Below are positions 1 through 64,000 of a DNA stretch of 64,000 bases, in pieces; within the stretch, counting starts at the first letter, position 1, and the number at the start of each line of letters is the position of its first letter. Source of the stretch: Bacteroidota bacterium (GTDB lineage: Bacteria > Bacteroidota > Bacteroidia > Cytophagales > Cyclobacteriaceae). A program made the position numbers and the translations under genes. Under the pieces are notes generated by a model. That model was not told where the DNA came from. It saw nothing but the letters and a program-made list of their open reading frames with translations, and did not search any database. The stretch covers positions 206-64,205 of the forward strand of contig JAFDYU010000007.1 in the NCBI GenBank assembly GCA_018267285.1, read 5' to 3'.

Positions 1-39
<39 letters not shown>

Positions 40-52
40 TTAAAAAGGACTG

Positions 53-83
53 CAAAGTTAATTCGGTTCACTAAAAATCCAAA
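53..83 (-). promoter_or_regulatory. Promoter of the tRNA-Gly gene (TTTG-N19-TAACTTTG)
   Basis: The minus strand carries TTTG (80-83), a 19-nt spacer and TAACTTTG (53-60). This is an exact match to the Bacteroidota -33/-7 consensus (TTTG and TAnnTTTG) recognised by the primary sigma factor of this phylum. Transcription would start around 48-49, roughly 10 nt before the mature tRNA 5' end. It is one of the best-spaced promoters in the window. Confidence 0.7.
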
Positions 84-650
84 TTAATGCGTATCCGTAA
101 AATGTTTTCTCTCCCGCTCCTTGCTGAATTTCTCTTGATTGAACTTTTCGGAGTTGCCCTTTGGTATAGAAAGAGATTTAAAATCGTTGCCTTTGATGGC
201 TTTAGCCCGGTACAAAATCTGGCCTACGTGGTGCGGGTAGTGGGCAAGTTGCCGTTGGATGGCCTCCAGCACGGTTTGGCCTTCGTTGCGGATGTAAATA
301 ACAGTAGCCAGGTCGGTTGGCTTTAAGTTTTCAATTGCGGTGAGCAGACAAGCCCAACCTGTTTCCTAAGCTTCCATCATTTCTTTTTTGCCGATATAGG
401 ATTCTTCAAATTCGGCTTCGCGGTTGCGCCAGGGTTTTTCGCCATCGCTGGTCAAAAAATCCGTCCAGCGCGATAGCATGTTGCCGCTGAGGTGATGAAC
501 GATTAACGCAATACTGTTGCTAGCATCGTTTGGGCGCATTAATATTTCTTTATCGGAAAGCTGCGCGATGGCTCCTTCGCCTAACTTTTTGTAATAACGA
601 AAGAGTTTGGAGGCGCTCTCGAGAAAAGTTTGTTCGTTAGACGGTGACAT
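84..650 (-). pseudogene. DUF1572/DinB-like protein gene interrupted by an in-frame amber codon
   Basis: A single minus-strand frame runs 189 codons from ATG 650 to TAA 84-86. TAG at 366-368 (codon 95) interrupts it. The part before (SPSNEQTF...MMEA) and the part after (ETGWACL...HYPHHVGQI) read as one continuous DUF1572-type four-helix protein of the DinB superfamily. Both halves keep family-like residues: HHLSGNM before the stop and HxxHxGQI after it. A tryptophan codon (TGG) would fit naturally at the stop, so a single G-to-A change explains it. The gene overlaps the end of the upstream desaturase gene by 14 bp, suggesting co-transcription. Without the stop it would encode about 188 residues. 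It could be a recent pseudogene, a sequencing error or a read-through codon; no frameshift is involved. Confidence 0.82.
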
Positions 651-1611
651 CCTTTTTTAGAGTACTGGATTTTTCGCTTGGCAATGCCTCGCGCGAGGCA
701 TCGTACTGTTTTTTCAGTTCCTGGGCATGCGCCTTATCTCTCGAAAATTTAATGTGGTTGGGCACACCCTTCAAATCCCAGATCAAACCCACAGCCTGAA
801 AACTTCTCAGAACATAATACGTGATGTCGATTTCCCACCAGAAAAATCCTTGCCTTGAAGCTACTTCGTAATAATGGTGGTTGTTGTGCCAGCCTTCGCC
901 CAACGTTAACAAAGCCAACCAGATGCTGTTTTTCGATTCATCGCCTGTCTGGTAACGCTGCTTGCCAAATTTGTGCATAATCGAGTTGATAGAGAATGTG
1001 CCATGATAGGTGATTACCGTGCTGAGGAAAAAACCGATGAACAGGGCCGAAAACCCGGCCGATGAAAACATAGTTGTAATACTGCCACCGTTCACTATCC
1101 CGCCCAAGGCCATAACAACGAGTGCGAGCACAAGGGGTGGCACAAGGTGGCGCTTATTCAGCCATACCAGCTCGGGGTATTTGGCATAGTCGCCAATGGT
1201 TTTGTAGTCGGTTTCTTTGAAGTCGGGGCCCACAATCCAGCCCACGTGCGAGTACCAGAACCCATAGATTTTCATCGAGTGCGGATCGGCCGGGGTGTCG
1301 CTATACCGATGGTGGTGGCGGTGGTGTGCGGCCCACCACAGCGCGCCTTTTTGTGCTGAGGTTTGCGCCATAAAGGCGATTAGAAATTGAAACCAGCGTG
1401 AAGTTTTGTAAGATTTATGAGCAAAATAACGGTGGTATCCGCCCGTGATCCAAAACATACGAAAGAAGTAAAGAAAGGCGCACAAGAGCCAGTCGAAAAG
1501 AGTAGCGCCTGTAAGCAAAGCCCCCAACGGCATCAGGTGGATCAACAAAAAAGCAGCCTCTTGTTTTAAGATGGGCTTTCTGCGTATCTCGGGTTTTAAA
1601 GTAGCTTCCAT
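637..1611 (-). CDS. Acyl-CoA/fatty-acid desaturase (delta-9 type)
   Basis: This 324-residue integral membrane di-iron desaturase would introduce a cis double bond into acyl chains, tuning membrane fluidity. The three histidine boxes are present: HRYFAH (60-65), HHRHHH (96-101) and WHNNHH (241-246). Hydrophobic segments flank the first box and recur at about 155-205. Length and box spacing match bacterial stearoyl-CoA-desaturase-like proteins. ATG 1611 starts the conserved N-terminal region. The 3' end overlaps the broken DUF1572-like gene by 14 bp, so the two probably share a transcript. A sigma-factor gene lies 65 bp upstream in the same orientation. The exact acyl substrate (CoA, ACP or lipid) cannot be read from sequence. 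Confidence 0.92.
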   Translation of the reverse strand: MEATLKPEIRRKPILKQEAAFLLIHLMPLGALLTGATLFDWLLCAFLYFFRMFWITGGYHRYFAHKSYKTSRWFQFLIAFMAQTSAQKGALWWAAHHRHHHRYSDTPADPHSMKIYGFWYSHVGWIVGPDFKETDYKTIGDYAKYPELVWLNKRHLVPPLVLALVVMALGGIVNGGSITTMFSSAGFSALFIGFFLSTVITYHGTFSINSIMHKFGKQRYQTGDESKNSIWLALLTLGEGWHNNHHYYEVASRQGFFWWEIDITYYVLRSFQAVGLIWDLKGVPNHIKFSRDKAHAQELKKQYDASREALPSEKSSTLKKDVTV

Positions 1612-1676
1612 GATAGAATAGGTCGTTCACTATGTACAAATCGGGGGCAAAAAAAGTGCGCCCGAGTGAAATGATT

Positions 1677-2276
1677 TTAGTCAATGTTTTTCTTAAGCTC
1701 TTGAACAAATTTGGAGGCGTTTCCAAAATCGCAGGCATCGCGAAAGCTTTTTATCATCGCGGTAGTGTCGGGCAACGAAAAATGAATCTTTGAAGTTTCG
1801 TCTTCTAATTTTTTTTTGGCCCGGCAGAACAGTTGCCGGCAGTGCTCTTTCCGCTTGTCGAGTGCCACACACAGTTCATCGTAGTTAAAATCAAATACCT
1901 CTTTGAGCAAATACACCGCTCTTTCAAGAGGGCCTAATTTAACGTGCAGCACTTTAAACGCCTCGGTTAAGTTTATGTCTAGGTCGATTTTTGAAAGATT
2001 GATTTCTTTGAATTTGTTTAACAATTCGGGCAAGTGGCGGTCGAGATATTCCTCCTTTTTCTTTTTCAAGGAATTCAAGTGGTTCAAACAATTATTGGTT
2101 ACGGCTTTGATCAGATACGCTTTGGTATTTTCGATTTTCTTTTGATCAATGCTAAGCCACCTTGCAAAAGTTTCTTGAACGATGTCTTCCGCATCTTCTT
2201 TACACCGCACTAAATTATAGGCGATGCGGTGCAGCAGCGGTTGGTAAAGCGATATCGTCTGGGTTTGTGTCATCAA
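1677..2276 (-). CDS. ECF-type RNA polymerase sigma factor, SigJ-like
   Basis: The 199-residue protein has sigma region 2 at about 10-75 (CKEDAEDIVQETFARWL, then a KAYLIKAVTNNCLN stretch) and region 4 at about 105-160 (LGPLERAVYLLKEVFDFNYDEL, then a helix-turn-helix). The region-4 wording resembles the SigJ/ECF41 type, which normally carries a SnoaL-like C-terminal domain. Here only about 40 residues follow region 4, so that domain is missing or vestigial. No anti-sigma gene is adjacent. A promoter match lies directly upstream. The downstream neighbour in the same direction is the desaturase, which could be a target; that link is inference. Confidence 0.87.
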   Translation of the reverse strand: MMTQTQTISLYQPLLHRIAYNLVRCKEDAEDIVQETFARWLSIDQKKIENTKAYLIKAVTNNCLNHLNSLKKKKEEYLDRHLPELLNKFKEINLSKIDLDINLTEAFKVLHVKLGPLERAVYLLKEVFDFNYDELCVALDKRKEHCRQLFCRAKKKLEDETSKIHFSLPDTTAMIKSFRDACDFGNASKFVQELKKNID

Positions 2277-2284
2277 CGGAAAGG

Positions 2285-2314
2285 CAAAGGTACGCTAAAT
2301 TAAATCGTCAACAA
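2285..2314 (-). promoter_or_regulatory. Promoter of the SigJ-like sigma gene (TTG-N19-TACCTTTG)
   Basis: The minus strand shows TTG (2312-2314), 19 nt, then TACCTTTG (2285-2292), matching the Bacteroidota -33/-7 pair. Only 8 nt separate the box from the ATG at 2276, so the leader would be a few nucleotides long. Confidence 0.6.
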
Positions 2315-2422
2315 TGCCCGCAGCAAGAAGTATAAAACAGCCGAATGATCGTAAGCCACTGGCTGTAGCCATTCATCAAATTCAGCTAAAATAAAAGGCT
2401 CGGTCTTGATTATTTTCAAGCC

Positions 2423-4774
2423 ATGAAAAAAATACTATTTCTATTGTGCATTCCGGTGTTTGCCAATGGTCAAACCCTTGCACCGCTGACGGTCGAAAAA
2501 ATTATGCGCGACCCCAAGTGGATGGGCGTGTCTCCGTCTACTGCTTTTTGGAGCGAGGATGGGAAACAAATCTATTTTAACTGGAATCCGGAAAAACAGG
2601 CCGGGGATTCTCTTTATACCGTATCGTTGAAAAATTTTGTGCCCTCCAAGGTATCGCCTGCCGAGCGGAGGAAACTCCCTGCTTTTTTTGGCCGGTACAA
2701 TTCTGCCCGCACCAAAAAAGTGTTTGAAAAAAACGGTGATCTTTTTTTGCTGGATGTTGCTGCCAACAAAACTATTCAGATTACCAACTCGGTCGATCGC
2801 GAATCTTCGCCACAGTTTTCATCGGATGAAAAGAAAATACTATTTGTAGCCGAACAAAATTTGTACAGATGGGAGATAGCTACAGGTGCAACCGCACAAC
2901 TTACCGACTTTAAAAAAGGCACCAAACGAAACGAACCCCGCAGTTCGGAACAAGAAAAGTGGCTGAAAGCCGACCAGTTGGCACACCTGCAAATTTTAAA
3001 AGAAAAAAATGACGAGCGCAAACTCGCAGAAAAAAATTCGAAAGGAGACCGACCCAACCGACCAAAAGAAATTTACCTCGATGACAAACGGGTAGACAAT
3101 ATTCAATTAAGCCCAGACGAAAAATATATTGTTTATCGGGTAACCAAAACAGCATCGCCCAAAAATACCATCGTTCCCAATTATGTTACCGAATCCGGTT
3201 TTACGGAAGACATTAACTCGCGCAGCAAAGTGGGTGGCACCCAAAACGTTCAACAACTTTTTGTGTACAACATAGCGAAAGACACCGTACTTGAAATTAA
3301 GCTGGACGATATCAGCGGCATATTCGATACGCCCGTATTTAAAAAAGAGTATCCCAATAAATCCAATAAAGGAAACAAGAAAGATGGCAAACCCAGCCCC
3401 AGGGCGGTTGCGTTTCAAGCGTTGGTATGGTCGGATGACGGCAAGAACAATGTGTTTTCTATCCGATCGGCAGATAACAAAGACCGTTGGATTTTATCGT
3501 TGGAGCTGGCTACACAAAAATTAAAACTTATCGACCATCAACATGACGATGCGTGGATCGGTGGGCCCGGCACCAGTGGATTTGGCCCCCCGAGTTTGGG
3601 CTGGATCAATAATACAACCGTTTGGTTTCACTCCGAAGAAAGCGGCTACTCTCACTTGTATTCGGTAGATGTGAACAGCGGAAAGAAAACGGCATTGACT
3701 TCCGGAAAATACGAAGTACAGGAGGCACAACTCTCGCACGACAAAAAATATTTTTATATCACTACCAACGAAGTCCATCCGGGCGAAAAGCAGTTTTACA
3801 AATTATCGATAGCAGACGGTAAAAAAGAGCGCATCACTTCTGCGACAGGCGCACACGATGTTTCGATTTCGCCAGATGAAAAATGGATTGCCTACCTCTA
3901 CTCGTACAGCAACAAACCATGGGAATTATTTCTTCAGGAAAATAAAGCGGGAGCAAAACCACAACAAATTACGAGTTCACTCAGTGACGAATTCAAATCC
4001 TACCCATGGCGCGATCCGGAAATAACAACGTTTAAAGCACGCGATGGTGCCGATGTTTATGCCCGGCTTTACAAACCACAAAAGCCCAACGGTGCTGCCG
4101 TGGTGTTTGTGCACGGTGCCGGCTATTTACAAAATGCACACAAGTGGTGGAGCAGCTACTTTCGCGAATACATGTTCCACAATTTGCTGGCCGACAAAGG
4201 ATATACCGTACTTGATATGGATTATCGTGCCAGCGCTGGTTATGGCCGCGATTGGCGCACAGGCATTTATCGGTTTATGGGCGGGAAAGATTTAACCGAT
4301 AATGTGGATGGTGCGAAATGGCTTGTAGAAAAATATAATATCGACCCGAAACGAATCGGGGTTTATGGCGGCTCCTATGGTGGTTTTATCACGCTCATGG
4401 CATTGTTTACTACACCCGATGTTTTTGCTGCAGGGGCTGCATTGAGACCCGTAACCGACTGGGCGCACTACAACCAAGGTTATACTTCCAATATTTTGAA
4501 CGAGCCCTTCACCGATAGTTTGGCCTACGAAAAAAGCTCACCCATTTACCACGCGGCCGGGTTGAAAGGACATTTACTTATCTGTCACGGCATGGTCGAT
4601 ACCAACGTTCACTTTCAAGATGCTGTTCGCCTTTCGCAACGGCTTATCGAACTGGGCAAAGACAACTGGGAGCTTGCCGTTTACCCGGTAGAAAACCACG
4701 GCTTTGTAGAACCCAGCAGTTGGACAGACGAATACAAACGTATTTTAAAATTGTTTGAAGAGAATTTGAAATAA
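2423..4774 (+). CDS. S9 family peptidase (DPP-IV/prolyl oligopeptidase type), exported
   Basis: The 783-residue serine peptidase has an N-terminal signal peptide (about 1-17, ending ANGQ). A long beta-propeller region (about 50-530) contains repeated SPDEK-type turns. The C-terminal alpha/beta-hydrolase domain follows. The catalytic triad is visible: Ser651 in GGSYGG, Asp726 in HGMVDTNV and His759 in VENHGF. The family removes dipeptides or cleaves after proline, probably in the periplasm. The reading frame is intact and of usual length. It is transcribed divergently from the sigma gene across 146 bp and is probably monocistronic, since a separate promoter precedes the next gene. Confidence 0.93.
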   Translation: MKKILFLLCIPVFANGQTLAPLTVEKIMRDPKWMGVSPSTAFWSEDGKQIYFNWNPEKQAGDSLYTVSLKNFVPSKVSPAERRKLPAFFGRYNSARTKKVFEKNGDLFLLDVAANKTIQITNSVDRESSPQFSSDEKKILFVAEQNLYRWEIATGATAQLTDFKKGTKRNEPRSSEQEKWLKADQLAHLQILKEKNDERKLAEKNSKGDRPNRPKEIYLDDKRVDNIQLSPDEKYIVYRVTKTASPKNTIVPNYVTESGFTEDINSRSKVGGTQNVQQLFVYNIAKDTVLEIKLDDISGIFDTPVFKKEYPNKSNKGNKKDGKPSPRAVAFQALVWSDDGKNNVFSIRSADNKDRWILSLELATQKLKLIDHQHDDAWIGGPGTSGFGPPSLGWINNTTVWFHSEESGYSHLYSVDVNSGKKTALTSGKYEVQEAQLSHDKKYFYITTNEVHPGEKQFYKLSIADGKKERITSATGAHDVSISPDEKWIAYLYSYSNKPWELFLQENKAGAKPQQITSSLSDEFKSYPWRDPEITTFKARDGADVYARLYKPQKPNGAAVVFVHGAGYLQNAHKWWSSYFREYMFHNLLADKGYTVLDMDYRASAGYGRDWRTGIYRFMGGKDLTDNVDGAKWLVEKYNIDPKRIGVYGGSYGGFITLMALFTTPDVFAAGAALRPVTDWAHYNQGYTSNILNEPFTDSLAYEKSSPIYHAAGLKGHLLICHGMVDTNVHFQDAVRLSQRLIELGKDNWELAVYPVENHGFVEPSSWTDEYKRILKLFEENLK

Positions 4775-4840
4775 TTTCAGTTGATGATTTTTTTGAGTTG
4801 GTGGTGAAGACTGTAAAAAACAATCTTTAGCATTACTCAT

Positions 4841-4848
4841 TACCTTTG
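4841..4848 (+). promoter_or_regulatory. -7 promoter box TACCTTTG before the RluD-type gene
   Basis: This is an exact TAnnTTTG match, with only 4 nt between its final G and the ATG at 4853. No convincing -33 TTG is seen at the usual distance. If the box is used, transcription would begin at or next to the start codon. Confidence 0.5.
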
Positions 4849-4852
4849 CCCG

Positions 4853-5899
4853 ATGAACAAAACCGAGCAGGGCAATTTTGCGGGCGACAACGATGAAGAA
4901 GACGATGATCTTTTCGAACACCACCGGATTGTTGCCGACCCGGGCCAAAGCCTGATACGCATAGACAAGTTTCTTATCGATCGGTTGCCGAATGCTACCC
5001 GAACAAAAATCCAAAATGGAATTCACGATGGTTTTGTTAAAGTAAACGAGAAAATCATCAAACCGAATTACAAAATACATCCCAACGATATTGTGATAAT
5101 TTCATTGCCGGAGCCTCCGCGCGATACCGATGTAAAACCCGAAAATATTCCGCTCAACATTGTTTTTGAAGACGACCATTTATTGGTAGTAAATAAACCT
5201 GCGGGCATGGTGGTGCACCCGGCTTATCAAAACTGGAGCGGCACGTTGGTAAACGCGCTCACGTACCATTTTCAGAATCTACCTCAAATGAAAGGGAACG
5301 AAGGAAGGCCGGGGCTGGTGCACCGCATCGACAAAGACACTTCGGGTTTGCTGGTAATTGCCAAAACAGAAATAGCGATGACTTCATTGGCAAAGCAATT
5401 TTTTGACCACTCTATTGAAAGAACGTATCAAGCCATTGTGTGGGGTGTGCCCAAGGAAGAGGAAGGTACGATCAACATCAATGTAGGGCGGAGTTTAAAA
5501 GACAGACGCGTTACCGCAGCTTTTCCAAACGGAGATTTTGGGAGAACTGCAATCACTCACTACAAGTTGGTGAAAGAGCTACGCTATGTTTCACTGATCG
5601 AATGCCGGCTTGAAACCGGGCGCACCCACCAGATACGGGCGCACATGAAACACCTTGGGCATCCTATTTTTAACGATGAAATGTATGGCGGAAATGAAAT
5701 TATCAAAGGCACGGTCTTTACCAAATACAAACAGTTTGTAGAAAATTGTTTTAAAATAATTACCCGGCAGGCACTTCATGCCAAAACACTTGGGTTCATT
5801 CACCCGGCCACAAACAAATACATACAATTCGATTCAGATCTTCCAGCGGACTTTGTGGGCGTACTTGAGAAGTGGGAGAATTATGTAAAATACAATTGA
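4853..5899 (+). CDS. rluD: RluA-family 23S rRNA pseudouridine synthase, RluD-like
   Basis: The 348-residue enzyme isomerises specific uridines to pseudouridine in RNA. RluD proper acts on helix 69 of 23S rRNA. An S4-type RNA-binding domain occupies about residues 40-100 (IRIDKFLIDRL...). The catalytic domain follows with the HRIDKDTSG motif and catalytic Asp160, then an RTHQIRAH motif. The N-terminal 30 residues are strongly acidic. A family-typical length and both domains support the call; the exact target uridine is not provable from sequence. A bidirectional terminator closes the gene. Confidence 0.88.
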   Translation: MNKTEQGNFAGDNDEEDDDLFEHHRIVADPGQSLIRIDKFLIDRLPNATRTKIQNGIHDGFVKVNEKIIKPNYKIHPNDIVIISLPEPPRDTDVKPENIPLNIVFEDDHLLVVNKPAGMVVHPAYQNWSGTLVNALTYHFQNLPQMKGNEGRPGLVHRIDKDTSGLLVIAKTEIAMTSLAKQFFDHSIERTYQAIVWGVPKEEEGTININVGRSLKDRRVTAAFPNGDFGRTAITHYKLVKELRYVSLIECRLETGRTHQIRAHMKHLGHPIFNDEMYGGNEIIKGTVFTKYKQFVENCFKIITRQALHAKTLGFIHPATNKYIQFDSDLPADFVGVLEKWENYVKYN

Positions 5900-5908
5900 C
5901 ACAAAAAA

Positions 5909-5934
5909 AGCCCGATGTTAAACGGGCTCTTTTT
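5909..5934. terminator. Bidirectional terminator between the rluD-like and DUF6263-like genes
   Basis: AGCCCG (5909-5914) pairs with CGGGCT (5923-5928) across an 8-nt loop. T5 (5930-5934) follows on the plus strand and an A-rich run precedes it, so it works for both convergent genes. Confidence 0.75.
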
Positions 5935-5950
5935 GCTTTCTTTTTAAAGT

Positions 5951-6877
5951 TTATTTTTTCTTAAGGGTAGATTCTAAATCGGTAGTTATTTCCACATCCA
6001 TTTTCATGTCTTCAGGTATCTGGCCACCAGCCAGCAACATCATAAAGCCTTTTTGTTCGGCATACGATTTAGAACTTTCGGGCCAGCCCGTTTCCAGGTT
6101 TATATTTGTGCGTTCCACCCGTCTGCCTTTAAAGTTGGTAGTGGCTCTAAGGCCTTGTTGCAGGGGCATTACTTTGGTGGTGTCGGTGGTTCCAATTTGG
6201 CCATCGCCAACTAATACACCCGAAGGATGGGTGGCAGACTCTAACGTCCAAACGTAATCCGTTTTTAAAGGGAGCGGTGCACCGGTTTCAACTTTGTTGT
6301 TCCAGGTAAGGCCTACTTTTATTTTATTTTCGGGGTACTTAACCAAAGTGTTCTCGAGACTCACCTTGATGGAGTTTTTTCCCAGTTGATTTTCCAATTG
6401 TTGCTTCATCATGGCCACTTGCGCTTCCGCAAATCCGTTTTTAGCAGTCATGCCCGACCACAGATTTTCGGTGTTCTCGACTGATTCTATTTCTCCGTTT
6501 TTGTTAATGGTGAAATTGAACTTCTTCCCTTTTATGGCTTGTAAGGCTTTATTCGGAAAGTTTTTGGTTGTGTCTCCCTCAGAATCCATGTTGATGCCTG
6601 CTTGCTGCGATGAGGTTGACAGTTTGGTGTACTCCATTTCAAATTTGGCGCCATTAGAAGTAAGCTCTATTACCTTCATAGTAGCATTTGCTTTTACAGC
6701 GCTTTCAATGTTTTGGTCAAAACCAGGCCCGGCAATATGTTGCTTTACGGTGGAAGACTGAGCCCACTCATAGGTGTCGCCTTTTTTAAAGGTGTACTGG
6801 AGTTTGTATTCTTTCTGAGCGTTAACGGCAAAAGAACAGCATGCAACGAAGGCTGCAAGCAATGTAGTTTTTTTCAT
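5951..6877 (-). CDS. Secreted protein of unknown function, DUF6263-like
   Basis: The 308-residue protein starts with a clear signal peptide (MKKTTLLAAFVACCSFAVNAQ at about 1-21). The mature part is mostly predicted beta-strand, beginning YKLQYTFKKGDTYEW, and ends with a positively charged tail. The overall pattern resembles the DUF6263 family of Bacteroidota, a uniform domain with no catalytic motif that I can see. No lipobox is present, so periplasmic or outer-surface localisation is inferred. It has its own promoter box at 6898-6905 and shares a bidirectional terminator with its convergent neighbour. The function is unknown. Confidence 0.75.
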   Translation of the reverse strand: MKKTTLLAAFVACCSFAVNAQKEYKLQYTFKKGDTYEWAQSSTVKQHIAGPGFDQNIESAVKANATMKVIELTSNGAKFEMEYTKLSTSSQQAGINMDSEGDTTKNFPNKALQAIKGKKFNFTINKNGEIESVENTENLWSGMTAKNGFAEAQVAMMKQQLENQLGKNSIKVSLENTLVKYPENKIKVGLTWNNKVETGAPLPLKTDYVWTLESATHPSGVLVGDGQIGTTDTTKVMPLQQGLRATTNFKGRRVERTNINLETGWPESSKSYAEQKGFMMLLAGGQIPEDMKMDVEITTDLESTLKKK

Positions 6878-6897
6878 GCGTTTGGGTTTAGTGAGGC

Positions 6898-6905
6898 CAA
6901 AGGTA
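6898..6905 (-). promoter_or_regulatory. -7 promoter box TACCTTTG of the DUF6263-like gene
   Basis: Exact TAnnTTTG match on the minus strand, 20 nt before the ATG at 6877. No clear -33 element is visible. Confidence 0.5.
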
Positions 6906-6943
6906 ATAAACTACTCTAAAATGAAATAAAATAACAGGCTTGT

Positions 6944-7318
6944 TTATTTCGAGCGACTGATCAGTCTTTGGTCGATCCAATTCAACATTAAAATAAACAC
7001 AATGCCAAAACCAATCAGCCCCTGATAGCTGAGAATAAATGTGAAAATTCCTACAGTGAAAGTAGGCTTAATAGCAGTCAGTGCATAAGCGAGAACAACA
7101 ACAAATCCAAAGGCCCCAACGGCAATGAGTAACTTATCCCAGTCGAATGATTTTTTCTCGTCAACAGTAGAAGTTACCCTCATAACAAAACCATCGGAAA
7201 GCTTGAAGTCGGGTTCTTGCTTTAACGCGTTAAAAACAATTTTATAGGCATCGGCATCAATTCCTTGAATGACATTGCCTTTTTCAATTTGGGTTTGAAG
7301 AATATCGTCTGTGTTCAT
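6944..7318 (-). CDS. Small membrane protein coupled to a sigma factor, putative anti-sigma partner
   Basis: The 124-residue protein has a soluble N-terminal half (about 1-60, NTDDILQTQIEKG...) followed by two hydrophobic segments at about 64-86 and 91-112. I do not recognise a named family. Its ATG overlaps the stop codon of the upstream sigma gene (ATGA, 7315-7318), which implies translational coupling. The layout of cytoplasmic head plus membrane anchor directly behind an ECF sigma gene is what membrane anti-sigma factors look like. That role is therefore inferred from context, not from a motif; no zinc-binding HxxxCxxC is present. Confidence 0.65.
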   Translation of the reverse strand: MNTDDILQTQIEKGNVIQGIDADAYKIVFNALKQEPDFKLSDGFVMRVTSTVDEKKSFDWDKLLIAVGAFGFVVVLAYALTAIKPTFTVGIFTFILSYQGLIGFGIVFILMLNWIDQRLISRSK

Positions 7319-7872
7319 ACTTCTTGAGCCATGTAAATTTTCACTTTTTCTTTCAGCAATTTGCGGGCACGAAATAAATAATTTTTTACGGTTCCTTCGG
7401 GCATTCCGGTGGCTTCGCCAATTTCAATGTAGTTCATGTCTTCCAAATGATACAGCGTGAGCACCACCCGGTATTGAGCGGGAAGTTTTTCAATCAACTT
7501 TAATGTTATACTTTCCAGTTCAAGGTTTTCAACCTCATCTTCGGGGGTTGAGTCGGCCAAAAACTGTTCTTCAAATTCTTCTCCTTCGGGTAAGTCGGCT
7601 ATTTCAATTCTTTTTTTTCGCAAATGATTGATGGCATGTCGATAGGCAATGGTGGCGATCCAAGTACTTAATTTGGATTGATGATTGAAATCAGAAATTT
7701 TTTCATAGACTTTTAAAAAAACATCTTGGCAAATTTCTTCAAGGTCTTCACGGTTATCAACCAAACGACCTATCATGTGTGTCACCAAACGCTGATGCTT
7801 GCGTATGAGTAGCTCAAAAGCATGCCTGTTGCCTTGAACCACTTGCGAGGCCAGCGCTGTGTCGTTACTCAT
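7315..7872 (-). CDS. ECF-type RNA polymerase sigma factor
   Basis: The 185-residue protein has region 2 at about 20-85 (LVDNREDLEEICQDVFLKVYEKI, then STWIATIAYRHAINHLRKKR). An acidic linker follows (PEGEEFEEQFLADSTPEDEVE). Region 4 spans about 130-180 (LPAQYRVVLTLYHLEDMNYIEI, then EGTVKNYLFRARKLLKEK). It is a standard alternative sigma factor directing core polymerase to a small regulon. The stop overlaps the start of a membrane protein that is probably its anti-sigma factor. A variant -7 box TAACTTCG (7892-7899) precedes it. Confidence 0.92.
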   Translation of the reverse strand: MSNDTALASQVVQGNRHAFELLIRKHQRLVTHMIGRLVDNREDLEEICQDVFLKVYEKISDFNHQSKLSTWIATIAYRHAINHLRKKRIEIADLPEGEEFEEQFLADSTPEDEVENLELESITLKLIEKLPAQYRVVLTLYHLEDMNYIEIGEATGMPEGTVKNYLFRARKLLKEKVKIYMAQEV

Positions 7873-7891
7873 TTTGAGGTTAGACGCACTG

Positions 7892-7949
7892 CGAAGTTAA
7901 AATGTTGCAGGCCGTAGTGAGGATTATTTTTATTAAATAACTGCAACAT
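7892..7949. repeat. Perfect 9-bp inverted repeat and variant -7 box between a sigma gene and a DUF6249-like gene
   Basis: ATGTTGCAG (7902-7910) and CTGCAACAT (7941-7949) are exact reverse complements separated by 30 nt. TAACTTCG, a one-base variant of TAnnTTTG, lies on the minus strand at 7892-7899, next to the left arm. The arms sit in the 137-bp divergent spacer, so an operator for one or both genes is possible. The 30-nt AT-rich loop is too long for a simple terminator. Confidence 0.55.
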
Positions 7950-8009
7950 GCGAGGCCGGAACGGTGTCTCACGCAAAAAGTAAATTCAAAACGTAAAACT
8001 CAAAATGAT

Positions 8010-8366
8010 ATGGATCATAATTTAAGAGAAGTTTTAATGCCGCTTACAATTTTTGGAAGCTTTGGAGCCGCCCTCTATTTTTTTGCAAGTGTGATGACCA
8101 ACTACATTTTAAAAAAGAAGATGATTGAGAAAGGATTTGTAACCGATGACACCCAGGCTATTTTTAAGCAGAACACCTTCGAGAATAAACACGTATCGTT
8201 GAAATGGGGGCTGATTACATTCTTTGCCGGGCTTTCGTTAATTATTATGGAATACATACCGGTGCGGCCGCAGTCACCGTTGCCATATGGGCTGTTTGCT
8301 GTATCAGTTTCGTTGGGTTTTTTGATTTACTATTTCATTGTGAAAAACGAAACCAATAAGCCGTAG
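8010..8366 (+). CDS. Small membrane protein, DUF6249-like
   Basis: The 118-residue protein has three hydrophobic segments at about 10-32, 66-83 and 90-110. A charged loop (KKKMIEKGFVTDDTQ) follows the first segment. The pattern resembles DUF6249 proteins, which in Bacteroidota are often found next to ECF sigma genes, as here (divergent from one). No catalytic residues are evident. ATG 8010 is chosen because an ATG five bases upstream is in another frame and terminates at once. The function is unknown; a role in sigma-linked membrane sensing is inference from context. Confidence 0.65.
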   Translation: MDHNLREVLMPLTIFGSFGAALYFFASVMTNYILKKKMIEKGFVTDDTQAIFKQNTFENKHVSLKWGLITFFAGLSLIIMEYIPVRPQSPLPYGLFAVSVSLGFLIYYFIVKNETNKP

Positions 8367-8416
8367 GGGTGTAACCTTTTCAGTTAAGATCAGTAGTTTA
8401 CCAAATTTCATTCTGT

Positions 8417-10837
8417 ATGTTTAAAAATTATTTTAAGACTGCTATTCGCAGCTTGCTCAGGCATCGCTTTTTTTCTGCCATCAATATTTTCGGTCTCTCC
8501 GTTGCAATGGCGTTGTCTATGGCCATCATGATGCTGGTGGCCGACCAGATGATGTACGATCGGTACAACACAAAACGCGACCGCATCTACCGGATCAACA
8601 GTATTCCGCTGAACGAAAACGGCACGGAATATAACGAGACCGCTACCACTACGTTGCCGTTGCGCCAAGAACTGCTTGAAGGATATACCGGAATTGAAAA
8701 GGCGGTGCGCATTGTGCGGGGGTTTGGTAATCCCTGGCTGGAAGTTGAACAGAATGTGAATATCCCCGTATCGGGTTTTTTTGTTGACCCAGAGATGTTG
8801 GATGTGTTTGAATACGAACTGGAACAAGGCGATAGCCGCACGGCTTTGGTGGAACCCAATGCGGTGGTGCTCACAAAAAAGGCGGCAAAAAAACTATTCA
8901 AGCAAGCAAACCCTGTTGGCCAAACTTTTAAAGTAGGCGAGCAAGGTCTGTTCAAAGTAACAGGCGTGTTAAAAGAGACCGATAACAAATCGCACATTGT
9001 ATTCGATGCACTCGCCAGCATTTCATCTCTAAAAAACATGAATACAAAAAAAGAATACTACGAAAATTTAAACGACTGGTATCAATACACTGCGGGCTGG
9101 GTGTACGTGCTGAAGGAGAAAGGAAAAAATGCAGCCGAGATACAATCGCATCTTCAACAAATACAAAAAAAGCATTTTTCGGTTTTGCCCAAGCCCGACT
9201 CACAACAAAAAATCAAGTATTCTTTGCAAAGTTTAAAAGACATTACTCCCGGTACATTTATCAATAACCCCATCGGCCCGTTTTTGCCCTGGGTATTTGT
9301 TTACTTTTTTATCGGGCTGGCGGCTATTGTAATGCTAACCTCGTGTTTCAATTTTACCAACCTCTCTATCGCCCGTTCACTTACGCGCGCGCGCGAAATA
9401 GGTGTACGCAAAGTTACGGGAGCTATGCGTGGGCAGGTTTTTATTCAATTTCTATCGGAGTCGGTAATCGTTTCACTGTTCTCGCTGATCGGAGCCGTTT
9501 TAATTCTTATGCTCAGCAAGCCGTTGTTCGAGCAGTTGAGTTTTGCACGGCTGATGCATTGGAGCCTTGAAGTAAATTATTTTATCTACGGAGTATTCAT
9601 TGCCTTTGCAGTTGTAGTGGGGGTTATGGCGGGGTTTTTTCCGGCTGTGGTGCTCAGCGGGTTCCAGCCCGTCAAGGTGTTGAAAGGGATGAACTCGATG
9701 AAATTATTTTCGGGAATAAAACTGAGGAAAACACTTTTGGTTATGCAGTTTACTTTTTCGCTGGTATTTATTATTTCCGTTATCGCGGTGTTCAATCAGC
9801 TTCAACTATTTTTAAAAGCAGATCATGGGTTTAACATGGAAAACAAAATTGTGGTGGGGCTGAACGACACATCGCCCACCACACTTAAAAACGAATTACT
9901 GAAGTTTAGCAACATCGAGAATGTAACGGCCGTATCGCACGTGCTGGCCGCAGGGAGCACGTATGGAAACGACTTTAAGCGGTCGCTCGATGAAAAAGAC
10001 TGGACCAATTTATGTTATTATTCGGCTGACGAAGACTACCTGAAAAACCTCGAAGTGCCTATGGTGGCGGGAAGTTATTTTAAAGCCGAGAACGGAGAGG
10101 CCAACAAAAATTTTATGGTGTTGAGCGAAAAAGCGGTAGAAGCGTTTCATTTTAAATCGGCCGCAGACGCCATCGGACAGGAACTGATTTTACAAACAGA
10201 TTCATCGCGTAAGCAAATTATTGGCGTGGTAAAAAATTACAATCACCAGTTGTTGGTTGAAAAACTCGACCCCATGGCACTGGTGTACAGACCCACCGAA
10301 TTTAAAATACTTCAAGTGAAATACACCGGGAGTTATGAAGATGCCGGCAAATCGATAGAAGAGGCGTGGGCAAAAGTAAACCCCGCTCTCAAAATCGATT
10401 ACAAGGATTTCTCGGGAGAGGTGCATAAAATTTACGACATCTTCTTCGGTGACTTGGTAAGTATTTTAAGTATGATTGCATTTTTGGCCATCGTTATTTC
10501 ATGTTTGGGTTTACTCGGCATGGCAACCTACGCCACCGAAACAAGGATCAAAGAAATTTCCATTCGCAAAATTTTGGGAAGCACCGATCAAGCACTGATT
10601 GTATTGTTATCGAAAGGTTTTGTGGTTATACTTTTAGTTGCCATCGTTATTGCAACGCCCCTTTCTTATTTCGTCAATACCTTGTGGCTTGAACAATTGG
10701 CCTATCACGTTTCAATAGATTTTTTAACCATCGCCATGGGCGTAATTGCATTACTGATTTTTGGAGCGGTTACCATTGGGTCGCAGGCATGGCGCGCTAT
10801 ATACGTTAACCCGGTAAAAAATTTAAAGAGCGAGTAA
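8417..10837 (+). CDS. FtsX-type ABC transporter permease without an adjacent ATPase
   Basis: The 806-residue protein starts with the typical FKNYFKTAIRSLLRHRFFSAIN segment and a first membrane helix (about 20-42). A MacB-type periplasmic domain (about 45-245) follows. Three helices with the FtsX signature sit at about 290-430 (TRAREIGVRKVTGA). A second periplasmic domain and a final helix cluster close the protein at about 680-800 (TRIKEISIRKILGS). This duplicated layout is common in Bacteroidota MacB/LolC-like permeases acting in lipoprotein or drug export and mechanotransmission. No ATPase gene is adjacent, so it must pair with one elsewhere. A strong terminator follows. Confidence 0.9.
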   Translation: MFKNYFKTAIRSLLRHRFFSAINIFGLSVAMALSMAIMMLVADQMMYDRYNTKRDRIYRINSIPLNENGTEYNETATTTLPLRQELLEGYTGIEKAVRIVRGFGNPWLEVEQNVNIPVSGFFVDPEMLDVFEYELEQGDSRTALVEPNAVVLTKKAAKKLFKQANPVGQTFKVGEQGLFKVTGVLKETDNKSHIVFDALASISSLKNMNTKKEYYENLNDWYQYTAGWVYVLKEKGKNAAEIQSHLQQIQKKHFSVLPKPDSQQKIKYSLQSLKDITPGTFINNPIGPFLPWVFVYFFIGLAAIVMLTSCFNFTNLSIARSLTRAREIGVRKVTGAMRGQVFIQFLSESVIVSLFSLIGAVLILMLSKPLFEQLSFARLMHWSLEVNYFIYGVFIAFAVVVGVMAGFFPAVVLSGFQPVKVLKGMNSMKLFSGIKLRKTLLVMQFTFSLVFIISVIAVFNQLQLFLKADHGFNMENKIVVGLNDTSPTTLKNELLKFSNIENVTAVSHVLAAGSTYGNDFKRSLDEKDWTNLCYYSADEDYLKNLEVPMVAGSYFKAENGEANKNFMVLSEKAVEAFHFKSAADAIGQELILQTDSSRKQIIGVVKNYNHQLLVEKLDPMALVYRPTEFKILQVKYTGSYEDAGKSIEEAWAKVNPALKIDYKDFSGEVHKIYDIFFGDLVSILSMIAFLAIVISCLGLLGMATYATETRIKEISIRKILGSTDQALIVLLSKGFVVILLVAIVIATPLSYFVNTLWLEQLAYHVSIDFLTIAMGVIALLIFGAVTIGSQAWRAIYVNPVKNLKSE

Positions 10838-10858
10838 AATACATATCACAGATTGAAT

Positions 10859-10891
10859 AATTGCACTATACTTGTAGTGCAATTTTTTTTT
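10859..10891 (+). terminator. Strong terminator that also contains a TATACTTG promoter-like box
   Basis: A perfect 10-bp stem (AATTGCACTA, 10859-10868, with TAGTGCAATT, 10875-10884) has a 6-nt loop. A T-run to 10891 completes a classic intrinsic terminator for the permease gene. The loop region holds TATACTTG (10867-10874), the same -7 variant found before the MoxR gene, and the next ATG is only 5 nt after the T-run. Confidence 0.8.
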
Positions 10892-10896
10892 AAAAT

Positions 10897-11484
10897 ATGA
10901 GTGAGTTTGCGCTTTATTTTGAACTGGGCCGTGAGCATATTCTGGATTATGTCAATGGCTACGACCACATCTTGTTTGTGCTTGCCCTTTGCGCGGTTTA
11001 CCTGGTGCGCGACTGGAAGAAGATATTAATTTTAGTGACGGCCTTTACCATTGGTCATTCCATTACACTGGCGCTTGCCACCCTCGAAATCATCTCTGTA
11101 AAAACCGAATTGATCGAGTTTCTTATACCGTTAACCATTTTTATTACTGCGGTTTCTAATCTTTTTAGAAAAGAAGAAGCCATAGGTAAAAAGCATCTCC
11201 CCATCAATTATTTTTTTGCGTTGTTTTTCGGGCTCATCCACGGCATGGGCTTTTCCAACTATTTACGGGCATTGCTGGGTAAAAGCCACAACATCTTATC
11301 ACCCTTATTGGCCTTTAATCTGGGACTGGAATTAGGCCAAATAATTGTTGTAATTATTTTTCTGGTAATCAGTTATATTTTGGTCGATCTGGTAAATGTG
11401 CAACGCAGAGATTGGAAGATGGTGTTGTCTTCGGCCATTGCAGGTATCGCATTTATCTTGATGAAAGATCGCATGTTTTTCTAA
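10897..11484 (+). CDS. HupE/UreJ-family membrane protein
   Basis: The 195-residue polytopic protein has about six hydrophobic segments. It contains the HupE/UreJ hallmarks: GYDHILFVLAL (about 21-31), FTIGHSITLALA (about 50-61) and HGMGFSN (about 110-116). Proteins of this group are linked to nickel or cobalt uptake for hydrogenase or urease, but the shorter Bacteroidota members stand alone and their substrate is unproven. No metalloenzyme genes are nearby. The conserved histidines suggest metal handling (inference). The gene sits between a strong terminator and an M1 peptidase gene 28 nt downstream, so those two may be co-transcribed. Confidence 0.82.
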   Translation: MSEFALYFELGREHILDYVNGYDHILFVLALCAVYLVRDWKKILILVTAFTIGHSITLALATLEIISVKTELIEFLIPLTIFITAVSNLFRKEEAIGKKHLPINYFFALFFGLIHGMGFSNYLRALLGKSHNILSPLLAFNLGLELGQIIVVIIFLVISYILVDLVNVQRRDWKMVLSSAIAGIAFILMKDRMFF

Positions 11485-11512
11485 TTTCAAATTAAATCTA
11501 ACAAAACCGTTT

Positions 11513-13759
11513 ATGAGAAAACTATTACCTATTCTTCTATTGGGTTTCGGCTGGAGTGTAGTGGCACAACAGAAACCCGAAAAGGAGGCCATTCAATGGA
11601 AAGGCAAATTTGAGCAACTCGAGCAGATGTTGCCCACGCCCAATGAGTACCGCACGGGCTCCGGAGCCCCGGGATCCAAGTATTGGCAGCAACGAGCCGA
11701 CTATGTTATCAACGCAGAACTGAACGATGAAAATCAAAGCATAACCGGTTCCGAAACCATCACGTATTACAACAATTCGCCCGATGCACTAAAATATTTG
11801 TGGCTGCAACTCGATCAGAACATCTACGAGAAAGATAACAACACCACGAAAACAGCAACAAATGTTATGCGAGACTCCCTCCCCACCAAAAGCATAGCCG
11901 GAACCCTATCGCTTTACGACTTTGATGGGGGTTACAAATTAAAATCGATTAAAGACGCGAGCGGAAAAGCAATCCCGTTTACGGTAAACAAAACCATGAT
12001 GCGTTTGGATCTGCCTCAACCTTTGGCCTCTGGCCAGAAAATTTCTATTTCCATAGAATGGTCTTTCAATATTCACAATCGTGTTACGGGCGCCTCACCC
12101 AACGATGGCCGAAGCGGAATGGAATATTTCCCCGAAGATGGAAATTACCTCTACATCATTGCGCAATGGTTTCCACGCATGTGTGTGTATGACGATGTGG
12201 TAGGGTGGCAACACAAACAGTTTCTCGGCCGAGGAGAATTTACGTTGGCCTTTGGAAACTACGAAGTTAACCTAACGGTGCCTGCCGATCATATTGTAGC
12301 CGGAACCGGTATGGTAAAAAACCTAAAAGAAGTATTAACCGCTGACCAGTTTGCGCGTTTTGAAAAAGCAAAAACCTCTTACGATAACCCCGTAATCATT
12401 TGTACACAAGCAGAAGCCGAACAAAGAGAGAAACAGAAATCGAAGGCGAAGAAAACATGGCGATTTACCGCTGAAAATGTTCGCGATTTTGCATTTGCCA
12501 CATCGCGCAAATTTATTTGGGATGCACAGGCCGTTAAGCTAGCCGGAAAAACTCCGCTGGCAATGTCGTACTATCCAAAGGAAGGGAATCCATTGTGGGA
12601 AAAAGAATCGACCCGTGCTGTAAAAAATACAATCACTACGTATTCAAAATACAGTGTCGATTTTCCGTACCCGCAGGCAACATCCGTACACGCGGCTTCG
12701 CTCGGAATGGAGTACCCCATGATCTGCTTTAATTTTGGCCGACCCGGAAAAGACGGTGTTGTTTCCGACCGGCTGAAATGGGGAATGATCGGTGTGATTG
12801 TGCACGAAGTTGGCCACAATTTCTTTCCGATGATTGTCAACAACGATGAGCGCCAGTGGACTTGGATGGACGAGGGCGTAAATACGTTTGTACAATACAG
12901 AACGCAGGTAGAGAACTATCCGGATATGCCGTTACAAAGAGGCCCGGCCAGCAAAATTGTTCCCTACATGAAGGGCGACAAACAATCCATGCGTCCACTG
13001 ATGACCAACTCAGAACAAGTAGTGCAGTTTGGTGCTGAGCAATATGCTAAGTGCGCCACCGCACTGAATATTCTTCGGGAAACCGTGATGGGTCCTGAAC
13101 TTTTTGATAAAGCGTTTAAAGAATATGCACAACGTTGGGCGTTTCACCACCCCAAGCCGGCAGATTTTTTCCGTACAATGGAAGATGCTTCGGCTGTTGA
13201 CCTCGATTGGTTTTGGCGTGGATGGTTTTATACCACCGACAACGTAGATATATCGCTCGACAAAGTGAAGTGGTTCAAAATGAGAACAGCCAAAAGTAAT
13301 TTGGAAGGAAAAGACAAGAACGTAGCCGATCTCTCCAAATCGAAAGACGATAAAGATGCACCCGAAGACTTCAGCAACGGCCCCAGCTACTTTAGTGTGA
13401 TCCCTACCGATGCCCGGTTTAACGGAGAATTTAGAAACAGCATAGACGACAAAGCCGTGGTAACGAAACTCGAAGACAAGAATTTTTATGAAGTAACCCT
13501 CTCTAACAAAGGAGGGCTCGTTATGCCGGTAATTATTGAGTGGACGTTTAAAGACGGCACGAAAGAAACAGACCGCATCCCTGCCGAAATCTGGCGCATC
13601 AACGAATCGAAAGTGACTAAAGTCTTTGCTAAAGATAAAGAAGTGGCCAGCGTAACATTTGACCCGCAAAAAGAAACGGCCGATATCAGCACTACCGACA
13701 ATACGTTCCCGCGGGTTTCGGGGCCTTCGAAGTTTGATCAACTAAAAAATAAAAACTGA
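11513..13759 (+). CDS. M1-family metallopeptidase, first of a tandem pair
   Basis: The 748-residue exported zinc peptidase has a signal peptide at about 1-19 (ending VAQQ). The gluzincin signature HEVGH is followed 18 residues later by the glutamate of DEG, which together bind zinc. An N-terminal beta domain precedes it (ELNDENQSITGSETITYYN). The C-terminal third is beta-rich and lysine-rich. The gene is 28 nt downstream of the HupE-like gene. The next gene encodes a close paralogue with the same domain order, so this is a tandem duplication. Substrate preference is unknown; the family trims N-terminal residues from peptides. Confidence 0.92.
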   Translation: MRKLLPILLLGFGWSVVAQQKPEKEAIQWKGKFEQLEQMLPTPNEYRTGSGAPGSKYWQQRADYVINAELNDENQSITGSETITYYNNSPDALKYLWLQLDQNIYEKDNNTTKTATNVMRDSLPTKSIAGTLSLYDFDGGYKLKSIKDASGKAIPFTVNKTMMRLDLPQPLASGQKISISIEWSFNIHNRVTGASPNDGRSGMEYFPEDGNYLYIIAQWFPRMCVYDDVVGWQHKQFLGRGEFTLAFGNYEVNLTVPADHIVAGTGMVKNLKEVLTADQFARFEKAKTSYDNPVIICTQAEAEQREKQKSKAKKTWRFTAENVRDFAFATSRKFIWDAQAVKLAGKTPLAMSYYPKEGNPLWEKESTRAVKNTITTYSKYSVDFPYPQATSVHAASLGMEYPMICFNFGRPGKDGVVSDRLKWGMIGVIVHEVGHNFFPMIVNNDERQWTWMDEGVNTFVQYRTQVENYPDMPLQRGPASKIVPYMKGDKQSMRPLMTNSEQVVQFGAEQYAKCATALNILRETVMGPELFDKAFKEYAQRWAFHHPKPADFFRTMEDASAVDLDWFWRGWFYTTDNVDISLDKVKWFKMRTAKSNLEGKDKNVADLSKSKDDKDAPEDFSNGPSYFSVIPTDARFNGEFRNSIDDKAVVTKLEDKNFYEVTLSNKGGLVMPVIIEWTFKDGTKETDRIPAEIWRINESKVTKVFAKDKEVASVTFDPQKETADISTTDNTFPRVSGPSKFDQLKNKN

Positions 13760-13767
13760 TTTTATTC

Positions 13768-13797
13768 AAACCGCTGCGCAACACGTGGCGGTTTTTT
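13768..13797 (+). terminator. Terminator after the first M1 peptidase
   Basis: AAACCGC (13768-13774) pairs with GCGGTTT (13788-13794), extended by four weaker inner pairs. A T-run to 13797 follows. It separates the two paralogous genes, so the second is expected to have its own promoter. Confidence 0.7.
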
Positions 13798-13830
13798 CAA
13801 GTTCAACGTAATATCAATTCTTTAAAATAC

Positions 13831-16059
13831 ATGAAAAAAATTCTCGTAACCGGCTTCGCCTTGTTGTGCATTACAGCAATGGCACAAGACAAAAAATGGG
13901 AAGGCAAGTTTGAGCAACTGGGCCAGACATTGCCAACCCCAAACTCGTATCGTTCGTCTTCCGGGGCACCCGGGCCAAACTACTGGCAGCAGCGTGCCGA
14001 CTACGATATTGATGTGGAATTAAATGACGAAACACAAGTTGTTACCGGCAAGGAGTCCATCACTTACTTTAACAATGCGCCTGAGCCAATGAAATATCTC
14101 TGGCTTCAGTTGGATCAAAACAACCTGTCTAACGGAAACATGACCGATAAAACAGAGAACAGCAGTGTTCGCGATTCCGTGCCTACACGTTGGTTTCCGT
14201 TAGCAAGTACCACCTACAACTATGAGGGCGGCTTCAAAATTAAATCGGTGAAAGATGCGACAGGTAAAGACCTTCCGTTTTTGGTGAACTATACCATGAT
14301 GCGTGTAGATCTGCCCACGGTACTTAAAACGGGTGAGAAATTCACCTTTAAAGTGGAGTGGAGCTATGTAGAAAAAGATCGGCTGAAATTTGGCGAACGT
14401 GGTGGCTATGAATATTTTCCCGAAGATGGGAATTACCTCTACACCGAGGCACAGTGGTTTCCGCGCATGTGCGTGTTTGACGACTACGAAGGTTGGCAAA
14501 ACAAACAGTTTCTCGGCCAGGGAGAATTTGCGTTGACGTTCGGAAATTATCGCGTGCGCATAACCGTTCCTTCCGATCATGTTGTGGGAGCCAGCGGAGT
14601 TCTTCAAAACGCCAAGGCAGTTTTGACACCAGCCCAATTCGAGCGTTTCGAAACAGCAAAGAAAACCTTCGATAAGCCCGTTGTAATTGTTACACAAGAA
14701 GAAGCTGTAGCCAAAGAAAAAGGGACACATTCAACGAAAAAAAGCACGTGGGAATTTTATGCCGAAAACGTGCGCGACTTTGCCTTTGCCACTTCGCGTA
14801 AATTTATTTGGGATGCCATGGCCGTAAAAGTTGGAGATAAAACCCCATTAGCCGAGTCGCTTTATCCAAAAGAAGGCAATCCGTTGTGGGGCAAAGAATC
14901 TACAATGGCTGTAAAAAATACGCTTGAAATTTATTCTCAGCGTACTTTTGATTACCCCTACCCGGTTGCCTATTCGGTGCACACCGCCAATCAAGGGATG
15001 GAGTATCCTATGATATGCTTTAATGGAGGCCGCCCTAAAGCCGATGGCACCTACTCGCAGCGCACGTACGAAGGAATGGTGGGCGTAATCATTCATGAGG
15101 TAGGCCATAATTTTTTCCCCATGATTGTCAACTCAGACGAACGGCAATGGGGCTGGATGGACGAAGGGTTGAATTCGTTTTTGGAGCGCGAAACAAAACG
15201 CGAGAGGTATAAGGTAGACATCAGCTGGGGTTCACCCAAAGGAATGACCCGCTACATGAAAGGCGATAAAAATATGATGCGCCCGATCATGTGGACTTCA
15301 GACAATGTTCCCGGCAGAGATTATGGCGGAAATGCCTACGGTAAGCCTGCTGCCGCATTGACCTTGCTGCGCGAAACCGTAATGGGTCCTGAACTTTTTG
15401 ATAAAGCATTTAAAGAATACGCTCAGCGCTGGGCGTTCAAACAACCGAAACCCGCAGATTTCTTCCGCACCATGGAAGATGCTTCTGCCGTTGACCTCGA
15501 CTGGTTTTGGCGCGGATGGTTTTATACCGTAGACAACGTTGATGTAGAACTTGATGAAGTAAAATGGTTTAAGGTGAAATCGGATAAGAGTGATTTAGAG
15601 AATAAAAATGTGAAAGCCTCAAAAGGAGATCTTTCGGCATCGGCCAAAGCGAAATCCAAAACAACCGACTTTAGCCAGGGTGCTCAAGAAATCAGCGTGA
15701 TTGATACCCCCGAACGATTCAATGGCGAGTTCAAAAACAAGATTAATGATGCCGAAGTAAGAGCCAAGCTACAAGGTAAAAATCTTTATGAGTTAACCTT
15801 AAAAAACAAAGGCGGTTTGGTTACACCCATAATCATCGAATGGACTTTTGCAGACGGAACCAAAGAAATTGAGAAGATACCTGCTGAGATTTGGAGAATC
15901 AATGAGAATGAGGTGAAGAAAGTATTCATGAAAGACAAAGAAGTAACTAATGTGACGATCGATCCAAACGATGACAGTGGAGATACCAACCTGGACGACA
16001 ATTCTTTCCCTAAGAAAGCTTCCGGTGAAAGCAAATTTGATATGCTGAAAAAGAAATAA
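13831..16059 (+). CDS. M1-family metallopeptidase, second of a tandem pair
   Basis: The 742-residue paralogue of the preceding protein has a signal peptide (about 1-18, ending AMAQ). It shares the N-terminal GKFEQL / LPTPN motif and the zinc site HEVGH...DEG. The two proteins match along their whole length, including the ending sequence (KFDxLK). They differ most in a lysine/serine-rich segment before the last domain, and the second replaces the first's QYRTQ with a charged ERETKRERY segment after the active site. This suggests a shifted substrate or partner. A terminator closes the gene. Confidence 0.92.
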   Translation: MKKILVTGFALLCITAMAQDKKWEGKFEQLGQTLPTPNSYRSSSGAPGPNYWQQRADYDIDVELNDETQVVTGKESITYFNNAPEPMKYLWLQLDQNNLSNGNMTDKTENSSVRDSVPTRWFPLASTTYNYEGGFKIKSVKDATGKDLPFLVNYTMMRVDLPTVLKTGEKFTFKVEWSYVEKDRLKFGERGGYEYFPEDGNYLYTEAQWFPRMCVFDDYEGWQNKQFLGQGEFALTFGNYRVRITVPSDHVVGASGVLQNAKAVLTPAQFERFETAKKTFDKPVVIVTQEEAVAKEKGTHSTKKSTWEFYAENVRDFAFATSRKFIWDAMAVKVGDKTPLAESLYPKEGNPLWGKESTMAVKNTLEIYSQRTFDYPYPVAYSVHTANQGMEYPMICFNGGRPKADGTYSQRTYEGMVGVIIHEVGHNFFPMIVNSDERQWGWMDEGLNSFLERETKRERYKVDISWGSPKGMTRYMKGDKNMMRPIMWTSDNVPGRDYGGNAYGKPAAALTLLRETVMGPELFDKAFKEYAQRWAFKQPKPADFFRTMEDASAVDLDWFWRGWFYTVDNVDVELDEVKWFKVKSDKSDLENKNVKASKGDLSASAKAKSKTTDFSQGAQEISVIDTPERFNGEFKNKINDAEVRAKLQGKNLYELTLKNKGGLVTPIIIEWTFADGTKEIEKIPAEIWRINENEVKKVFMKDKEVTNVTIDPNDDSGDTNLDDNSFPKKASGESKFDMLKKK

Positions 16060-16082
16060 GGTTTAAAATAGTATTAGTAGCT

Positions 16083-16112
16083 AAAAAGGGGCCGAAAGGC
16101 CTCTTTTTTTTT
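16083..16112 (+). terminator. Terminator after the second M1 peptidase
   Basis: AGGGGCC (16087-16093) pairs with GGCCTCT (16098-16104, one G-T pair) across a GAAA tetraloop. Nine T follow and A5 precedes. Confidence 0.82.
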
Positions 16113-16166
16113 CAGTTACCTATTCCGGTTTAAATGCATTAAACCCCATCCAAACAAACCCAACAC

Positions 16167-17345
16167 ATTATCGACCAAATCAGTCTCTATACTGTAATTT
16201 CTTTTGTCATTTCATTTCTTACCCTTCCGGTACTGATAAAATTGTTGACCTATTGGCAACTATTTGATTCCCCGTGCTTACACAAAATCCACACGAACTG
16301 CAAGCCGTCAATGGGCGGTGTGGCTGTGCTGTTTGGGGCTGGGCTTTCTTTACTGTTGGCTCTACCGTGGGTAGAATGGACTTCGCATAAGTATTTCTTT
16401 ATTTCACTTTTGTTGATGGCACTTATTGGTATGCGCGATGATTTCTTGGCGCTAACACCAAAACAAAAGTTGTATAGCCAGTTGTTGCCGGTTATGATTT
16501 TGGTCTTTCTCAATAATACGACTTTGAATTCGTCTTATGGGCTTTTCAATTTACCAGAGCCCACCCCTATACTGGTTTGGGTAATAAGCCTCCTCGCTTT
16601 TATTGTATTAACAAATGCCTATAATTTAATTGACGGGCTCGATGGACTTGCAGGCTCTGTGGGTATAATTGGGTTAACCATTTTTGGAATATGGTTTTAT
16701 GGAGTAGGCAACAACACGATAAGTTTAATAGCCTTTACATTTGCGGGTGCCCTTCTGGCTTTTTTAATTTTTAATTGGCAACCTTCCAAAATTTTTATGG
16801 GAGATACCGGTGCGCTGATGATTGGGCTGATGCTTTCCTATTTGGCAATACTGTTTATCAATACCAACCATAACTTACCCGATCAACACGAATTCAAACT
16901 TAGGGCATCGGTTGCCAGTGCTATTTGCGTAGTGATTATCCCCGTGTTTGATACACTCCGGGTAATTATTGTTCGATTGCGCCATGGCCTATCGCCTTTT
17001 CATGCAGACCGCAACCACTTGCACCATCAATTTATCAATTTAGGGTTTAGCCACTCGCGTTCGGTGTTGATTTTAGGTGGTATTAATATTTTTATGATAG
17101 CCTTGGCTTGGCTCTTACGGAAACAAAATGATATGCTAATTTTGGGGATTGTAATGGTGCTGTGCTTATTGATCAACTACGGATTGAAAAAAGCGCAACA
17201 AAGAAAAAACATTTTCCATGGAGCAAAAAATAAAATCGATCGAAGCCGAGGTAACCGCATTCGCCATTTCGTCAAAAGAAACCCTCGAAAATTTCCGACT
17301 GAAATACATCAGCAAGAAAGGGCTGATTCCCACGTTGTTCGATGA
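16167..17345 (+). CDS. MraY/WecA-family undecaprenyl-phosphate sugar-phosphate transferase, non-standard start
   Basis: This multi-helix glycosyltransferase (family 4, MraY/WecA/TagO type) would transfer an N-acetylhexosamine-1-phosphate from UDP-sugar to undecaprenyl phosphate, the first step of a surface glycan. Family motifs are visible: SMGGVAVL, the DDFLAL aspartates, NAYNLIDGLDGLAG, FMGDTGAL and the HADRNHLHHQF histidines. The first ATG/GTG/TTG in frame is TTG 16242, but that would delete the first membrane helix. The frame is open and helix-like from 16143 (ISLYTVISFVIS...), so I place the start at ATT 16167, or ATC 16170. The last 42 codons overlap pheS and are basic and unlike the family. 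About ten hydrophobic segments are seen. Confidence 0.82.
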   Translation: MIDQISLYTVISFVISFLTLPVLIKLLTYWQLFDSPCLHKIHTNCKPSMGGVAVLFGAGLSLLLALPWVEWTSHKYFFISLLLMALIGMRDDFLALTPKQKLYSQLLPVMILVFLNNTTLNSSYGLFNLPEPTPILVWVISLLAFIVLTNAYNLIDGLDGLAGSVGIIGLTIFGIWFYGVGNNTISLIAFTFAGALLAFLIFNWQPSKIFMGDTGALMIGLMLSYLAILFINTNHNLPDQHEFKLRASVASAICVVIIPVFDTLRVIIVRLRHGLSPFHADRNHLHHQFINLGFSHSRSVLILGGINIFMIALAWLLRKQNDMLILGIVMVLCLLINYGLKKAQQRKNIFHGAKNKIDRSRGNRIRHFVKRNPRKFPTEIHQQERADSHVVR

Positions 17346-18240
17346 CCTCAAGAAAGTATCGGCCGAAGAAAAAAAGAACGCGGGCAAACTCCTCAACGAT
17401 TTAAAACAACTGGCCGAAAACAAATTCAAGACATCGCAGACTGAACTGGATGATTCATCAGCTTCATCATCTGCAGATATTGACTTATCGCTGCCCGTAA
17501 TACCCAACCGGGTAGGCAACCAACATCCATTAAGCCTCACGCGTTATCGCATCATAGAAGTTTTTGAAAAACTCGGATTCAATCTGGCCGATGGGCCTGA
17601 GATTGAAGACGACTGGCACAACTTCACGGCATTGAATTTTCCACCCAACCACCCGGCCCGCGAAATGCAGGATACTTTTTTCATTGAAAAAAATCCGGAC
17701 AGGCTGTTGCGTACACACACCTCCAATGTGCAGATACGGTTGATGAAGCAGCAAAAGCCGCCCATCCGCTCGATCATGCCAGGTAGGGTTTATCGCAATG
17801 AAGCAATCTCTGCACGTGCGCATTGTTTCTTTCATCAAGTTGAGGGCTTGTATGTAGATAAAAACGTTGGCTTTGCAGATTTAAAACAAACGCTTTACCA
17901 CTTTGCCCAGGAAATGTATGGTAAGGATATAAAAATAAGATATCGCCCGTCTTTTTTTCCATTTACCGAACCCAGCGCAGAAATAGATATCTCGTGCCTT
18001 ATATGCAAAGGCAACGGGTGCAATATTTGCAAACACAGCGGGTGGGTAGAGATTGCAGGCTCGGGGATGGTTCATCCAAACGTGTTGAAAAATTGCAACA
18101 TCGATCCCGAAGAATATACGGGTTTTGCCTTTGGGATGGGCATTGAACGCGTAACCCAATTACTATTTCAAGTTAACGACTTGCGACTTTATTCCGAAAA
18201 CGATATCCGCTTTTTAAAGCAATTTAAAACCGTGATGTAG
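17218..18240 (+). CDS. pheS: Phenylalanine--tRNA ligase subunit alpha
   Basis: The 340-residue catalytic subunit charges tRNA-Phe with phenylalanine together with PheT, which is not in this window. It has an N-terminal coiled coil (about 1-90). The class II aminoacylation core begins near GPEIEDDWHNF. Motif 2 is RVYRNEAIS and motif 3 is GFAFGMGIERV. The Cys-rich CxxCxGxGCxxC segment at about 255-268 is usual for Bacteroidota PheS. Its ATG lies 128 bp inside the 3' end of the upstream transferase gene. The stop TAG overlaps the GTG of the next gene by one base, so the two genes are likely coupled. Confidence 0.96.
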   Translation: MEQKIKSIEAEVTAFAISSKETLENFRLKYISKKGLIPTLFDDLKKVSAEEKKNAGKLLNDLKQLAENKFKTSQTELDDSSASSSADIDLSLPVIPNRVGNQHPLSLTRYRIIEVFEKLGFNLADGPEIEDDWHNFTALNFPPNHPAREMQDTFFIEKNPDRLLRTHTSNVQIRLMKQQKPPIRSIMPGRVYRNEAISARAHCFFHQVEGLYVDKNVGFADLKQTLYHFAQEMYGKDIKIRYRPSFFPFTEPSAEIDISCLICKGNGCNICKHSGWVEIAGSGMVHPNVLKNCNIDPEEYTGFAFGMGIERVTQLLFQVNDLRLYSENDIRFLKQFKTVM

Positions 18241-19094
18241 TGCGCTCCATCGAAAAAATTGGTGTAATCGGTGCCGGCTCAATGGGGCAGGGCATTGCAC
18301 AAGCCTGTGCAAGTGCCGGATATCAGGTTTTGCTGTGCGATGTAACTACTGAAATAATACAAAAAGGAATTTCCGGAATTGGTAAAAATTTGGATCAAGC
18401 AATTGTTCGTGGAAAGTCAACTCCAGAAAAAAAAACAAAAACACTTTCACTTCTAAAAGCTTGTCAGCTTGCCGAACTTAAAGCAGATTTAATCATTGAA
18501 GCAGTAATAGAAAAACTTGAACTGAAGCAAAAAATTTTTCGTGACCTCGAATTGATAAATGATGCGGACACTGTTTTAGCCACCAACACTTCCTCGCTTT
18601 CGGTTTCAAAGATTGCAACGGTGCTAAAACATCCAAACCGTTTTTTGGGCTTGCACTTTTTTAACCCGGCTCATTTAATGAAATTGGTTGAAATAGTCGA
18701 AGGCGAAAAAACCAATCATAACCTGATGGATGAAATGACTGAATTTGTTAAATCGATTGATAAAATTCCGGTTCGGGTAAAAGATTCTCCAGGCTTTATC
18801 GTTAACCGTGTGGCCAGACATTTTTACCTCGAATCGCTGCGGTTGCTTGAGGAAAAAAATGCCGACCTCAGCACTATAGATGCGCTTGCCAAATCAGCAG
18901 GTTTTAGGCTGGGCCCTTTTGAACTGATGGACTTGATTGGCAATGATGTAAACTACGAGGTGAGCAGGCAGGTGTACGAAGCATTTGGGCAAATAAAACG
19001 TTTTAAGCCCAGTGTTATTCAGGAAGAAAAAGTAAAAACAGGTATGTTGGGAAAGAAGACTGGGAAAGGATATTACGATTATGAAAAAAATTAG
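18240..19094 (+). CDS. 3-hydroxyacyl-CoA (3-hydroxybutyryl-CoA type) dehydrogenase
   Basis: The 284-residue NAD(P)-dependent enzyme oxidises (S)-3-hydroxyacyl-CoA to 3-oxoacyl-CoA, or acts in reverse in butyryl-CoA metabolism. It has a Rossmann GAGSMGQGIA motif at about 10-19, the catalytic segment HFFNPAHLMKLVE (about 140-152) and the C-terminal domain segment SPGFIVNRVARHF. Length equals the stand-alone short form (HBD/PaaH), not the FadB fusion. GTG start 18240 overlaps the pheS stop and directly begins the conserved region. It overlaps the next gene by 14 bp. Confidence 0.93.
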   Translation: MRSIEKIGVIGAGSMGQGIAQACASAGYQVLLCDVTTEIIQKGISGIGKNLDQAIVRGKSTPEKKTKTLSLLKACQLAELKADLIIEAVIEKLELKQKIFRDLELINDADTVLATNTSSLSVSKIATVLKHPNRFLGLHFFNPAHLMKLVEIVEGEKTNHNLMDEMTEFVKSIDKIPVRVKDSPGFIVNRVARHFYLESLRLLEEKNADLSTIDALAKSAGFRLGPFELMDLIGNDVNYEVSRQVYEAFGQIKRFKPSVIQEEKVKTGMLGKKTGKGYYDYEKN

Positions 19095-19497
19095 ACACAC
19101 ACTCATTATTTTATTTTGTTTTTTGGGCATTGTTACATCGTATGCTCAGGCTGCATTTCCTACAATTACTGTGAACCTTAATTATCCTCAATACCAGAGG
19201 TTGAAATTGGATGGAGGCTATGTGTATATTGAAGGGGCCGGCATGAAAGGCATTATCCTCTATCGCGCTAGCGAAAATGTGTACTTAGCCTACGAACGTG
19301 CCTGCCCTTATGATTCTTATGAAAGTGCTGTTCAGGTAGACGGTTCAACCTTATTCATGGTCGATCAAACCTGTAAATCAACCTTCAATTTTTCTGATGG
19401 CCAACCCACAGGTGGCCCGGCTCAACGCCCGCTGATTCAATACCGCATTGAGCTGAGTGAAACTACACTCAAGATTTCGGACGAAGTTGTGAATTAA
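19081..19497 (+). CDS. Secreted Rieske-like protein lacking the histidine ligands
   Basis: The 138-residue protein has a signal peptide (about 1-23, ending SYAQ). The mature domain shows a Rieske-like ending: two cysteines 23 residues apart (in ACPYD and QTCKS), then FSDGQPTGGPAQRPL, which matches the GxPxxGPAxxPL loop of Rieske ferredoxins. In true Rieske sites C-x-H and C-x-x-H bind [2Fe-2S]. Here the histidine positions are Tyr and Thr, so cluster binding is doubtful and a disulfide is as likely. It overlaps the dehydrogenase gene by 14 bp. The function is unknown. Confidence 0.75.
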   Translation: MKKIRHTLIILFCFLGIVTSYAQAAFPTITVNLNYPQYQRLKLDGGYVYIEGAGMKGIILYRASENVYLAYERACPYDSYESAVQVDGSTLFMVDQTCKSTFNFSDGQPTGGPAQRPLIQYRIELSETTLKISDEVVN

Positions 19498-19500
19498 AAA

Positions 19501-20979
19501 TTACTTGAGATTACGCAAGTTGCTGTTCTTCTTACTGTACGTGAAGTAAATCATCAGGCCGATACACAACCAAACAGTAGCAACAATTTGAGTTATATGA
19601 TCGAGTGATACAATCAAAATGGTGCACACAATCACCCCTAAGATAGGAACGAGCGGCACCCACGGTGTACGGAAAGGTCTTTCTGTTTTTGGGTCTGTTT
19701 TTCGCATCACCCAAACCCCAACGCACACCAGTACAAAAGCAAAAAGAGTCCCCACACTGGTCAGGTCTCCGGTTAGGTTTTCCGGAACAAAACCCGCTAT
19801 GCTGGCCGTGAAAATCAGCAGAATAATATTTGATTTATACGGAGTGCGGAATTTGCTGTGCAGGTCCGAGAATATTTTAGGAATTAACCCATCGTTTGAC
19901 ATCGAAAAGAAAACTCTGGATTGTCCGTACAACATAGCCAGGATAACGGCTGAAAATCCAATAAGGATAGAGGCACTTACCAACGGAGCTAACCAACCAT
20001 AGCCAATCATATAGTGTTGAATGGCATACGAAACGGAAGCTTCTTTTCCTTCTTTAATAAAGTCGGTGTAGGGTGCCACTCCGGTCAATACATGAGAGAA
20101 CAAAATATAAAGAACTGTACATACGGCCAAAGATCCTAAAATACCAATTGGCATGTCGCGTTTAGGGTTTTTCGTCTCTTGAGCCGCAGTAGAGACGGCA
20201 TCAAAACCAATGAAAGCAAAAAACACAATACTCGCCCCACGCAGCATGCCACCCCATCCATGATTGAAAAAGGGAGCGTAAGATTGAACCATGCCGTTGG
20301 AGGCCGTAACATCCGGGGCATCCGGGGGAATGAAAAATGGTACATAGTTAGTTGGATTGATGAATTGCCACCCCACCGCAATGAAGACGAGAACAATGGT
20401 AACTTTAATGGCTACAATGATGGCATTGAAAATGGCTGATTCTTGCGTACCCTTAATCAAAATCAACGTGATCAAAGTTAAGATAGCTAAGGCCGGTAAA
20501 TTGATGATGCCGTGTACGCCTGTGGCGGAGATTTCCATGGGCGAGTGGCACCACTCAAAGGGTATCGATCCACCAAATAAGTTATTCAAATATTGACTCC
20601 ACGAAATGGCAACTGTTGCTGCGCCAAGAGCATACTCCAATATTAGCGACCAACCAATAGCCCAAGCCACAACCTCGCCCAGTGTTACGTAGGCGTAGGT
20701 ATAAGCACTTCCGGCCACGGGTATCATGGCTGCAAACTCTGCATAACACAAACCTGCAAACGCACAGCCAATGGCGGCTACTATAAATGAAATAACCACA
20801 GAAGGCCCCGCTGCTTGCCCGGCAGCAGCGGCAGTTCGTACAAACAAGCCGGCACCAATAATTGCCCCAACACCAAGTGCCACCAGGTTAGCCGCACCCA
20901 AAGTTCTTTTTAGTGCATGGCCCGAATCGGCTGCTTGAGCTAATAATTGTGCAAGAGGCTTCTTAATAAACAAACTCAT
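19501..20979 (-). CDS. APC-superfamily amino acid permease, CAT-like
   Basis: The 492-residue inner-membrane transporter has twelve or more hydrophobic segments. The first helix carries GVGAIIGAGLFVRTA, the APC substrate-binding signature. A segment FIGFDAVSTAAQETKNPKRDMP is typical of the cationic amino acid transporter (CAT/YhdG) branch. The C-terminal part includes PFRTPWVPLVP. It probably imports amino acids by proton symport; substrate is not determinable. A TACTTTTG box precedes it. The 3' end faces the Rieske-like gene with only 3 nt between stop codons. Confidence 0.93.
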   Translation of the reverse strand: MSLFIKKPLAQLLAQAADSGHALKRTLGAANLVALGVGAIIGAGLFVRTAAAAGQAAGPSVVISFIVAAIGCAFAGLCYAEFAAMIPVAGSAYTYAYVTLGEVVAWAIGWSLILEYALGAATVAISWSQYLNNLFGGSIPFEWCHSPMEISATGVHGIINLPALAILTLITLILIKGTQESAIFNAIIVAIKVTIVLVFIAVGWQFINPTNYVPFFIPPDAPDVTASNGMVQSYAPFFNHGWGGMLRGASIVFFAFIGFDAVSTAAQETKNPKRDMPIGILGSLAVCTVLYILFSHVLTGVAPYTDFIKEGKEASVSYAIQHYMIGYGWLAPLVSASILIGFSAVILAMLYGQSRVFFSMSNDGLIPKIFSDLHSKFRTPYKSNIILLIFTASIAGFVPENLTGDLTSVGTLFAFVLVCVGVWVMRKTDPKTERPFRTPWVPLVPILGVIVCTILIVSLDHITQIVATVWLCIGLMIYFTYSKKNSNLRNLK

Positions 20980-21005
20980 GAAAATGGGGTTAAGTCAAAG
21001 TTGCC

Positions 21006-21013
21006 CAAAAGTA
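21006..21013 (-). promoter_or_regulatory. -7 promoter box TACTTTTG of the amino acid permease
   Basis: Exact TAnnTTTG match on the minus strand, 26 nt before the ATG at 20979. A TTG lies 23 nt further upstream, at the long end of the usual spacing. Confidence 0.5.
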
Positions 21014-21129
21014 TAAATTAATACCAAAAGTAAAAGCAACTTTTTATTTGGTAGGCTGCTATTTGCGGTATTGGAACGTAATCCTGATTACTGATGGGTT
21101 CCGGTTTGGTACTACTTTAATGAGATGAA

Positions 21130-22395
21130 TCAGTTCTTATCGTGGCGCAACTTAACAACAAGTGAGTCTTGCTCTTTTATATCGATTTCTTTGCTTCGGT
21201 ATCCCATAAAGAAAAAGCCAAGCACTCGATTATGTTGATCGATGGATATAGAAAAACGCCCGCTTGCATTCGTTACGGTTCCAGTGGTTGTTCCTTTCAC
21301 CACCACGTTGACTCCCGGCAAAACTGAATTATCTTCCGAAGAAAGAACCACTCCGGAAATTATTTTGGTATTACTTTTTATTTGTTTTTTGGCAGGGCTT
21401 GGTACACCATTATCTAATGTTTTTGATTCTTTTTTTAAGAGTTGATCTGCGACCACAACTTCGCTGAGTTGTGTATCGTCTTTTTCTAATTTAACAACAA
21501 GTGAATTTCCTGTCCGGGTATCAATTTCCTTTGCTTGATGTCCTATGAAGGAAAAGACCAATACCGTATTTTTTTCATCCGTGGGGATAGAAAAATGTCC
21601 AACCGCATCGGTCACTGAACCAATAGTTGTTCCTTTCACCATAACATTTACGCCCGGGAGCACGGAGTTGTCTTCTGAGGAAACAACAATGCCGGTTATT
21701 GTACGATTTGTGGCTTGGTTGGCAAGGCCTGCTCCTTGATTTGAATAATGAAGTACACGGGCAATTTTATTTTCCGATTTGTCTGTCATTGAATAATTTG
21801 GTGTACTCTTAATTGTAGGAGCAGAAACAGCCCGCGATGCCTCTTGTGCTTCAGGTTTTGGTTTTACTTCTTCAGCTTTTGTTAAGGCTAATTCATCATG
21901 CGAGGGCTTCTCTATTTCGGATTCAGTCTCCGCTTCTTTTTTGGGTTCATTGGCTACTTTGCGTTTAGTAGGCTTCTCGGCTACAACTTCATTCTTGGGT
22001 TGGGTTGAAACATCTTTGTTTTCTTTTGTTTGAATGTCGGCCGGTTTTTTTTCCGCGTTATGTTCGATCGGACTTTGCTGTGTAGTTGTTTCTGTCTTTA
22101 AAGCAATGGTTTCTTTCCTTGGAGCGAGTTGGTACACAAGGAAAACGGAAGAAGCAATCAAGATCAGGCCTGCGGCAATGCGTAAGGGTGTGAAACGAAT
22201 TTTTTCTTTGTCGGTTATTTTGGAATTTAATTGATCAACATCTTTTTCATAATCAGTCGAATCAATCAAATCGCTTCCTTCCAGAGCCTCTGCTAAAAAA
22301 GGATCTTCCAGTGCTTTTTTTTCAAGCGCGTGCATTTCTTTGGCACTGAGCAATCCCTTTTTGTATTTGATAATATCGTCTGAAAGGTTATCCAT
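21130..22395 (-). CDS. Anti-sigma-like membrane protein with two CarboxypepD_reg repeats
   Basis: The 421-residue protein has a cytoplasmic head (about 1-70, LSDDIIKYKKGLLSAKEMHALE) and one membrane helix (71-90). A long charged Lys/Glu/Pro-rich linker (about 95-200) and two tandem CarboxypepD_reg-like domains (about 229-310 and 343-420) follow. Each domain begins VLPGVNVxVKGTTxGxVT and ends with the residues SLVVKL. The repeats are similar at DNA level too. The start overlaps the sigma gene stop by 8 bp, so this is very probably its anti-sigma factor, with the repeats as periplasmic sensors. The same domain type heads the vWA protein encoded divergently. Confidence 0.82.
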   Translation of the reverse strand: MDNLSDDIIKYKKGLLSAKEMHALEKKALEDPFLAEALEGSDLIDSTDYEKDVDQLNSKITDKEKIRFTPLRIAAGLILIASSVFLVYQLAPRKETIALKTETTTQQSPIEHNAEKKPADIQTKENKDVSTQPKNEVVAEKPTKRKVANEPKKEAETESEIEKPSHDELALTKAEEVKPKPEAQEASRAVSAPTIKSTPNYSMTDKSENKIARVLHYSNQGAGLANQATNRTITGIVVSSEDNSVLPGVNVMVKGTTIGSVTDAVGHFSIPTDEKNTVLVFSFIGHQAKEIDTRTGNSLVVKLEKDDTQLSEVVVADQLLKKESKTLDNGVPSPAKKQIKSNTKIISGVVLSSEDNSVLPGVNVVVKGTTTGTVTNASGRFSISIDQHNRVLGFFFMGYRSKEIDIKEQDSLVVKLRHDKN

Positions 22396-22936
22396 TTGTT
22401 TCCATACAAATTTTTAAATTTCGTTTCCCGTTTTGAATAAAACTTTTCACGTTATTCATATCAAAACCGGTCATCGCCACAATGTCTTTGTAACACTTCT
22501 CGTCCAGGTAGAAAAGACGTACACACTGCTGTTGCCCTTCGGCCAATTTATTGATACAATTTTCCAGCTTGGTTAAATCTTGTTCCAATCCGTGTTCTTC
22601 TTGCAGATGCAATACGTACGTAGTTTCCACAAGTCTATCCGAAATTTCTTCCATGAATTTACCTTTTTTACTCCGAATGCTCATTAGGCAATGGTTTCGG
22701 GTTGTAACGTAAAGCCAACTTTTGAAATTTTCGACCTGATGACTTTTCAACAGCCCGATTAGCTTTTCAAACACCTGCATCGTTGCATCCTTGGCTTCGT
22801 CCCGGTCTTTCAGGTATTTTAAACAAACACCATATACCAGTGCAGTGTAGCGCTTGTACAGCTGTCCGATTATCCCAATATCGCCCGTTTTTTTATAGGA
22901 GCGGATAAGTTCTATATCGGGTAGAAGGTCGGCCAT
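22388..22936 (-). CDS. ECF-type RNA polymerase sigma factor
   Basis: The 182-residue protein has region 2 at about 25-95 (KYLKDRDEAKDATMQVFEKLIGLL, then FKSWLYVTTRNHCLMSIR). Region 4 spans about 130-175 (LAEGQQQCVRLFYLDEKCYKDI, then MNNVKSFIQNGKRNLKICM). It overlaps its downstream partner, the CarboxypepD_reg anti-sigma-like gene, by 8 bp. Upstream it diverges from a vWA protein gene across 78 bp, with TACGTTTT, a near-match to the -7 consensus, on the minus strand. Confidence 0.92.
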   Translation of the reverse strand: MADLLPDIELIRSYKKTGDIGIIGQLYKRYTALVYGVCLKYLKDRDEAKDATMQVFEKLIGLLKSHQVENFKSWLYVTTRNHCLMSIRSKKGKFMEEISDRLVETTYVLHLQEEHGLEQDLTKLENCINKLAEGQQQCVRLFYLDEKCYKDIVAMTGFDMNNVKSFIQNGKRNLKICMETNG

Positions 22937-23014
22937 GTTGCGGTTAAGTTAAAATTTTTTGTTGGGTTTTATGGAAAACGTAAAATCACTGCATCTGATG
23001 TAAAAAAATAAAAC

Positions 23015-24886
23015 ATGAAAACAAGGATTTCTCTGCTGGCGCTGGTAATAGTTATCATCTCCGGCTTTCGATTGATGCCCACGCGGACGATTATGGGCAA
23101 AGTAACACACATTGGCAGCGGCAGCCCATTACCGGGGGTTACTGTTTCTTTAAAAGGAACTTCTACCAACACGGTAACGGATGCACAAGGCAACTATTTA
23201 ATCAACACGCCCGATAGCGGAGGCACGTTGGTATTTTCTTTCATCGGATTGCAAACCAAAGAAGTGAAAGTTGCCAACAAGAACAGAATTGATGTGGTGA
23301 TGGAAAGCGACATGACTCCACTTAAAGAAGTGGTAACCACTCATGTTAAACAAGATAAGCGGATGAGAACGGCACCTGCTAAGTATGGCCTGGCGCAAGG
23401 TGCGATTTACCCGGCAGACGAACTTATGGTTTCGTATCCAACAAGCTCGGAGAACCGTGAGCAATTCAACACCGAAGAATACGATGGGATTACCGAAAAT
23501 ATTTTTCGCGATGCGCGCTATAGCCCGCTTTCCACTTTTTCTATCGATGTGGATGCCGCCTCGTACAGCAATATCAGAAGGTATATTCAAAATGGCCAGC
23601 GTCCGCCCAAGGATGCCGTGCGGATTGAAGAGATGGTGAATTATTTCCATTATCAATATCCGCAGCCCGAGGGAGAGGACCCGTTTTCGATCAATACCGA
23701 AATTTCTTCAGCTCCCTGGAATGAAAAACACAAATTGGTGCTCATCGGGTTGCAAGGCAAAAAAATCCCCACGGAAAAATTGCCGCCATCTAATTTGGTT
23801 TTCCTTATCGATGTATCGGGATCGATGAGCGACCACAATAAATTGCCTTTATTAAAATCTTCGTTCAAATTATTGGTGCAGCAACTGCGCGAGCAAGATC
23901 ATGTAGCCATTGTGGTTTATGCTGGCGCAGCAGGGTTGGTATTGCCTTCCACATCCGGAGCCGACAAAAATAAGATCATCGAAGCCATCGATCGGCTCGA
24001 AGCGGGCGGATCTACGGCCGGTGGTGCGGGTATAAGGTTAGCGTACCAAGTAGCAAAAGAAAATTTTAATAAAGAAGGGAACAACCGAGTGATTCTGGCA
24101 ACCGATGGCGATTTTAATATTGGCGAGTCGAGTAACGGGGCGATGGAACGATTGATTGAAGAGAAAAGGCAAGAGGGCGTGTTCCTTACGGTGATGGGCT
24201 TTGGTATGGGCAACTACAAAGACTCTAAAATGGAAACCCTGGCCGACAAGGGCAACGGAAACTATCTCTACATCGATTCCATTCTTGAAGCTCAGAAAGC
24301 GTTGGTGAATGAATTTGGCGGAACGCTTTTTACGATTGCAAAAGATGTAAAACTTCAGATCGAATTTAATCCGGCAAAAGTGCAAGCCTACCGTTTGATC
24401 GGTTACGAAAACCGGATGCTGAAAAGCGAAGATTTCAACAACGATAAAAAAGATGCGGGCGAACTGGGTTCCGGGCACACGGTAACGGCTTTATACGAAA
24501 TCATTCCGGTTGGCGTAGAAAGCAAATTTTTCAAAGTAGACGAATTAAAATATCAGAATACAAAAATTGATCCGCAAGCTTTGAAAAGCAACGAACTGAT
24601 GACTGTAAAATTCCGCTTCAAAAAACCGGACGGAGAAGTAAGTAAGCTGATCGTCCATACACTGAAGGACAGAAATAATTCGCTGGAAAAAACATCAAAC
24701 AACTTCCGATGGGCGGCATCAGTGGCTTCGTTCGGCATGTTGCTCCGCGGGTCCGAATATTTAAATGGATTTTCGGAAAATGGGATAATTGCGCTGGCAC
24801 AAAATGCAAAAGGCGAAGATAAAAACGGATATCGCAACGAGTTTATCAGTTTGATAAAAGCAGATCAGTTGGTAGCAAGCAAGTAA
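23015..24886 (+). CDS. vWA-domain protein with N-terminal CarboxypepD_reg domain (YfbK-like)
   Basis: The 623-residue protein starts with a hydrophobic signal or anchor segment (about 5-22). A CarboxypepD_reg-like domain follows (about 27-100, SPLPGVTVSLKGTSTNTVTDAQGNY). A vWA N-terminal segment comes next, then a vWA domain with an intact MIDAS motif DVSGSMSD (Asp266). The C-terminal part resembles DUF3520. This is the YfbK-like layout of exported vWA proteins. The MIDAS implies metal-dependent ligand binding. The gene diverges from a sigma/anti-sigma pair whose anti-sigma carries two copies of the same CarboxypepD_reg-type domain, suggesting a functional link. A 15-bp terminator follows. 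Confidence 0.9.
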   Translation: MKTRISLLALVIVIISGFRLMPTRTIMGKVTHIGSGSPLPGVTVSLKGTSTNTVTDAQGNYLINTPDSGGTLVFSFIGLQTKEVKVANKNRIDVVMESDMTPLKEVVTTHVKQDKRMRTAPAKYGLAQGAIYPADELMVSYPTSSENREQFNTEEYDGITENIFRDARYSPLSTFSIDVDAASYSNIRRYIQNGQRPPKDAVRIEEMVNYFHYQYPQPEGEDPFSINTEISSAPWNEKHKLVLIGLQGKKIPTEKLPPSNLVFLIDVSGSMSDHNKLPLLKSSFKLLVQQLREQDHVAIVVYAGAAGLVLPSTSGADKNKIIEAIDRLEAGGSTAGGAGIRLAYQVAKENFNKEGNNRVILATDGDFNIGESSNGAMERLIEEKRQEGVFLTVMGFGMGNYKDSKMETLADKGNGNYLYIDSILEAQKALVNEFGGTLFTIAKDVKLQIEFNPAKVQAYRLIGYENRMLKSEDFNNDKKDAGELGSGHTVTALYEIIPVGVESKFFKVDELKYQNTKIDPQALKSNELMTVKFRFKKPDGEVSKLIVHTLKDRNNSLEKTSNNFRWAASVASFGMLLRGSEYLNGFSENGIIALAQNAKGEDKNGYRNEFISLIKADQLVASK

Positions 24887-24891
24887 AATTG

Positions 24892-24925
24892 TATAAAGAG
24901 GCTTCAATTTTGAAGCCTCTTTATA
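24892..24925 (+). terminator. Terminator after the vWA gene, 15-bp perfect stem
   Basis: Positions 24892-24906 and 24911-24925 pair perfectly over 15 bp with a 4-nt loop. The stem contains its own A- and T-rich ends (AAAGAGG / CCTCTTT). The following bases are T-rich. Confidence 0.85.
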
Positions 24926-25073
24926 TTGATTTTTTCACAATTTCTAAAAGCGTTTTAGCGCGAGATGTATTCAGATGGAATTGAATATTTGCTCACGTGC
25001 GTGTGCAGCTATTTTTTTGAGTGTTGTGCCGTTTTACTTGCAATCATATTTGTTCTCAAGCAATTTCAGGACT

Positions 25074-25904
25074 TTAGTCCGAATGGGATTTTTTCAGGCC
25101 GTTTTTACAGACAAAAAAACCTAGAGCTTTTTTTCTTTTAAGTATTTGTTGGTTGGCCAGATCCATTGCATGTGTAAACCTTTCCCGGTGATGGATGTGA
25201 TATACAATGGCACGAAATTTCATTGAAATGAAGGTTACTCCCAAAATACTAAGGCGCCATTCGATGTCGGTATCTTCTCCACAGCCGGGAGAAGGATAAT
25301 CTTCATCAAAACCATTGATGGCCATCAAATCCGACTTACATATTCCCATGTTACATCCCAACAGCCTGCCCGAACTCTTTTGTGTAAAACGTTGAGGTAT
25401 TGTTTTGAGATACAGACCTTCTTCAATACGTTTACTCCCACTCCACAGCAGACTGAAAATTGTGAAATCTGCCGAGTAACCATTACGAAGTATCTGTTTG
25501 GAAATTTCTTCACTTAACATTACCCTGCGACCATACAAAACTTTTTTGGCACCTTTTGATGCAATGTATTCTTTCACGAAGTGGCGGTGCGGAATGCAAT
25601 CGCCATCAAGAAAAATGATAAAATCGGATGAGGTATGATTAATTGCTCGGTTAAGAGCACCACACTTTCTAAACCCATCATCGCGTTGCGAAAGGTGCGT
25701 GAGCGAAAAAGAAAGAGAAGGTTTTATTTTTGCCAGAAACTCAATCGTATCGGGGCTATCATCATCTTCAGAAACAATCACTTCAAAAGCTCCGAGGGCG
25801 CTTTGACGCTCTAACGCCAATAATACCAACGATAAGTTGGGAATGTTTTTGTAATAAGAAATAACGACAGTCGCCAGCACCACGCTATCATTTTTTAATT
25901 GCAT
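25074..25904 (-). CDS. Family 2 glycosyltransferase with galactosyltransferase-type C-terminal motif
   Basis: The 276-residue GT-A enzyme would transfer a sugar from a nucleotide donor. It has VVISYYKN at the start of the Rossmann-like fold, VSEDDDSPDT, the metal-binding DGDC motif near 95, and GEDTDIEWRL near 210, which acts as the acceptor/catalytic-base region in chondroitin polymerase-like enzymes. No membrane helix is seen. It overlaps the upstream GT4 gene by 17 bp, so both are made from one transcript for a surface glycan. About 150 bp between its stop and the vWA terminator contain no recognisable gene. Confidence 0.87.
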   Translation of the reverse strand: MQLKNDSVVLATVVISYYKNIPNLSLVLLALERQSALGAFEVIVSEDDDSPDTIEFLAKIKPSLSFSLTHLSQRDDGFRKCGALNRAINHTSSDFIIFLDGDCIPHRHFVKEYIASKGAKKVLYGRRVMLSEEISKQILRNGYSADFTIFSLLWSGSKRIEEGLYLKTIPQRFTQKSSGRLLGCNMGICKSDLMAINGFDEDYPSPGCGEDTDIEWRLSILGVTFISMKFRAIVYHIHHRERFTHAMDLANQQILKRKKALGFFVCKNGLKKSHSD

Positions 25905-26943
25905 AATTCTGCATTAAATACAGGTATTTACCTATGATGAATTTCATGCTGTGATACTGGTTTGCGTACTCAAAGGCGCGTGCAATATATTTTTGTTTTA
26001 CAGCGAGATCATTCAACAGAAGGTCGATACCCTCAGCTATCGAGTTACTGTCTTTAACATTGCACAATACTCCACGATCGTTGCCCACCAATTCTTTTAG
26101 CCCGCCTGCATTAGTAGATACCACCGGCACTTGGTGCAGAAACGCATCAAGTACGCTGCTGCCCAGCCCCTCTTCTTGTGAAGTCATGACAAAGGCCTCA
26201 AAGAGAGGAAAAAAGATTTCTACATTTTCTTCAAAACCCATCAACTTATAAAATTCTTGCAGGTTATTTTTTATTATGGCTGCTTCGATCGACCCTTTCA
26301 ACTCGCCTGAACCAAAATGGAGAAATATAAAGTCCTTTCTGTTGGCAGATAGTTTTTTTATGGCTTCAACGGTGGTGAAAGGATCTTTGTGAGGAGTGAG
26401 TGCAGCTGTTGTTGCAATGATGTGTTTGTTGTCAAGCAACAAGCCATTCAATCTTTTTTTTGCCAAGTCAATATCCGATGATTTTTTTACACCGATATCA
26501 GAAATTACTTCAATGTCTGCTCTTCCGCAAAATTTATACAACACGTCTTTTATGGCTTCGCTTACAGCAATAATTTTATCCGTTGCCTTATATTTAAGTT
26601 TAGTAAAAAAACCATTAGGCATAAAGTCCACCCTTCGCGTAAATAGCACAGGTACTCTAACCACGGGCTTTGTCAGAATACAATATGTAAGCAGGTGTGA
26701 GGTTTGTGTGTGAATAAAATTATACCTCTTTCCTTTTCTAAGTAAATATGAAATTACTCCAAGAATGGAATGAAAGGAATAAACAGTAAACCCTTCTCTT
26801 TGCGCATATTTTTCCAAATAGGAGTCCTTCCGGCAAACCAGATGGGCATCAACGCCAACATCCTTTAGCCCCTGTAACGTATAGAAAGTTTGTCGCTCGC
26901 CTCCGCGCCATCCTTTTTCAAAATTTAACTCCAAAATCGTCAT
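25888..26943 (-). CDS. Family 4 glycosyltransferase (GT-B fold)
   Basis: The 351-residue enzyme has an N-terminal GT-B domain beginning LELNFEKGWRGGERQTFYTLQ and a C-terminal domain with IATTAALTPHKDP, FGSGELK and the family motif region EEGLGSSVLDAFLHQVPVVSTNAGGLKE. The glutamate in EEGLGSS is the usual nucleotide-sugar-contacting residue in GT4. It lies directly upstream of the GT2 gene. A third glycosyltransferase starts divergently at 27069, giving a three-gene glycan cluster. The sugar and acceptor are unknown. Confidence 0.9.
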   Translation of the reverse strand: MTILELNFEKGWRGGERQTFYTLQGLKDVGVDAHLVCRKDSYLEKYAQREGFTVYSFHSILGVISYLLRKGKRYNFIHTQTSHLLTYCILTKPVVRVPVLFTRRVDFMPNGFFTKLKYKATDKIIAVSEAIKDVLYKFCGRADIEVISDIGVKKSSDIDLAKKRLNGLLLDNKHIIATTAALTPHKDPFTTVEAIKKLSANRKDFIFLHFGSGELKGSIEAAIIKNNLQEFYKLMGFEENVEIFFPLFEAFVMTSQEEGLGSSVLDAFLHQVPVVSTNAGGLKELVGNDRGVLCNVKDSNSIAEGIDLLLNDLAVKQKYIARAFEYANQYHSMKFIIGKYLYLMQNYAIKK

Positions 26944-27068
26944 GAGGGAATGAAATAATCACAATCAAAATCTCGCTAAAGTAAATAAAAGTAAAGGTAG
27001 CAATAAGCATTAATTTTTTATGTCACTTGGGGTGTTCCATAATTTGTTGTCAGTAACTTGTGCCCAAT

Positions 27069-27941
27069 ATGAAAGTAAGCGGCTTCACTATTATTCGCAA
27101 TGCAATTAAGTACGATTACCCGGTTGCAGAAGCGGTGAACTCAATCCTGCCCTTGTGCGATGAATTTATAATTGCAGTGGGAGATTCTTCAGACAGCACG
27201 CTTGAACTGGTGAAAAAAATTAATTCGCCCAAAATAAAAATTATTCAAACGGTTTGGGATGAAACCCAGCGGGTGGGCGGAAGAACTTTTGCCATCGAAA
27301 CCGATAAAGCATTTCAAGCGATTTCCCCCGAAAGCGACTGGGCATTTTACATCCAGGCTGACGAAGCCGTGCACGAGAAGTATTACCCGGTTATAAGAGC
27401 GGCCATGGAAAAATACAAAGACGACAAGTCTGTAGACGGCCTCTTATTTCAGTACAAACACTTTTATGGTTCATACGATTACGTGGGCGAATCCTGGCAC
27501 TGGTACCGAAGGGAAATACGGGTGATTCGCAACGATAAAAATATTTTCTCGTATCGCGATGCACAGGGGTTTCGCAAAAAACCCAATGACAAACTGAGGG
27601 TAAAACTTATTGATGCATTTATTTATCATTATGGATGGGTTAAAGATCCGCGCGCAATGCAACACAAACAACAAGATTGGAACAAGTTTTACCATGACGA
27701 CAGTTGGATTGAGAAAAACATAGCCAAAGCAGAAGAATTTGATTACAGCAATATCGATTCGCTCACCTTATTTGATGAAACTCATCCTTACGCGCTCCAA
27801 GAGAGGATCTCAAAAAAAAATTGGAAATTCGATTACGACATATCGATAAAAAAATACGCCTTTAAAGAAAAAATAAAACGATTTGTCCATTTCTTTACGG
27901 GCTATCGCATAGGCGAATACAAAAATTACAAAATCACCTGA
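27069..27941 (+). CDS. Family 2 glycosyltransferase
   Basis: The protein is 290 residues from ATG 27069, beginning KVSGFTIIRNAIKYDYPV. The first three codons of a longer version (GTG 27060) fall next to a promoter-like TAACTTG and are unlikely to be translated. It shows the GT-A pattern of a soluble family 2 enzyme with GDSSDSTLELV and, in place of a canonical DxD, the segment YIQADEAVH near residue 95. The N-terminal wording resembles proteins of other Bacteroidota surface-glycan loci. No membrane anchor is seen. It is divergent from the GT4/GT2 pair. Confidence 0.85.
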   Translation: MKVSGFTIIRNAIKYDYPVAEAVNSILPLCDEFIIAVGDSSDSTLELVKKINSPKIKIIQTVWDETQRVGGRTFAIETDKAFQAISPESDWAFYIQADEAVHEKYYPVIRAAMEKYKDDKSVDGLLFQYKHFYGSYDYVGESWHWYRREIRVIRNDKNIFSYRDAQGFRKKPNDKLRVKLIDAFIYHYGWVKDPRAMQHKQQDWNKFYHDDSWIEKNIAKAEEFDYSNIDSLTLFDETHPYALQERISKKNWKFDYDISIKKYAFKEKIKRFVHFFTGYRIGEYKNYKIT

Positions 27942-27975
27942 ACAATTTATTAGTTTTAATAATGCAGAAAGCGCG

Positions 27976-27983
27976 TATTTTTG
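27976..27983 (+). promoter_or_regulatory. -7 box TATTTTTG inside a short inverted repeat
   Basis: This exact TAnnTTTG match lies 20 nt before the ATG at 28004. It sits within AGCGC (27970-27974) ... GCGCT, so a small hairpin overlaps the promoter. No good -33 TTG is seen. Confidence 0.5.
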
Positions 27984-28003
27984 CGCTCTTATTTTAAGAT
28001 TAC

Positions 28004-28477
28004 ATGATTGTTAAGACTAAAAATTACAGGTTAGAGAAAAAGGTGTACATCCGCACGGCATTTAAGAACGTGCTGAAACAGCAGTGGTGGGTTGGGCTGA
28101 TTGTTTTGGCCGTTGCATCGGGCTATTTTTGGCTGCCCAGTTGGTGGTGGTTTTTTGGCGTGTTTTTGGGTTTAGGGTTGTATTTGCTTTTTTGGTGGAT
28201 TCAATTTTATGGCGTTACGCAATTGGAGCAAGGCAAAATGCTTTTCGAGCGATTTTCGTATGAGATTAGCAGCCAACAGATTGTGATGAAACTCAATCCC
28301 CGTGAGGGCATGCCCATGAAGTGGGACCAGATTAAACGGGCAAAAATCGGGAAAGATTTTTTTGTGCTCTACGTTAGCAAAGCACAGTTTATTTACCTCC
28401 CCTTTAAAATTTTTAACACCGACAACGAGCGCAAATTTGTAACCAGTATTTTGAAGACAAAAGGATTTGTGAAATAA
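28004..28477 (+). CDS. YcxB-like membrane protein
   Basis: The 157-residue protein has two adjacent membrane helices at about 27-45 and 47-67, rich in Trp (QQWWVGL, PSWWWFFG). The soluble C-terminal domain (about 85-155) shows the YcxB pattern: MPMKWDQIKRAKIGKDFFVLYVSKAQFIYLP. YcxB proteins are widespread and uncharacterised, with a PH-like fold. It is likely monocistronic, since a separate recX start follows at 28516. The function is unknown. Confidence 0.8.
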   Translation: MIVKTKNYRLEKKVYIRTAFKNVLKQQWWVGLIVLAVASGYFWLPSWWWFFGVFLGLGLYLLFWWIQFYGVTQLEQGKMLFERFSYEISSQQIVMKLNPREGMPMKWDQIKRAKIGKDFFVLYVSKAQFIYLPFKIFNTDNERKFVTSILKTKGFVK

Positions 28478-28515
28478 CTGTTTCTGGTTACTGCATTCTT
28501 GTATGGAAAAGTAGT

Positions 28516-29004
28516 ATGGAAAAATCCGAATCCAAAAACACGTACCCAAAATCAACTTCAGAAGCACTTTCGAAAATCTACCGGTATTGTGCCTATCAGG
28601 ATCGGTCGCATCGCGAAGTGAAAAATAAATTGTTTGAGTATGGCCTCCGCTCCAATCAGGTTGATGAAATTCTTTCACAATTAATTTCTGAAGGATTTCT
28701 TAATGAAGAACGTTTTGCCAAATCTTTTGTGGGCGGCAAATTCAGAATGCTGAAATGGGGGAAAGTAAAAATTAAACGAGAATTGGAACAAGCAGGACTT
28801 ACTCCCCGCTGTATTAAATCCGGACTTGCCGAGATCGATCAAACCAATTATTTAATTACTCTTAAAAGTCTGATTAAAAAAAAATCATCACAACTGGATG
28901 CTGAAGGCCCACGCATAAAAAAAGGTAAAATTGCCCGCTATGTTATCGGTAAGGGCTATGAAACGGATTTGGTCTGGGGAATGCTCAATGAAATTTTCAA
29001 CTGA
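28516..29004 (+). CDS. recX: Regulatory protein RecX
   Basis: The 162-residue protein inhibits RecA filament growth in other bacteria. It has three RecX-type helical repeats: the YRYCAYQDRSHREVKNKLFEYG region (about 24-50), LISEGFLNEERFAKSFVGGK (about 58-80) and a third near the C-terminus. An upstream ATG at 28504 is followed at once by TAG, so 28516 is the start. recA is not in the window. The lysine-rich N-terminal 20 residues are an extension typical of Bacteroidota. Confidence 0.9.
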   Translation: MEKSESKNTYPKSTSEALSKIYRYCAYQDRSHREVKNKLFEYGLRSNQVDEILSQLISEGFLNEERFAKSFVGGKFRMLKWGKVKIKRELEQAGLTPRCIKSGLAEIDQTNYLITLKSLIKKKSSQLDAEGPRIKKGKIARYVIGKGYETDLVWGMLNEIFN

Positions 29005-29051
29005 AACCCGGGAATTGTAAACTTCACGACAAACGGTAAGGTTCCATCATC

Positions 29052-29059
29052 TAATTTTG
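29052..29059 (+). promoter_or_regulatory. -7 box TAATTTTG of the YHS-protein gene
   Basis: Exact TAnnTTTG match, 21 nt before the ATG at 29081. A -33 element is not evident. Confidence 0.5.
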
Positions 29060-29080
29060 CACCTTCACGTATAAGCACAC

Positions 29081-29563
29081 ATGAGACTATTCCCGTTATC
29101 GTTATTGCTTTCGGTTCATCTGTTATTGGCTCAAAGCAATGATTTACGTCAGCATAATTTTAATGTCAAAAACAATATTGCCCTTGAAGGTTACGACCCG
29201 GTGAGCTACTTTGCCGGGCAGCCTGCCGAAGGAAATGAAAAAATTTCTTTTGCGTACAAAGGCATCACTTATTTTTTTAGCACACTAACCAACGCAAATA
29301 AATTTAAAACCAACCCGGCAAGCTATGAACCGGCCTACGGAGGTTGGTGTGCCTACGCGATGGGCGAAAGCGGTGAGAAAGTAAAAATAGACCCCGAGAC
29401 CTATAAAATTGTTGGAGGGAAGCTTTACTTGTTCTACAATTTTTGGGGCAACAATACACTCAAGGTGTGGAACAAAAACGAAAACAAGTTGAAATTGAAA
29501 GCAGACAATAATTGGAAAAAAATTGTCCGTAATTTTTATATTGATAAAACTTCATTCAGATGA
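29081..29563 (+). CDS. Secreted YHS-domain protein
   Basis: The 160-residue protein has a signal peptide (about 1-17, ending LLAQ). The YHS domain spans about 30-85: ALEGYDPVSYFAGQ, then FSTLTNANKFKTNPASYEPAYGGWCAYAMG. YHS domains bind metals or heavy-metal cofactors in some proteins; the Cys-Ala-Tyr motif is present. Its 3' end overlaps the DinB-family gene by 4 bp (ATGA), so they are co-transcribed. The function in this organism is unknown. Confidence 0.88.
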   Translation: MRLFPLSLLLSVHLLLAQSNDLRQHNFNVKNNIALEGYDPVSYFAGQPAEGNEKISFAYKGITYFFSTLTNANKFKTNPASYEPAYGGWCAYAMGESGEKVKIDPETYKIVGGKLYLFYNFWGNNTLKVWNKNENKLKLKADNNWKKIVRNFYIDKTSFR

Positions 29564-30081
29564 GTCAACTGATTGCTTCCTGTAGCACAATTTTAGATCA
29601 ACTGGCAGATGCCGTAAATCAGCTTACCGACATACAATACGTAGCTCCTTCAAAAATATTGAGTGGCTCTACGGTGGGTCAGCACGTTCGACACACCCTA
29701 GAATTTTTTGTTTGTTTGGAGCAGGGATTGTTGAAAGGCGTAGTCGATTACGATAAACGGGCACATGACCGATTCATTGAGCAAGACCGAAAAATTGCCC
29801 TTACTGTGATTGAAAGAATCCAAACCTTTGTGAACAAACAAACCACCGACTTGCCTGTACAACTGAATGCGTGCTACGATTTAAATTCAGACGAAAACAT
29901 TTCGATTGCTACAAATTATTTTCGCGAACTTGTCTATAACATCGAACACGCTATACACCACATGGCAATTATTAAAATAGGTATTGGTGAGGTAGCAGGA
30001 CAGGTACTACTAGCTAAAGATTTTGGAGTTGCGGCATCAACCATTCGCTATCGCGAGGAATCCCCGGCCCAAGTACTCTAA
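29560..30081 (+). CDS. DinB-family protein
   Basis: The 173-residue four-helix protein resembles the DinB superfamily. Metal-site histidines of the type found in DinB proteins appear at GQHVRHTLEFF (about 47-57) and in HAIHHMA (about 128-134). Members include thiol-dependent transferases but most are uncharacterised. The ATG overlaps the stop of the YHS gene. The stop is 4 nt before the next ATG, so three genes form one operon. The substrate is unknown. Confidence 0.8.
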   Translation: MSQLIASCSTILDQLADAVNQLTDIQYVAPSKILSGSTVGQHVRHTLEFFVCLEQGLLKGVVDYDKRAHDRFIEQDRKIALTVIERIQTFVNKQTTDLPVQLNACYDLNSDENISIATNYFRELVYNIEHAIHHMAIIKIGIGEVAGQVLLAKDFGVAASTIRYREESPAQVL

Positions 30082-30085
30082 AAGG

Positions 30086-31117
30086 ATGAGCATTTCGTTT
30101 AGAAATTTCCTTACTAGGCTTTTTCATTGGGAGTATTGGCCGTTTGGCATCATTCAGTTGCCGCTTATTTTCATGTGGCTTTGGTATTCTTTAAGGGAAC
30201 GTTCGTTTTTTTATTTCACTGCTTCCAACCCGGGAATTTATGCCGGAGGTATGATGGGCGAATCAAAGTTTGAAGTACTCTCTGCGGTGCCAGATGAATT
30301 AAAACCAAAAACGATTCTCATAAAAATCCCTTCATCGGCTGAAGTCATCCAAAAAAAAATGAATGAAGTTGGCCTCAACTATCCTATTATATGCAAGCCC
30401 GATCTGGGTGAACGCGGCTGGATGGTGACACGAGTCGATAACCCTCAAGGAATCGAAAAATATCTTCAAGAAATCAAAATAGATTTTGTAGTTCAGGAGT
30501 TAATTGATTTGCCACTTGAGTTTGGTGTGTTCTACGTGCGCTTTCCTCACGAAGAAAACGGAGTTGTAAGTTCAATAACAGGGAAGGAATTTTTATGGGT
30601 AGAAGGCAACGGAAAAAAAACATTCAAGGAATTAATTTTAGAAAACAAACGAGCCTGTTTACAGTGGAAGATTTTAAAAGAAAAATTTGAAACCCGTCTT
30701 GATGAGGTTATTCCTTCGGGAGAAAAAATAACGTTGGTTTCAATTGGCAATCATTGCCTCGGCACTAAGTTCCTGAACAACAACTACCTGATTACCGACA
30801 ACTTGTCTCGTTCGTTTGATAGAATCAGTAAAAGAATTAACGGATTTTATTTTGGAAGATACGATCTGCGGTGTGCCTCGATTGATGATCTTCAAAAAGG
30901 GAATGTAAAAATTGTAGAACTGAACGGCTGTGGGGCTGAACCTTCGCACATTTACCATCCACAGGCTTCTTTGTGGAGCGGGCTGAGCGATTTAATTGTA
31001 CATTGGCAGAATATGTACCACATCAGCAAAGCAAATCATGCGCGCGGTGTGGCTTATGTTTCGTTTCGTGAGGGGATGGAAGTTTATAGAAAATTCAAAG
31101 CATTGAAAGCACGATAA
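30086..31117 (+). CDS. Membrane-associated ATP-grasp-like protein
   Basis: The 343-residue protein starts at ATG 30086, just after the upstream stop; a longer GTG version (30023) would run through the DinB gene and is rejected. A hydrophobic N-terminal segment (about 15-38) is followed by an ATP-grasp-like core: PIICKPDLGERGWMV (ATP-binding lysine region), VQELIDLPLEFGVFYVRF (metal/ATP grip) and VKIVELNGCGAEPSH near the end. This resembles D-Ala-D-Ala ligase-type folds, but the substrate is unknown. LysE-like transporter follows 3 nt later, suggesting a synthetase/exporter pair. Confidence 0.72.
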   Translation: MSISFRNFLTRLFHWEYWPFGIIQLPLIFMWLWYSLRERSFFYFTASNPGIYAGGMMGESKFEVLSAVPDELKPKTILIKIPSSAEVIQKKMNEVGLNYPIICKPDLGERGWMVTRVDNPQGIEKYLQEIKIDFVVQELIDLPLEFGVFYVRFPHEENGVVSSITGKEFLWVEGNGKKTFKELILENKRACLQWKILKEKFETRLDEVIPSGEKITLVSIGNHCLGTKFLNNNYLITDNLSRSFDRISKRINGFYFGRYDLRCASIDDLQKGNVKIVELNGCGAEPSHIYHPQASLWSGLSDLIVHWQNMYHISKANHARGVAYVSFREGMEVYRKFKALKAR

Positions 31118-31120
31118 CCG

Positions 31121-31738
31121 ATGTATCACATTTATGTTTTTTTAGTTGGGTTTGTTTTCAGCTTTATCGGCTCTATTCCGCCCGGTACACTTAATGTTTC
31201 CATTTTGCAACTGGCACTGGAAAAAAAAGTTGCCATCGCAACCCGTTTTGCTTTTGCCGTAGCGATCATTGAATATCCGTATGCATGGATCGGTGTTCAA
31301 TTTCAATACTGGCTCACTACTTCGCCTGTGGTATTGGAAAATTTTCAAATCATTGCAGCTGTTGTGATGACGGCCCTCGGAATTTTCAATCTTTGGCCTT
31401 CAAAGGAATCTACTTCGGGATTTGCAAAAAAATTTAACGACAGCGGTTTTCGTAGAGGCTTACTCCTCAGCCTGCTAAACCCCATGGCTATCCCTTATTG
31501 GATGGGCTTCACCGCCTATTTAAAAGCCCAGGGCTGGATCAACCTCGGTACTGTGGGGTTGCTGCACAGCTATGTATTTGGAACTTCTATTGGAGTGCTG
31601 GTGCTCCTTTGGGTTTTAATTCATTATGCCAAGCGATTGGCTCCGTACGCTCAAGGAAGCCGTTGGCTTAAAATAATTCCGGGGCTGGTTTTACTTTCGC
31701 TGGGAATTTACGCGTGGATAAAATACTTTTTGGGCTAA
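31121..31738 (+). CDS. LysE-family transporter
   Basis: The 205-residue membrane protein has six hydrophobic segments and the LysE hallmark GSIPPGTLNVSILQLAL (about 17-33). A second conserved region is LLLSLLNPMAIPYWMGF (about 110-126). The family exports amino acids or small metabolites. Its start lies 3 nt after the ATP-grasp-like gene, so export of that enzyme's product is a reasonable guess. It converges on infB with only 3 nt between stop codons. Confidence 0.88.
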   Translation: MYHIYVFLVGFVFSFIGSIPPGTLNVSILQLALEKKVAIATRFAFAVAIIEYPYAWIGVQFQYWLTTSPVVLENFQIIAAVVMTALGIFNLWPSKESTSGFAKKFNDSGFRRGLLLSLLNPMAIPYWMGFTAYLKAQGWINLGTVGLLHSYVFGTSIGVLVLLWVLIHYAKRLAPYAQGSRWLKIIPGLVLLSLGIYAWIKYFLG

Positions 31739-31741
31739 GAC

Positions 31742-34381
31742 TTAAAGCGATCGTTTTACTTCGCGCATCTCGTAGCTTTCAATTACATCTCCAACTTTGA
31801 TGTCGTTGAAACCCTCTATACCCATACCGCAATCAAAACCTGACTTCACCTCTCCGGCATCTTCTTTAAAGCGCTTCAGTGAGGTCAACTTTCCGGCAAA
31901 CACCACAATGCCATCGCGGATGAGGCGTATCGGGTTGTTGCGTTTGATGTAACCATCGGTAACCATGGTTCCGGCCACGGTTCCCACTTTTGAAATTTTG
32001 AATACTTCGCGCACTTCGGCATTGCCAACAATCACTTCTTCCATTTCTTTGTCGAGCATACCTTCCATCGCGGCCTTCACATCGTTGATCACATCGTAGA
32101 TGATCGAGTAATGACGGATTTCAATTTCTTCGTTTTCGGCAAGTTTGCGTGCCGATGCTGAAGGGCGAACCTGAAAGCCAAGAATAATCGCATCGGATGC
32201 AGATGCTAATAAAACATCCGATTCCGAAATCTGACCTACTGCTTTATGAATAATACTTACGGCTACTTTTTCGGTAGAAAGTTTTAGCAGCGAGTCGGAC
32301 AGCGCTTCGATGGATCCGTCCACATCGCCTTTAACAATTACATTCAGTTGTTTGAACGAGCCGATTGCGAGACGTCTTCCAATCTCATCCAGTGTAATGT
32401 GTTTCTTGGTACGGATATTTTGCTCGCGTAAAATCTGGCTGCGCTTGTTGGCCACTTCACGCGCCTCGCGGTCGGTTTCATAAACCTGGAATTTTTCTCC
32501 GGCTTGTGGGGCACCGTCCAAGCCCAATACTTGCACGGGTGTAGAAGGCCCTGCTTCGGTTATGCGTTTGCCCGTGTCGTCAAACATGGCTTTTACACGG
32601 CCATGATTGGAACCGGCAACCATGATGTCGCCAATCTTTAATGTTCCGGCTTGCACCATAAGTGTGGTTACATACCCACGGCCTTTGTCGAGCTCGGCTT
32701 CGATGATCGAGCCTACGGCCTGCTTGTTGGGATTGGCTTTTAGGTTTAGCAACTCAGCCTCCAACAAAACTTTTTCTAAGAGATCATCAATACCCTGGCC
32801 GGTCTTGGCAGAGATAGCCTGGCTTTGATATTTACCGCCCCAGTCTTCTACTAAAATATTAATCTTTGAAAGCGATTCTTTTACTTTTTCAGGATTAGCA
32901 CCGGGTTTATCAATTTTATTTATAGCAAAAATAAGAGGCACACCGGCTACCTGTGCGTGATTTATCGCTTCTTTGGTTTGCGGCATCACGTCATCATCGG
33001 CAGCCACCACAATAATTGCAATGTCGGTAAGTTTAGCACCGCGGGCACGCATGGCCGTAAATGCTTCGTGGCCGGGCGTATCAAGGAAAGCAATTTTTTG
33101 CCCGCTCGCAGTGGTTACATCATACGCACCGATGTGCTGTGTAATGCCACCGGCTTCAGAAGCCACCACTTTTGTTTTGCGGATGTAGTCGAGCAACGAA
33201 GTTTTTCCATGGTCAACATGGCCCATGATGGTAACGATGGGCGCCCGGGGTTGCAGGTCTTGCTCATCTTCCACCTCCTGCACAGATTCTGTTTCTTGCT
33301 CAGAGGTGGTAAACTGAACTTCGTAACCAAATTCATCGGAAATGATGGTGATGGCCTCAGCATCTAAACGCTGGTTGATGGAAACAAACATCCCCAACCC
33401 CATGCACGTAGAGATTACATCGTTTACCGAAACATTCATCAGCGAGGCAAGGTCGTTGGCGGAAATAAACTCGGTAACCTTTAATGTCTTTGATTGTGCT
33501 TGTTCTTGTTGCAGGCGTTCTTCTTCGGCTTCGGATACGGCTTGCCTTTTTTCTTTACGATACTTGGCTCCGGTAAACTTTTTTTGGCCACTGCTTAGTT
33601 TAGCAAGTGTAGCACGAATCTGGTCTTGTATTTCTTTGTCGGTGGGTTCAACCTTTTGTACGCGAGGGGCAGGTCGTTGGCCTCTTCCTCCACCACCGGC
33701 AGGCCGGCCACCTTTGGCATCGTTAAAATTAGGGATGCGCTTGCGGGGGCGTTTTTGTTGCTGAGCATCTGCTGAAGATTTTGACGGTTCAGGCGCAGTT
33801 TTAGGCAGTTCAATTTTATCGAGCACTTTCAAGCCTTGAAGCTTGCCTGCTTTTGCTTTGATCAATTCCAGCTCGGGTTCAGCCTGTTTTTCAGGTGCAG
33901 AAACTTCGGCTTTAACTTCGGCTTTGGGCTTTTGCTCCTCTTCTTTTTCTTTCGGTTTTTTCTTTTCGAGCTCTACCTTGCCCAAAACTTTAAAGCCTTC
34001 GAGCTTCGGTTTTTCTATCTCAACTTTTTCGGGTTTGGCCTCTTCCTTGTGTTTGATGATTTCTTTTGAGCCGAGGTTTTTGATGAGCATGCTCTCTTCT
34101 TCCTCGGTCTTTTTGCGGTGCACTTCGGGCTCGGTCACTTTTGCAGCTGGCTCGCTGTGTTTCACACCGATGGTAAGCCCGGAGGCTTCTAATTTTTCGG
34201 AAGCTGAAGACGCGTATTCTTTGGAGAGCATGGCAAACTGCTCGGCCGTCAACTTGGCATTCGGATTGTTCTCAATATCGAAACCTTTCTTTGTTAAGAA
34301 ATCCAAAATGGTGTTGTGCCCAACATTAAGTTTGCGCGATGCTTGCCCTAAACGTATTCCTTTTTCTTCGGCCATGCTCAA
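31742..34381 (-). CDS. infB: Translation initiation factor IF-2
   Basis: The 879-residue GTPase positions fMet-tRNA on the 30S subunit. It has an N-terminal IF2_N helix ([19 protein letters not shown]), a long Lys/Glu/Pro-rich linker (about 70-300), and the G domain: GHVDHGKT (about 387-394), DTPGHE and NKID. Domains II-IV follow to the end. Length is typical of Bacteroidota IF-2. It is the last gene of rimP-nusA-infB. Translation starts at ATG 34381, 47 nt after the nusA stop. Confidence 0.97.
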
Positions 34382-34428
34382 ATATCAGCTATTTTATTGA
34401 TTTATATGTTTTCTTATCGGTAAATGGC

Positions 34429-35682
34429 TTACGGTTGCTGTTCAAATTCCTTCTTCAAGATGGTTAAGATCTGTTCGATGGTCTCTTCCTCCAAATCTGT
34501 TCTCCGCACAAGTTCTTCTTTATTAAGTGCCAATACACTCTTGGCGGTATCGAGGCCGATGCGTTTGAGTTCATCGATTACCCAGCTTTCGATTTCGTCA
34601 CCGAACTCGTCAAGGTCAACGTCTTCTTCTTGCTCGGTGCCATCGGTTTCGCGGAATACATCAATTTCCATTCCTACCAGCCTGCTTGCCAATTTGATAT
34701 TTAAACCACCTTTGCCAATGGCCAACGAAACCTGATCCGGTTTTAAGAATACGGCCACGCGGCCGTTTTCTTTATCAATTTTAATGCTTACGATTTTTGC
34801 CGGGCTCAACGCACGTTGTATGTACAGTTCAAGGTTTTCGGTGAAGTTGATTACATCGATATTTTCGTTTTGCAATTCGCGCACGATCGCATGTATTCGT
34901 GAGCCTTTCATACCAACGCATGCGCCCACAGGGTCGATGCGATCATCGTACGATTCTACAGCTACTTTGGCGCGCTCGCCCGGCTCGCGAACTACTTTTT
35001 TGATGGTGATTAGCCCATCGTAAACCTCCGGAACTTCCTGTTCGAACAAGCGCTCCAGAAATACCGGAGAGGTGCGTGATAAAATAATTTTAGGGCTCCC
35101 ATTGACCATGTCCACTTTGTGAACGATGGAACGAACGGTTTCGCCTTTGCGGTAGCGGTCTTTCTGGATTTGCTCACTGCGCGGAATGGATATTTCATTT
35201 CCTTCGGCATCGGTTAAAAGAACCTCGCGGCTCAACACCTGATAAACCTCTCCGCTGATGATCTCGCCTACAATGTCTTTATACTTTTGATAGAGAATGT
35301 CTTTTTCAAGATCTTTTACGCGCTGCATCAAAGCCTGACGGGCAGTAGTCACGGCCCTGCGGCCAAAATCTTCCAGATGGATTTCTTCGGCAACTTCTTC
35401 GCCTACTTCAAAATCGGGCTCTATTTTTTGAGCGTCTGTTAAACTGATTTTATCGTGGTCCCAGATGTCTTCCGAGTCGTCATCTACAATTTCGCGAAAG
35501 CGCCAGATTTCCAAGTCGCCTTTGTCGGCATTGACAATGATATCGAAGTTGTCGTCTTGCACATATTTTTTGCGGATCATGTTGCGAAATACGTCCTCCA
35601 GGATGCGGATCATGGTGGGGCGGTCGATGTTTTTCTGCTTCGCGAAATCGGCAAACGATTCAATTAACGTTGATGCGTCCAT
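34429..35682 (-). CDS. nusA: Transcription termination/antitermination factor NusA
   Basis: The 417-residue RNA polymerase-binding factor modulates pausing, termination and rRNA antitermination. It has an N-terminal polymerase-binding domain (about 1-130) and an S1 domain (about 135-200). Two KH domains follow (about 220-345, including GACVGMKGSRI and IGKGGLNIKLASRL). The C-terminal acidic tail is short. The gene is 8 nt downstream of rimP and 47 nt upstream of infB. Confidence 0.96.
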   Translation of the reverse strand: MDASTLIESFADFAKQKNIDRPTMIRILEDVFRNMIRKKYVQDDNFDIIVNADKGDLEIWRFREIVDDDSEDIWDHDKISLTDAQKIEPDFEVGEEVAEEIHLEDFGRRAVTTARQALMQRVKDLEKDILYQKYKDIVGEIISGEVYQVLSREVLLTDAEGNEISIPRSEQIQKDRYRKGETVRSIVHKVDMVNGSPKIILSRTSPVFLERLFEQEVPEVYDGLITIKKVVREPGERAKVAVESYDDRIDPVGACVGMKGSRIHAIVRELQNENIDVINFTENLELYIQRALSPAKIVSIKIDKENGRVAVFLKPDQVSLAIGKGGLNIKLASRLVGMEIDVFRETDGTEQEEDVDLDEFGDEIESWVIDELKRIGLDTAKSVLALNKEELVRRTDLEEETIEQILTILKKEFEQQP

Positions 35683-35690
35683 AGTTCGGT

Positions 35691-36161
35691 CTATTTAAAA
35701 GATACGGTTACAAATGCTTTTTCTATTTCAGTGAAAGGGATTTCCATTGTTTTGGTTTCTATTTTCTTTCCAGCTTTTCCAGTCTCTTTCACTTCGGCCT
35801 CAATCAAAATCTTATCTTCTTCTACTTGCTGAAGAGCACCCAACACAATCGATTTGTCTTTCCGATGCACTTTCAGTTTTCGGCCTTTATTTTTTTCAAA
35901 CTGACGTTTCAGCTTGAGGGGGTGATCTAAACCCGGTGTTGAAACTTCGAGTGAATAAGAGTCTTCCACTAAACTTTCTAATTCGTTGTTCACTGCGCGG
36001 CTCACGTTGGCGCAGTCGTCAATGGTGATGCCATTATCGCCATCCAAGATCACCGTGAATTTCATGGGCTTGTGTTTGCTCACAATCACGTCCACCAAAA
36101 AATGGGCGGGGTCTGCAAGGTTAGCCGTTGTCAATTCCGTTATTTTTTCCTTCAAATCCAT
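35691..36161 (-). CDS. rimP: Ribosome maturation factor RimP
   Basis: The 156-residue 30S assembly factor has the N-terminal alpha/beta domain with FTVILDGDNGITIDDCANVSRA (about 35-56) and LEVSTPGLDHPLK (about 73-85). The C-terminal SH3-like barrel ends near KAFVTVSFK. It heads the rimP-nusA-infB operon. A strong promoter (36230-36258) and a 9-bp leader hairpin (36183-36205) precede it. Confidence 0.94.
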   Translation of the reverse strand: MDLKEKITELTTANLADPAHFLVDVIVSKHKPMKFTVILDGDNGITIDDCANVSRAVNNELESLVEDSYSLEVSTPGLDHPLKLKRQFEKNKGRKLKVHRKDKSIVLGALQQVEEDKILIEAEVKETGKAGKKIETKTMEIPFTEIEKAFVTVSFK

Positions 36162-36182
36162 AAAAAAATGCAGAGAACGAAA

Positions 36183-36205
36183 GAGGGGACTTGCGGTCCC
36201 CTCTA
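36183..36205 (-). other. Hairpin in the rimP-nusA-infB operon leader
   Basis: AGAGGGGAC (36183-36191) and GTCCCCTCT (36197-36205) pair perfectly (9 bp, loop of 5). The hairpin lies in the roughly 60-nt leader between the predicted start near 36225 and the rimP ATG at 36161. On the minus strand it is followed by T-rich but not uniform sequence, with a T7 run right before the ATG. That fits an attenuator or an mRNA stability/autoregulation element. Confidence 0.6.
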
Positions 36206-36229
36206 AACATTTTCTTTAAGAAGTGATGC

Positions 36230-36258
36230 AAAGGTAATGGATTTTTTGGGAAGTGCAA
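36230..36258 (-). promoter_or_regulatory. Promoter of the rimP-nusA-infB operon (TTG-N18-TACCTTTG)
   Basis: The minus strand shows TTG (36256-36258), 18 nt, then TACCTTTG (36230-36237), a very good Bacteroidota promoter. It overlaps, on the opposite strand, the upstream region of the outer-membrane protein gene. Confidence 0.62.
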
Positions 36259-36283
36259 TAACGGTCAGCACTCAAAAAAAATC

Positions 36284-36291
36284 TACATTTG
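36284..36291 (+). promoter_or_regulatory. -7 box TACATTTG of the outer-membrane protein gene
   Basis: Exact TAnnTTTG match whose G is 3 nt before the ATG at 36295. The alternative TTG start at 36289 lies inside the box and is therefore rejected. A leaderless transcript is predicted. Confidence 0.55.
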
Positions 36292-36294
36292 AAA

Positions 36295-36891
36295 ATGCAA
36301 AAAATATTCATTGCCTGTTTTGTCGTTGGTTCAATTCAAACCTTCGCACAAAAATCTTTCTTTGGTGTAGATGCCGGGATTAATATAGCCAACCAACGAG
36401 AGCAAACTGTTTTTAGCCCTGTCTTGAAAGGCTCATTTTTTTTTAAGAACGATTTGAAGCCCACCTTCGGAGTTTTCTATGAATACGGCATTTCAAAGAT
36501 TCTTGCTGTGCGTGTAAATCTGCAATACATGGGGCTTGGATACCGAGGAAGTGCACCTGGCTTTTCCCACTTTGACATAAATTACCTCACTATCCCACTT
36601 AAGGTAAAGTATTCGGCAAACGAACATTTTAGTCTTACAGCCGGAACCTATCTTAGCTTTACTTTGAATGGAACGAAAATCAATAATCAGAACATAACCA
36701 ATTACTATCACAAGAATGATTTTGGTTTTAGCATTGGAGCCGAACACGACATCTACAAAAACTTTGCATTAGGGGTAAACTATATTATCGGCACAAAAAA
36801 TATTTTGTTGGATGATCAGGGAGGTATCTACAAATACAACAACCGCGCGCTTCAACTCACATTGATTTACAAATTCAAAAAAACTTCTTGA
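36295..36891 (+). CDS. Outer-membrane beta-barrel protein
   Basis: The 198-residue protein has a signal peptide (about 1-18, ending TFAQ) and a beta-barrel pattern. Alternating amphipathic strands appear, beginning [13 protein letters not shown], with a Tyr/Phe-rich C-terminus [10 protein letters not shown]. It belongs to the PorT/OMP_b-brl_2-like group. It may be a small porin or an adhesin-like barrel. It starts an operon with Gfo/Idh/MocA oxidoreductase (1 nt gap) and further genes. Confidence 0.82.
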
Positions 36892-36892
36892 T

Positions 36893-38083
36893 ATGAACAT
36901 CGCCATGCTTGGCTCGGGCTTTATCGGCCGGTTTTATGCCGACTCAATCCAGGGTTATCGAAGTAAAGACAAAATTGTGAGCGTCTATTCCCGTAAGGAA
37001 GAAAGTGCAAAAAAATTTGCAGCCGATTACCAAGTTGCTTTTGCCACAACCCAACTGGAAGAAGCTATTGCGCGGCAAGAAGTTGAAGTAGTTTGCATTT
37101 CGTTGCCCAACCATTTGCACGAGGAGGCGGTGATGCTCTGTTGTAAACACAAAAAAGCCGTAATCACCACCAAGCCGCTTGGCCGCAATGCAGCCGAAGC
37201 ACAGCGTATGTTGGAAGCCGTGGAAAAGGCAGGCATCTTCAACGGCTACCTCGAAGATTTAGTTTACACACCTAAATTTTTGAAAGCACTGGAAAGCGTG
37301 AAGAGCGGTTCGCTCGGCCGCATACTTTGGGCAAAATCGCGCGAGACACACCCCGGCCCGCACAGCGATTGGTTTTGGGATATCGAACAAGCCGGAGGCG
37401 GCTGCATTTTGGATTTGGGCTGTCATTGCGTGGAGATTGCGCGCAGCTACATCGGCAAAGACATCAAACCGGTAGAGGTGATGTGTTGGGCCGACACGCA
37501 AGTTAAACCCATCGATGCCGAAGACCACGCCATCGGTTTGGTGAAGTACGAAAACGGAGCCATCGGCCAGTTTGAAGTGAGCTGGACTTTCCGCGGTGGC
37601 CTAGATTTGCGCGATGAAGTGATGGGCACGGAAGGAACAATATGGATCAACAATTTTTTGCGTACGGGTTTCGAGATGTTCACCAGTGGCAAAGGTGCCG
37701 ATTATGTGGCCGAAAAAGCGGAGAGCAATTCGGGTTGGCTATTTCCGGTGGGCGATGAACTGAACGAGCTCGGCTACAACCACATGTTCATGGATATGTT
37801 CAACGCCATGGAAAAAGGAATAGCCCCCAAAGAAACTTTTTATGACGGCTACGTGGTTAATGCCATTCTCGATGCGGCTTATCGCTCGGCAAAAAGCAAA
37901 TTGTGGGAGCCTGTAAAACTCAATATCTGGAGGGGAAAAACAGGCGTGAGCAAAGACAGCCACTTGCAAACGTACGATGCCGAACATTACCTCGTGAAAG
38001 AAGAAGTAACTCATTATGGCGCCAAGAAAGTGATTTTAAAAAATAAGAAATCGGGAAAAATCATCGAACGCATAGAAAAATGA
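36893..38083 (+). CDS. Gfo/Idh/MocA-family oxidoreductase
   Basis: The 396-residue NAD(P)-dependent enzyme has a Rossmann motif GSGFIGRFY (about 7-15) and the family lysine motif [13 protein letters not shown] (about 92-104). The C-terminal alpha/beta domain contains [15 protein letters not shown] with the catalytic-histidine type residue. The family oxidises or reduces sugars and inositols. Substrate is not deducible. It lies 1 nt after the outer-membrane gene and overlaps the PhoD-like gene by 4 bp. Confidence 0.92.
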
Positions 38084-39612
38084 AAATAAACAGTTATCGG
38101 TTTTTTATTTTTAGCTTGTTGGTTTTTATAGGGTGCACAAAAGACAAGGAACAAGAAAAACGATTTACCGAAGAAACAGCAGCACTTTACCATCCTGATT
38201 TAAAACCATTTTATCACGGAGTGGCATCGGGAGATCCATTGCAAGATCGCATCATCCTGTGGACTCGCGTTACACCCGAAGATTCAACGACTGTTGTAAA
38301 GGTGAAATGGGAGATTTCAACCCAGCCTGATTTTTCTTCTGACCTGTTTTCTGATTCGCTCTCCACCTCGCTGCAAAAAGATTTTACGGTTAAAGCCGAT
38401 GTAGGCGGCTTGAAACCCGGCACTAAATATTTTTTTCGGTTTTCTGCATTGGGGGCAGTTTCTGAGACTGGCGAAACACAAACGCTTCCCTCAGAACCGG
38501 ATAGCCTCAAAATTGCCGTGGTAAGTTGTGCCAACTGGGAGTGGGGCTTTTTCAACGCTTATGAAAAAATTTCAAAGCGCAACGACATCAATGCCGTCAT
38601 TCACCTGGGCGATTTTATTTACGAATACGCAACCGGTATATATGGCGATACCACCATCGGCAGAATTCATATCCCCAAGCACGAAATTATTTCGCTTAAA
38701 GATTACCGCTTGCGCTACGCGCAATACAGACTGGATAAAGGATTACACAATGTAAGTAGGAAACACCCCATGATCTGCATTTGGGACGACCACGAAATTG
38801 CCAACGACAGCTACAAAGAAGGGGCCGGCAATCACCAACCCAACGAAGGCGACTATGCAAAACGCAAAGCCGCAGCCCGGCAAGCGTATTACGAATGGAT
38901 TCCCATCCGCGAAAGCGAAAATCATTACCGCACATTTTCGTTCGGCAAACTTGCGGATTTGATTATGTTGGATGAACGACTGGCCGGTAGAGAGAAGCAG
39001 GTTGAAAAAATCGATGATCCGTTGCTGAAAAACGAACACCGAACCATGCTCGGGCCGGAACAAGTTGCTTGGCTGGAAAAGGAATTAAAGGATTCGAAAG
39101 CCGCTTGGAAAATCATTGGCAACCAGGTGATTTTTTCGGATATGAAAACTCAGGCAATCTATTCGCAACTGCCCGTTAACTTCGACAGTTGGGATGGCTA
39201 CCCGGCCGAGAAAAAGAAACTCAAGAAGTTTATTTTGCAAAATAAAATCAAAGACCTCATTTTTCTTACAGGTGATGCCCACTCTTCGTGGGCAATAGAA
39301 GTCGCTACCGATGTAGCCAAAAATTATTCACCGTTTGCAACCGAATTTGTCACCACCAGTATTTCGTCCGGCAACGGGAATGAGAGAAGCCCGGACGATT
39401 CGGTGAAAGCACACGAGCAGTTGATGCTAAAAAACAATCCACACTTGAAATACTTAAACAATCGCGATCACGGATATATGCTTGTAAAGCTTACCCCACA
39501 AAAAGCAGAAGTTGAATGGTGGTTTGTTAACACCTTGCGGCTACCCGAATCGAAAGAATACTTGGGCAAACACATGGAGGTAAACCGCGGCTCCGTAAAA
39601 ATCTTACCGTAA
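38080..39612 (+). CDS. PhoD-like alkaline phosphatase, predicted lipoprotein
   Basis: The 510-residue protein has a lipobox-like N-terminus (LVFIGC, Cys at about 19), so it is anchored in the periplasm or outer membrane. An N-terminal Fn3-like domain (about 45-130, [17 protein letters not shown]) precedes the PhoD phosphatase domain. Metal-site motifs include [20 protein letters not shown] and [10 protein letters not shown]. PhoD enzymes hydrolyse phosphodiesters and monoesters with Ca/Fe ions. It overlaps the oxidoreductase gene by 4 bp. Confidence 0.92.
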
Positions 39613-39630
39613 GTTTTTGTATATTCGATT

Positions 39631-40176
39631 ATGAAAAAGAAGGCGCTCACATTCTTTTTTTTAGTTTCTCTGGTTGCTGGAGTAAAGGCACAACTGATCG
39701 GTAAAGTTTTCCCCGACATGACTGCCGAGACGGTGGACGATAAAAAAGTAAACATCCCGCAAGACGTTAAGGGCAAGTACACGCTCTTGGGTTTGGCGTA
39801 TTCTAAAAAATCGGAAGATGAACTGAACACGTGGTTCAATCCAATCTTTGCCACGTTTATTCAAAAAAACCAAGGCCAAATGGCCACGTTCAATTATGAT
39901 GTGAATGTTTATTTTGTGCCCATGTTCACGGGCGTGAATGCCGCAGCTACCGGAACCGCCAAAAGAAAAGCCATGAAAAAAGTTGATCCTAAATTATTGC
40001 CGTACATTCTTTTTTATAAAGGTGAATTGAGAAAATACAAAGACGAGCTCGACTTTGAGAGACGCGATATCCCTTATTTTTTTGTGCTCGATACCGAAGG
40101 CAAGATTGTGTTTGCAACCGATGGCACTTACAGCGATGCCAAATTAGAATCTATTGAGGCAGTTGTAGAAAATTAA
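39631..40176 (+). CDS. Secreted thioredoxin-fold-like protein without CXXC
   Basis: The 181-residue protein has a signal peptide (about 1-20, ending KAQ). The mature domain resembles thioredoxin or redoxin folds: LIGKVFPDMTAETVDDKKVNIPQDVKGKYTLL, then a mid-section FYKGEL and PYFFVLDTEGKIVFATDG. No CXXC or peroxidatic cysteine is visible, so redox activity is doubtful. It lies 18 nt after the PhoD-like gene. The function is unknown. Confidence 0.75.
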   Translation: MKKKALTFFFLVSLVAGVKAQLIGKVFPDMTAETVDDKKVNIPQDVKGKYTLLGLAYSKKSEDELNTWFNPIFATFIQKNQGQMATFNYDVNVYFVPMFTGVNAAATGTAKRKAMKKVDPKLLPYILFYKGELRKYKDELDFERRDIPYFFVLDTEGKIVFATDGTYSDAKLESIEAVVEN

Positions 40177-40185
40177 TCTCTTGAA

Positions 40186-40914
40186 ATGAATTCGTTTTTT
40201 CTGCTGGCTTTGGCATTGGCACCGGGCGCAATCATTGGGTTGTACGTTTATTTAAAAGATAAATACGAACGCGAGCCCATTCGTTTGGTGGTGTTGGCTT
40301 TTTTTCTCGGTGTGGCCAGCACCATTGTCACGTTTATTATCAGTTTCCCAATCAATAAACTTGTGCCCATTCAGGTGCGCAGCCTGAGCGAGCAGGCAAT
40401 TCACGCATTTCTGTTGGTTGCTTTAATCGAAGAGTTCAGCAAATTTATTTTTGTGCGATGGGTTTTGTATCCAAATAAAAATTTTAACGAACCGTTCGAT
40501 GGTATTGTCTATGCCGTGAGTGTAAGCCTGGGTTTTGCCGGATTCGAAAACATACTGTATGTGATGAACAGCGATGATGCCGTGGCCACCGGAGTGATGC
40601 GTATGTTTACGGCCGTGCCGGCCCACGCTACGTTTGCCGTACTCATGGGTTATTTCCTGGGTATTGCCAAGTGCGAAACAAACAAGGCGCATTATGGCTG
40701 GTATGGGCTGTTGGCAGCCACACTTTTTCACGGAGCGTACGATTATTTTTGGTTCATTTCGTATATCCCAGGCATCTGGGTTGGGGCAATAGCATCGCTG
40801 TTGATTGGGATATTTTTTTCGCGCAAAGCGATGCGGATGCACCAGGAAGCCTCGCCCTTTATTTCTACGAAAGAAGAAGAATCGGCTAATAAAAATAATA
40901 AGCAGAACTCTTGA
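40186..40914 (+). CDS. PrsW-family intramembrane metalloprotease
   Basis: The 242-residue polytopic protein has the PrsW/CAAX-like motifs: EEFSKFIFVRW (about 85-95, catalytic EE), GFAGFENILYVM (about 118-129), HATFAVLMGY (about 147-156) and a final LFHGAYDYFWF (about 178-188). These histidines and glutamates form the proposed metal site. PrsW proteins cleave membrane anti-sigma factors in other bacteria. That link fits the many sigma pairs here but is not shown. It begins 9 nt after the thioredoxin-like gene. Confidence 0.9.
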   Translation: MNSFFLLALALAPGAIIGLYVYLKDKYEREPIRLVVLAFFLGVASTIVTFIISFPINKLVPIQVRSLSEQAIHAFLLVALIEEFSKFIFVRWVLYPNKNFNEPFDGIVYAVSVSLGFAGFENILYVMNSDDAVATGVMRMFTAVPAHATFAVLMGYFLGIAKCETNKAHYGWYGLLAATLFHGAYDYFWFISYIPGIWVGAIASLLIGIFFSRKAMRMHQEASPFISTKEEESANKNNKQNS

Positions 40915-40943
40915 TTTTTTCTGCCAACTATGGCATAATTTTG
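40911..40943 (+). promoter_or_regulatory. Promoter of the DUF4783 gene (TTG-N22-TAATTTTG)
   Basis: TTG (40911-40913), 22 nt, then TAATTTTG (40936-40943). The ATG at 40960 lies 16 nt downstream. It gives the nadC-containing pair its own transcription start within the intergenic gap. Confidence 0.6.
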
Positions 40944-40959
40944 GAAGTATATTGTTCAA

Positions 40960-41340
40960 ATGAAAAAACTCTGGATTATTGGTTTTCTGTTGGTGGCCGC
41001 GGAAGGGCAGGCGCAAAGTATTTTCGCGCCTATGAAAAATGCGTTGAAAGCCGGAGATGCCAAAGAATTGATGAAATACTTCAACTCATCGGTTGATCTG
41101 AACCTGGAAGGAGAAGTAAACACCTACAGCAAAGCCCAAGCAGAATTTGTACTGCGCGATTTTTTTAAAAAACACAGCCCAACCGATTTCACCATTGCCC
41201 ACACCGGTTCATCGAAAGCAGGCTTGCAGTTTGCCATTGGCAAATACACCAGCGGCTCCGATAACTACAATGTGCTGATGCGGGTGCGTGAGGTTCAAAA
41301 AAATTATCTTATTCACGAGATCAGCTTCACCAAAGAATGA
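40960..41340 (+). CDS. Secreted DUF4783 protein
   Basis: The 126-residue protein has a signal peptide (about 1-19, MKKLWIIGFLLVAAEGQAQS). The mature domain matches DUF4783: IFAPMKNALKAGDAKELMKYFNSSVDLNLEG, with the FFKKHSPTDFTI segment. The fold is NTF2/SnoaL-like by pattern. DUF4783 is restricted to Bacteroidota and often precedes nadC. Its TGA overlaps the nadC ATG (ATGA at 41337-41340). The function is unknown. Confidence 0.86.
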   Translation: MKKLWIIGFLLVAAEGQAQSIFAPMKNALKAGDAKELMKYFNSSVDLNLEGEVNTYSKAQAEFVLRDFFKKHSPTDFTIAHTGSSKAGLQFAIGKYTSGSDNYNVLMRVREVQKNYLIHEISFTKE

Positions 41341-42197
41341 TGCTGCCGGTTTATCTCACGGACGAGGCCATTTCACTCTTCATAAAATCAGCACTTAACG
41401 AAGACCTTGGTGAAGGCGATCACTCCACGCTTGCCACCATCCCTCCTTCAAAAAAATCGAAAGCAAAATTGCTGATCAAAGCCAATGGAATAATTGCCGG
41501 GATAACGATAGCCGAAAAAATTTTTAACGAAATAGATCCCTCCCTTCAGCTTACTTTTTTTAAAAAAGATGGAGATATCATGTCTGCCGGGGAAATCGCT
41601 TTTGAGGTGAGCGGAAAAGCGCAGTCCATTTTATCGGGCGAGCGATTGGTGCTCAATTGCATGCAACGCATGAGCGGCATTGCCACGTACACCAACAGGC
41701 TCAGTCAATTGATTGAAGGCACGAAAAGCCAACTCATGGACACACGCAAAACAACACCTAATTTCCGGCTGATGGAAAAATGGGCCGTGGCCATTGGAGG
41801 AGGAAGAAACCATCGGTTTGCTTTATACGATATGATTATGCTCAAAGACAATCACATTGATGTGGCTGGCAGCATAACACAAGCCGTGCGCGATGCGAAA
41901 GAATATTTAAAATCAAAAAACAAAAACCTGAAAATCGAAGTAGAAACCCGAACTCTAAGTGAAGTAGAAGAAGCCCTCAACACAAATTCGGTAGACGTGA
42001 TTATGCTCGACAACATGAGCCTGGACGAAATGCGGCAATCCGTTAAATTAATCAACGGAAAATGCAAGACCGAAGCAAGCGGTGGAATTACCGAGGCCAC
42101 CCTGCGGGCAGTTGCCGAAAGTGGAGCTGATTACATCTCGATGGGCTCACTCACTCATTCTGCTAAGAGTTTGGATTTAAGTCTGAAAATATTCTGA
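41337..42197 (+). CDS. nadC: Nicotinate-nucleotide pyrophosphorylase (carboxylating)
   Basis: The 286-residue enzyme converts quinolinate plus PRPP to nicotinate mononucleotide, CO2 and pyrophosphate in de novo NAD synthesis. It shows the N-terminal EDLGEGDHSTLATI region, the DTRKTTPNFRLMEKWAV motif (about 138-154), the GGGRNHRFALYDMIMLKDNH motif, and SGGITEATLRAVAESGADYIS at the end. Start codons ATG-ATG overlap the DUF4783 stop. nadD, a later step of the same pathway, lies about 2.5 kb downstream. Confidence 0.95.
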   Translation: MMLPVYLTDEAISLFIKSALNEDLGEGDHSTLATIPPSKKSKAKLLIKANGIIAGITIAEKIFNEIDPSLQLTFFKKDGDIMSAGEIAFEVSGKAQSILSGERLVLNCMQRMSGIATYTNRLSQLIEGTKSQLMDTRKTTPNFRLMEKWAVAIGGGRNHRFALYDMIMLKDNHIDVAGSITQAVRDAKEYLKSKNKNLKIEVETRTLSEVEEALNTNSVDVIMLDNMSLDEMRQSVKLINGKCKTEASGGITEATLRAVAESGADYISMGSLTHSAKSLDLSLKIF

Positions 42198-42279
42198 AAT
42201 TATTATTTCTATGAAATCAATAAGTTTCGCGAGAGTTAATTTTCAAATCAACTAATCACCGAATTTTCAAATTATAGGT

Positions 42280-42287
42280 TACTTTTG
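42280..42287 (+). promoter_or_regulatory. -7 box TACTTTTG of the SigR-like sigma gene
   Basis: Exact TAnnTTTG match with 7 nt to the ATG at 42295. No clear -33 TTG; the leader would be 0-4 nt. Confidence 0.5.
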
Positions 42288-42294
42288 CTTTTTC

Positions 42295-42888
42295 ATGGAG
42301 ATCGAAGAATACATACCGCATCAAAAATATTCTGAAACGGAGAAGCAAGACATCTTCAACAACGAGTTTATGCCGCACATCCACTCGATGTATAATTTCG
42401 GCTACCGGCTTACCTTAGATCGCGATGACGCCAAAGACCTGGTGCAAGACACTTACCTGAAGGCGTATCGGTTTATAGAATCCTTCCAGAAAGGAACTAA
42501 TGCCAAAGCGTGGCTGTTCCGCATCTTGAAAAACAGTTTTATTAACGACTACCGCAAAAAGAGCAAGGAGCCTTCGAAGGTAGATTATCAGGAAGTAGAA
42601 ACGTATTACAACTCCGAAGAAGTTGACCGCCAGATAACACCCGATCTGCGCGTGGAGAGTTTGAAAGATATGATTGGCGATGAAATCAGCAACGCCCTCA
42701 ATTCGCTCGATGTTGATTTCAGAACCGTAATTATTTTGTGCGACCTCGAAGGTTTTAAATATGAGGAGATGGCGAAGATATTGGATATCCCGATAGGCAC
42801 GGTGCGTAGCCGCTTGCACCGGGCGCGCAACCTGCTCAAAGAAAAATTGAAGTCGTACGCAAAATCAATGGGCTACAACAACGCATAA
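42295..42888 (+). CDS. RNA polymerase sigma factor of the SigR/RpoE-like type
   Basis: The 197-residue protein has region 2 (LDRDDAKDLVQDTYLKAYRFIESF, about 40-65, then AWLFRILKNSFINDYRKK) and region 4 (LDVDFRTVIILCDLEGFKYEEM, about 140-165, then GTVRSRLHRARNLLKEKL). Its wording is close to actinobacterial SigR-type ECF factors. The following gene, 3 nt downstream, encodes a zinc-binding anti-sigma (ZAS) protein, a standard redox-responsive pair. Confidence 0.93.
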   Translation: MEIEEYIPHQKYSETEKQDIFNNEFMPHIHSMYNFGYRLTLDRDDAKDLVQDTYLKAYRFIESFQKGTNAKAWLFRILKNSFINDYRKKSKEPSKVDYQEVETYYNSEEVDRQITPDLRVESLKDMIGDEISNALNSLDVDFRTVIILCDLEGFKYEEMAKILDIPIGTVRSRLHRARNLLKEKLKSYAKSMGYNNA

Positions 42889-42891
42889 GTT

Positions 42892-43158
42892 ATGGCAACT
42901 TCGCAAAATCCTTTCGTGCAGGCCGATGGCAAAAAACCTACGTGCATGGAGATGCTCCAGGTGATACTCGATGGCGAAGCCACGGTAGAACAAAAAGATT
43001 ATTTCAAAACACACATGGACCACTGCATGCCGTGCTACAAAGAATACAATGTGGACATGGCCATCAAAGAATTGCTGCAAGCCAAATGCTGCGGAGGCAA
43101 CTGCCCCGAGGGCCTGGTGGAGCAAATCAGATCGAAAATTAATTCAACCACTGCCTGA
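42892..43158 (+). CDS. Zinc-binding anti-sigma factor (ZAS-type)
   Basis: The 88-residue protein contains the ZAS motif HMDHCMPCY (HxxxCxxC, about 40-49) plus a Cys-rich C-terminal segment [10 protein letters not shown] (about 65-74). In RsrA-like proteins zinc and disulfide formation at this site control binding to the sigma factor. It follows the SigR-like sigma gene by 3 nt. The extra cysteines suggest redox sensing, as in RsrA. Its TGA overlaps the gmk ATG by 1 nt. Confidence 0.88.
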
Positions 43159-43727
43159 TGGCCGGAGGAAAAGCCATTATTTTTTCGGCTCCTTCCGGTT
43201 CTGGAAAAACAACGATTGTACATCATCTTCTAAACAACAACTCCGATCTCGGGTTTTCCATCTCGGCAGCCACCCGCGATAAGCGGGGCAGAAAGGAAGA
43301 AAACGGGAAAGACTATTATTTCCTCTCCCCCGAAGAATTCAAACAAAAAATTGATGCCGATGAATTTGTGGAATGGGAAGAGGTGTATTCCGGAAATTTT
43401 TACGGCACGCTGAAATCTGAAATTGAACGCATCTGGAGTAGCGGCAAGAATGTAATTTTCGATGTGGATGTACGGGGCGGGCTAGCATTAAAAAAATATT
43501 TTGGCGACAAAGCGCTCGCCATTTTTGTGAAAGCACCCTCTTTGGATGTGCTTAAACAACGGCTCAACGACCGGGGCACCGAGTCTGAAGAAAGCCTCTC
43601 GCGCAGGCTGTTCAAAGCCAAGTTCGAAATGTCGTTTCAAGATAAATTTGATGTAGTCTTGCTGAACGAAAACCTGGATAACTCGCTAACCGAAGCCCAA
43701 AGGCTTTACGATGAATTCAACTCTTAA
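43158..43727 (+). CDS. gmk: Guanylate kinase
   Basis: The 189-residue enzyme phosphorylates GMP to GDP. It has the P-loop [11 protein letters not shown] (about 9-19), [20 protein letters not shown] (GMP-binding region, about 36-55) and [15 protein letters not shown]. The start overlaps the anti-sigma stop by one nucleotide, so the gene lies in the same operon as the sigma/anti-sigma pair. Confidence 0.95.
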
Positions 43728-43771
43728 AACTCTGCTCTCTTCTTAGGCATAATACTTGCTTTTGTCAGGCA

Positions 43772-44068
43772 ATGATAAAAGCCACATCACTTTTCTACAA
43801 AAACTTTTGTTTTGCACCAATTCTCGTCAGTCTAACCAACTGTTTTTTACTTTCTCAATCCACTTCAACTTTTTTTGTGTTTGCTCTTTTTCCTAGCAAG
43901 CTGGCCACTAATGTACTTATCGGGTTTTATTTAATGATGTTTCAGTCTAAGCAATTCTATTTTTACTACAATCTAGGTTTAACAAAAGTTACATTGCTTA
44001 GTCTAAGTTGTTTGTTTGATCTTATGGTGTGGGCAATCATGGTAATACTCACTATTATTTTTTTTTGA
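43772..44068 (+). CDS. Small hydrophobic membrane protein, partner of the adjacent ABC ATPase
   Basis: The 98-residue protein has about three hydrophobic segments (about 11-28, 31-55, 74-98) and few charges. It is AT-rich and Phe/Leu-rich, more so than its neighbours. I recognise no family. Its stop is 1 nt before the ATPase gene start, so the two form a translationally linked pair, with this protein a candidate minimal permease or immunity-type membrane subunit. The motif QFYFYYNLGL resembles a permease cytoplasmic loop but is weak. The AT-rich composition hints at transfer. The function is unknown. Confidence 0.6.
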   Translation: MIKATSLFYKNFCFAPILVSLTNCFLLSQSTSTFFVFALFPSKLATNVLIGFYLMMFQSKQFYFYYNLGLTKVTLLSLSCLFDLMVWAIMVILTIIFF

Positions 44069-44069
44069 G

Positions 44070-44729
44070 ATGAAACAGATTTTAGAATTTGATAGCGTAT
44101 CGCTCAACTTTGGTCTTAGAACCATTTTATCAAGTGTTTCAATGAACTGTGCGACTGGCGAAGTAGTAGGATTGCTAGGGCGGAATGGATCAGGTAAATC
44201 TTGTTTGATGAAAATAGTTTTTGGTTGTATGAATGCCGAATTCAAATCAGTGAGAATAAATAAGTCGGCTCTTTATGGAAACTACCTTTCTAAAAAGCAG
44301 ATTGGCTATCTCCCTCAAGAAACCATGATTCCTTCGTATCTTACTATTCGTACGGCAATTAAATTCTTTCGCTTGCAACCGGATCAAATTATTGAGCGAT
44401 TGCCCTTTGTGAAAAATTGGCTGGACTTAAAACCTTATCAATGCTCAGGAGGAAGCCTGCGATTGTTAGAAACAATGATTATTGTTCTTGCCGATCAACC
44501 CTTCTGTTTTTTGGACGAACCGTTCTCCGGATTAATGCCGACTAATATCGAAATCGTGAAAGATTTGATCGTTGCTGAGAAGAACAGAAAAGGCATCATC
44601 ATAAGTGACCATCTGTATCGACATGTAAAGAACATATCCGATAAAATTTATATTTTAGCAAACGGCCAAACTTATTTGATGAAAAATGAGGAGCACCTTG
44701 TGAAATATGGATACTTAAATGAAATTTGA
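44070..44729 (+). CDS. ABC transporter ATP-binding protein
   Basis: The 219-residue ATPase has Walker A GRNGSGKS (37-44), a Q-loop near residue 90 (YLPQETMIP), an ABC signature-like CSGGSLRL (about 128-135, with Cys in place of Leu), Walker B FCFLDEPFSGL (about 148-158) and an H-loop ISDHLYRH (about 180-187). It is short and has no membrane domain. The preceding gene encodes a small membrane protein, 1 nt away. Together they form a two-gene unit between gmk and nadD. Confidence 0.88.
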   Translation: MKQILEFDSVSLNFGLRTILSSVSMNCATGEVVGLLGRNGSGKSCLMKIVFGCMNAEFKSVRINKSALYGNYLSKKQIGYLPQETMIPSYLTIRTAIKFFRLQPDQIIERLPFVKNWLDLKPYQCSGGSLRLLETMIIVLADQPFCFLDEPFSGLMPTNIEIVKDLIVAEKNRKGIIISDHLYRHVKNISDKIYILANGQTYLMKNEEHLVKYGYLNEI

Positions 44730-44752
44730 TCTTTGCCAACAAATCAAATTTC

Positions 44753-45325
44753 ATGAAAATCGGTCTCTATTTCGGCTCGTTCAACCCCATACACGTTGGT
44801 CATCTCGCTATTGCCAATGTGATGGCCGAAAACACCGACCTCAATAAAGTTTGGTTTATAGTTTCCCCGCAAAACCCGCTCAAGCCAAGCAAAGGACTGC
44901 TGCACGAGTTCGACCGCTACGATATGGTTAAAGCAGCTATTGCCGATAACTATAAATTCGAGGTGAGCGATGTAGAATTTCATTTAACCAAACCGAGCTA
45001 CACCATTCACACACTGGTTCACTTACGTGAAAAATATCCGGATAAAGATTTTAAAGTTATCCTCGGGGAAGACAACCTCGAAAATTTCCCGAAGTGGAAA
45101 AACCACGAGGCAATTTTAGATCAGTTTGGAGTATACGTTTATCCTCGTCCGCGTGTAACAAATTCGGAATTAAAGCGTCATCCACAGGTAAAAATGATAG
45201 ACGCACCCATGCTGGACATTTCGGCTACGTACATTCGCGAATGCATACGGAACAATAAATCCATTCGCTACCTCGTTCCTGAAGTGATTGAGCAAATGAT
45301 CCGAACAAAAGGTTTTTTCAAGTAA
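44753..45325 (+). CDS. nadD: Nicotinate-nucleotide adenylyltransferase
   Basis: The 190-residue enzyme adenylates nicotinate mononucleotide to deamido-NAD. It has the GSFNPIHVGHLAIANV nucleotidyltransferase signature (about 8-23) and a C-terminal DISATYIRECIRN motif (about 158-170). ATG 44753 is the start; an upstream TTG (44726) would place non-family residues first and lies over a GATCTTTG promoter-like box (44728-44735). nadC in this window supplies its substrate. Confidence 0.94.
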   Translation: MKIGLYFGSFNPIHVGHLAIANVMAENTDLNKVWFIVSPQNPLKPSKGLLHEFDRYDMVKAAIADNYKFEVSDVEFHLTKPSYTIHTLVHLREKYPDKDFKVILGEDNLENFPKWKNHEAILDQFGVYVYPRPRVTNSELKRHPQVKMIDAPMLDISATYIRECIRNNKSIRYLVPEVIEQMIRTKGFFK

Positions 45326-45372
45326 AACACCATACAACTTTTTAGCACGGATTATCGTCTTAGTGCAAGCGG

Positions 45373-47997
45373 ATGAAAATATTTCTACTCCCCCTTTTTA
45401 TTTTCGGTTTTGTGTGTTCCTTATTTGGAGGGGGCATCAAAGGCTATGTTAAATCTACGGACGCAGGAGTGCTTCCCTATGCTTCGATTTATGTTAAACA
45501 AACTGAATCAGGTGCCTCCACCGATCAGCAGGGTTATTATGAAATAACCCTGTCGCCCGGTCGGTATATAATTATCTACCGGTTTCTTGGATACGAGTCG
45601 GCCGAACGTGTTATTGATGTAGCAGCAGATTTTGTTGAGGTGAATGTCACGCTCAAACCACAAACCATCATGCTTCAGGCCGTAACCGTGAAAGCATCTA
45701 AAGAAGACCCGGCCTACACCATCATGCGCAAGGCCATAGCCAAAGCAAAATTCCATACCCAACAACTCGATGAATATTCGTTTGTAGCCTACATCAAAGG
45801 CAAAGGCAAACTGAAAGATTACCCGTGGCTTGCCAAGAAGGCTTTAGAGAAAGAAGGCATCACTAAAGATCGCCTGTTCATCAGCGAATCGGTAAGCAAA
45901 ATAAACTACACGCGCCCAAATAAATTTGAAGAAAAGGTAATTGCCGTGTACACCACGGGCGGCAACAAAAATGTTTCGCCCAACAATTATTTTTTCGGAA
46001 GTTTTTACAACCCCGAGATTGCCGAGACGGTTTCGCCACTTTCGCCACGTGCTTTCTCGTATTACAAATACGAGTACCTCGGTACGTTTAAAGACGGCAA
46101 ATACGAAATCAGCAAGATAAAAGTAATCCCCCGCTCCAAAGGAGATAATGTTTTTGAAGGAACGATTTCCATTGTGGAAGAGTGGTGGAGTATCCACAGC
46201 CTGGATTTGCTCGCCACCAAGCTCGGCATCCGGTTTCAGGTAAAACAAATTTACAACCCCATTGAAGACAAAGTTTGGATGCCGGTGTCGCAGCAGGCTG
46301 TGGTGGGCGGAAAAGTTTTTGGGTTCGAGTTCGAAGGATCGTACTCGGCTACCATGAAAAGCTATCAGATCAAACTCAACCCGGCATTGCCCGTAGAGAT
46401 GCAGGTTATCGATGAAAAATTAGAAAAAGAAGAAGCAAAAAAAATAAAAAAAGAATTCAGCCAGAAGAACCAACAACTAAAACAACGGGTGGAAAACGGG
46501 AAAGAAATTACCAACAAAGAACTGCGGCAGTTGGCAAAGGCATACGAGAAAGCCGAACAGAAACAACAAAAAGAGCCCGATGTAATTTCCGAATCGAAAT
46601 ACTCAGTCGATACCGCTGCCTACAAAAAAGATTCGCTTTTTTGGGTAAGCATCCGCCCGGCTCCGCTTGATAAAGAAGAAACACGTGGCTACAAAAAGAC
46701 CGACAGCATAAGCGAAGTGCAACGCAAACGCGATGAAGGCGATACTTTAAAATCAAAAAGAAAACACAAAGGATTTAGCCCTTTTGATGTACTTACCGGA
46801 AACAGTTACTCGCTCAATAAGACATCCAACTTTGAAATACGCACACCGTTTGGCGGGTTCAACACGGTGGAAGGCGTGTATGCCATTTATCAAATGAGTT
46901 ATTTCAAACGATGGGTAAAAAAAGATACAGCCAATAAAGAACGAAGACCCGAAACCCGAAGACTTGAGCTAAGGCCGGTGTTTCGTTATTCTTTTGCCAG
47001 GCAAAAACTCATCAGCTACGGACGCCTCGATTACCGCACGCGCACTGCGCGCTTTACGGTGAATGGCGGAACGTACATTTCGCAATACAATAACGATCAG
47101 CCGATTCACCCGTTCGTCAATACCCTCACCACGTTGTTTCAAGGCCAGAACTGGATGAAAATTTACGAACGCGATTTTGTTGATGTTTCATTTCGGCAAT
47201 CTTTGAAAAACAAATTCACATTCAGCACGTCATGGTCGCTGGCAAAACGATACGAACTTTTCAACAACAACAATTATTCGTTTACCGACAAAAGCAAAAC
47301 AAGGTACACACCCAATGCGCCCGTCAACGCAGAATTGCCAACCACAAGTTTTGCCAACAATACTGCTTTTACCGGGGCTATCGGTATTGAAGCCAGACCG
47401 TGGCAGAAGTTCCGCATACGCAACGGATATAAATACAGAGCCAGCCTTTCGCCCTTGCTTTCGTTGAACTACAAAAAAGGAATTGCTTCCGTGCTGGGCA
47501 GCGATGTAGATTATGATCTATTGGAAGTGGGATTGCGGCAACAGATCCGGATGGGCATCCGCGGTGTGCTCGATATGAATTTAAAAGCCGGGAAGTTTTT
47601 AAATGCCAACAAACTGTTTTTTATGGATTACAAACATTTTATGGGCAACCAAACACCACTCATTACCACCGATGAGGTGGGCAGTTTCCGTCTGCTTCCT
47701 TACTATCAATACAGCACACGCGATGAATATTTTTCGGCCAACATCCATTATCACTTCCGTAAATTTTTAATCAGCCGCATACCCAAAGCGCGGATGTTGG
47801 GTGTAACCGAAAATTTCTTTGTAAATTATCTGTCCACGCCTACTTCTAAAAACTATACTGAGATCGGTTATGCCATCAACGGCTTGGCGCGGTTGTTCCG
47901 GTTGGAATTTGCCACTTCATTTCAAAATGGAAATTATGTGGCAAATGGATTTCGCCTGGGGATTTCCACAAATCTTTCGGTAACGTTTTCAGACTAA
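45373..47997 (+). CDS. DUF5686 surface protein with CarboxypepD_reg domain
   Basis: The 874-residue protein has a signal peptide (about 1-20). A CarboxypepD_reg-like domain spans about 22-105 (GYVKSTDAGVLPYASIYVKQ, then YYEITLSPGRYII). A long DUF5686-type region follows, with a Lys/Glu-rich coiled linker near 330-380 (EEAKKIKKEFSQKNQQ). The C-terminal half is beta-rich, ending FRLGISTNLSVTF, consistent with an outer-membrane barrel. It is a Bacteroidota-specific family of unknown role. No terminator is obvious before the convergent peptidase gene. Confidence 0.88.
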   Translation: MKIFLLPLFIFGFVCSLFGGGIKGYVKSTDAGVLPYASIYVKQTESGASTDQQGYYEITLSPGRYIIIYRFLGYESAERVIDVAADFVEVNVTLKPQTIMLQAVTVKASKEDPAYTIMRKAIAKAKFHTQQLDEYSFVAYIKGKGKLKDYPWLAKKALEKEGITKDRLFISESVSKINYTRPNKFEEKVIAVYTTGGNKNVSPNNYFFGSFYNPEIAETVSPLSPRAFSYYKYEYLGTFKDGKYEISKIKVIPRSKGDNVFEGTISIVEEWWSIHSLDLLATKLGIRFQVKQIYNPIEDKVWMPVSQQAVVGGKVFGFEFEGSYSATMKSYQIKLNPALPVEMQVIDEKLEKEEAKKIKKEFSQKNQQLKQRVENGKEITNKELRQLAKAYEKAEQKQQKEPDVISESKYSVDTAAYKKDSLFWVSIRPAPLDKEETRGYKKTDSISEVQRKRDEGDTLKSKRKHKGFSPFDVLTGNSYSLNKTSNFEIRTPFGGFNTVEGVYAIYQMSYFKRWVKKDTANKERRPETRRLELRPVFRYSFARQKLISYGRLDYRTRTARFTVNGGTYISQYNNDQPIHPFVNTLTTLFQGQNWMKIYERDFVDVSFRQSLKNKFTFSTSWSLAKRYELFNNNNYSFTDKSKTRYTPNAPVNAELPTTSFANNTAFTGAIGIEARPWQKFRIRNGYKYRASLSPLLSLNYKKGIASVLGSDVDYDLLEVGLRQQIRMGIRGVLDMNLKAGKFLNANKLFFMDYKHFMGNQTPLITTDEVGSFRLLPYYQYSTRDEYFSANIHYHFRKFLISRIPKARMLGVTENFFVNYLSTPTSKNYTEIGYAINGLARLFRLEFATSFQNGNYVANGFRLGISTNLSVTFSD

Positions 47998-48032
47998 GTG
48001 ATGAAAATAAATTGATCGTGTTGCTTCAGTAT

Positions 48033-48797
48033 TCAATATTTTATTTCTCTATTAGCTACTGTCTTAATCTTTGCTAACCAATCTTTCTCTAGCTCCTTAA
48101 TTGATTTTCCCGTCAATCGTTTCAAGTTTTTTGTTTTGGCCTTCCAGATTTTGATCAGTGTTTGTCGGCCATACGTTTCATCGAGATATTTTACAAAACT
48201 CCCGATCAACGGATAAGAAACTATATCATCTACAACTCTAAAATGTTTAATCATTTTATTCAAGGCTATATATCTTTTGTTATCTACAAGGTATTTGGTT
48301 AACTGGTAAAGATCTTGTCCGTGCCAATTATTGTCAGCGTACACAGCCATGCCTTCATTGATCCAGGTATCGGGTACACCCCAAACGTTCATGGCAACAA
48401 GGTGGAATAGTTCATGGTTGGCGTAAATGCTGTTGATCTTCTCAGACGCAATTCCAGTAATTGCGTTTTCGGCATAGTAGGCAGAGCCATTTGTTTCATG
48501 CCCCTCCAGTGATTTCATTTCTTGGCGAGATTCAACAATAAATAAATGGATCATTTTACGGTAAGAAATTATGCCTACAAATGACTTCACAGAATTAAGA
48601 TATCTTATGATTCTTGGTTTTGCATTGTCAACATTCTTAGCCGTCCAACTGTTAGGCTGATAGTAGATGGTTAACTCCTCCGAAAGGCTGTCCTTAACCC
48701 AATCGAACTTTTTGTTGCGAAGCAGGTGATTGTAGGAGACTTGCCCAAAAGAAATTGTTTCAACGAAGAGAAACAAAAGCACTAACTGTAGCTTCAA
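48033..48797 (-). CDS. Exported gluzincin-type peptidase-like protein
   Basis: The protein is 254 residues from TTG 48797, which begins a clear signal peptide (KLQLVLLFLFVETISFGQ). A longer version from 48947 would first translate the neighbouring ORF6N gene and a threonine dehydrogenase remnant in a wrong frame, so it is rejected. The zinc-protease signature HELFH occupies residues 128-132, with a further WINEG glutamate at 148. Spacing (15 residues) is shorter than in M1. It is the outermost cargo of the accessory island. Its substrate is unknown. Confidence 0.74.
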   Translation of the reverse strand: MKLQLVLLFLFVETISFGQVSYNHLLRNKKFDWVKDSLSEELTIYYQPNSWTAKNVDNAKPRIIRYLNSVKSFVGIISYRKMIHLFIVESRQEMKSLEGHETNGSAYYAENAITGIASEKINSIYANHELFHLVAMNVWGVPDTWINEGMAVYADNNWHGQDLYQLTKYLVDNKRYIALNKMIKHFRVVDDIVSYPLIGSFVKYLDETYGRQTLIKIWKAKTKNLKRLTGKSIKELEKDWLAKIKTVANREIKY

Positions 48798-48814
48798 TTG
48801 AACTAAATTTTGAT

Positions 48815-48873
48815 TTACACAACGCTTAAATTCTTCAAAATATCTTCCGTCATTTCTTTCAACCCAAACTGAT
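48815..48873 (-). pseudogene. Orphan 3'-end fragment C of an L-threonine dehydrogenase gene
   Basis: Minus-strand reading gives the family C-terminus (QFGLKEMTEDILKN...) followed by TAA (48815-48817). Positions 48825-48873 match fragment B (49480-49528) at 46 of 49 bases. The homology stops exactly at the stop codon of the ORF6N gene (48874). There is no start codon or upstream part, so it is a displaced gene end, not a gene. Confidence 0.85.
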
Positions 48874-49428
48874 TTAAAAACCGATTTTTTTCCTGTCGTT
48901 CCATTTTCGTTGACCCGCGTTTTTATCCAATAGGTTCTCCATGGCATCGTAAATTTGGTTTAACTGTGCATCGTGATTGCCTAACTTTTCCTTTATTTCT
49001 TTAAGCTGCGATTTCAAATCGTTCTGTTTTAGCATAAGTTTTCGAATTTCCACAAAAGCCCTCATGATGGCAATGTTCATATTTATTGCAATGGGCGAGC
49101 GCAATACACCGCTTAACATAGCTACGCCCTGTTCCGTAAAAGCATAAGGAAGATATTTATTGGTGCGGTTTTGAGGCAAATCGATCATCACAATTTGTGA
49201 TGATGAACTTTTTTGGAGAGCCTTAACGTGATCTTTTATGGCTTCGTATTCCAATGGCTTGAGTTGAAACATAAAATCTTCGGGGAAACGCTCGATATTT
49301 CGCTCCGCTTGATTCAAAATTCTTGTTTCGACTTCATAAAGATCAGCTAAATCAAAATCGAGCATCACCCGCTCACCCCTTATTTCGTAAATCCTGTTTT
49401 GGATTGATTGTATTATTTGCATTTGCAT
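48874..49428 (-). CDS. ORF6N-domain protein
   Basis: The 184-residue protein carries an ORF6N domain (about 8-95: IQNRIYEIRGERVMLDFDLADLYEV, then RNIERFPEDFMFQL and LPYAFTEQGVAMLSGV). A C-terminal coiled-coil segment rich in Lys/Asn follows. ORF6N proteins are found in phages and mobile elements and are thought to bind DNA. No other phage gene is nearby. Stop codon is directly at the edge of dehydrogenase fragment C. Start ATG 49428 lies 41 nt after the stop of fragment B. Confidence 0.86.
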   Translation of the reverse strand: MQMQIIQSIQNRIYEIRGERVMLDFDLADLYEVETRILNQAERNIERFPEDFMFQLKPLEYEAIKDHVKALQKSSSSQIVMIDLPQNRTNKYLPYAFTEQGVAMLSGVLRSPIAINMNIAIMRAFVEIRKLMLKQNDLKSQLKEIKEKLGNHDAQLNQIYDAMENLLDKNAGQRKWNDRKKIGF

Positions 49429-49469
49429 AGCTGAAAATTCTAATTGTTAGAGAATTTATACTGATCAAT

Positions 49470-49563
49470 TCACGGTTCCCTTAAATTCTTCAAAATATCT
49501 TCAGTCATTTCTTCCAATCCAAACTGATGTTGCCAACCCCAGTCTTGGCGCGCGGGTGAGTCG
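49470..49563 (-). pseudogene. Orphan 3'-end fragment B of an L-threonine dehydrogenase gene
   Basis: Minus-strand reading gives DSPARQDWGWQHQFGLEEM and then a C-terminus ending REP plus TGA (49470-49472). Positions 49483-49563 match the intact gene end (50334-50414) at 72 of 81 bases, including a run of 29 identical bases (49525-49553). It starts 4 nt after the higA stop codon. No N-terminal part exists, so it is a displaced gene end. Confidence 0.9.
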
Positions 49564-49567
49564 CTTT

Positions 49568-49924
49568 TTAATAAGCTTGAATCAATACATCTGTAGGAAT
49601 ATTTAATTTGTTGTGGAGTTGCCGAATCATGTCCAAAGATAGTTTTCGTTTTTTACTCAATATTTCACTGGCTCTACTTTTAAGCCCGACTACCTTAGCC
49701 AAATCGGTTTGAGTATAGCCAAGCTGTTCCATTCTGAATTTTATTGCTTCGACCGGGTCAGGCAAATCAATCGGAAAATGTTTATTTTCATATCGGTCAA
49801 TCAAAATGCCCAAAATTTCAAGTTCGTCTCCTTCTTTAGTTCCTTTCTTGGCGCCAAAAATCAGCTCAAGCCTTTCAAGCGCTAATTGGTAATCCTTTTT
49901 AGTTTTTATTGGTTTTAAGTTCAT
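49568..49924 (-). CDS. higA: HigA-like antitoxin (XRE family)
   Basis: The 118-residue antitoxin starts at ATG 49924, 4 nt after the higB stop; a longer GTG version (49978) runs through higB and is rejected. It has a C-terminal helix-turn-helix (LGYTQTDLAKVVGLKSRASEIL, about 73-94) and an N-terminal toxin-binding part with DLPDPVEAIKFRMEQ. It would repress its own operon by binding an inverted repeat near 50264-50278. Its stop is 4 nt from dehydrogenase fragment B. Confidence 0.88.
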   Translation of the reverse strand: MNLKPIKTKKDYQLALERLELIFGAKKGTKEGDELEILGILIDRYENKHFPIDLPDPVEAIKFRMEQLGYTQTDLAKVVGLKSRASEILSKKRKLSLDMIRQLHNKLNIPTDVLIQAY

Positions 49925-49928
49925 ATTG

Positions 49929-50222
49929 TCAAATTTTGATCGCGTCAATCTTGTCGTATTCTTTGTGTGTACCCACAAATCGTATCCACATCATTTGATA
50001 ATGGAAATTAATCTTAACAATCAGCCGGTAGTTGTTCCCTTTTATATTAAACACAATTCTATTGCTTCCAAGAATACTTGCCGTAGGGTATTCTTTCTTT
50101 ATTTCATTAGTGTTTTTCCACTCACTCTTCTCAGCTTCCCGATACCACGATTTTAGTTGTTGTTCGCAATCTGGATGTTTCACCCAAAATTCTCGAAGTG
50201 TTTTTTTTGCAATTACTCTCAA
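49929..50222 (-). CDS. higB: HigB-like mRNA interferase toxin
   Basis: The 97-residue RelE/HigB-fold toxin begins RVIAKKTLREFW and shows WYREAEKSEWKNTNEIKKEYP, then IVFNIKGNNYRLIVKINF. It would cleave mRNA on the ribosome. The gene order toxin then antitoxin is typical of hig loci. The start is TTG 50222, with a -7 box (50248-50255) 25 nt upstream. It follows the intact threonine dehydrogenase gene end by 98 nt and forms the first cargo cassette. Confidence 0.9.
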   Translation of the reverse strand: MRVIAKKTLREFWVKHPDCEQQLKSWYREAEKSEWKNTNEIKKEYPTASILGSNRIVFNIKGNNYRLIVKINFHYQMMWIRFVGTHKEYDKIDAIKI

Positions 50223-50247
50223 AACACTACTTTTTTTTTATTTTGTT

Positions 50248-50278
50248 CAAAGATAAGCAAAAGTTCCCGTATTGGGAA
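50248..50278 (-). promoter_or_regulatory. Promoter box and probable operator of higBA
   Basis: TATCTTTG (50248-50255, minus strand) matches the -7 consensus. TTCCC (50264-50268) and GGGAA (50274-50278) form an inverted repeat 8 nt upstream of it, where a HigA dimer could bind. No good -33 TTG is seen. Confidence 0.55.
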
Positions 50279-50320
50279 GTACAACTTTAAAATACTTTAC
50301 ATTGTCTTCTTGCAACAATA

Positions 50321-51265
50321 CTATACGCTTTTCAAATTCCTCAGAATATCAGTCGTCATTTCTTCCAAACCAAATTGATGTTGCCAACCCCAGTCTTGGC
50401 GCGCAGGTGAGTCGTCAATAGATTTGGGCCACGAGTCGGCAATGGATTGACGAAAATCAGGATTGTAGGTGATGGTAAATTCGGGAATATGTTTTTTTAT
50501 GGTTGAAGCAATTTGTGCGGGGCAAAAGCTCATCGAGCTGACGTTGTAGCTGGTGCGCACTTTTACTTTTTCGGCAGGTGCTTCCATCAAATCGATTGTA
50601 GCTTTCACAGCATCGTCCATATACATCATAGGCAGGTACGTGTCGGCCGAAAGAAAACATTCGTATTTTTTTTCTTTGATCGCTTTGAAATAAATATCGA
50701 CAGCATAATCGGTTGTGCCACCACCGGGCGGTGTTTTCCAGCCGATCAACCCCGGATAACGCAAACTGCGCACATCAACACCATATCTCCTGAAATAATA
50801 ATCGCACCACAGTTCGCCTGCCAACTTAGTAATGCCATACACAGTTGTTGGATCCATCACAGTTTCTTGCGGAGTATTTTGCTTGGGAGTGGTTGGGCCA
50901 AAGGCGGCAATAGAACTGGGCCAATATACTTTGTGAAGTTTTAACTCTTGCGCTGCTTCCAGCACAAAAAGCAAACTCTCCATATTCAGCTTCCACGCCC
51001 ATCGCGGATCTTTTTCGCCTGTTGCCGAAAGGAGAGCTGCTAAATGATAAACTTGAGTAATTTCATTTTTCTTCAGCAGTTCAAAAAGCCTGTCGCGCTG
51101 CATCACATCAAACTTTTGGTAAGGGCCTTCTTTCAAAACTCCTTGTGCGTCTTTAATATCAGAAGCAATGACATTTTCCTGACCATAAATTTTCCAAAGG
51201 CCTTGTGTAAGTTCTGCTCCCAACTGCCCGCCAGCACCAATCAACAGGATTTTAGTTTTCTTCAT
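50321..51265 (-). CDS. L-threonine 3-dehydrogenase, short-chain (SDR) type
   Basis: The 314-residue NAD-dependent enzyme oxidises L-threonine to 2-amino-3-ketobutyrate. It has the Rossmann motif GAGGQLGAEL (about 10-19), the HLAALLSATGE segment (about 73-83), the catalytic Ser-Tyr-Lys set (WPSSIAAFGP; YGITK near 140) and WKTPPGGGTTDYAVD. The sequence pattern matches the SDR-type dehydrogenase known from Flavobacterium rather than the MDR-type Tdh. Start ATG 51265 is chosen because an upstream frame extension (to 51322) lacks family residues. kbl is divergent, giving a complete threonine-to-glycine route. Confidence 0.9.
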   Translation of the reverse strand: MKKTKILLIGAGGQLGAELTQGLWKIYGQENVIASDIKDAQGVLKEGPYQKFDVMQRDRLFELLKKNEITQVYHLAALLSATGEKDPRWAWKLNMESLLFVLEAAQELKLHKVYWPSSIAAFGPTTPKQNTPQETVMDPTTVYGITKLAGELWCDYYFRRYGVDVRSLRYPGLIGWKTPPGGGTTDYAVDIYFKAIKEKKYECFLSADTYLPMMYMDDAVKATIDLMEAPAEKVKVRTSYNVSSMSFCPAQIASTIKKHIPEFTITYNPDFRQSIADSWPKSIDDSPARQDWGWQHQFGLEEMTTDILRNLKSV

Positions 51266-51285
51266 GAAATAGCTTGAATTGGCTG

Positions 51286-51380
51286 CGAAGTTAAACGAAA
51301 AAAGCTGCAAGCTACAAGCCACAAGCTGCGAGCAATTTTTTTACAAAAAACTTGTAGCCAGAAGCTCGAAGCCCGTAGCT
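51286..51380. repeat. Inverted heptad repeats in the threonine dehydrogenase-kbl intergenic region
   Basis: Four 7-nt units (AGCTGCA, AGCTACA, AGCCACA, AGCTGCG) run in tandem from 51303. After an A/T spacer (334-350 of the kb), four related units run in the opposite orientation (51351-51380). A TTG in the left arm (51315-51317 on the minus strand) and TAACTTCG (51286-51293) form a probable promoter for the dehydrogenase (21-nt spacing). TAGCTTTA (51377-51384) near kbl overlaps the right arm. Confidence 0.65.
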
Positions 51381-51399
51381 TTATGCAAAATAAAAGATC

Positions 51400-52596
51400 A
51401 TGTACAAAAAATTAAAACCTGTTTTAGAAAAAGAATTGAATAGCATCCGCGAGGCGGGCTTGTATAAAAAAGAAAGAATTATTACCACCCCGCAGGCAGC
51501 CGATATCAAAACCACCGATGGCAAAGAAGTTATTAATTTTTGCGCGAACAATTATTTGGGCCTGTCATCGCACCCACGCGTGATAGCGGCAGCAAAAAAA
51601 GCCATAGACACCCACGGGTTCGGTATGTCGTCTGTTCGGTTTATCTGCGGCACGCAGGATATTCACAAAGAATTGGAAAAGAAAATTTCAGAATTTCTTC
51701 ACACCGAAGACACCATTTTATATGCTGCTGCTTTCGATGCCAACGGTGGCGTATTTGAACCATTGTTTGGGGAGAACGATGCCATTATTTCGGATGAGCT
51801 GAACCATGCTTCGATTATTGATGGCGTGCGTTTGTGCAAGGCCATGCGTTACCGCTACAAGCACAACGACATGGCCGATTTAAAAGAACAACTGGAGGAT
51901 GCCAAGAAAAAGGGTGCGAATCAAATAATCATAGTTACCGATGGGGCTTTCTCCATGGACGGCACCATCGCACAACTGGATAAGATCTGCGACTTGGCCG
52001 ATCGGTACGAAGCGCTCGTGATGACAGACGAATGCCACTCCACGGGTTTCCTTGGCAAAACAGGCCGCGGTGTGCCCGAGCATTGTGGCGTGATGGATCG
52101 TGTGGATATTATCACTGGCACATTGGGCAAAGCACTTGGTGGCGCATCGGGAGGTTTTACTTCGGGCAAAAAAGAAATTATCGAAATGTTGCGCCAACGC
52201 TCGCGTCCGTATTTGTTCTCCAACACGCTGGCACCTTCCATCACCGGGGCGTCTATCGAAATATTCAACATGCTTTCGGAAACCACTTTCCTTCGCGACA
52301 AGCTGGAACAAAACACTAAATATTTCCGCGAGCAAATGACGAAGGCAGGTTTTGATATTAAACCGGGCGTGCACCCTATTATGCCCATTATGCTTTACGA
52401 AGCTCCGCTTGCTCAGCAATTTGCCGAGCGGCTTTTGGAAAAAGGAATTTATGTAATTGGATTTTTCTTTCCGGTGGTGGCCAAAGGAAAGGCGCGCATT
52501 CGCGTGCAGATTTCTGCCGGCCACGAGCGCCATCATCTCGATAAAGCTATTAAAGCATTTACAGAAGTAGGAAAAGAATTGGGAGTTTTAAAATAA
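51400..52596 (+). CDS. kbl: Glycine C-acetyltransferase (2-amino-3-ketobutyrate CoA ligase)
   Basis: The 398-residue PLP enzyme cleaves 2-amino-3-ketobutyrate with CoA into glycine and acetyl-CoA. It belongs to the alpha-oxoamine synthase family. Motifs: NYLGLSSHP (about 51-59), [13 protein letters not shown] (about 74-86), [10 protein letters not shown] (about 210-219), and the PLP-binding lysine in [14 protein letters not shown] (about 238-251). Its divergent neighbour makes the substrate from threonine. Confidence 0.95.
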
Positions 52597-52625
52597 CTGA
52601 TGTTATGCAAACCATTCAGAACTTT

Positions 52626-52711
52626 GTCAGCCTGTCCAAAGGACTCCTTCGGAGAGCATGTCGAAGACGTTTTCGAGCATCAAAATCAGGTTTCGATAAA
52701 CTCAACCTGAC
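52626..52711. repeat. Degenerate fold-back repeat element after kbl
   Basis: GTCAGCCTG (52626-52634) and CAACCTGAC (52703-52711) are inverted relatives, with CTTCGG, TGTCGAA and TTTCGA blocks between. Such GTCAG...CTGAC units with TCGAA cores resemble the dispersed intergenic repeats of many Bacteroidota. A single copy is seen in the window. Confidence 0.5.
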
Positions 52712-52748
52712 ACAAAACTATAGTTTGCGTAACGCCAGTTAAAATAAT

Positions 52749-53174
52749 TTAACTCAACCTTTCTTTTAAAGAATCCGGTTTATCGGAGTGCAGGCCAAAC
52801 AATGTTTGAGTGTTTAGCACAGGCAGGAAATAGATTCGCTTTTTCTTTCCTTTGATTTTGAGGGAGTACATGTTTAAGAAGGGCATGAGTTTCAGGTCCT
52901 TCACTTCGTCCCAGTCGTATTGTTTTACTTTAAAGCTGCCGATCACCGCAATTTTTGTTTTGCTCATGGCCACGCGCTTCACTTTGGTAAAGAACAAAAA
53001 GTGAATGGAAATCAAAATCATGGCCAACGAGAAAAAGATGAAGATGGCAAAACGGTTTTTAGGTGAGTCTTGAAACCGCAGCAGCAGCACAGCGGCTGCA
53101 ATTACCTGCATCAGGGCAAAGGCAAGAAAAAAATACCGCACGAAGTAGTACTTCAACAAATTAGCTTCTTTCAT
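52749..53174 (-). CDS. Small membrane protein with PH-like C-terminal domain
   Basis: The 141-residue protein has two membrane helices at about 10-31 and 41-60. A soluble C-terminal domain (about 65-140, MSKTKIAVIGSFKVKQYDWDEVKDLKLMP) resembles bacterial PH-like domains. No catalytic motif is seen. It has an excellent promoter (53224-53256). The function is unknown; it is separated from the caspase gene by 118 bp. Confidence 0.7.
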   Translation of the reverse strand: MKEANLLKYYFVRYFFLAFALMQVIAAAVLLLRFQDSPKNRFAIFIFFSLAMILISIHFLFFTKVKRVAMSKTKIAVIGSFKVKQYDWDEVKDLKLMPFLNMYSLKIKGKKKRIYFLPVLNTQTLFGLHSDKPDSLKERLS

Positions 53175-53223
53175 CGCAACAAATCAAGTTTAAAAAATAA
53201 TCGTATCGACAAGAACGAACCTG

Positions 53224-53256
53224 CAAAATTAAAGGAGAAAAATCAGTATTTGCAAA
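53224..53256 (-). promoter_or_regulatory. Promoter TTTG-N21-TAATTTTG of the PH-like membrane protein gene
   Basis: TTTG (53253-53256 on the minus strand), 21-nt spacer and TAATTTTG (53224-53231). The ATG at 53174 is about 45 nt downstream of the predicted start. This is among the best promoter matches in the window. Confidence 0.65.
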
Positions 53257-53292
53257 CACAGCATGAATCATCTTCTCACCCGAATGGTAACC

Positions 53293-56200
53293 TTAATGAA
53301 GGTCTAATACCACCGGGAAGTCTTGCCCGCGCGAAAACGTGTACGGATACTGTGGTTTGCCTTTTAGCTTTCGGGTAAGCTCCGGCACCTGGTCATCAAG
53401 AAAAGATTTCAGTTCGTAGATCGTCACCTTTCCGTCTTTTGGTGCACCATCGGCTTCGCCCTGGAGGCCTTTGATGAGGAGATATGTAAAAATTCCATGG
53501 CCTAACTCTGCAAACTCAGCGGCAAATTGTTCGCTGCCGGCAGAGGCCATCACGTGGATGCCGGCACTGCGCGAAAGCTGTGCGATGGCTTTCTCTTCGG
53601 CAGCGCCCCGGGTTGCGAGCAGTTCAACCGAACCCCCGCTTTGGCACGCATCCATAATGATCAATTGTTTAAGCGCTTTGATGTTTTTGAATTTCTCCTG
53701 TAGGATGGCAGCATCGATGGCTTCTTTTTTAAGAGAGGAGAGATCGTACAAACGGGCACTCTCGGAAGGGATGAAGAAAAACTGATTGTCGACCATGCTG
53801 CCATGGCCGGCATAATAAAAAATAAATACGTCTTCCTGATGAATACGAGAAGCGCAGTCTTCGAGTAATTTCAAAATGTTGAAGCGAGAAGCCTCTGTGT
53901 CGTAGAGCGTATGCAGTTCGATGTCTTTAAATAACCCGATTGAGTTCACCGCTTTGCCAAACGACTCGGCATCGGGCTTGGCATAATTTAATGTCATCTT
54001 GGGGTTTTTGTATTGATTGATCCCCACGGCAATAATGTGGCAAACCGATGTTTTGTCGGACAGCTCGGAAAAGATTTCTGCCGATACCGGATCGGATTCA
54101 ATTTTGTCGGTGTTCGCTGCCGAAGCTGAAAAAGTATTCATCCCGCCAATAAGGCTTACGGTTTCCCGAACGGAACTCGACTTTGCCGAGTCTTGCGACA
54201 ATTTAAAATTTCCGATACCGATTCGCTTTCCGTTGTGAAATACTTTCAGGTTTTCCGCTCCGGCACCGTTATCAATTATTTTTAAGAACAATTCTGCTTT
54301 GGCCGGGTCGGTAGTGGGCAACACAGCAATTTTTACAGTTGGGGGCGGAGCATTTTTTAACTTATTATTTATACCCTGCGATCCATCATTTCCACGACTC
54401 TGAAAAATTTTAGGAAGCAGATCCGGGCGATAAAATTCGTCAAAGAATTGATTGGCACTGTAGGTTTTCATACCACTTACAAAATGGATGTACTTGCGTG
54501 CATCTTGAGTTCCGTTAAAATACCCGTTCGGGTTTTTAACCATCCATTCTTTTTCACCAAAGTGAATGTGTTCGAAAAATTCTTTTCCACTATTAAGATC
54601 CCAAAATTTGGTGGTGCCGTCCACGCTGTGGCTGATCAGCATTTTGTGGTCGGGGCTGAAGAGCAATGAAGTAACCTCTGCCTTGTGGCCGTCAAACGTG
54701 CGGATGACTTTTGCGGTGGCAATGTCCCACACGCGTATTTGCCGATCGGCTCCGGCAGAGAATATAGTTTTATTATCGGAGTTGAAGATGGCCACGTGCA
54801 CTGCACCTCGGTGCCCCACAAATTTTTGTTCCATCAATCCGGTACCAACATTCCAGAGGCGAATGCTGCCGTCCCAGCTGGCCGAAAGCAATTGTCGTTT
54901 GTCGGCACTTAAACGAAGGGAAGAGATCACATCGCTATGGCCCGTAAAATCGCGCACTACAGAACGCGTGTCAAGCTCCCACATTTTCAAATCTTTGCCG
55001 AGCCCGCCAATCAAATACAAATCGTTCGGACCCCACAAAAGATTAAGCGCTGAGTTGTTTTCAAAATCAAAATAGTTGATCGATTTTCCGTTCGTTACAT
55101 CCCAAGTGATCATTCGCCCATCCCAGCTTGATGCCGCCACTTTGGTTTCGTCACTGTTAAAGTGAATGTCGAGAATGGGCTCGTTATGTGCTTTGATGGT
55201 GCGGATGGTATCGCCTGTGCGGGTATTCCAAAAAATAATTTTTCCATCGCCACCACCGGTAACCAGGCGTTTGCCGTCTTTGGTGAGATCGTAACAGAGC
55301 ACAGCTTTGCTATGGCCGACAAACTCCATTATATTTTTGCCGGTGGCGATATTCCATTGCTTAACTTTTGATCCAAACTTGCCTTTGATGAGCGTCTGCC
55401 CATCGGCCGTGATGATCAAGTTATTTTTAAAGCGTACGTATTTTGCAATCTGGGCATCCCAGATAAAATTAGGGTCGTACGTAATACCACCCTTGTCGCG
55501 AAAATTGAGAAACCCGGTAAGCGACTTTATGGCTTTACTGTTTTTTATATCCCAAATGATGGTGGTGTTGTTATCGCACGTGATAAATAATTGCTTGCCA
55601 TCGTGGCTAAAGATTGTTTCGTTGATCTCCTGTTCAACGCCCGGATTAAATCGCTTCAACTCGTTGCCGGTTTCGCTGTTCCAAACGATGATCTCTTTTT
55701 TAAGCGCAAGGGCAACCATTTTGTTGTTGGGAGAAACAGCGATGGAGGAAGGATCGCGAAGACTGTCGGCAAATTGCACCAACAGTTTTCCCCCGGTTAG
55801 GTCGTATTTTTTTGCAGACCCGTTGTGCGAAGCCATTACCAGGCTTTTAGAGTCGGGTGAGAATTGGCAGAACGTAGAACAGCCGCCACACCATCCCGAT
55901 CCGTATTCGAACGTGTATACTTTTTGCCAGTCGCTGGTGCGATAAACAGTTACCACTCGGTTGTCTTCGCCAAAGGCTATCCATTTCGAGTCGGGGCTGA
56001 TGGCAACATCTACTCCGTTTCGGTTAGACTCCGGATTAACTTCAATTTCCTTTATTTTTTTCTTCGACTTGAAATCGTACACCTGAACATTGTGGCGTAG
56101 GGCAGCGGTAACAAAAAATTTCATGTCGGGGCTAATGGCCACATGTTTGATTTGCTCGTGCACCGGGTTGATCGAAAATAATTCTTTCCCCGTTTCCATC

Positions 56201-56499
56201 GCCCACAGTTTTACAGTTTCATCGTTGCTGCCCGTGAGCAGGTAATTGCCATCGCTGCTTACGTCAACCGTGGTTACCGAGTAATCATGGCCCAGAAAAC
56301 TTCTTACTTCGCGGCCGGTGCTCAGCTCCCACAGTTTGGCAGACTTATCGCGGCTGCCGGTAACCACATAATTGTTGTTGGGGCTTGCACTGATAGCAAT
56401 TACGGCCAGCTCATGACCTCGTTGAATTACGGTTTCAATAGATTGGGCGAGAGATGGAAGTGCGCAATGAAACGATATAACAAAAAGTAGAAAACGCAT
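53293..56499 (-). CDS. Exported WD40-repeat caspase-family protein
   Basis: The 1068-residue protein has a signal peptide (about 1-18, ending LAQS) and many WD40 repeats forming about two beta-propellers (residues 20-350 and 380-660; for example GSRDKSAKLWEL, TGGGDGKIIFWN, SASWDGSIRLWN). An Ig-like segment lies near 745-815. A C14-type caspase domain (about 835-1065) carries the catalytic dyad His899 (YYAGHGS) and Cys952 (DACQSGG). The gene ends 118 bp from its neighbour and begins 2 nt after cdaA, which precedes it in the same direction, so the two form an operon. Cleavage targets are unknown. Confidence 0.9.
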   Translation of the reverse strand: MRFLLFVISFHCALPSLAQSIETVIQRGHELAVIAISASPNNNYVVTGSRDKSAKLWELSTGREVRSFLGHDYSVTTVDVSSDGNYLLTGSNDETVKLWAMETGKELFSINPVHEQIKHVAISPDMKFFVTAALRHNVQVYDFKSKKKIKEIEVNPESNRNGVDVAISPDSKWIAFGEDNRVVTVYRTSDWQKVYTFEYGSGWCGGCSTFCQFSPDSKSLVMASHNGSAKKYDLTGGKLLVQFADSLRDPSSIAVSPNNKMVALALKKEIIVWNSETGNELKRFNPGVEQEINETIFSHDGKQLFITCDNNTTIIWDIKNSKAIKSLTGFLNFRDKGGITYDPNFIWDAQIAKYVRFKNNLIITADGQTLIKGKFGSKVKQWNIATGKNIMEFVGHSKAVLCYDLTKDGKRLVTGGGDGKIIFWNTRTGDTIRTIKAHNEPILDIHFNSDETKVAASSWDGRMITWDVTNGKSINYFDFENNSALNLLWGPNDLYLIGGLGKDLKMWELDTRSVVRDFTGHSDVISSLRLSADKRQLLSASWDGSIRLWNVGTGLMEQKFVGHRGAVHVAIFNSDNKTIFSAGADRQIRVWDIATAKVIRTFDGHKAEVTSLLFSPDHKMLISHSVDGTTKFWDLNSGKEFFEHIHFGEKEWMVKNPNGYFNGTQDARKYIHFVSGMKTYSANQFFDEFYRPDLLPKIFQSRGNDGSQGINNKLKNAPPPTVKIAVLPTTDPAKAELFLKIIDNGAGAENLKVFHNGKRIGIGNFKLSQDSAKSSSVRETVSLIGGMNTFSASAANTDKIESDPVSAEIFSELSDKTSVCHIIAVGINQYKNPKMTLNYAKPDAESFGKAVNSIGLFKDIELHTLYDTEASRFNILKLLEDCASRIHQEDVFIFYYAGHGSMVDNQFFFIPSESARLYDLSSLKKEAIDAAILQEKFKNIKALKQLIIMDACQSGGSVELLATRGAAEEKAIAQLSRSAGIHVMASAGSEQFAAEFAELGHGIFTYLLIKGLQGEADGAPKDGKVTIYELKSFLDDQVPELTRKLKGKPQYPYTFSRGQDFPVVLDLH

Positions 56500-56501
56500 A
56501 G

Positions 56502-57365
56502 TCAGTTTTTCACTTCTTCGGGCTCCTGGGTTTCAGGCTCAGGAGGTACTTCTTCCCAGTTGCGAGGTTCTGTGTTGTGCAAGTATTCCAGAATCTTTTG
56601 CTCTACTTGCCACAGTTTTAGGCCACGGATAAATTTTCCGTTGCGTGCTAAAATTAAACGTCCTGTTTCTTCCGATACCGCCAGCACGAGCGTATCGGTT
56701 GCCTCGCTCATGCCAATAGCCGAGCGGTGCCGCAATCCAAACTGCGGGGGCAGGTGGTCGTTTTCACTCACCGGTAAAACACAGCGAGCAGCCTGAACGC
56801 GGCCTAGATGGATTATCATAGCGCCATCGTGAAGGGGTGAGTGCTTGTTAAAAATAGAGAGTATCAACCGCTTGTTTACTTCGGCATTGAGCAGCTCGCC
56901 CGTTTCGCAATAGAATTTAAGCTCCATATCGCGCGAAAATACGATGAGTGCTCCGGTGCGGGTTGCCTTCATCGATTTGCACGCTTCAATAAGCTGATGA
57001 ACATCAAAATCATCGGGCTGGTCGCGTTGCCAATTGCGAAGTGTTTTAAAAATACCTTCGCGGTTAAACTCAGCCGTACGGCCTATGAGCAACAGAAATT
57101 TTCTGATCTCCGGCTGAAACAAAATAATCATGGCGAGCACGCCAACGCCCATAAACTGCCCGAGTATTTTGGCAAGCAATTCCATTTGGGCAGCGCGCAC
57201 AATCAAATAAACGAGGTAGAGCGCAAGCACGCCCAGAAAAATTTTCACGGCAATGCTTCCGCGAATAAGTTTGTAAACCTGATATAACAAGACCGCCACC
57301 AGGCCTATATCAATAACGTCTACCCAGGTTACTTCAAGAAAACCGATTTGAAACAGGAATATCAC
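56502..57365 (-). CDS. cdaA: Diadenylate cyclase (membrane-bound, CdaA-type)
   Basis: The 287-residue enzyme makes cyclic di-AMP from two ATP. Three N-terminal hydrophobic segments (about 10-80) precede the DAC domain (about 105-260) with DGAMIIHLG and RHRSAIGMSE motifs. The acidic C-terminal tail (PEPETQEPEE) is dispensable-looking. GTG 57365 is chosen; an upstream TTG (57371) lies inside the -7 box. It precedes the WD40-caspase gene by 2 nt. Divergent from mutS. Confidence 0.92.
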   Translation of the reverse strand: MIFLFQIGFLEVTWVDVIDIGLVAVLLYQVYKLIRGSIAVKIFLGVLALYLVYLIVRAAQMELLAKILGQFMGVGVLAMIILFQPEIRKFLLLIGRTAEFNREGIFKTLRNWQRDQPDDFDVHQLIEACKSMKATRTGALIVFSRDMELKFYCETGELLNAEVNKRLILSIFNKHSPLHDGAMIIHLGRVQAARCVLPVSENDHLPPQFGLRHRSAIGMSEATDTLVLAVSEETGRLILARNGKFIRGLKLWQVEQKILEYLHNTEPRNWEEVPPEPETQEPEEVKN

Positions 57366-57368
57366 CTT

Positions 57369-57376
57369 CAAAGATA
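57369..57376 (-). promoter_or_regulatory. -7 box TATCTTTG of cdaA
   Basis: Exact TAnnTTTG match whose G lies 3 nt before the GTG start at 57365, suggesting a leaderless mRNA. No -33 TTG at the usual distance. Confidence 0.5.
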
Positions 57377-57390
57377 ACGCTGATTATTTA

Positions 57391-57405
57391 TCCGAAAAAT
57401 TCGGA
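57391..57405. repeat. 15-bp inverted repeat between cdaA and mutS
   Basis: TCCGAA (57391-57396) and TTCGGA (57400-57405) are exact complements with a 3-nt centre. The element sits just upstream of the cdaA -7 box, where an operator would act. It may be a regulator site; a hairpin with a 3-nt loop is also possible. Confidence 0.45.
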
Positions 57406-57492
57406 CAAGATAACCCCCAGATGCAGATCAATGTAGAGATTAACTTGACAACTATAATTTAATAAAACAATCCTTTCTATATCTTCGCGCGA

Positions 57493-60084
57493 ATGGCATC
57501 GTCAGAAACACCGTTGCAAAAACAGTACAACGCTATCAAGGCGAAATACCCGGGCGCGCTGTTGCTTTTCAGGGTAGGCGATTTTTACGAAACGTTTGGC
57601 GAAGATGCGATTACGGCCAGCAAAGTATTGGACATTGTTTTAACCAAGCGCGGCACCGGGTCGGCTGCCGAAACGGCTCTGGCCGGGTTTCCACACCATG
57701 CATTGGATACGTACTTGCCCAAGCTGGTGCGTGCAGGCCACCGCGTGGCAATATGCGACCAACTGGAAGACCCCCGTTTTGTGAAAGGGATTGTGAAACG
57801 CGGTGTTACCGAGTTGGTAACACCCGGGCTCTCGTTCAACGATCACGTGCTGAACCGAAAACAAAACAATTTCCTCGCGTCTGTTCACTTTGGAAAAACC
57901 TGGGGCATTTCCTTTCTCGATATTTCAACCGGTGAATTTTATGCCGCGCAGGGAAACGAAAATTATGTGTTGAAGTTGATTCAAAGCCTTGCCCCGAGCG
58001 AAATTATCTTCAGCAAACAGTACAAAGAAAAATTTGAAAACCTGTTTAGCGCAGATCATTCCACCTATGCCTTGGACGATTGGGTTTATCAATACGATTA
58101 CGGCTACGAAAAATTAATTAACCAGTTTAAAACATCTTCACTCAAAGGATTTGGCGTTGAGGGCATGAACGAAGCCATCGTAGCTGCGGGCGCGGTATTG
58201 CACTACCTCGAAGGCACCGAGCACAAAGACACGACACACCTTGCCGCGATTGCACGCATGGATGAAGACAAGTATGTGTGGCTCGACAAATTCACCATTC
58301 GGAATCTGGAAATCGTTTATCCGCAACAGGAAGGAGGCGTACCGCTGATCGATGTGCTGGATCGCACCATTACTGCCATGGGTTCACGACTGCTTCGACA
58401 ATGGGTGGTGTTGCCGTTGCGCGACAAAAATGCAATTGACGAGCGGCTCGAGTCGGTAGATTTCTTTTTAAAAGAACCGGCTGTTGCCGAAAAAATTGTA
58501 GAACACTTGCGAAGTGTGGCAGACTTAGAACGCCTCATTTCTAAAGTGGCCGTAAGCCGGATTAACCCGCGCGAGTTGCTGCAACTGAAACGGTCGCTCA
58601 AGTGCATTGCACCCGTGAAACAAATTCTTAAAGGGGTGGCTTCGGTTCCGTTAAAAAAAATGGCCGACCTGCTGCACGAATGCGATTTTCTACTTGAAAA
58701 AATTGAACGCGAATTGCGCGAAGACGCACCCATGGCGAGCAACCAGGGAGGCATTATTAAAGAAGGAGTGGATGCCGAGTTAGACGAACTTCAAAAAATA
58801 GCGTATTCGGGGAAAGATTATTTACTCCAAATTCAAAAACGCGAAGTGGAACGCACGGGCATAAACTCACTGAAAATCTCGTACAACAAAGTCTTTGGTT
58901 ATTATCTCGAAGTGAGCAACGCCAACAAAGACAAAGTGCCGGCCGATTGGATCCGCAAACAGACGCTCGTCAACGCAGAACGTTTTATTACGGAAGAACT
59001 GAAAGTGTACGAAGAAAAAATTCTTCATGCCGAAGAAAAACTGGTAGTTATTGAGCAACGGATTTTTAATGAGTTGGTCCGGCACATTTCAGAATTTATT
59101 TCAGAGATACAAATCAACGCACGCACCATCGGTATGCTCGATTGCCTGCTTTCCTTCGGAACCGTGGCAAAAGCAAACCGATACTGCAAACCCGAAATAA
59201 ACGAAACCACGCAGATCAACATTAAAGACGGGAGGCATCCCGTAATAGAAAAACAATTGCCGGTAGGCGAAAACTATGTGCCCAACGATATTTTTCTGGA
59301 TAACGACACCCAACAAATTTTAATTATCACAGGACCCAACATGGCCGGCAAGTCTGCCCTGCTCAGGCAGACCGCGTTGATCGTGTTGATGTCGCAGATG
59401 GGAAGTTTTGTGCCCGCTTCCGTGGCAGAAATAGGTTTGGTCGATAAAGTTTTTACGCGCGTGGGCGCATCCGATAACTTATCTAAAGGCGAATCTACGT
59501 TTATGGTTGAAATGACGGAGACCGCCAGCATCCTCAACAACTTGAGCAACCGCAGTTTGATTTTAATGGATGAAATCGGGCGGGGAACCAGCACGTACGA
59601 TGGCGTGTCCATTGCCTGGAGTATTGTTGAGTTTCTTCACAACCACAAAGACTTTAAAGCAAAAACACTTTTTGCAACCCATTATCATGAGCTGAACCAA
59701 CTGGCCGAAGATTTGGTACGGGTGAAAAATTTTAATGTGAGCGTGAAAGAACTGGGCGACAAAATTATTTTCATGCGCAAGCTGAAAGAAGGCGGAAGCG
59801 AACACAGTTTTGGTATCCACGTTGCCCAACTGGCCGGCATGCCCAACAAAATTGTACTCCGCGCAAACGAAATTTTACATTTCCTGGAAAAGGAAAAGCA
59901 TAAAAACGAACCACAGAAAAAGTTTGACGCATTGCCCAAAGCCACCGCGCAAATCGCACTTTTTGATACCGACCCCAAGGCGAAAGCCCTTCAAGAAGCC
60001 TTGCAAAAAATCGATATCAATACCATCAGCCCGGTTGAGGCGCTTTTGAAATTGAATGAAATCCTTACGCTCTACAAAAAATGA
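57493..60084 (+). CDS. mutS: DNA mismatch repair protein MutS
   Basis: The 863-residue protein binds mispaired bases. It has the N-terminal mismatch-recognition motif FRVGDFYETFGEDA (about 25-38, with the Phe-x-Glu pair), clamp and lever regions, and an ATPase domain with Walker A GPNMAGKS (about 613-620), a DEIGRGTSTYDG Walker B region and ATHYHEL. Full length is normal. A variant -7 box TATCTTCG (57480-57487) precedes the start. A terminator overlaps its stop codon. Confidence 0.97.
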   Translation: MASSETPLQKQYNAIKAKYPGALLLFRVGDFYETFGEDAITASKVLDIVLTKRGTGSAAETALAGFPHHALDTYLPKLVRAGHRVAICDQLEDPRFVKGIVKRGVTELVTPGLSFNDHVLNRKQNNFLASVHFGKTWGISFLDISTGEFYAAQGNENYVLKLIQSLAPSEIIFSKQYKEKFENLFSADHSTYALDDWVYQYDYGYEKLINQFKTSSLKGFGVEGMNEAIVAAGAVLHYLEGTEHKDTTHLAAIARMDEDKYVWLDKFTIRNLEIVYPQQEGGVPLIDVLDRTITAMGSRLLRQWVVLPLRDKNAIDERLESVDFFLKEPAVAEKIVEHLRSVADLERLISKVAVSRINPRELLQLKRSLKCIAPVKQILKGVASVPLKKMADLLHECDFLLEKIERELREDAPMASNQGGIIKEGVDAELDELQKIAYSGKDYLLQIQKREVERTGINSLKISYNKVFGYYLEVSNANKDKVPADWIRKQTLVNAERFITEELKVYEEKILHAEEKLVVIEQRIFNELVRHISEFISEIQINARTIGMLDCLLSFGTVAKANRYCKPEINETTQINIKDGRHPVIEKQLPVGENYVPNDIFLDNDTQQILIITGPNMAGKSALLRQTALIVLMSQMGSFVPASVAEIGLVDKVFTRVGASDNLSKGESTFMVEMTETASILNNLSNRSLILMDEIGRGTSTYDGVSIAWSIVEFLHNHKDFKAKTLFATHYHELNQLAEDLVRVKNFNVSVKELGDKIIFMRKLKEGGSEHSFGIHVAQLAGMPNKIVLRANEILHFLEKEKHKNEPQKKFDALPKATAQIALFDTDPKAKALQEALQKIDINTISPVEALLKLNEILTLYKK

Positions 60085-60099
60085 CACGAAGTCATTTTT
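60077..60099 (+). terminator. Terminator overlapping the mutS stop codon
   Basis: AAAAATGAC (60077-60085) pairs with GTCATTTTT (60091-60099) around a 5-nt loop. The stem includes the mutS stop TGA, so the last codons lie in the terminator stem. Confidence 0.75.
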
Positions 60100-60177
60100 A
60101 TTCTTCCTTTTCTTTGATAATCTTTAGAAGTCTTTAACAGGTACTTTGATCGGGTACAATCAAATCAGAATTCGTTT

Positions 60178-60681
60178 ATGGCAAAAGCTCCCCAGGAAGA
60201 AAAACTCTTCAAGAAAGAAGTAGGCGTTTACAATCAATATAAACAACTTGTTGCCGAAGAGAACACGCACGAACACACCAAGGCTGCTCTTGAAAACCTG
60301 ACCAACGAATATAAAAAGCTGCTGGAGCAGACCCGCTTTTTAACCTGGATCAGCGGCCGCCTCGAAAAGAAATTGCACAAAGCAAACCGCGAACTAACCG
60401 AGCGCAACGCCAAACTCGAAAAAACTGTTGACGAACTCATCACCGCCAAGGCGGGTAGAAGTGCTTATGCCATTATTTATTTTATTGCCATTGTTCTTTT
60501 TGTGCTGGAAGAATTTTTTATCGAACCGTTTATCGGCATGTTTGGCAATAGTCTGGGCTACAGTATCATGATTAAGTTGTTCATTGTGTTGCTGCTCAAA
60601 ATTTCGGAAGGGTTTATTGAAGAGCGCATCAAAAAGAAACCACAAGGCACACTGTTGTCAAAATCGCCAATCCCGGCATAG
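60178..60681 (+). CDS. Coiled-coil membrane protein of unknown function
   Basis: The 167-residue protein has a long coiled coil (about 8-90, with YKKLLEQTRFLTWISGRLEKK and HKANRELTERNAKLEKT). Two hydrophobic segments follow at about 97-115 and 125-147. The coiled-coil wording resembles linkers upstream of GGDEF or adenylate-cyclase domains, but no catalytic domain is present. I recognise no family. It lies between mutS and the nuclease gene, with 42 bp before the next ATG. Confidence 0.65.
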   Translation: MAKAPQEEKLFKKEVGVYNQYKQLVAEENTHEHTKAALENLTNEYKKLLEQTRFLTWISGRLEKKLHKANRELTERNAKLEKTVDELITAKAGRSAYAIIYFIAIVLFVLEEFFIEPFIGMFGNSLGYSIMIKLFIVLLLKISEGFIEERIKKKPQGTLLSKSPIPA

Positions 60682-60723
60682 GCGTTTGAAAATTGTTTTC
60701 CTCGCGCTTATCTTGGCCGCTTC

Positions 60724-62094
60724 ATGTATGCCATTGTTGACATCGAAACGACCGGGGGGCACGCAGCAGGGCACCGAATAACGGAAATCGCCATCTATCA
60801 TCATGACGGCCATTCGATAACGGATCAGTACCGAAGCCTCATTAACCCGGGGCGAACCATCCCCTACTTTATTACCGGGCTTACGGGCATCAACTACGAA
60901 ATGGTGAAAGAAGCCCCGGCCTTTAAAGACATTGCCCGCGAGTTGCACGGCTGGCTTGAAGGCCGTGTGTTTGTGGCACACAACGCCCATTTCGATTACA
61001 GCTTCCTGAAAAAAGAATTTGAAGACGTGGGCATACCGTGGAATTCAAAAAAACTTTGCACCGTGCGCCTGGCACGAAAAATAATTCCGGGCTTACACTC
61101 GTACGGCCTCGGAAGACTGGCCGAAAGCCTGGGGATAAAAATTACAGACCGCCACCGCGCGGGAGGCGATGCCTTTGCCACCGCAAAAATTTTTGATCTG
61201 CTGCTCAAGCGCGACAACTCGGGTGTAATTGAAAAATCGTTAAAAAGAAACTCCGGTGAAACCATTTTGCCTCCTAACCTCCCTCATCAAGAATTTAATT
61301 TGCTTCCTGCAAAAGCCGGGGTGTACTATTTCCTCGATGCACACGGCCAGGTGATTTATGTGGGCAAGGCCGTTAACATCAAGAAAAGAATGATTGGGCA
61401 TTTTACAGGCGAAGCGCGCGAGTGGAACCGCTCCAATATTCGCAATGAAATCCATCACATCACTTACGAACTTACGGGCAGCGAATTGATAGCATTGATT
61501 TTCGAGTCGCAAGAAATACGGAGGTTGTGGCCAAAGTATAATCTCGCTCAAAAATATAAAACCGAAGAGTGGGGCATTTACGATTACGAAGACCGCAATG
61601 GGTATTTGCGTTTTTGTGTAAACCTGGTGAGCAAGGGAACCAACCCGCCCATCACCTTCAGTTCCAAAGGCGATGCGTGGAATTTTTGGTGGGAGAAAGT
61701 GAAAGAATTCGAGCTGTGCCCCAAGCTCAGCGGCCTGCAGTTGGCCAAAGGTTTATGTTTTAGTTTTCAATCGGGTACGTGCCACGGGGCGTGCCAGGGC
61801 GTGGAGTCGGCAAAAAAATACAACAAGCGCGCACAGAAGGCAGTAGATTCTTTTTACGGCAAGGGCGATTCGCTCGCCATCATTGGGCAAGGGAGGACCC
61901 ACAACGAAAATTCGATTGTGCTCGTAGAAGAAGGGAATTTCTTTGGGTTTGGTTACTTTGATAAACACGAACAGATCCGCGACCTGGAGACGGCCCGAAA
62001 CTTTGTGAAGCCCGGAAAAGAAAACCGCACTGTGCAAAATCTGGTCAACTCATTTTTGGTAAACCCGAAAAGCGCTGAGGTTTTGGTTTTTTGA
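60724..62094 (+). CDS. DnaQ-type exonuclease fused to a GIY-YIG/UvrC-like domain
   Basis: The 456-residue fusion has a DnaQ exonuclease at about 1-165: IVDIETTGG (ExoI), FVAHNAHFDYSFL (ExoII) and HRAGGDAFATA (ExoIII), all keeping the metal-binding acidic residues and His. A GIY-YIG domain follows at about 195-280 (AGVYYFLDAHGQVIYVGKAVNIKKR). The C-terminal part contains a UvrC-like cysteine motif (CFSFQSGTCHGACQG) and YNKRAQKAV. Cho-like proteins combine these parts and act in DNA repair. A TATCTTGG near-box precedes it. Role in repair is inferred. Confidence 0.9.
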   Translation: MYAIVDIETTGGHAAGHRITEIAIYHHDGHSITDQYRSLINPGRTIPYFITGLTGINYEMVKEAPAFKDIARELHGWLEGRVFVAHNAHFDYSFLKKEFEDVGIPWNSKKLCTVRLARKIIPGLHSYGLGRLAESLGIKITDRHRAGGDAFATAKIFDLLLKRDNSGVIEKSLKRNSGETILPPNLPHQEFNLLPAKAGVYYFLDAHGQVIYVGKAVNIKKRMIGHFTGEAREWNRSNIRNEIHHITYELTGSELIALIFESQEIRRLWPKYNLAQKYKTEEWGIYDYEDRNGYLRFCVNLVSKGTNPPITFSSKGDAWNFWWEKVKEFELCPKLSGLQLAKGLCFSFQSGTCHGACQGVESAKKYNKRAQKAVDSFYGKGDSLAIIGQGRTHNENSIVLVEEGNFFGFGYFDKHEQIRDLETARNFVKPGKENRTVQNLVNSFLVNPKSAEVLVF

Positions 62095-62142
62095 AAAAGT
62101 CCAATCGTATAGAAAACTATTCAAAACTTCGTTCGTATTAAT

Positions 62143-62150
62143 TATACTTG
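62143..62150 (+). promoter_or_regulatory. -7 variant TATACTTG of the MoxR gene
   Basis: TATACTTG differs from TAnnTTTG at one base and matches the box inside the 10859-10891 hairpin. A TTG start at 62148 lies inside it, so translation must begin at ATG 62172. Confidence 0.45.
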
Positions 62151-62171
62151 CGGTTTGATAAACTCAGAACT

Positions 62172-63161
62172 ATGGCATTTGCAACAACAACGGAACAACA
62201 ACAGGCGCATCAGGAAAAAATAAAACAGGTTTTTACCGAAGTTGGTAAAGTGGTGGTAGGCCAGGAATATATGGTAAACCGATTGCTGGTGGGTCTTTTT
62301 ACCAACGGCCATATTTTATTGGAAGGTGTGCCCGGGTTGGCAAAAACGCTGACCATAAGCACGCTTGCCAAAGCCTTGCACCTCGATTTTCAGCGCATAC
62401 AATTTACCCCCGATTTACTTCCGGCCGATTTGATCGGCACGATGATCTACAACCAGCGCGAAGGAAAATTTGAAGTGAAGAAAGGGCCGATATTCGCCAA
62501 CATTATTTTGGCCGATGAAATCAACCGGTCGCCCGCCAAAGTGCAATCGGCTTTGCTCGAATCCATGCAGGAAAAACAAGTAACCATTGGCGAAACCACC
62601 TTTAAACTCGATAAACCGTTTTTGGTGCTGGCCACTCAAAACCCCGTAGACCAGGAAGGAACGTATCCGTTGCCCGAAGCCCAAGTGGACCGCTTCATGA
62701 TGAAAGTGTTTGTGGATTACCCCACTAAAGAAGAAGAACTTGAAATTATGCGCAGGATTTCGAACATGCAATTCTCGCTCGAAGTGAATACGGTGCTTAC
62801 CAAAGAAGATATTTTTTCCATTCGCGATGAAGTGAACAAAGTAAAAATTTCGGAGTCGCTCGAAAAATACATCATTGAGTTGGTAACGGCTACGCGCAAG
62901 CCCAAAGAATACAAACTCGACAAAGAGGCACAATACATACAGTTTGGAGCATCGCCCCGCGCCAGCATCAACCTGAATCTTTCGGCCAAAGCCACTGCCT
63001 ATATGGATGGCCGCGATTACGTGCTGCCCGAAGACATTAAAGAAGTGGCGTTGGATGTGATGAACCACCGCATCTTGCTGAACTACGAGGCCGAAGCCGA
63101 TGCCGTGAAAACGGCTGATATCATTAAAGCGTTACTCAACCGCGTACCGATCAGCAAATAG
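62172..63161 (+). CDS. MoxR-family AAA+ ATPase
   Basis: The 329-residue ATPase starts at ATG 62172 (AFATTTEQQQAH). A longer TTG version (62148) lies in the promoter. It has Walker A EGVPGLAKT (about 51-59), Walker B ILADEINRSPAK (about 115-126), a sensor-1 ATQNPVDQEGTYPLPEAQVDRF (about 158-179) and a GASPRASINL sensor-2 region (about 264-273). MoxR proteins act as chaperones for vWA-domain proteins or metal insertion; such partners would normally follow, but here a TonB-dependent receptor does. Confidence 0.92.
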   Translation: MAFATTTEQQQAHQEKIKQVFTEVGKVVVGQEYMVNRLLVGLFTNGHILLEGVPGLAKTLTISTLAKALHLDFQRIQFTPDLLPADLIGTMIYNQREGKFEVKKGPIFANIILADEINRSPAKVQSALLESMQEKQVTIGETTFKLDKPFLVLATQNPVDQEGTYPLPEAQVDRFMMKVFVDYPTKEEELEIMRRISNMQFSLEVNTVLTKEDIFSIRDEVNKVKISESLEKYIIELVTATRKPKEYKLDKEAQYIQFGASPRASINLNLSAKATAYMDGRDYVLPEDIKEVALDVMNHRILLNYEAEADAVKTADIIKALLNRVPISK

Positions 63162-63266
63162 TCAAACAATTTTGTATCCATTTTATTTTGAGATAATATT
63201 TCTCTACTGATCTTAATGATTTAGTAACACAACCCATCAAATGGGGTAACCGTGCGTTGACACTTT

Positions 63267-63285
63267 TGCAGCAAAAAAAGCTGCA
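63267..63285 (+). other. Hairpin at the start codon of the TonB-dependent receptor gene
   Basis: TGCAGC (63267-63272) and GCTGCA (63280-63285) pair across A7. The last A belongs to the ATG. CACTTTTG (63261-63268), a one-base variant of the -7 box, overlaps the 5' arm. A hairpin at the start could limit translation, or half of it may lie upstream of transcription start. Confidence 0.5.
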
Positions 63286-64000
63286 TGAAAAAAAATCTAC
63301 TTACTGCGTTTATTCTCTTGATTGGGGTAATCGGAGCCGCACAGGTTACTACCAGTGCGGTGAATGGCAAAATCGCTGACAGCAAAGGAGAAACCCTGCC
63401 GGGAGCTACTGTGCTGATCGTTTATAAACCTACCAATACTTCCCAAGGAGTTGAGGTAAACCTCGAAGGGCGTTACAATGTGGTAAACCTTACCCCGGGC
63501 GGGCCGTATGAAGTAACCGTTTCGTTTGTAGGCTATACAACTGAAAAATTTCATGATGTTTATTTAAAACTCGGTGAGACCCTAAAACTTGATGTCGTTC
63601 TTCAAGAAGAATCACACCAATTGAATGAAGTGGTTGTGACGGGCGTTAACCAGGAAGCAACGGAAAAAACGGGGGCTTCTACAAACGTTAACCGCCAGCA
63701 ACTCCAGTCGCTGCCCACGCTAACACGTAGTTTTTCTGATTTTACGAGATTGACCCCACAAAGCAGCAACAACTCCTTTGCGGGCACAAACTTCCGGTAC
63801 AACAACATTACATTAGATGGTGCAATCAATAACGATGCTATTGGCTTTAGCCCATCATTAGGCGGTATCAGCGGAACAGCAAACCAACCGGGCAGCAGCA
63901 CCAGAACAAACTCTTTCAGTTTAGATGCCATTCAGCAAGTGCAAGTACAAATTGCACCATACGATGTTTCGCTGGGCAATTTTACCGGTGGAAGCATCAA
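63285..64000 (+). CDS. Oar-like TonB-dependent receptor, N-terminal part, cut by window end
   Basis: The frame is open from ATG 63285 through the window end (238 codons and 2 bases). It has a signal peptide (about 1-20, ending GAAQ). A CarboxypepD_reg domain spans about 24-110 (GKIADSKGETLPGATVLIVYK, then PYEVTVSFVGYTTEKF). A TonB plug follows with QQLQSLPTLTRSFSDFTRLTPQ and DGAINNDAIGFSP. The pattern matches Oar-like (OmpA-related TonB-dependent transporter) proteins. The barrel lies outside the window. Its substrate is unknown. Confidence 0.9.
   Translation, partial: MKKNLLTAFILLIGVIGAAQVTTSAVNGKIADSKGETLPGATVLIVYKPTNTSQGVEVNLEGRYNVVNLTPGGPYEVTVSFVGYTTEKFHDVYLKLGETLKLDVVLQEESHQLNEVVVTGVNQEATEKTGASTNVNRQQLQSLPTLTRSFSDFTRLTPQSSNNSFAGTNFRYNNITLDGAINNDAIGFSPSLGGISGTANQPGSSTRTNSFSLDAIQQVQVQIAPYDVSLGNFTGGSI

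What the first reader, a model, noticed from the sequence alone, without database searches (positions are those of the whole stretch)
48033..51265. Serial cassette-like insertion into the 3' end of a threonine dehydrogenase gene
The sequence shows three versions of the dehydrogenase 3' end in order on the minus strand: the intact gene (A, 50321 onward), fragment B (49470-49563) and fragment C (48815-48873). A and B share 72 of 81 bases with a 29-base identical run; B and C share 46 of 49. Cargo between them is higB-higA, then an ORF6N gene, with a peptidase beyond. The higA stop lies 4 nt from fragment B and the ORF6N stop directly abuts fragment C. This is what repeated recombination at one gene-end site would leave, each event adding cargo plus a new gene end. 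No integrase is visible, so it may be an undescribed cassette system or repeated homologous recombination.
Basis: partly seen in the sequence, partly recalled or inferred. Interest (0 to 1): 0.82.

Follow-up and report, generated by a model that had tools for sequence, protein, structure and literature searches.

The report
Serial gene-end displacement beside toxin-antitoxin genes
Next to an ordinary metabolic gene, this uncultured bacterium carries two left-over copies of that gene's tail, one behind a toxin-antitoxin pair and one behind another small gene; they look like scars of successive imports of foreign DNA, and similar scars occur at other genes in this genome and in related genomes.

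Summary
The last ~90 nt of the threonine dehydrogenase (TDH) gene recur twice downstream, after higBA (fragment B) and after an ORF6N gene (fragment C), in frame and each with its own stop codon. A and B differ mainly at synonymous sites (6 synonymous, 2 non-synonymous codons; neutral simulation P 0.0006), so the differing part looks like two working alleles, not a drifting dead copy. Differences are concentrated in the right part (1 in the left 37 nt, 9 in the right 44), as if a crossover lay inside the repeat. Junctions compared by eye share no core, and no tyrosine recombinase lies in the window. In 0.84 Mb scanned of the same genome, two more inserts have the same anatomy; in three related genomes ORF6N genes sit beside a duplicated 5' gene end. 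Flanking repeats: 6 of 100 ORF6N/HigA genes, 3 of 759 control ORFs. Best reading: one-sided homologous plus illegitimate recombination importing a donor gene end with cargo, repeated at one site, a process known from other bacteria (HFIR, or 'insertion with long target duplication'). A dedicated cassette site is not supported. In passing: attC-like arrays beside integron-integrase-like genes in this genus.

The parts
50321..51265 (-). L-threonine 3-dehydrogenase-like gene (TDH), intact
   Evidence: epimerase family PF01370; full-length homologues 82-93% identical in 31 of 35 other same-genus genomes searched (one, G025, with a stop inside)
50321..50414 (-). copy A: current TDH 3' end (...NLKSV*)
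49929..50222 (-). HigB-like toxin gene
   Evidence: PF09907, E 8.7e-35
49568..49924 (-). HigA-like antitoxin gene
   Evidence: HTH_3; 16 other loci with 81-93% identical homologues
49470..49563 (-). fragment B: displaced TDH 3' end (...NLREP*), in frame
48874..49428 (-). ORF6N-domain gene
   Evidence: PF10543; PADLOC PDC-S05 match
48815..48873 (-). fragment C: displaced TDH 3' end (...NLSVV*), in frame
48033..48797 (-). Peptidase-MA-like gene; the TTG start near 48797 is my reading
   Evidence: PF13485; no match in the other 39 TDH loci at E 1e-4
45373..47997 (+). DUF5686 gene, right boundary of the variable interval; also downstream of TDH in the five relatives G001, G002, G003, G030, G032

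Best explanation
The array is the scar of at least two imports of DNA from related strains. In each, incoming DNA carrying a TDH 3' part followed by cargo (ORF6N first, later higBA) recombined homologously with the resident TDH gene, and its non-homologous end was joined illegitimately to the resident 3' end. The donor's end then completes TDH and the resident end is pushed behind the cargo as an orphan (C first, then B). For the later event the crossover probably lay inside the repeat, about 37 nt from its left border: left of it both copies are resident sequence, right of it donor (A) versus resident (B). Shown: the duplications, frames and stops, the synonymous bias, the uneven spread of A/B differences, the same anatomy at other genes, and closely spaced neighbours in relatives at one of those genes. 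Inferred: direction of transfer, order of events, crossover position, and route of uptake (natural transformation or other). Integration of a circularised donor fragment by single crossover would leave a similar anatomy and is included in this reading.
For: A/B: 10 of 81 nt differ, 6 synonymous and 2 non-synonymous codons, neutral simulation P 0.0006. A/B differences are 1 in the left 37 nt and 9 in the right 44, whereas among 560 pairs of genus TDH ends none has so small a left share (the split was chosen after seeing the data and the pairs are not independent). Over 81 nt B matches G001's TDH end (70) almost as well as A (71), A's best other match is 66. Second 3' case in the same genome: 88-nt fragment, 4 of 4 differences synonymous, P 0.0058, homology ending at the stop codon. 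Third case: a 105-nt region at a gene's 5' side repeated around a two-gene insert, where the two flanking genes lie 92-416 nt apart in 15 of 17 loci examined. ORF6N genes in G001, G002 and G034 beside duplicated 5' gene ends; the kdnA-kdnB pair hit in G001 and G002 is within 112 nt in five other loci. Flanking repeats 4 of 52 ORF6N and 2 of 48 HigA versus 3 of 759 control ORFs. ComEC and DprA homologues present, a weak point because most control genomes have them.
Against: No donor with TDH-higBA or TDH-ORF6N among the 39 other TDH loci, and no sister strain with the empty site at hand. B/C alone (3 differences, 1 non-synonymous) is uninformative (P 0.19). The near-identity of the left 37 nt of A and B is a true local duplication, which plain target duplication also gives. 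The TDH body shows no clear mosaic border against seven relatives. 94 of 100 ORF6N/HigA genes show no flanking repeat, so the route explains a minority or its scars fade. Without the window's own two loci and the attC-like one the enrichment is 3 of 97, P 0.022. The orphan kdnB start of G001 has drifted, with a frameshift.
Confidence: 0.58

Rival explanations
1. Insertion with long target duplication: the cargo inserts by an unknown transposition-like or break-repair process that copies about 40-150 nt of the target, so both copies start identical; part of one copy may later be exchanged with another strain's allele.
For: Same outline as reported for restriction-modification genes of H. pylori (passages of PMC1643837 and PMC3031569); variable repeat length; the left 37 nt of A and B nearly identical; drifted orphan in G001.
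Against: Differences between working and displaced copies are mostly synonymous for A/B and gene X, which a dead copy drifting alone would not show; a second exchange must be added for A/B.
Confidence: 0.23
2. Remnants of integrative elements that target the TDH 3' end with a site-specific recombinase (integrase-less, flanked by att sites, accreted in tandem).
For: Displaced 3' gene ends behind cargo are what such elements leave; tandem accretion would give A-cargo-B-cargo-C (recalled knowledge).
Against: Borders of B and C differ by about 37 nt; other genes with unrelated borders show the same; the nearest PF00589 match on the contig is about 122 kb beyond the window's end; no orphan end at TDH elsewhere but one decayed remnant.
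Confidence: 0.07
3. Ordinary tandem duplication of the TDH 3' region followed by insertion and decay.
For: Three related copies in the same orientation.
Against: Orphan copies kept frame and stop, with synonymous-biased differences for A/B; each orphan begins directly or 4 nt after a complete unrelated gene; same pattern at other loci with other cargo.
Confidence: 0.08
4. Assembly artefact joining variants of a strain mixture.
For: The genome is a draft of 25 contigs, 97.7% complete.
Against: Three mutually different copies separated by complete genes; similar structures in other assemblies, G001, G002, G034.
Confidence: 0.04

Closest known systems
Homology-facilitated illegitimate recombination (HFIR) during natural transformation
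   Same: One homologous anchor, one illegitimate join, import of non-homologous DNA next to a conserved gene part (passages of PMC3240628).
   Different: Reported there for S. pneumoniae, A. baylyi and P. stutzeri by experiment, typically with loss of recipient DNA; here inferred from sequence in an uncultured Cytophagales bacterium, with duplication and two successive events at one gene.
Sequential displacement of T6SS effector genes in Vibrio cholerae (Kirchberger 2017)
   Same: Successive insertions at one place push older gene ends and genes downstream; a mechanism akin to HFIR is proposed (passages of PMC5361080).
   Different: There effector ends with immunity genes; here a housekeeping gene end with unrelated small TA/ORF6N cargo.
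Insertion with long target duplication of restriction-modification genes (Nobusato 2000)
   Same: Selfish or defence-like gene block flanked by long direct repeats of target DNA (as cited in passages of PMC1643837 and PMC3031569; the original was not read).
   Different: Here the copies differ like alleles over part or all of their length, are gene ends, and the cargo is HigBA or ORF6N.
Integron gene cassettes
   Same: Some close higBA homologues lie near attC-like repeats in related genomes: 4 of 30 HigA loci tested.
   Different: No match to that repeat in the window's genome and no PF00589 gene in the window.

Membership tests
HFIR product | Working gene end and displaced end come from diverged alleles | tested here: met
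   Synonymous-biased differences, A/B P 0.0006, gene X P 0.0058; B/C inconclusive (P 0.19); the left 37 nt of A/B are nearly identical
HFIR product | Extended homology with the donor on one side only | not testable with these tools
   No donor genome found
HFIR product | Illegitimate joints without conserved sequence | tested here: met
   Borders differ between B and C and between loci; judged by eye only
HFIR product | Competence for DNA uptake | tested here: inconclusive
   ComEC and DprA homologues present, but found in 10 and 11 of 14 control genomes too
Insertion with long target duplication | Accessory block flanked by long direct repeats of target | tested here: met
Insertion with long target duplication | Uninterrupted target in relatives | tested here: inconclusive
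   Met for the second G000 gene pair (15 of 17 loci) and kdnA-kdnB (5 of 12 loci close together); at TDH all five relatives with the DUF5686 gene have other genes in the interval
Insertion with long target duplication | Copies identical at birth, orphan copy then drifting neutrally | tested here: inconclusive
   Against: synonymous bias for A/B and gene X. For: left 37 nt of A/B nearly identical, drifted G001 orphan
Integron cassette | attC site beside the gene | tested here: not met
   0 matches of the genus attC-like repeat in G000; other attC types not searched
Site-specific integrative element at a gene 3' end | Integrase gene in the element | tested here: not met
   PF00589 search of own genome: 7 matches, none in the window; serine recombinases not searched
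Site-specific integrative element at a gene 3' end | Constant core at all copies | tested here: not met
   B and C start about 37 nt apart in TDH
PD-Lambda-2 defence system | Full-length B protein | tested here: not met
   HigA matches only positions 1-120 of the 402-position B model

The most novel reading that the evidence does not exclude
Small TA and ORF6N modules in these Cytophagales spread by a regular gene-end-capture route: they travel with the terminus of the gene they sit beside and are stacked at favoured gene ends, a cassette-like mobility without integrase or transposase, perhaps helped by the module's own addiction effect.
Probability: 0.18. Interest if true: 0.68.

Novelty: new variant of a known kind. 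Interest (0 to 1): 0.5.

Why it matters
How single toxin-antitoxin and defence-like genes move without transposases or integrases is an old question. Gene ends left behind the cargo give an ordered record of such moves, and the codon pattern helps to tell import of a foreign gene end from simple target duplication. The signature can be searched for in any genome collection.

Tried and rejected
Searched for orphan TDH ends in relatives: none in the fetched downstream DNA of 39 other TDH loci of genus and order (two of them hold under 300 nt downstream). Searched for a donor: no higBA or ORF6N directly downstream of TDH elsewhere; G028 has a diverged higBA near kbl. Looked for a mosaic border in the TDH body: none clear. 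An earlier idea of mine, that B carries the genus consensus at the two non-synonymous codons and that A and B are clearly nearest to each other, did not hold on recount: at codon 20 of the block B's E is in 7 of 38 other TDH ends and A's T in 2; at codon 24 B's K is in 16 and A's R in 1; and B matches G001 (70 of 81) almost as well as A (71).

Considered an integron origin: attC-like neighbours in 4 of 30 HigA loci and 0 of 30 ORF6N loci, none at the window. L104 (G009) therefore counts as integron-like, not as gene-end displacement, although it is one of the two HigA positives. Repeats around L118 and L119 lie in stretches with several repeat pairs and were not counted. Gene X is too rare for an empty-site test: only one close homologue, 49% (35 genomes). 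In the enrichment test the control stretches overlap (parts of G000 fetched more than once), so some control ORFs are counted repeatedly; one of the 3 control positives is the transposase-like gene of the second G000 insert; 3 of 55 ORF6N and 1 of 49 HigA ORFs were dropped for short flanks. Other repeats of the scan lie inside repetitive or paralogous genes, or are tandem, intergenic or contig-end repeats (C23 109 kb, C1 57.6 kb and 96-99 kb, C18 304-308 kb) that I looked at briefly or not at all.

Paper searches: 'long target duplication', HFIR, each with toxin-antitoxin (the latter 0 papers), ORF6N with Bacteroidetes, displaced gene fragments, integron in Bacteroidetes. The library is open-access only. 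Of PMC2654758 the term stood only in the reference list; of PMC4978471 I saw passages.
Full report
Observation. On the minus strand the TDH gene (50321-51265) is followed by higB, higA, fragment B, an ORF6N gene, fragment C and a peptidase-like gene, and then by the convergent DUF5686 gene. B and C are copies of the TDH 3' end. All three ends are in frame, and each runs to its own stop three codons after a conserved 'NL' (...NLKSV*...NLREP*...NLSVV*; read). The whole array is found once in the genome.

Nature of the copies. A and B differ at 10 of 81 nt in the block used: 6 synonymous and 2 non-synonymous codons. Neutral change would give 6.8 non-synonymous codons on average (P 0.0006, 5000 simulations). 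A and C give P 0.036; B and C have only 3 differences in 45 nt (P 0.19). A dead copy drifting since a duplication would not look like A/B. The differences are uneven: 1 in the left 37 nt, 9 in the right 44. Of 560 pairs of genus TDH ends with at least 6 differences, on average 44% of differences lie in the left part, and none has 10% or less (split chosen after the fact, pairs not independent). So the left part of A and B is one sequence duplicated, the right part two alleles: what a crossover inside the repeat would leave. Over 81 nt B is about as near to G001's TDH end (70 matches) as to A (71); A's best other match has 66.

Relatives. At the search threshold 56 of 58 genomes gave a TDH match, remote family members included. 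I fetched 40 TDH loci including the window's own and saw no other orphan end. In the five relatives with the DUF5686 gene downstream of TDH the interval is 1.3-6.4 kb and holds a DUF1800/DUF1501-like pair (G003, G030), ABC-transporter-like genes (G032), a REP-type transposase (G001) or an HNH/methyltransferase-like group (G002) (labels are my reading, not searched). So this is a variable interval, but displaced ends were seen only in the window's genome.

Same anatomy elsewhere in the same genome. A scan of contigs C23, C1 (220 kb), C18 and two 20-kb pieces of C5 (0.84 Mb of 3.33 Mb) for nearby direct repeats gave two further loci of this kind. (1) C1: the last 88 nt of a 649-codon gene recur 3.8 kb downstream, behind a TonB-receptor-like and a multicopper-oxidase-like gene (my reading). 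All 4 differences are synonymous (P 0.0058) and the homology stops at the stop codon. (2) C23: a 105-nt stretch at the 5' side of a large gene (SprE-like by my reading) recurs beyond a two-gene insert (peptidase-like and REP-transposase-like). In 15 of 17 loci examined (of 30 returned) this gene and the M23-like peptidase gene beyond are 92-416 nt apart, match to match; the exceptions are the window's genome and G002.

Same anatomy in relatives. ORF6N genes in G001 and G002 lie just before a kdnB-like gene (my reading) whose start is repeated on the far side of the ORF6N gene (57 nt 86%; 39 nt 95%). In G034 about 145 nt around a gene start are repeated around an ORF6N gene (77%). Of 12 kdnB-like loci, kdnA and kdnB are within 112 nt in five (G000, G003, G006, G009, G022), five have inserts between them (G001, G002, G010, G011, G045), and two are not informative. 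Orphan kdnB starts were found in G001 and G002 only, of seven loci tested.

Control. Direct repeats between the 300 nt before and after a gene, E < 1e-5: 4 of 52 ORF6N, 2 of 48 HigA, 3 of 759 control ORFs; pooled P 0.00014. Leaving out the window's two loci and the attC-like one gives 3 of 97, P 0.022. The control set holds overlapping stretches.

Mechanism. The facts ask for import of a foreign gene end together with cargo, with a homologous join inside the gene and a non-homologous join in the resident gene end. This resembles HFIR as described for competent bacteria (passages of PMC3240628) and as proposed for stacked immunity genes in V. cholerae (passages of PMC5361080). HFIR is usually described with loss of recipient DNA; here about 37 nt seem truly duplicated. 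PMC3240628 also reports that most of its clones were duplications of part of the homologous locus (109-950 bp in 14 sequenced clones), read there as single crossover of circular molecules. The 'long target duplication' literature on RM genes describes the same outline, and target duplication followed by a later allele exchange remains a live rival. ComEC and DprA homologues are present, which says little. Site-specific recombination is disfavoured: borders of B and C about 37 nt apart, unrelated borders at other genes, 5' ends hit too, no PF00589 gene in the window.

Verdict. A real, well-preserved case of stacked gene-end displacement, with sister cases in the same genome and genus. The principle is known; the taxon, the TA/ORF6N cargo and the stacking at a housekeeping gene are new as far as searches of an open-access library show.

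Noticed in passing
It looks like a chromosomal integron family in an uncultured Cytophagales genus; IntegronFinder 2.0 names a complete integron in one Bacteroidetes genome, Salinibacter ruber (passage of PMC9024848).
   Followed up: partly
L222:125-943 (G000 contig C1; L218): The window's genome has an integrase of that group in a 378-codon frame at the very end of a contig, but no match to the attC-like repeat of its relatives.
   Followed up: no
L341, L342, L345, L346, L348: The kdnA-kdnB junction carries different small inserts in five genomes (ORF6N in two; two-gene blocks in three, in two of which one gene looks like a nucleotidyltransferase toxin by my reading): an insertion hot spot inside a gene pair.
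   Followed up: partly
L156:2850-2960: In a Chitinophagaceae genome a decayed copy of the TDH end follows a long palindrome, 86 nt after the TDH stop.
   Followed up: partly
window 11900-15600: Two tandem paralogous genes about 2.3 kb apart, 69-78% alike in stretches.
   Followed up: no
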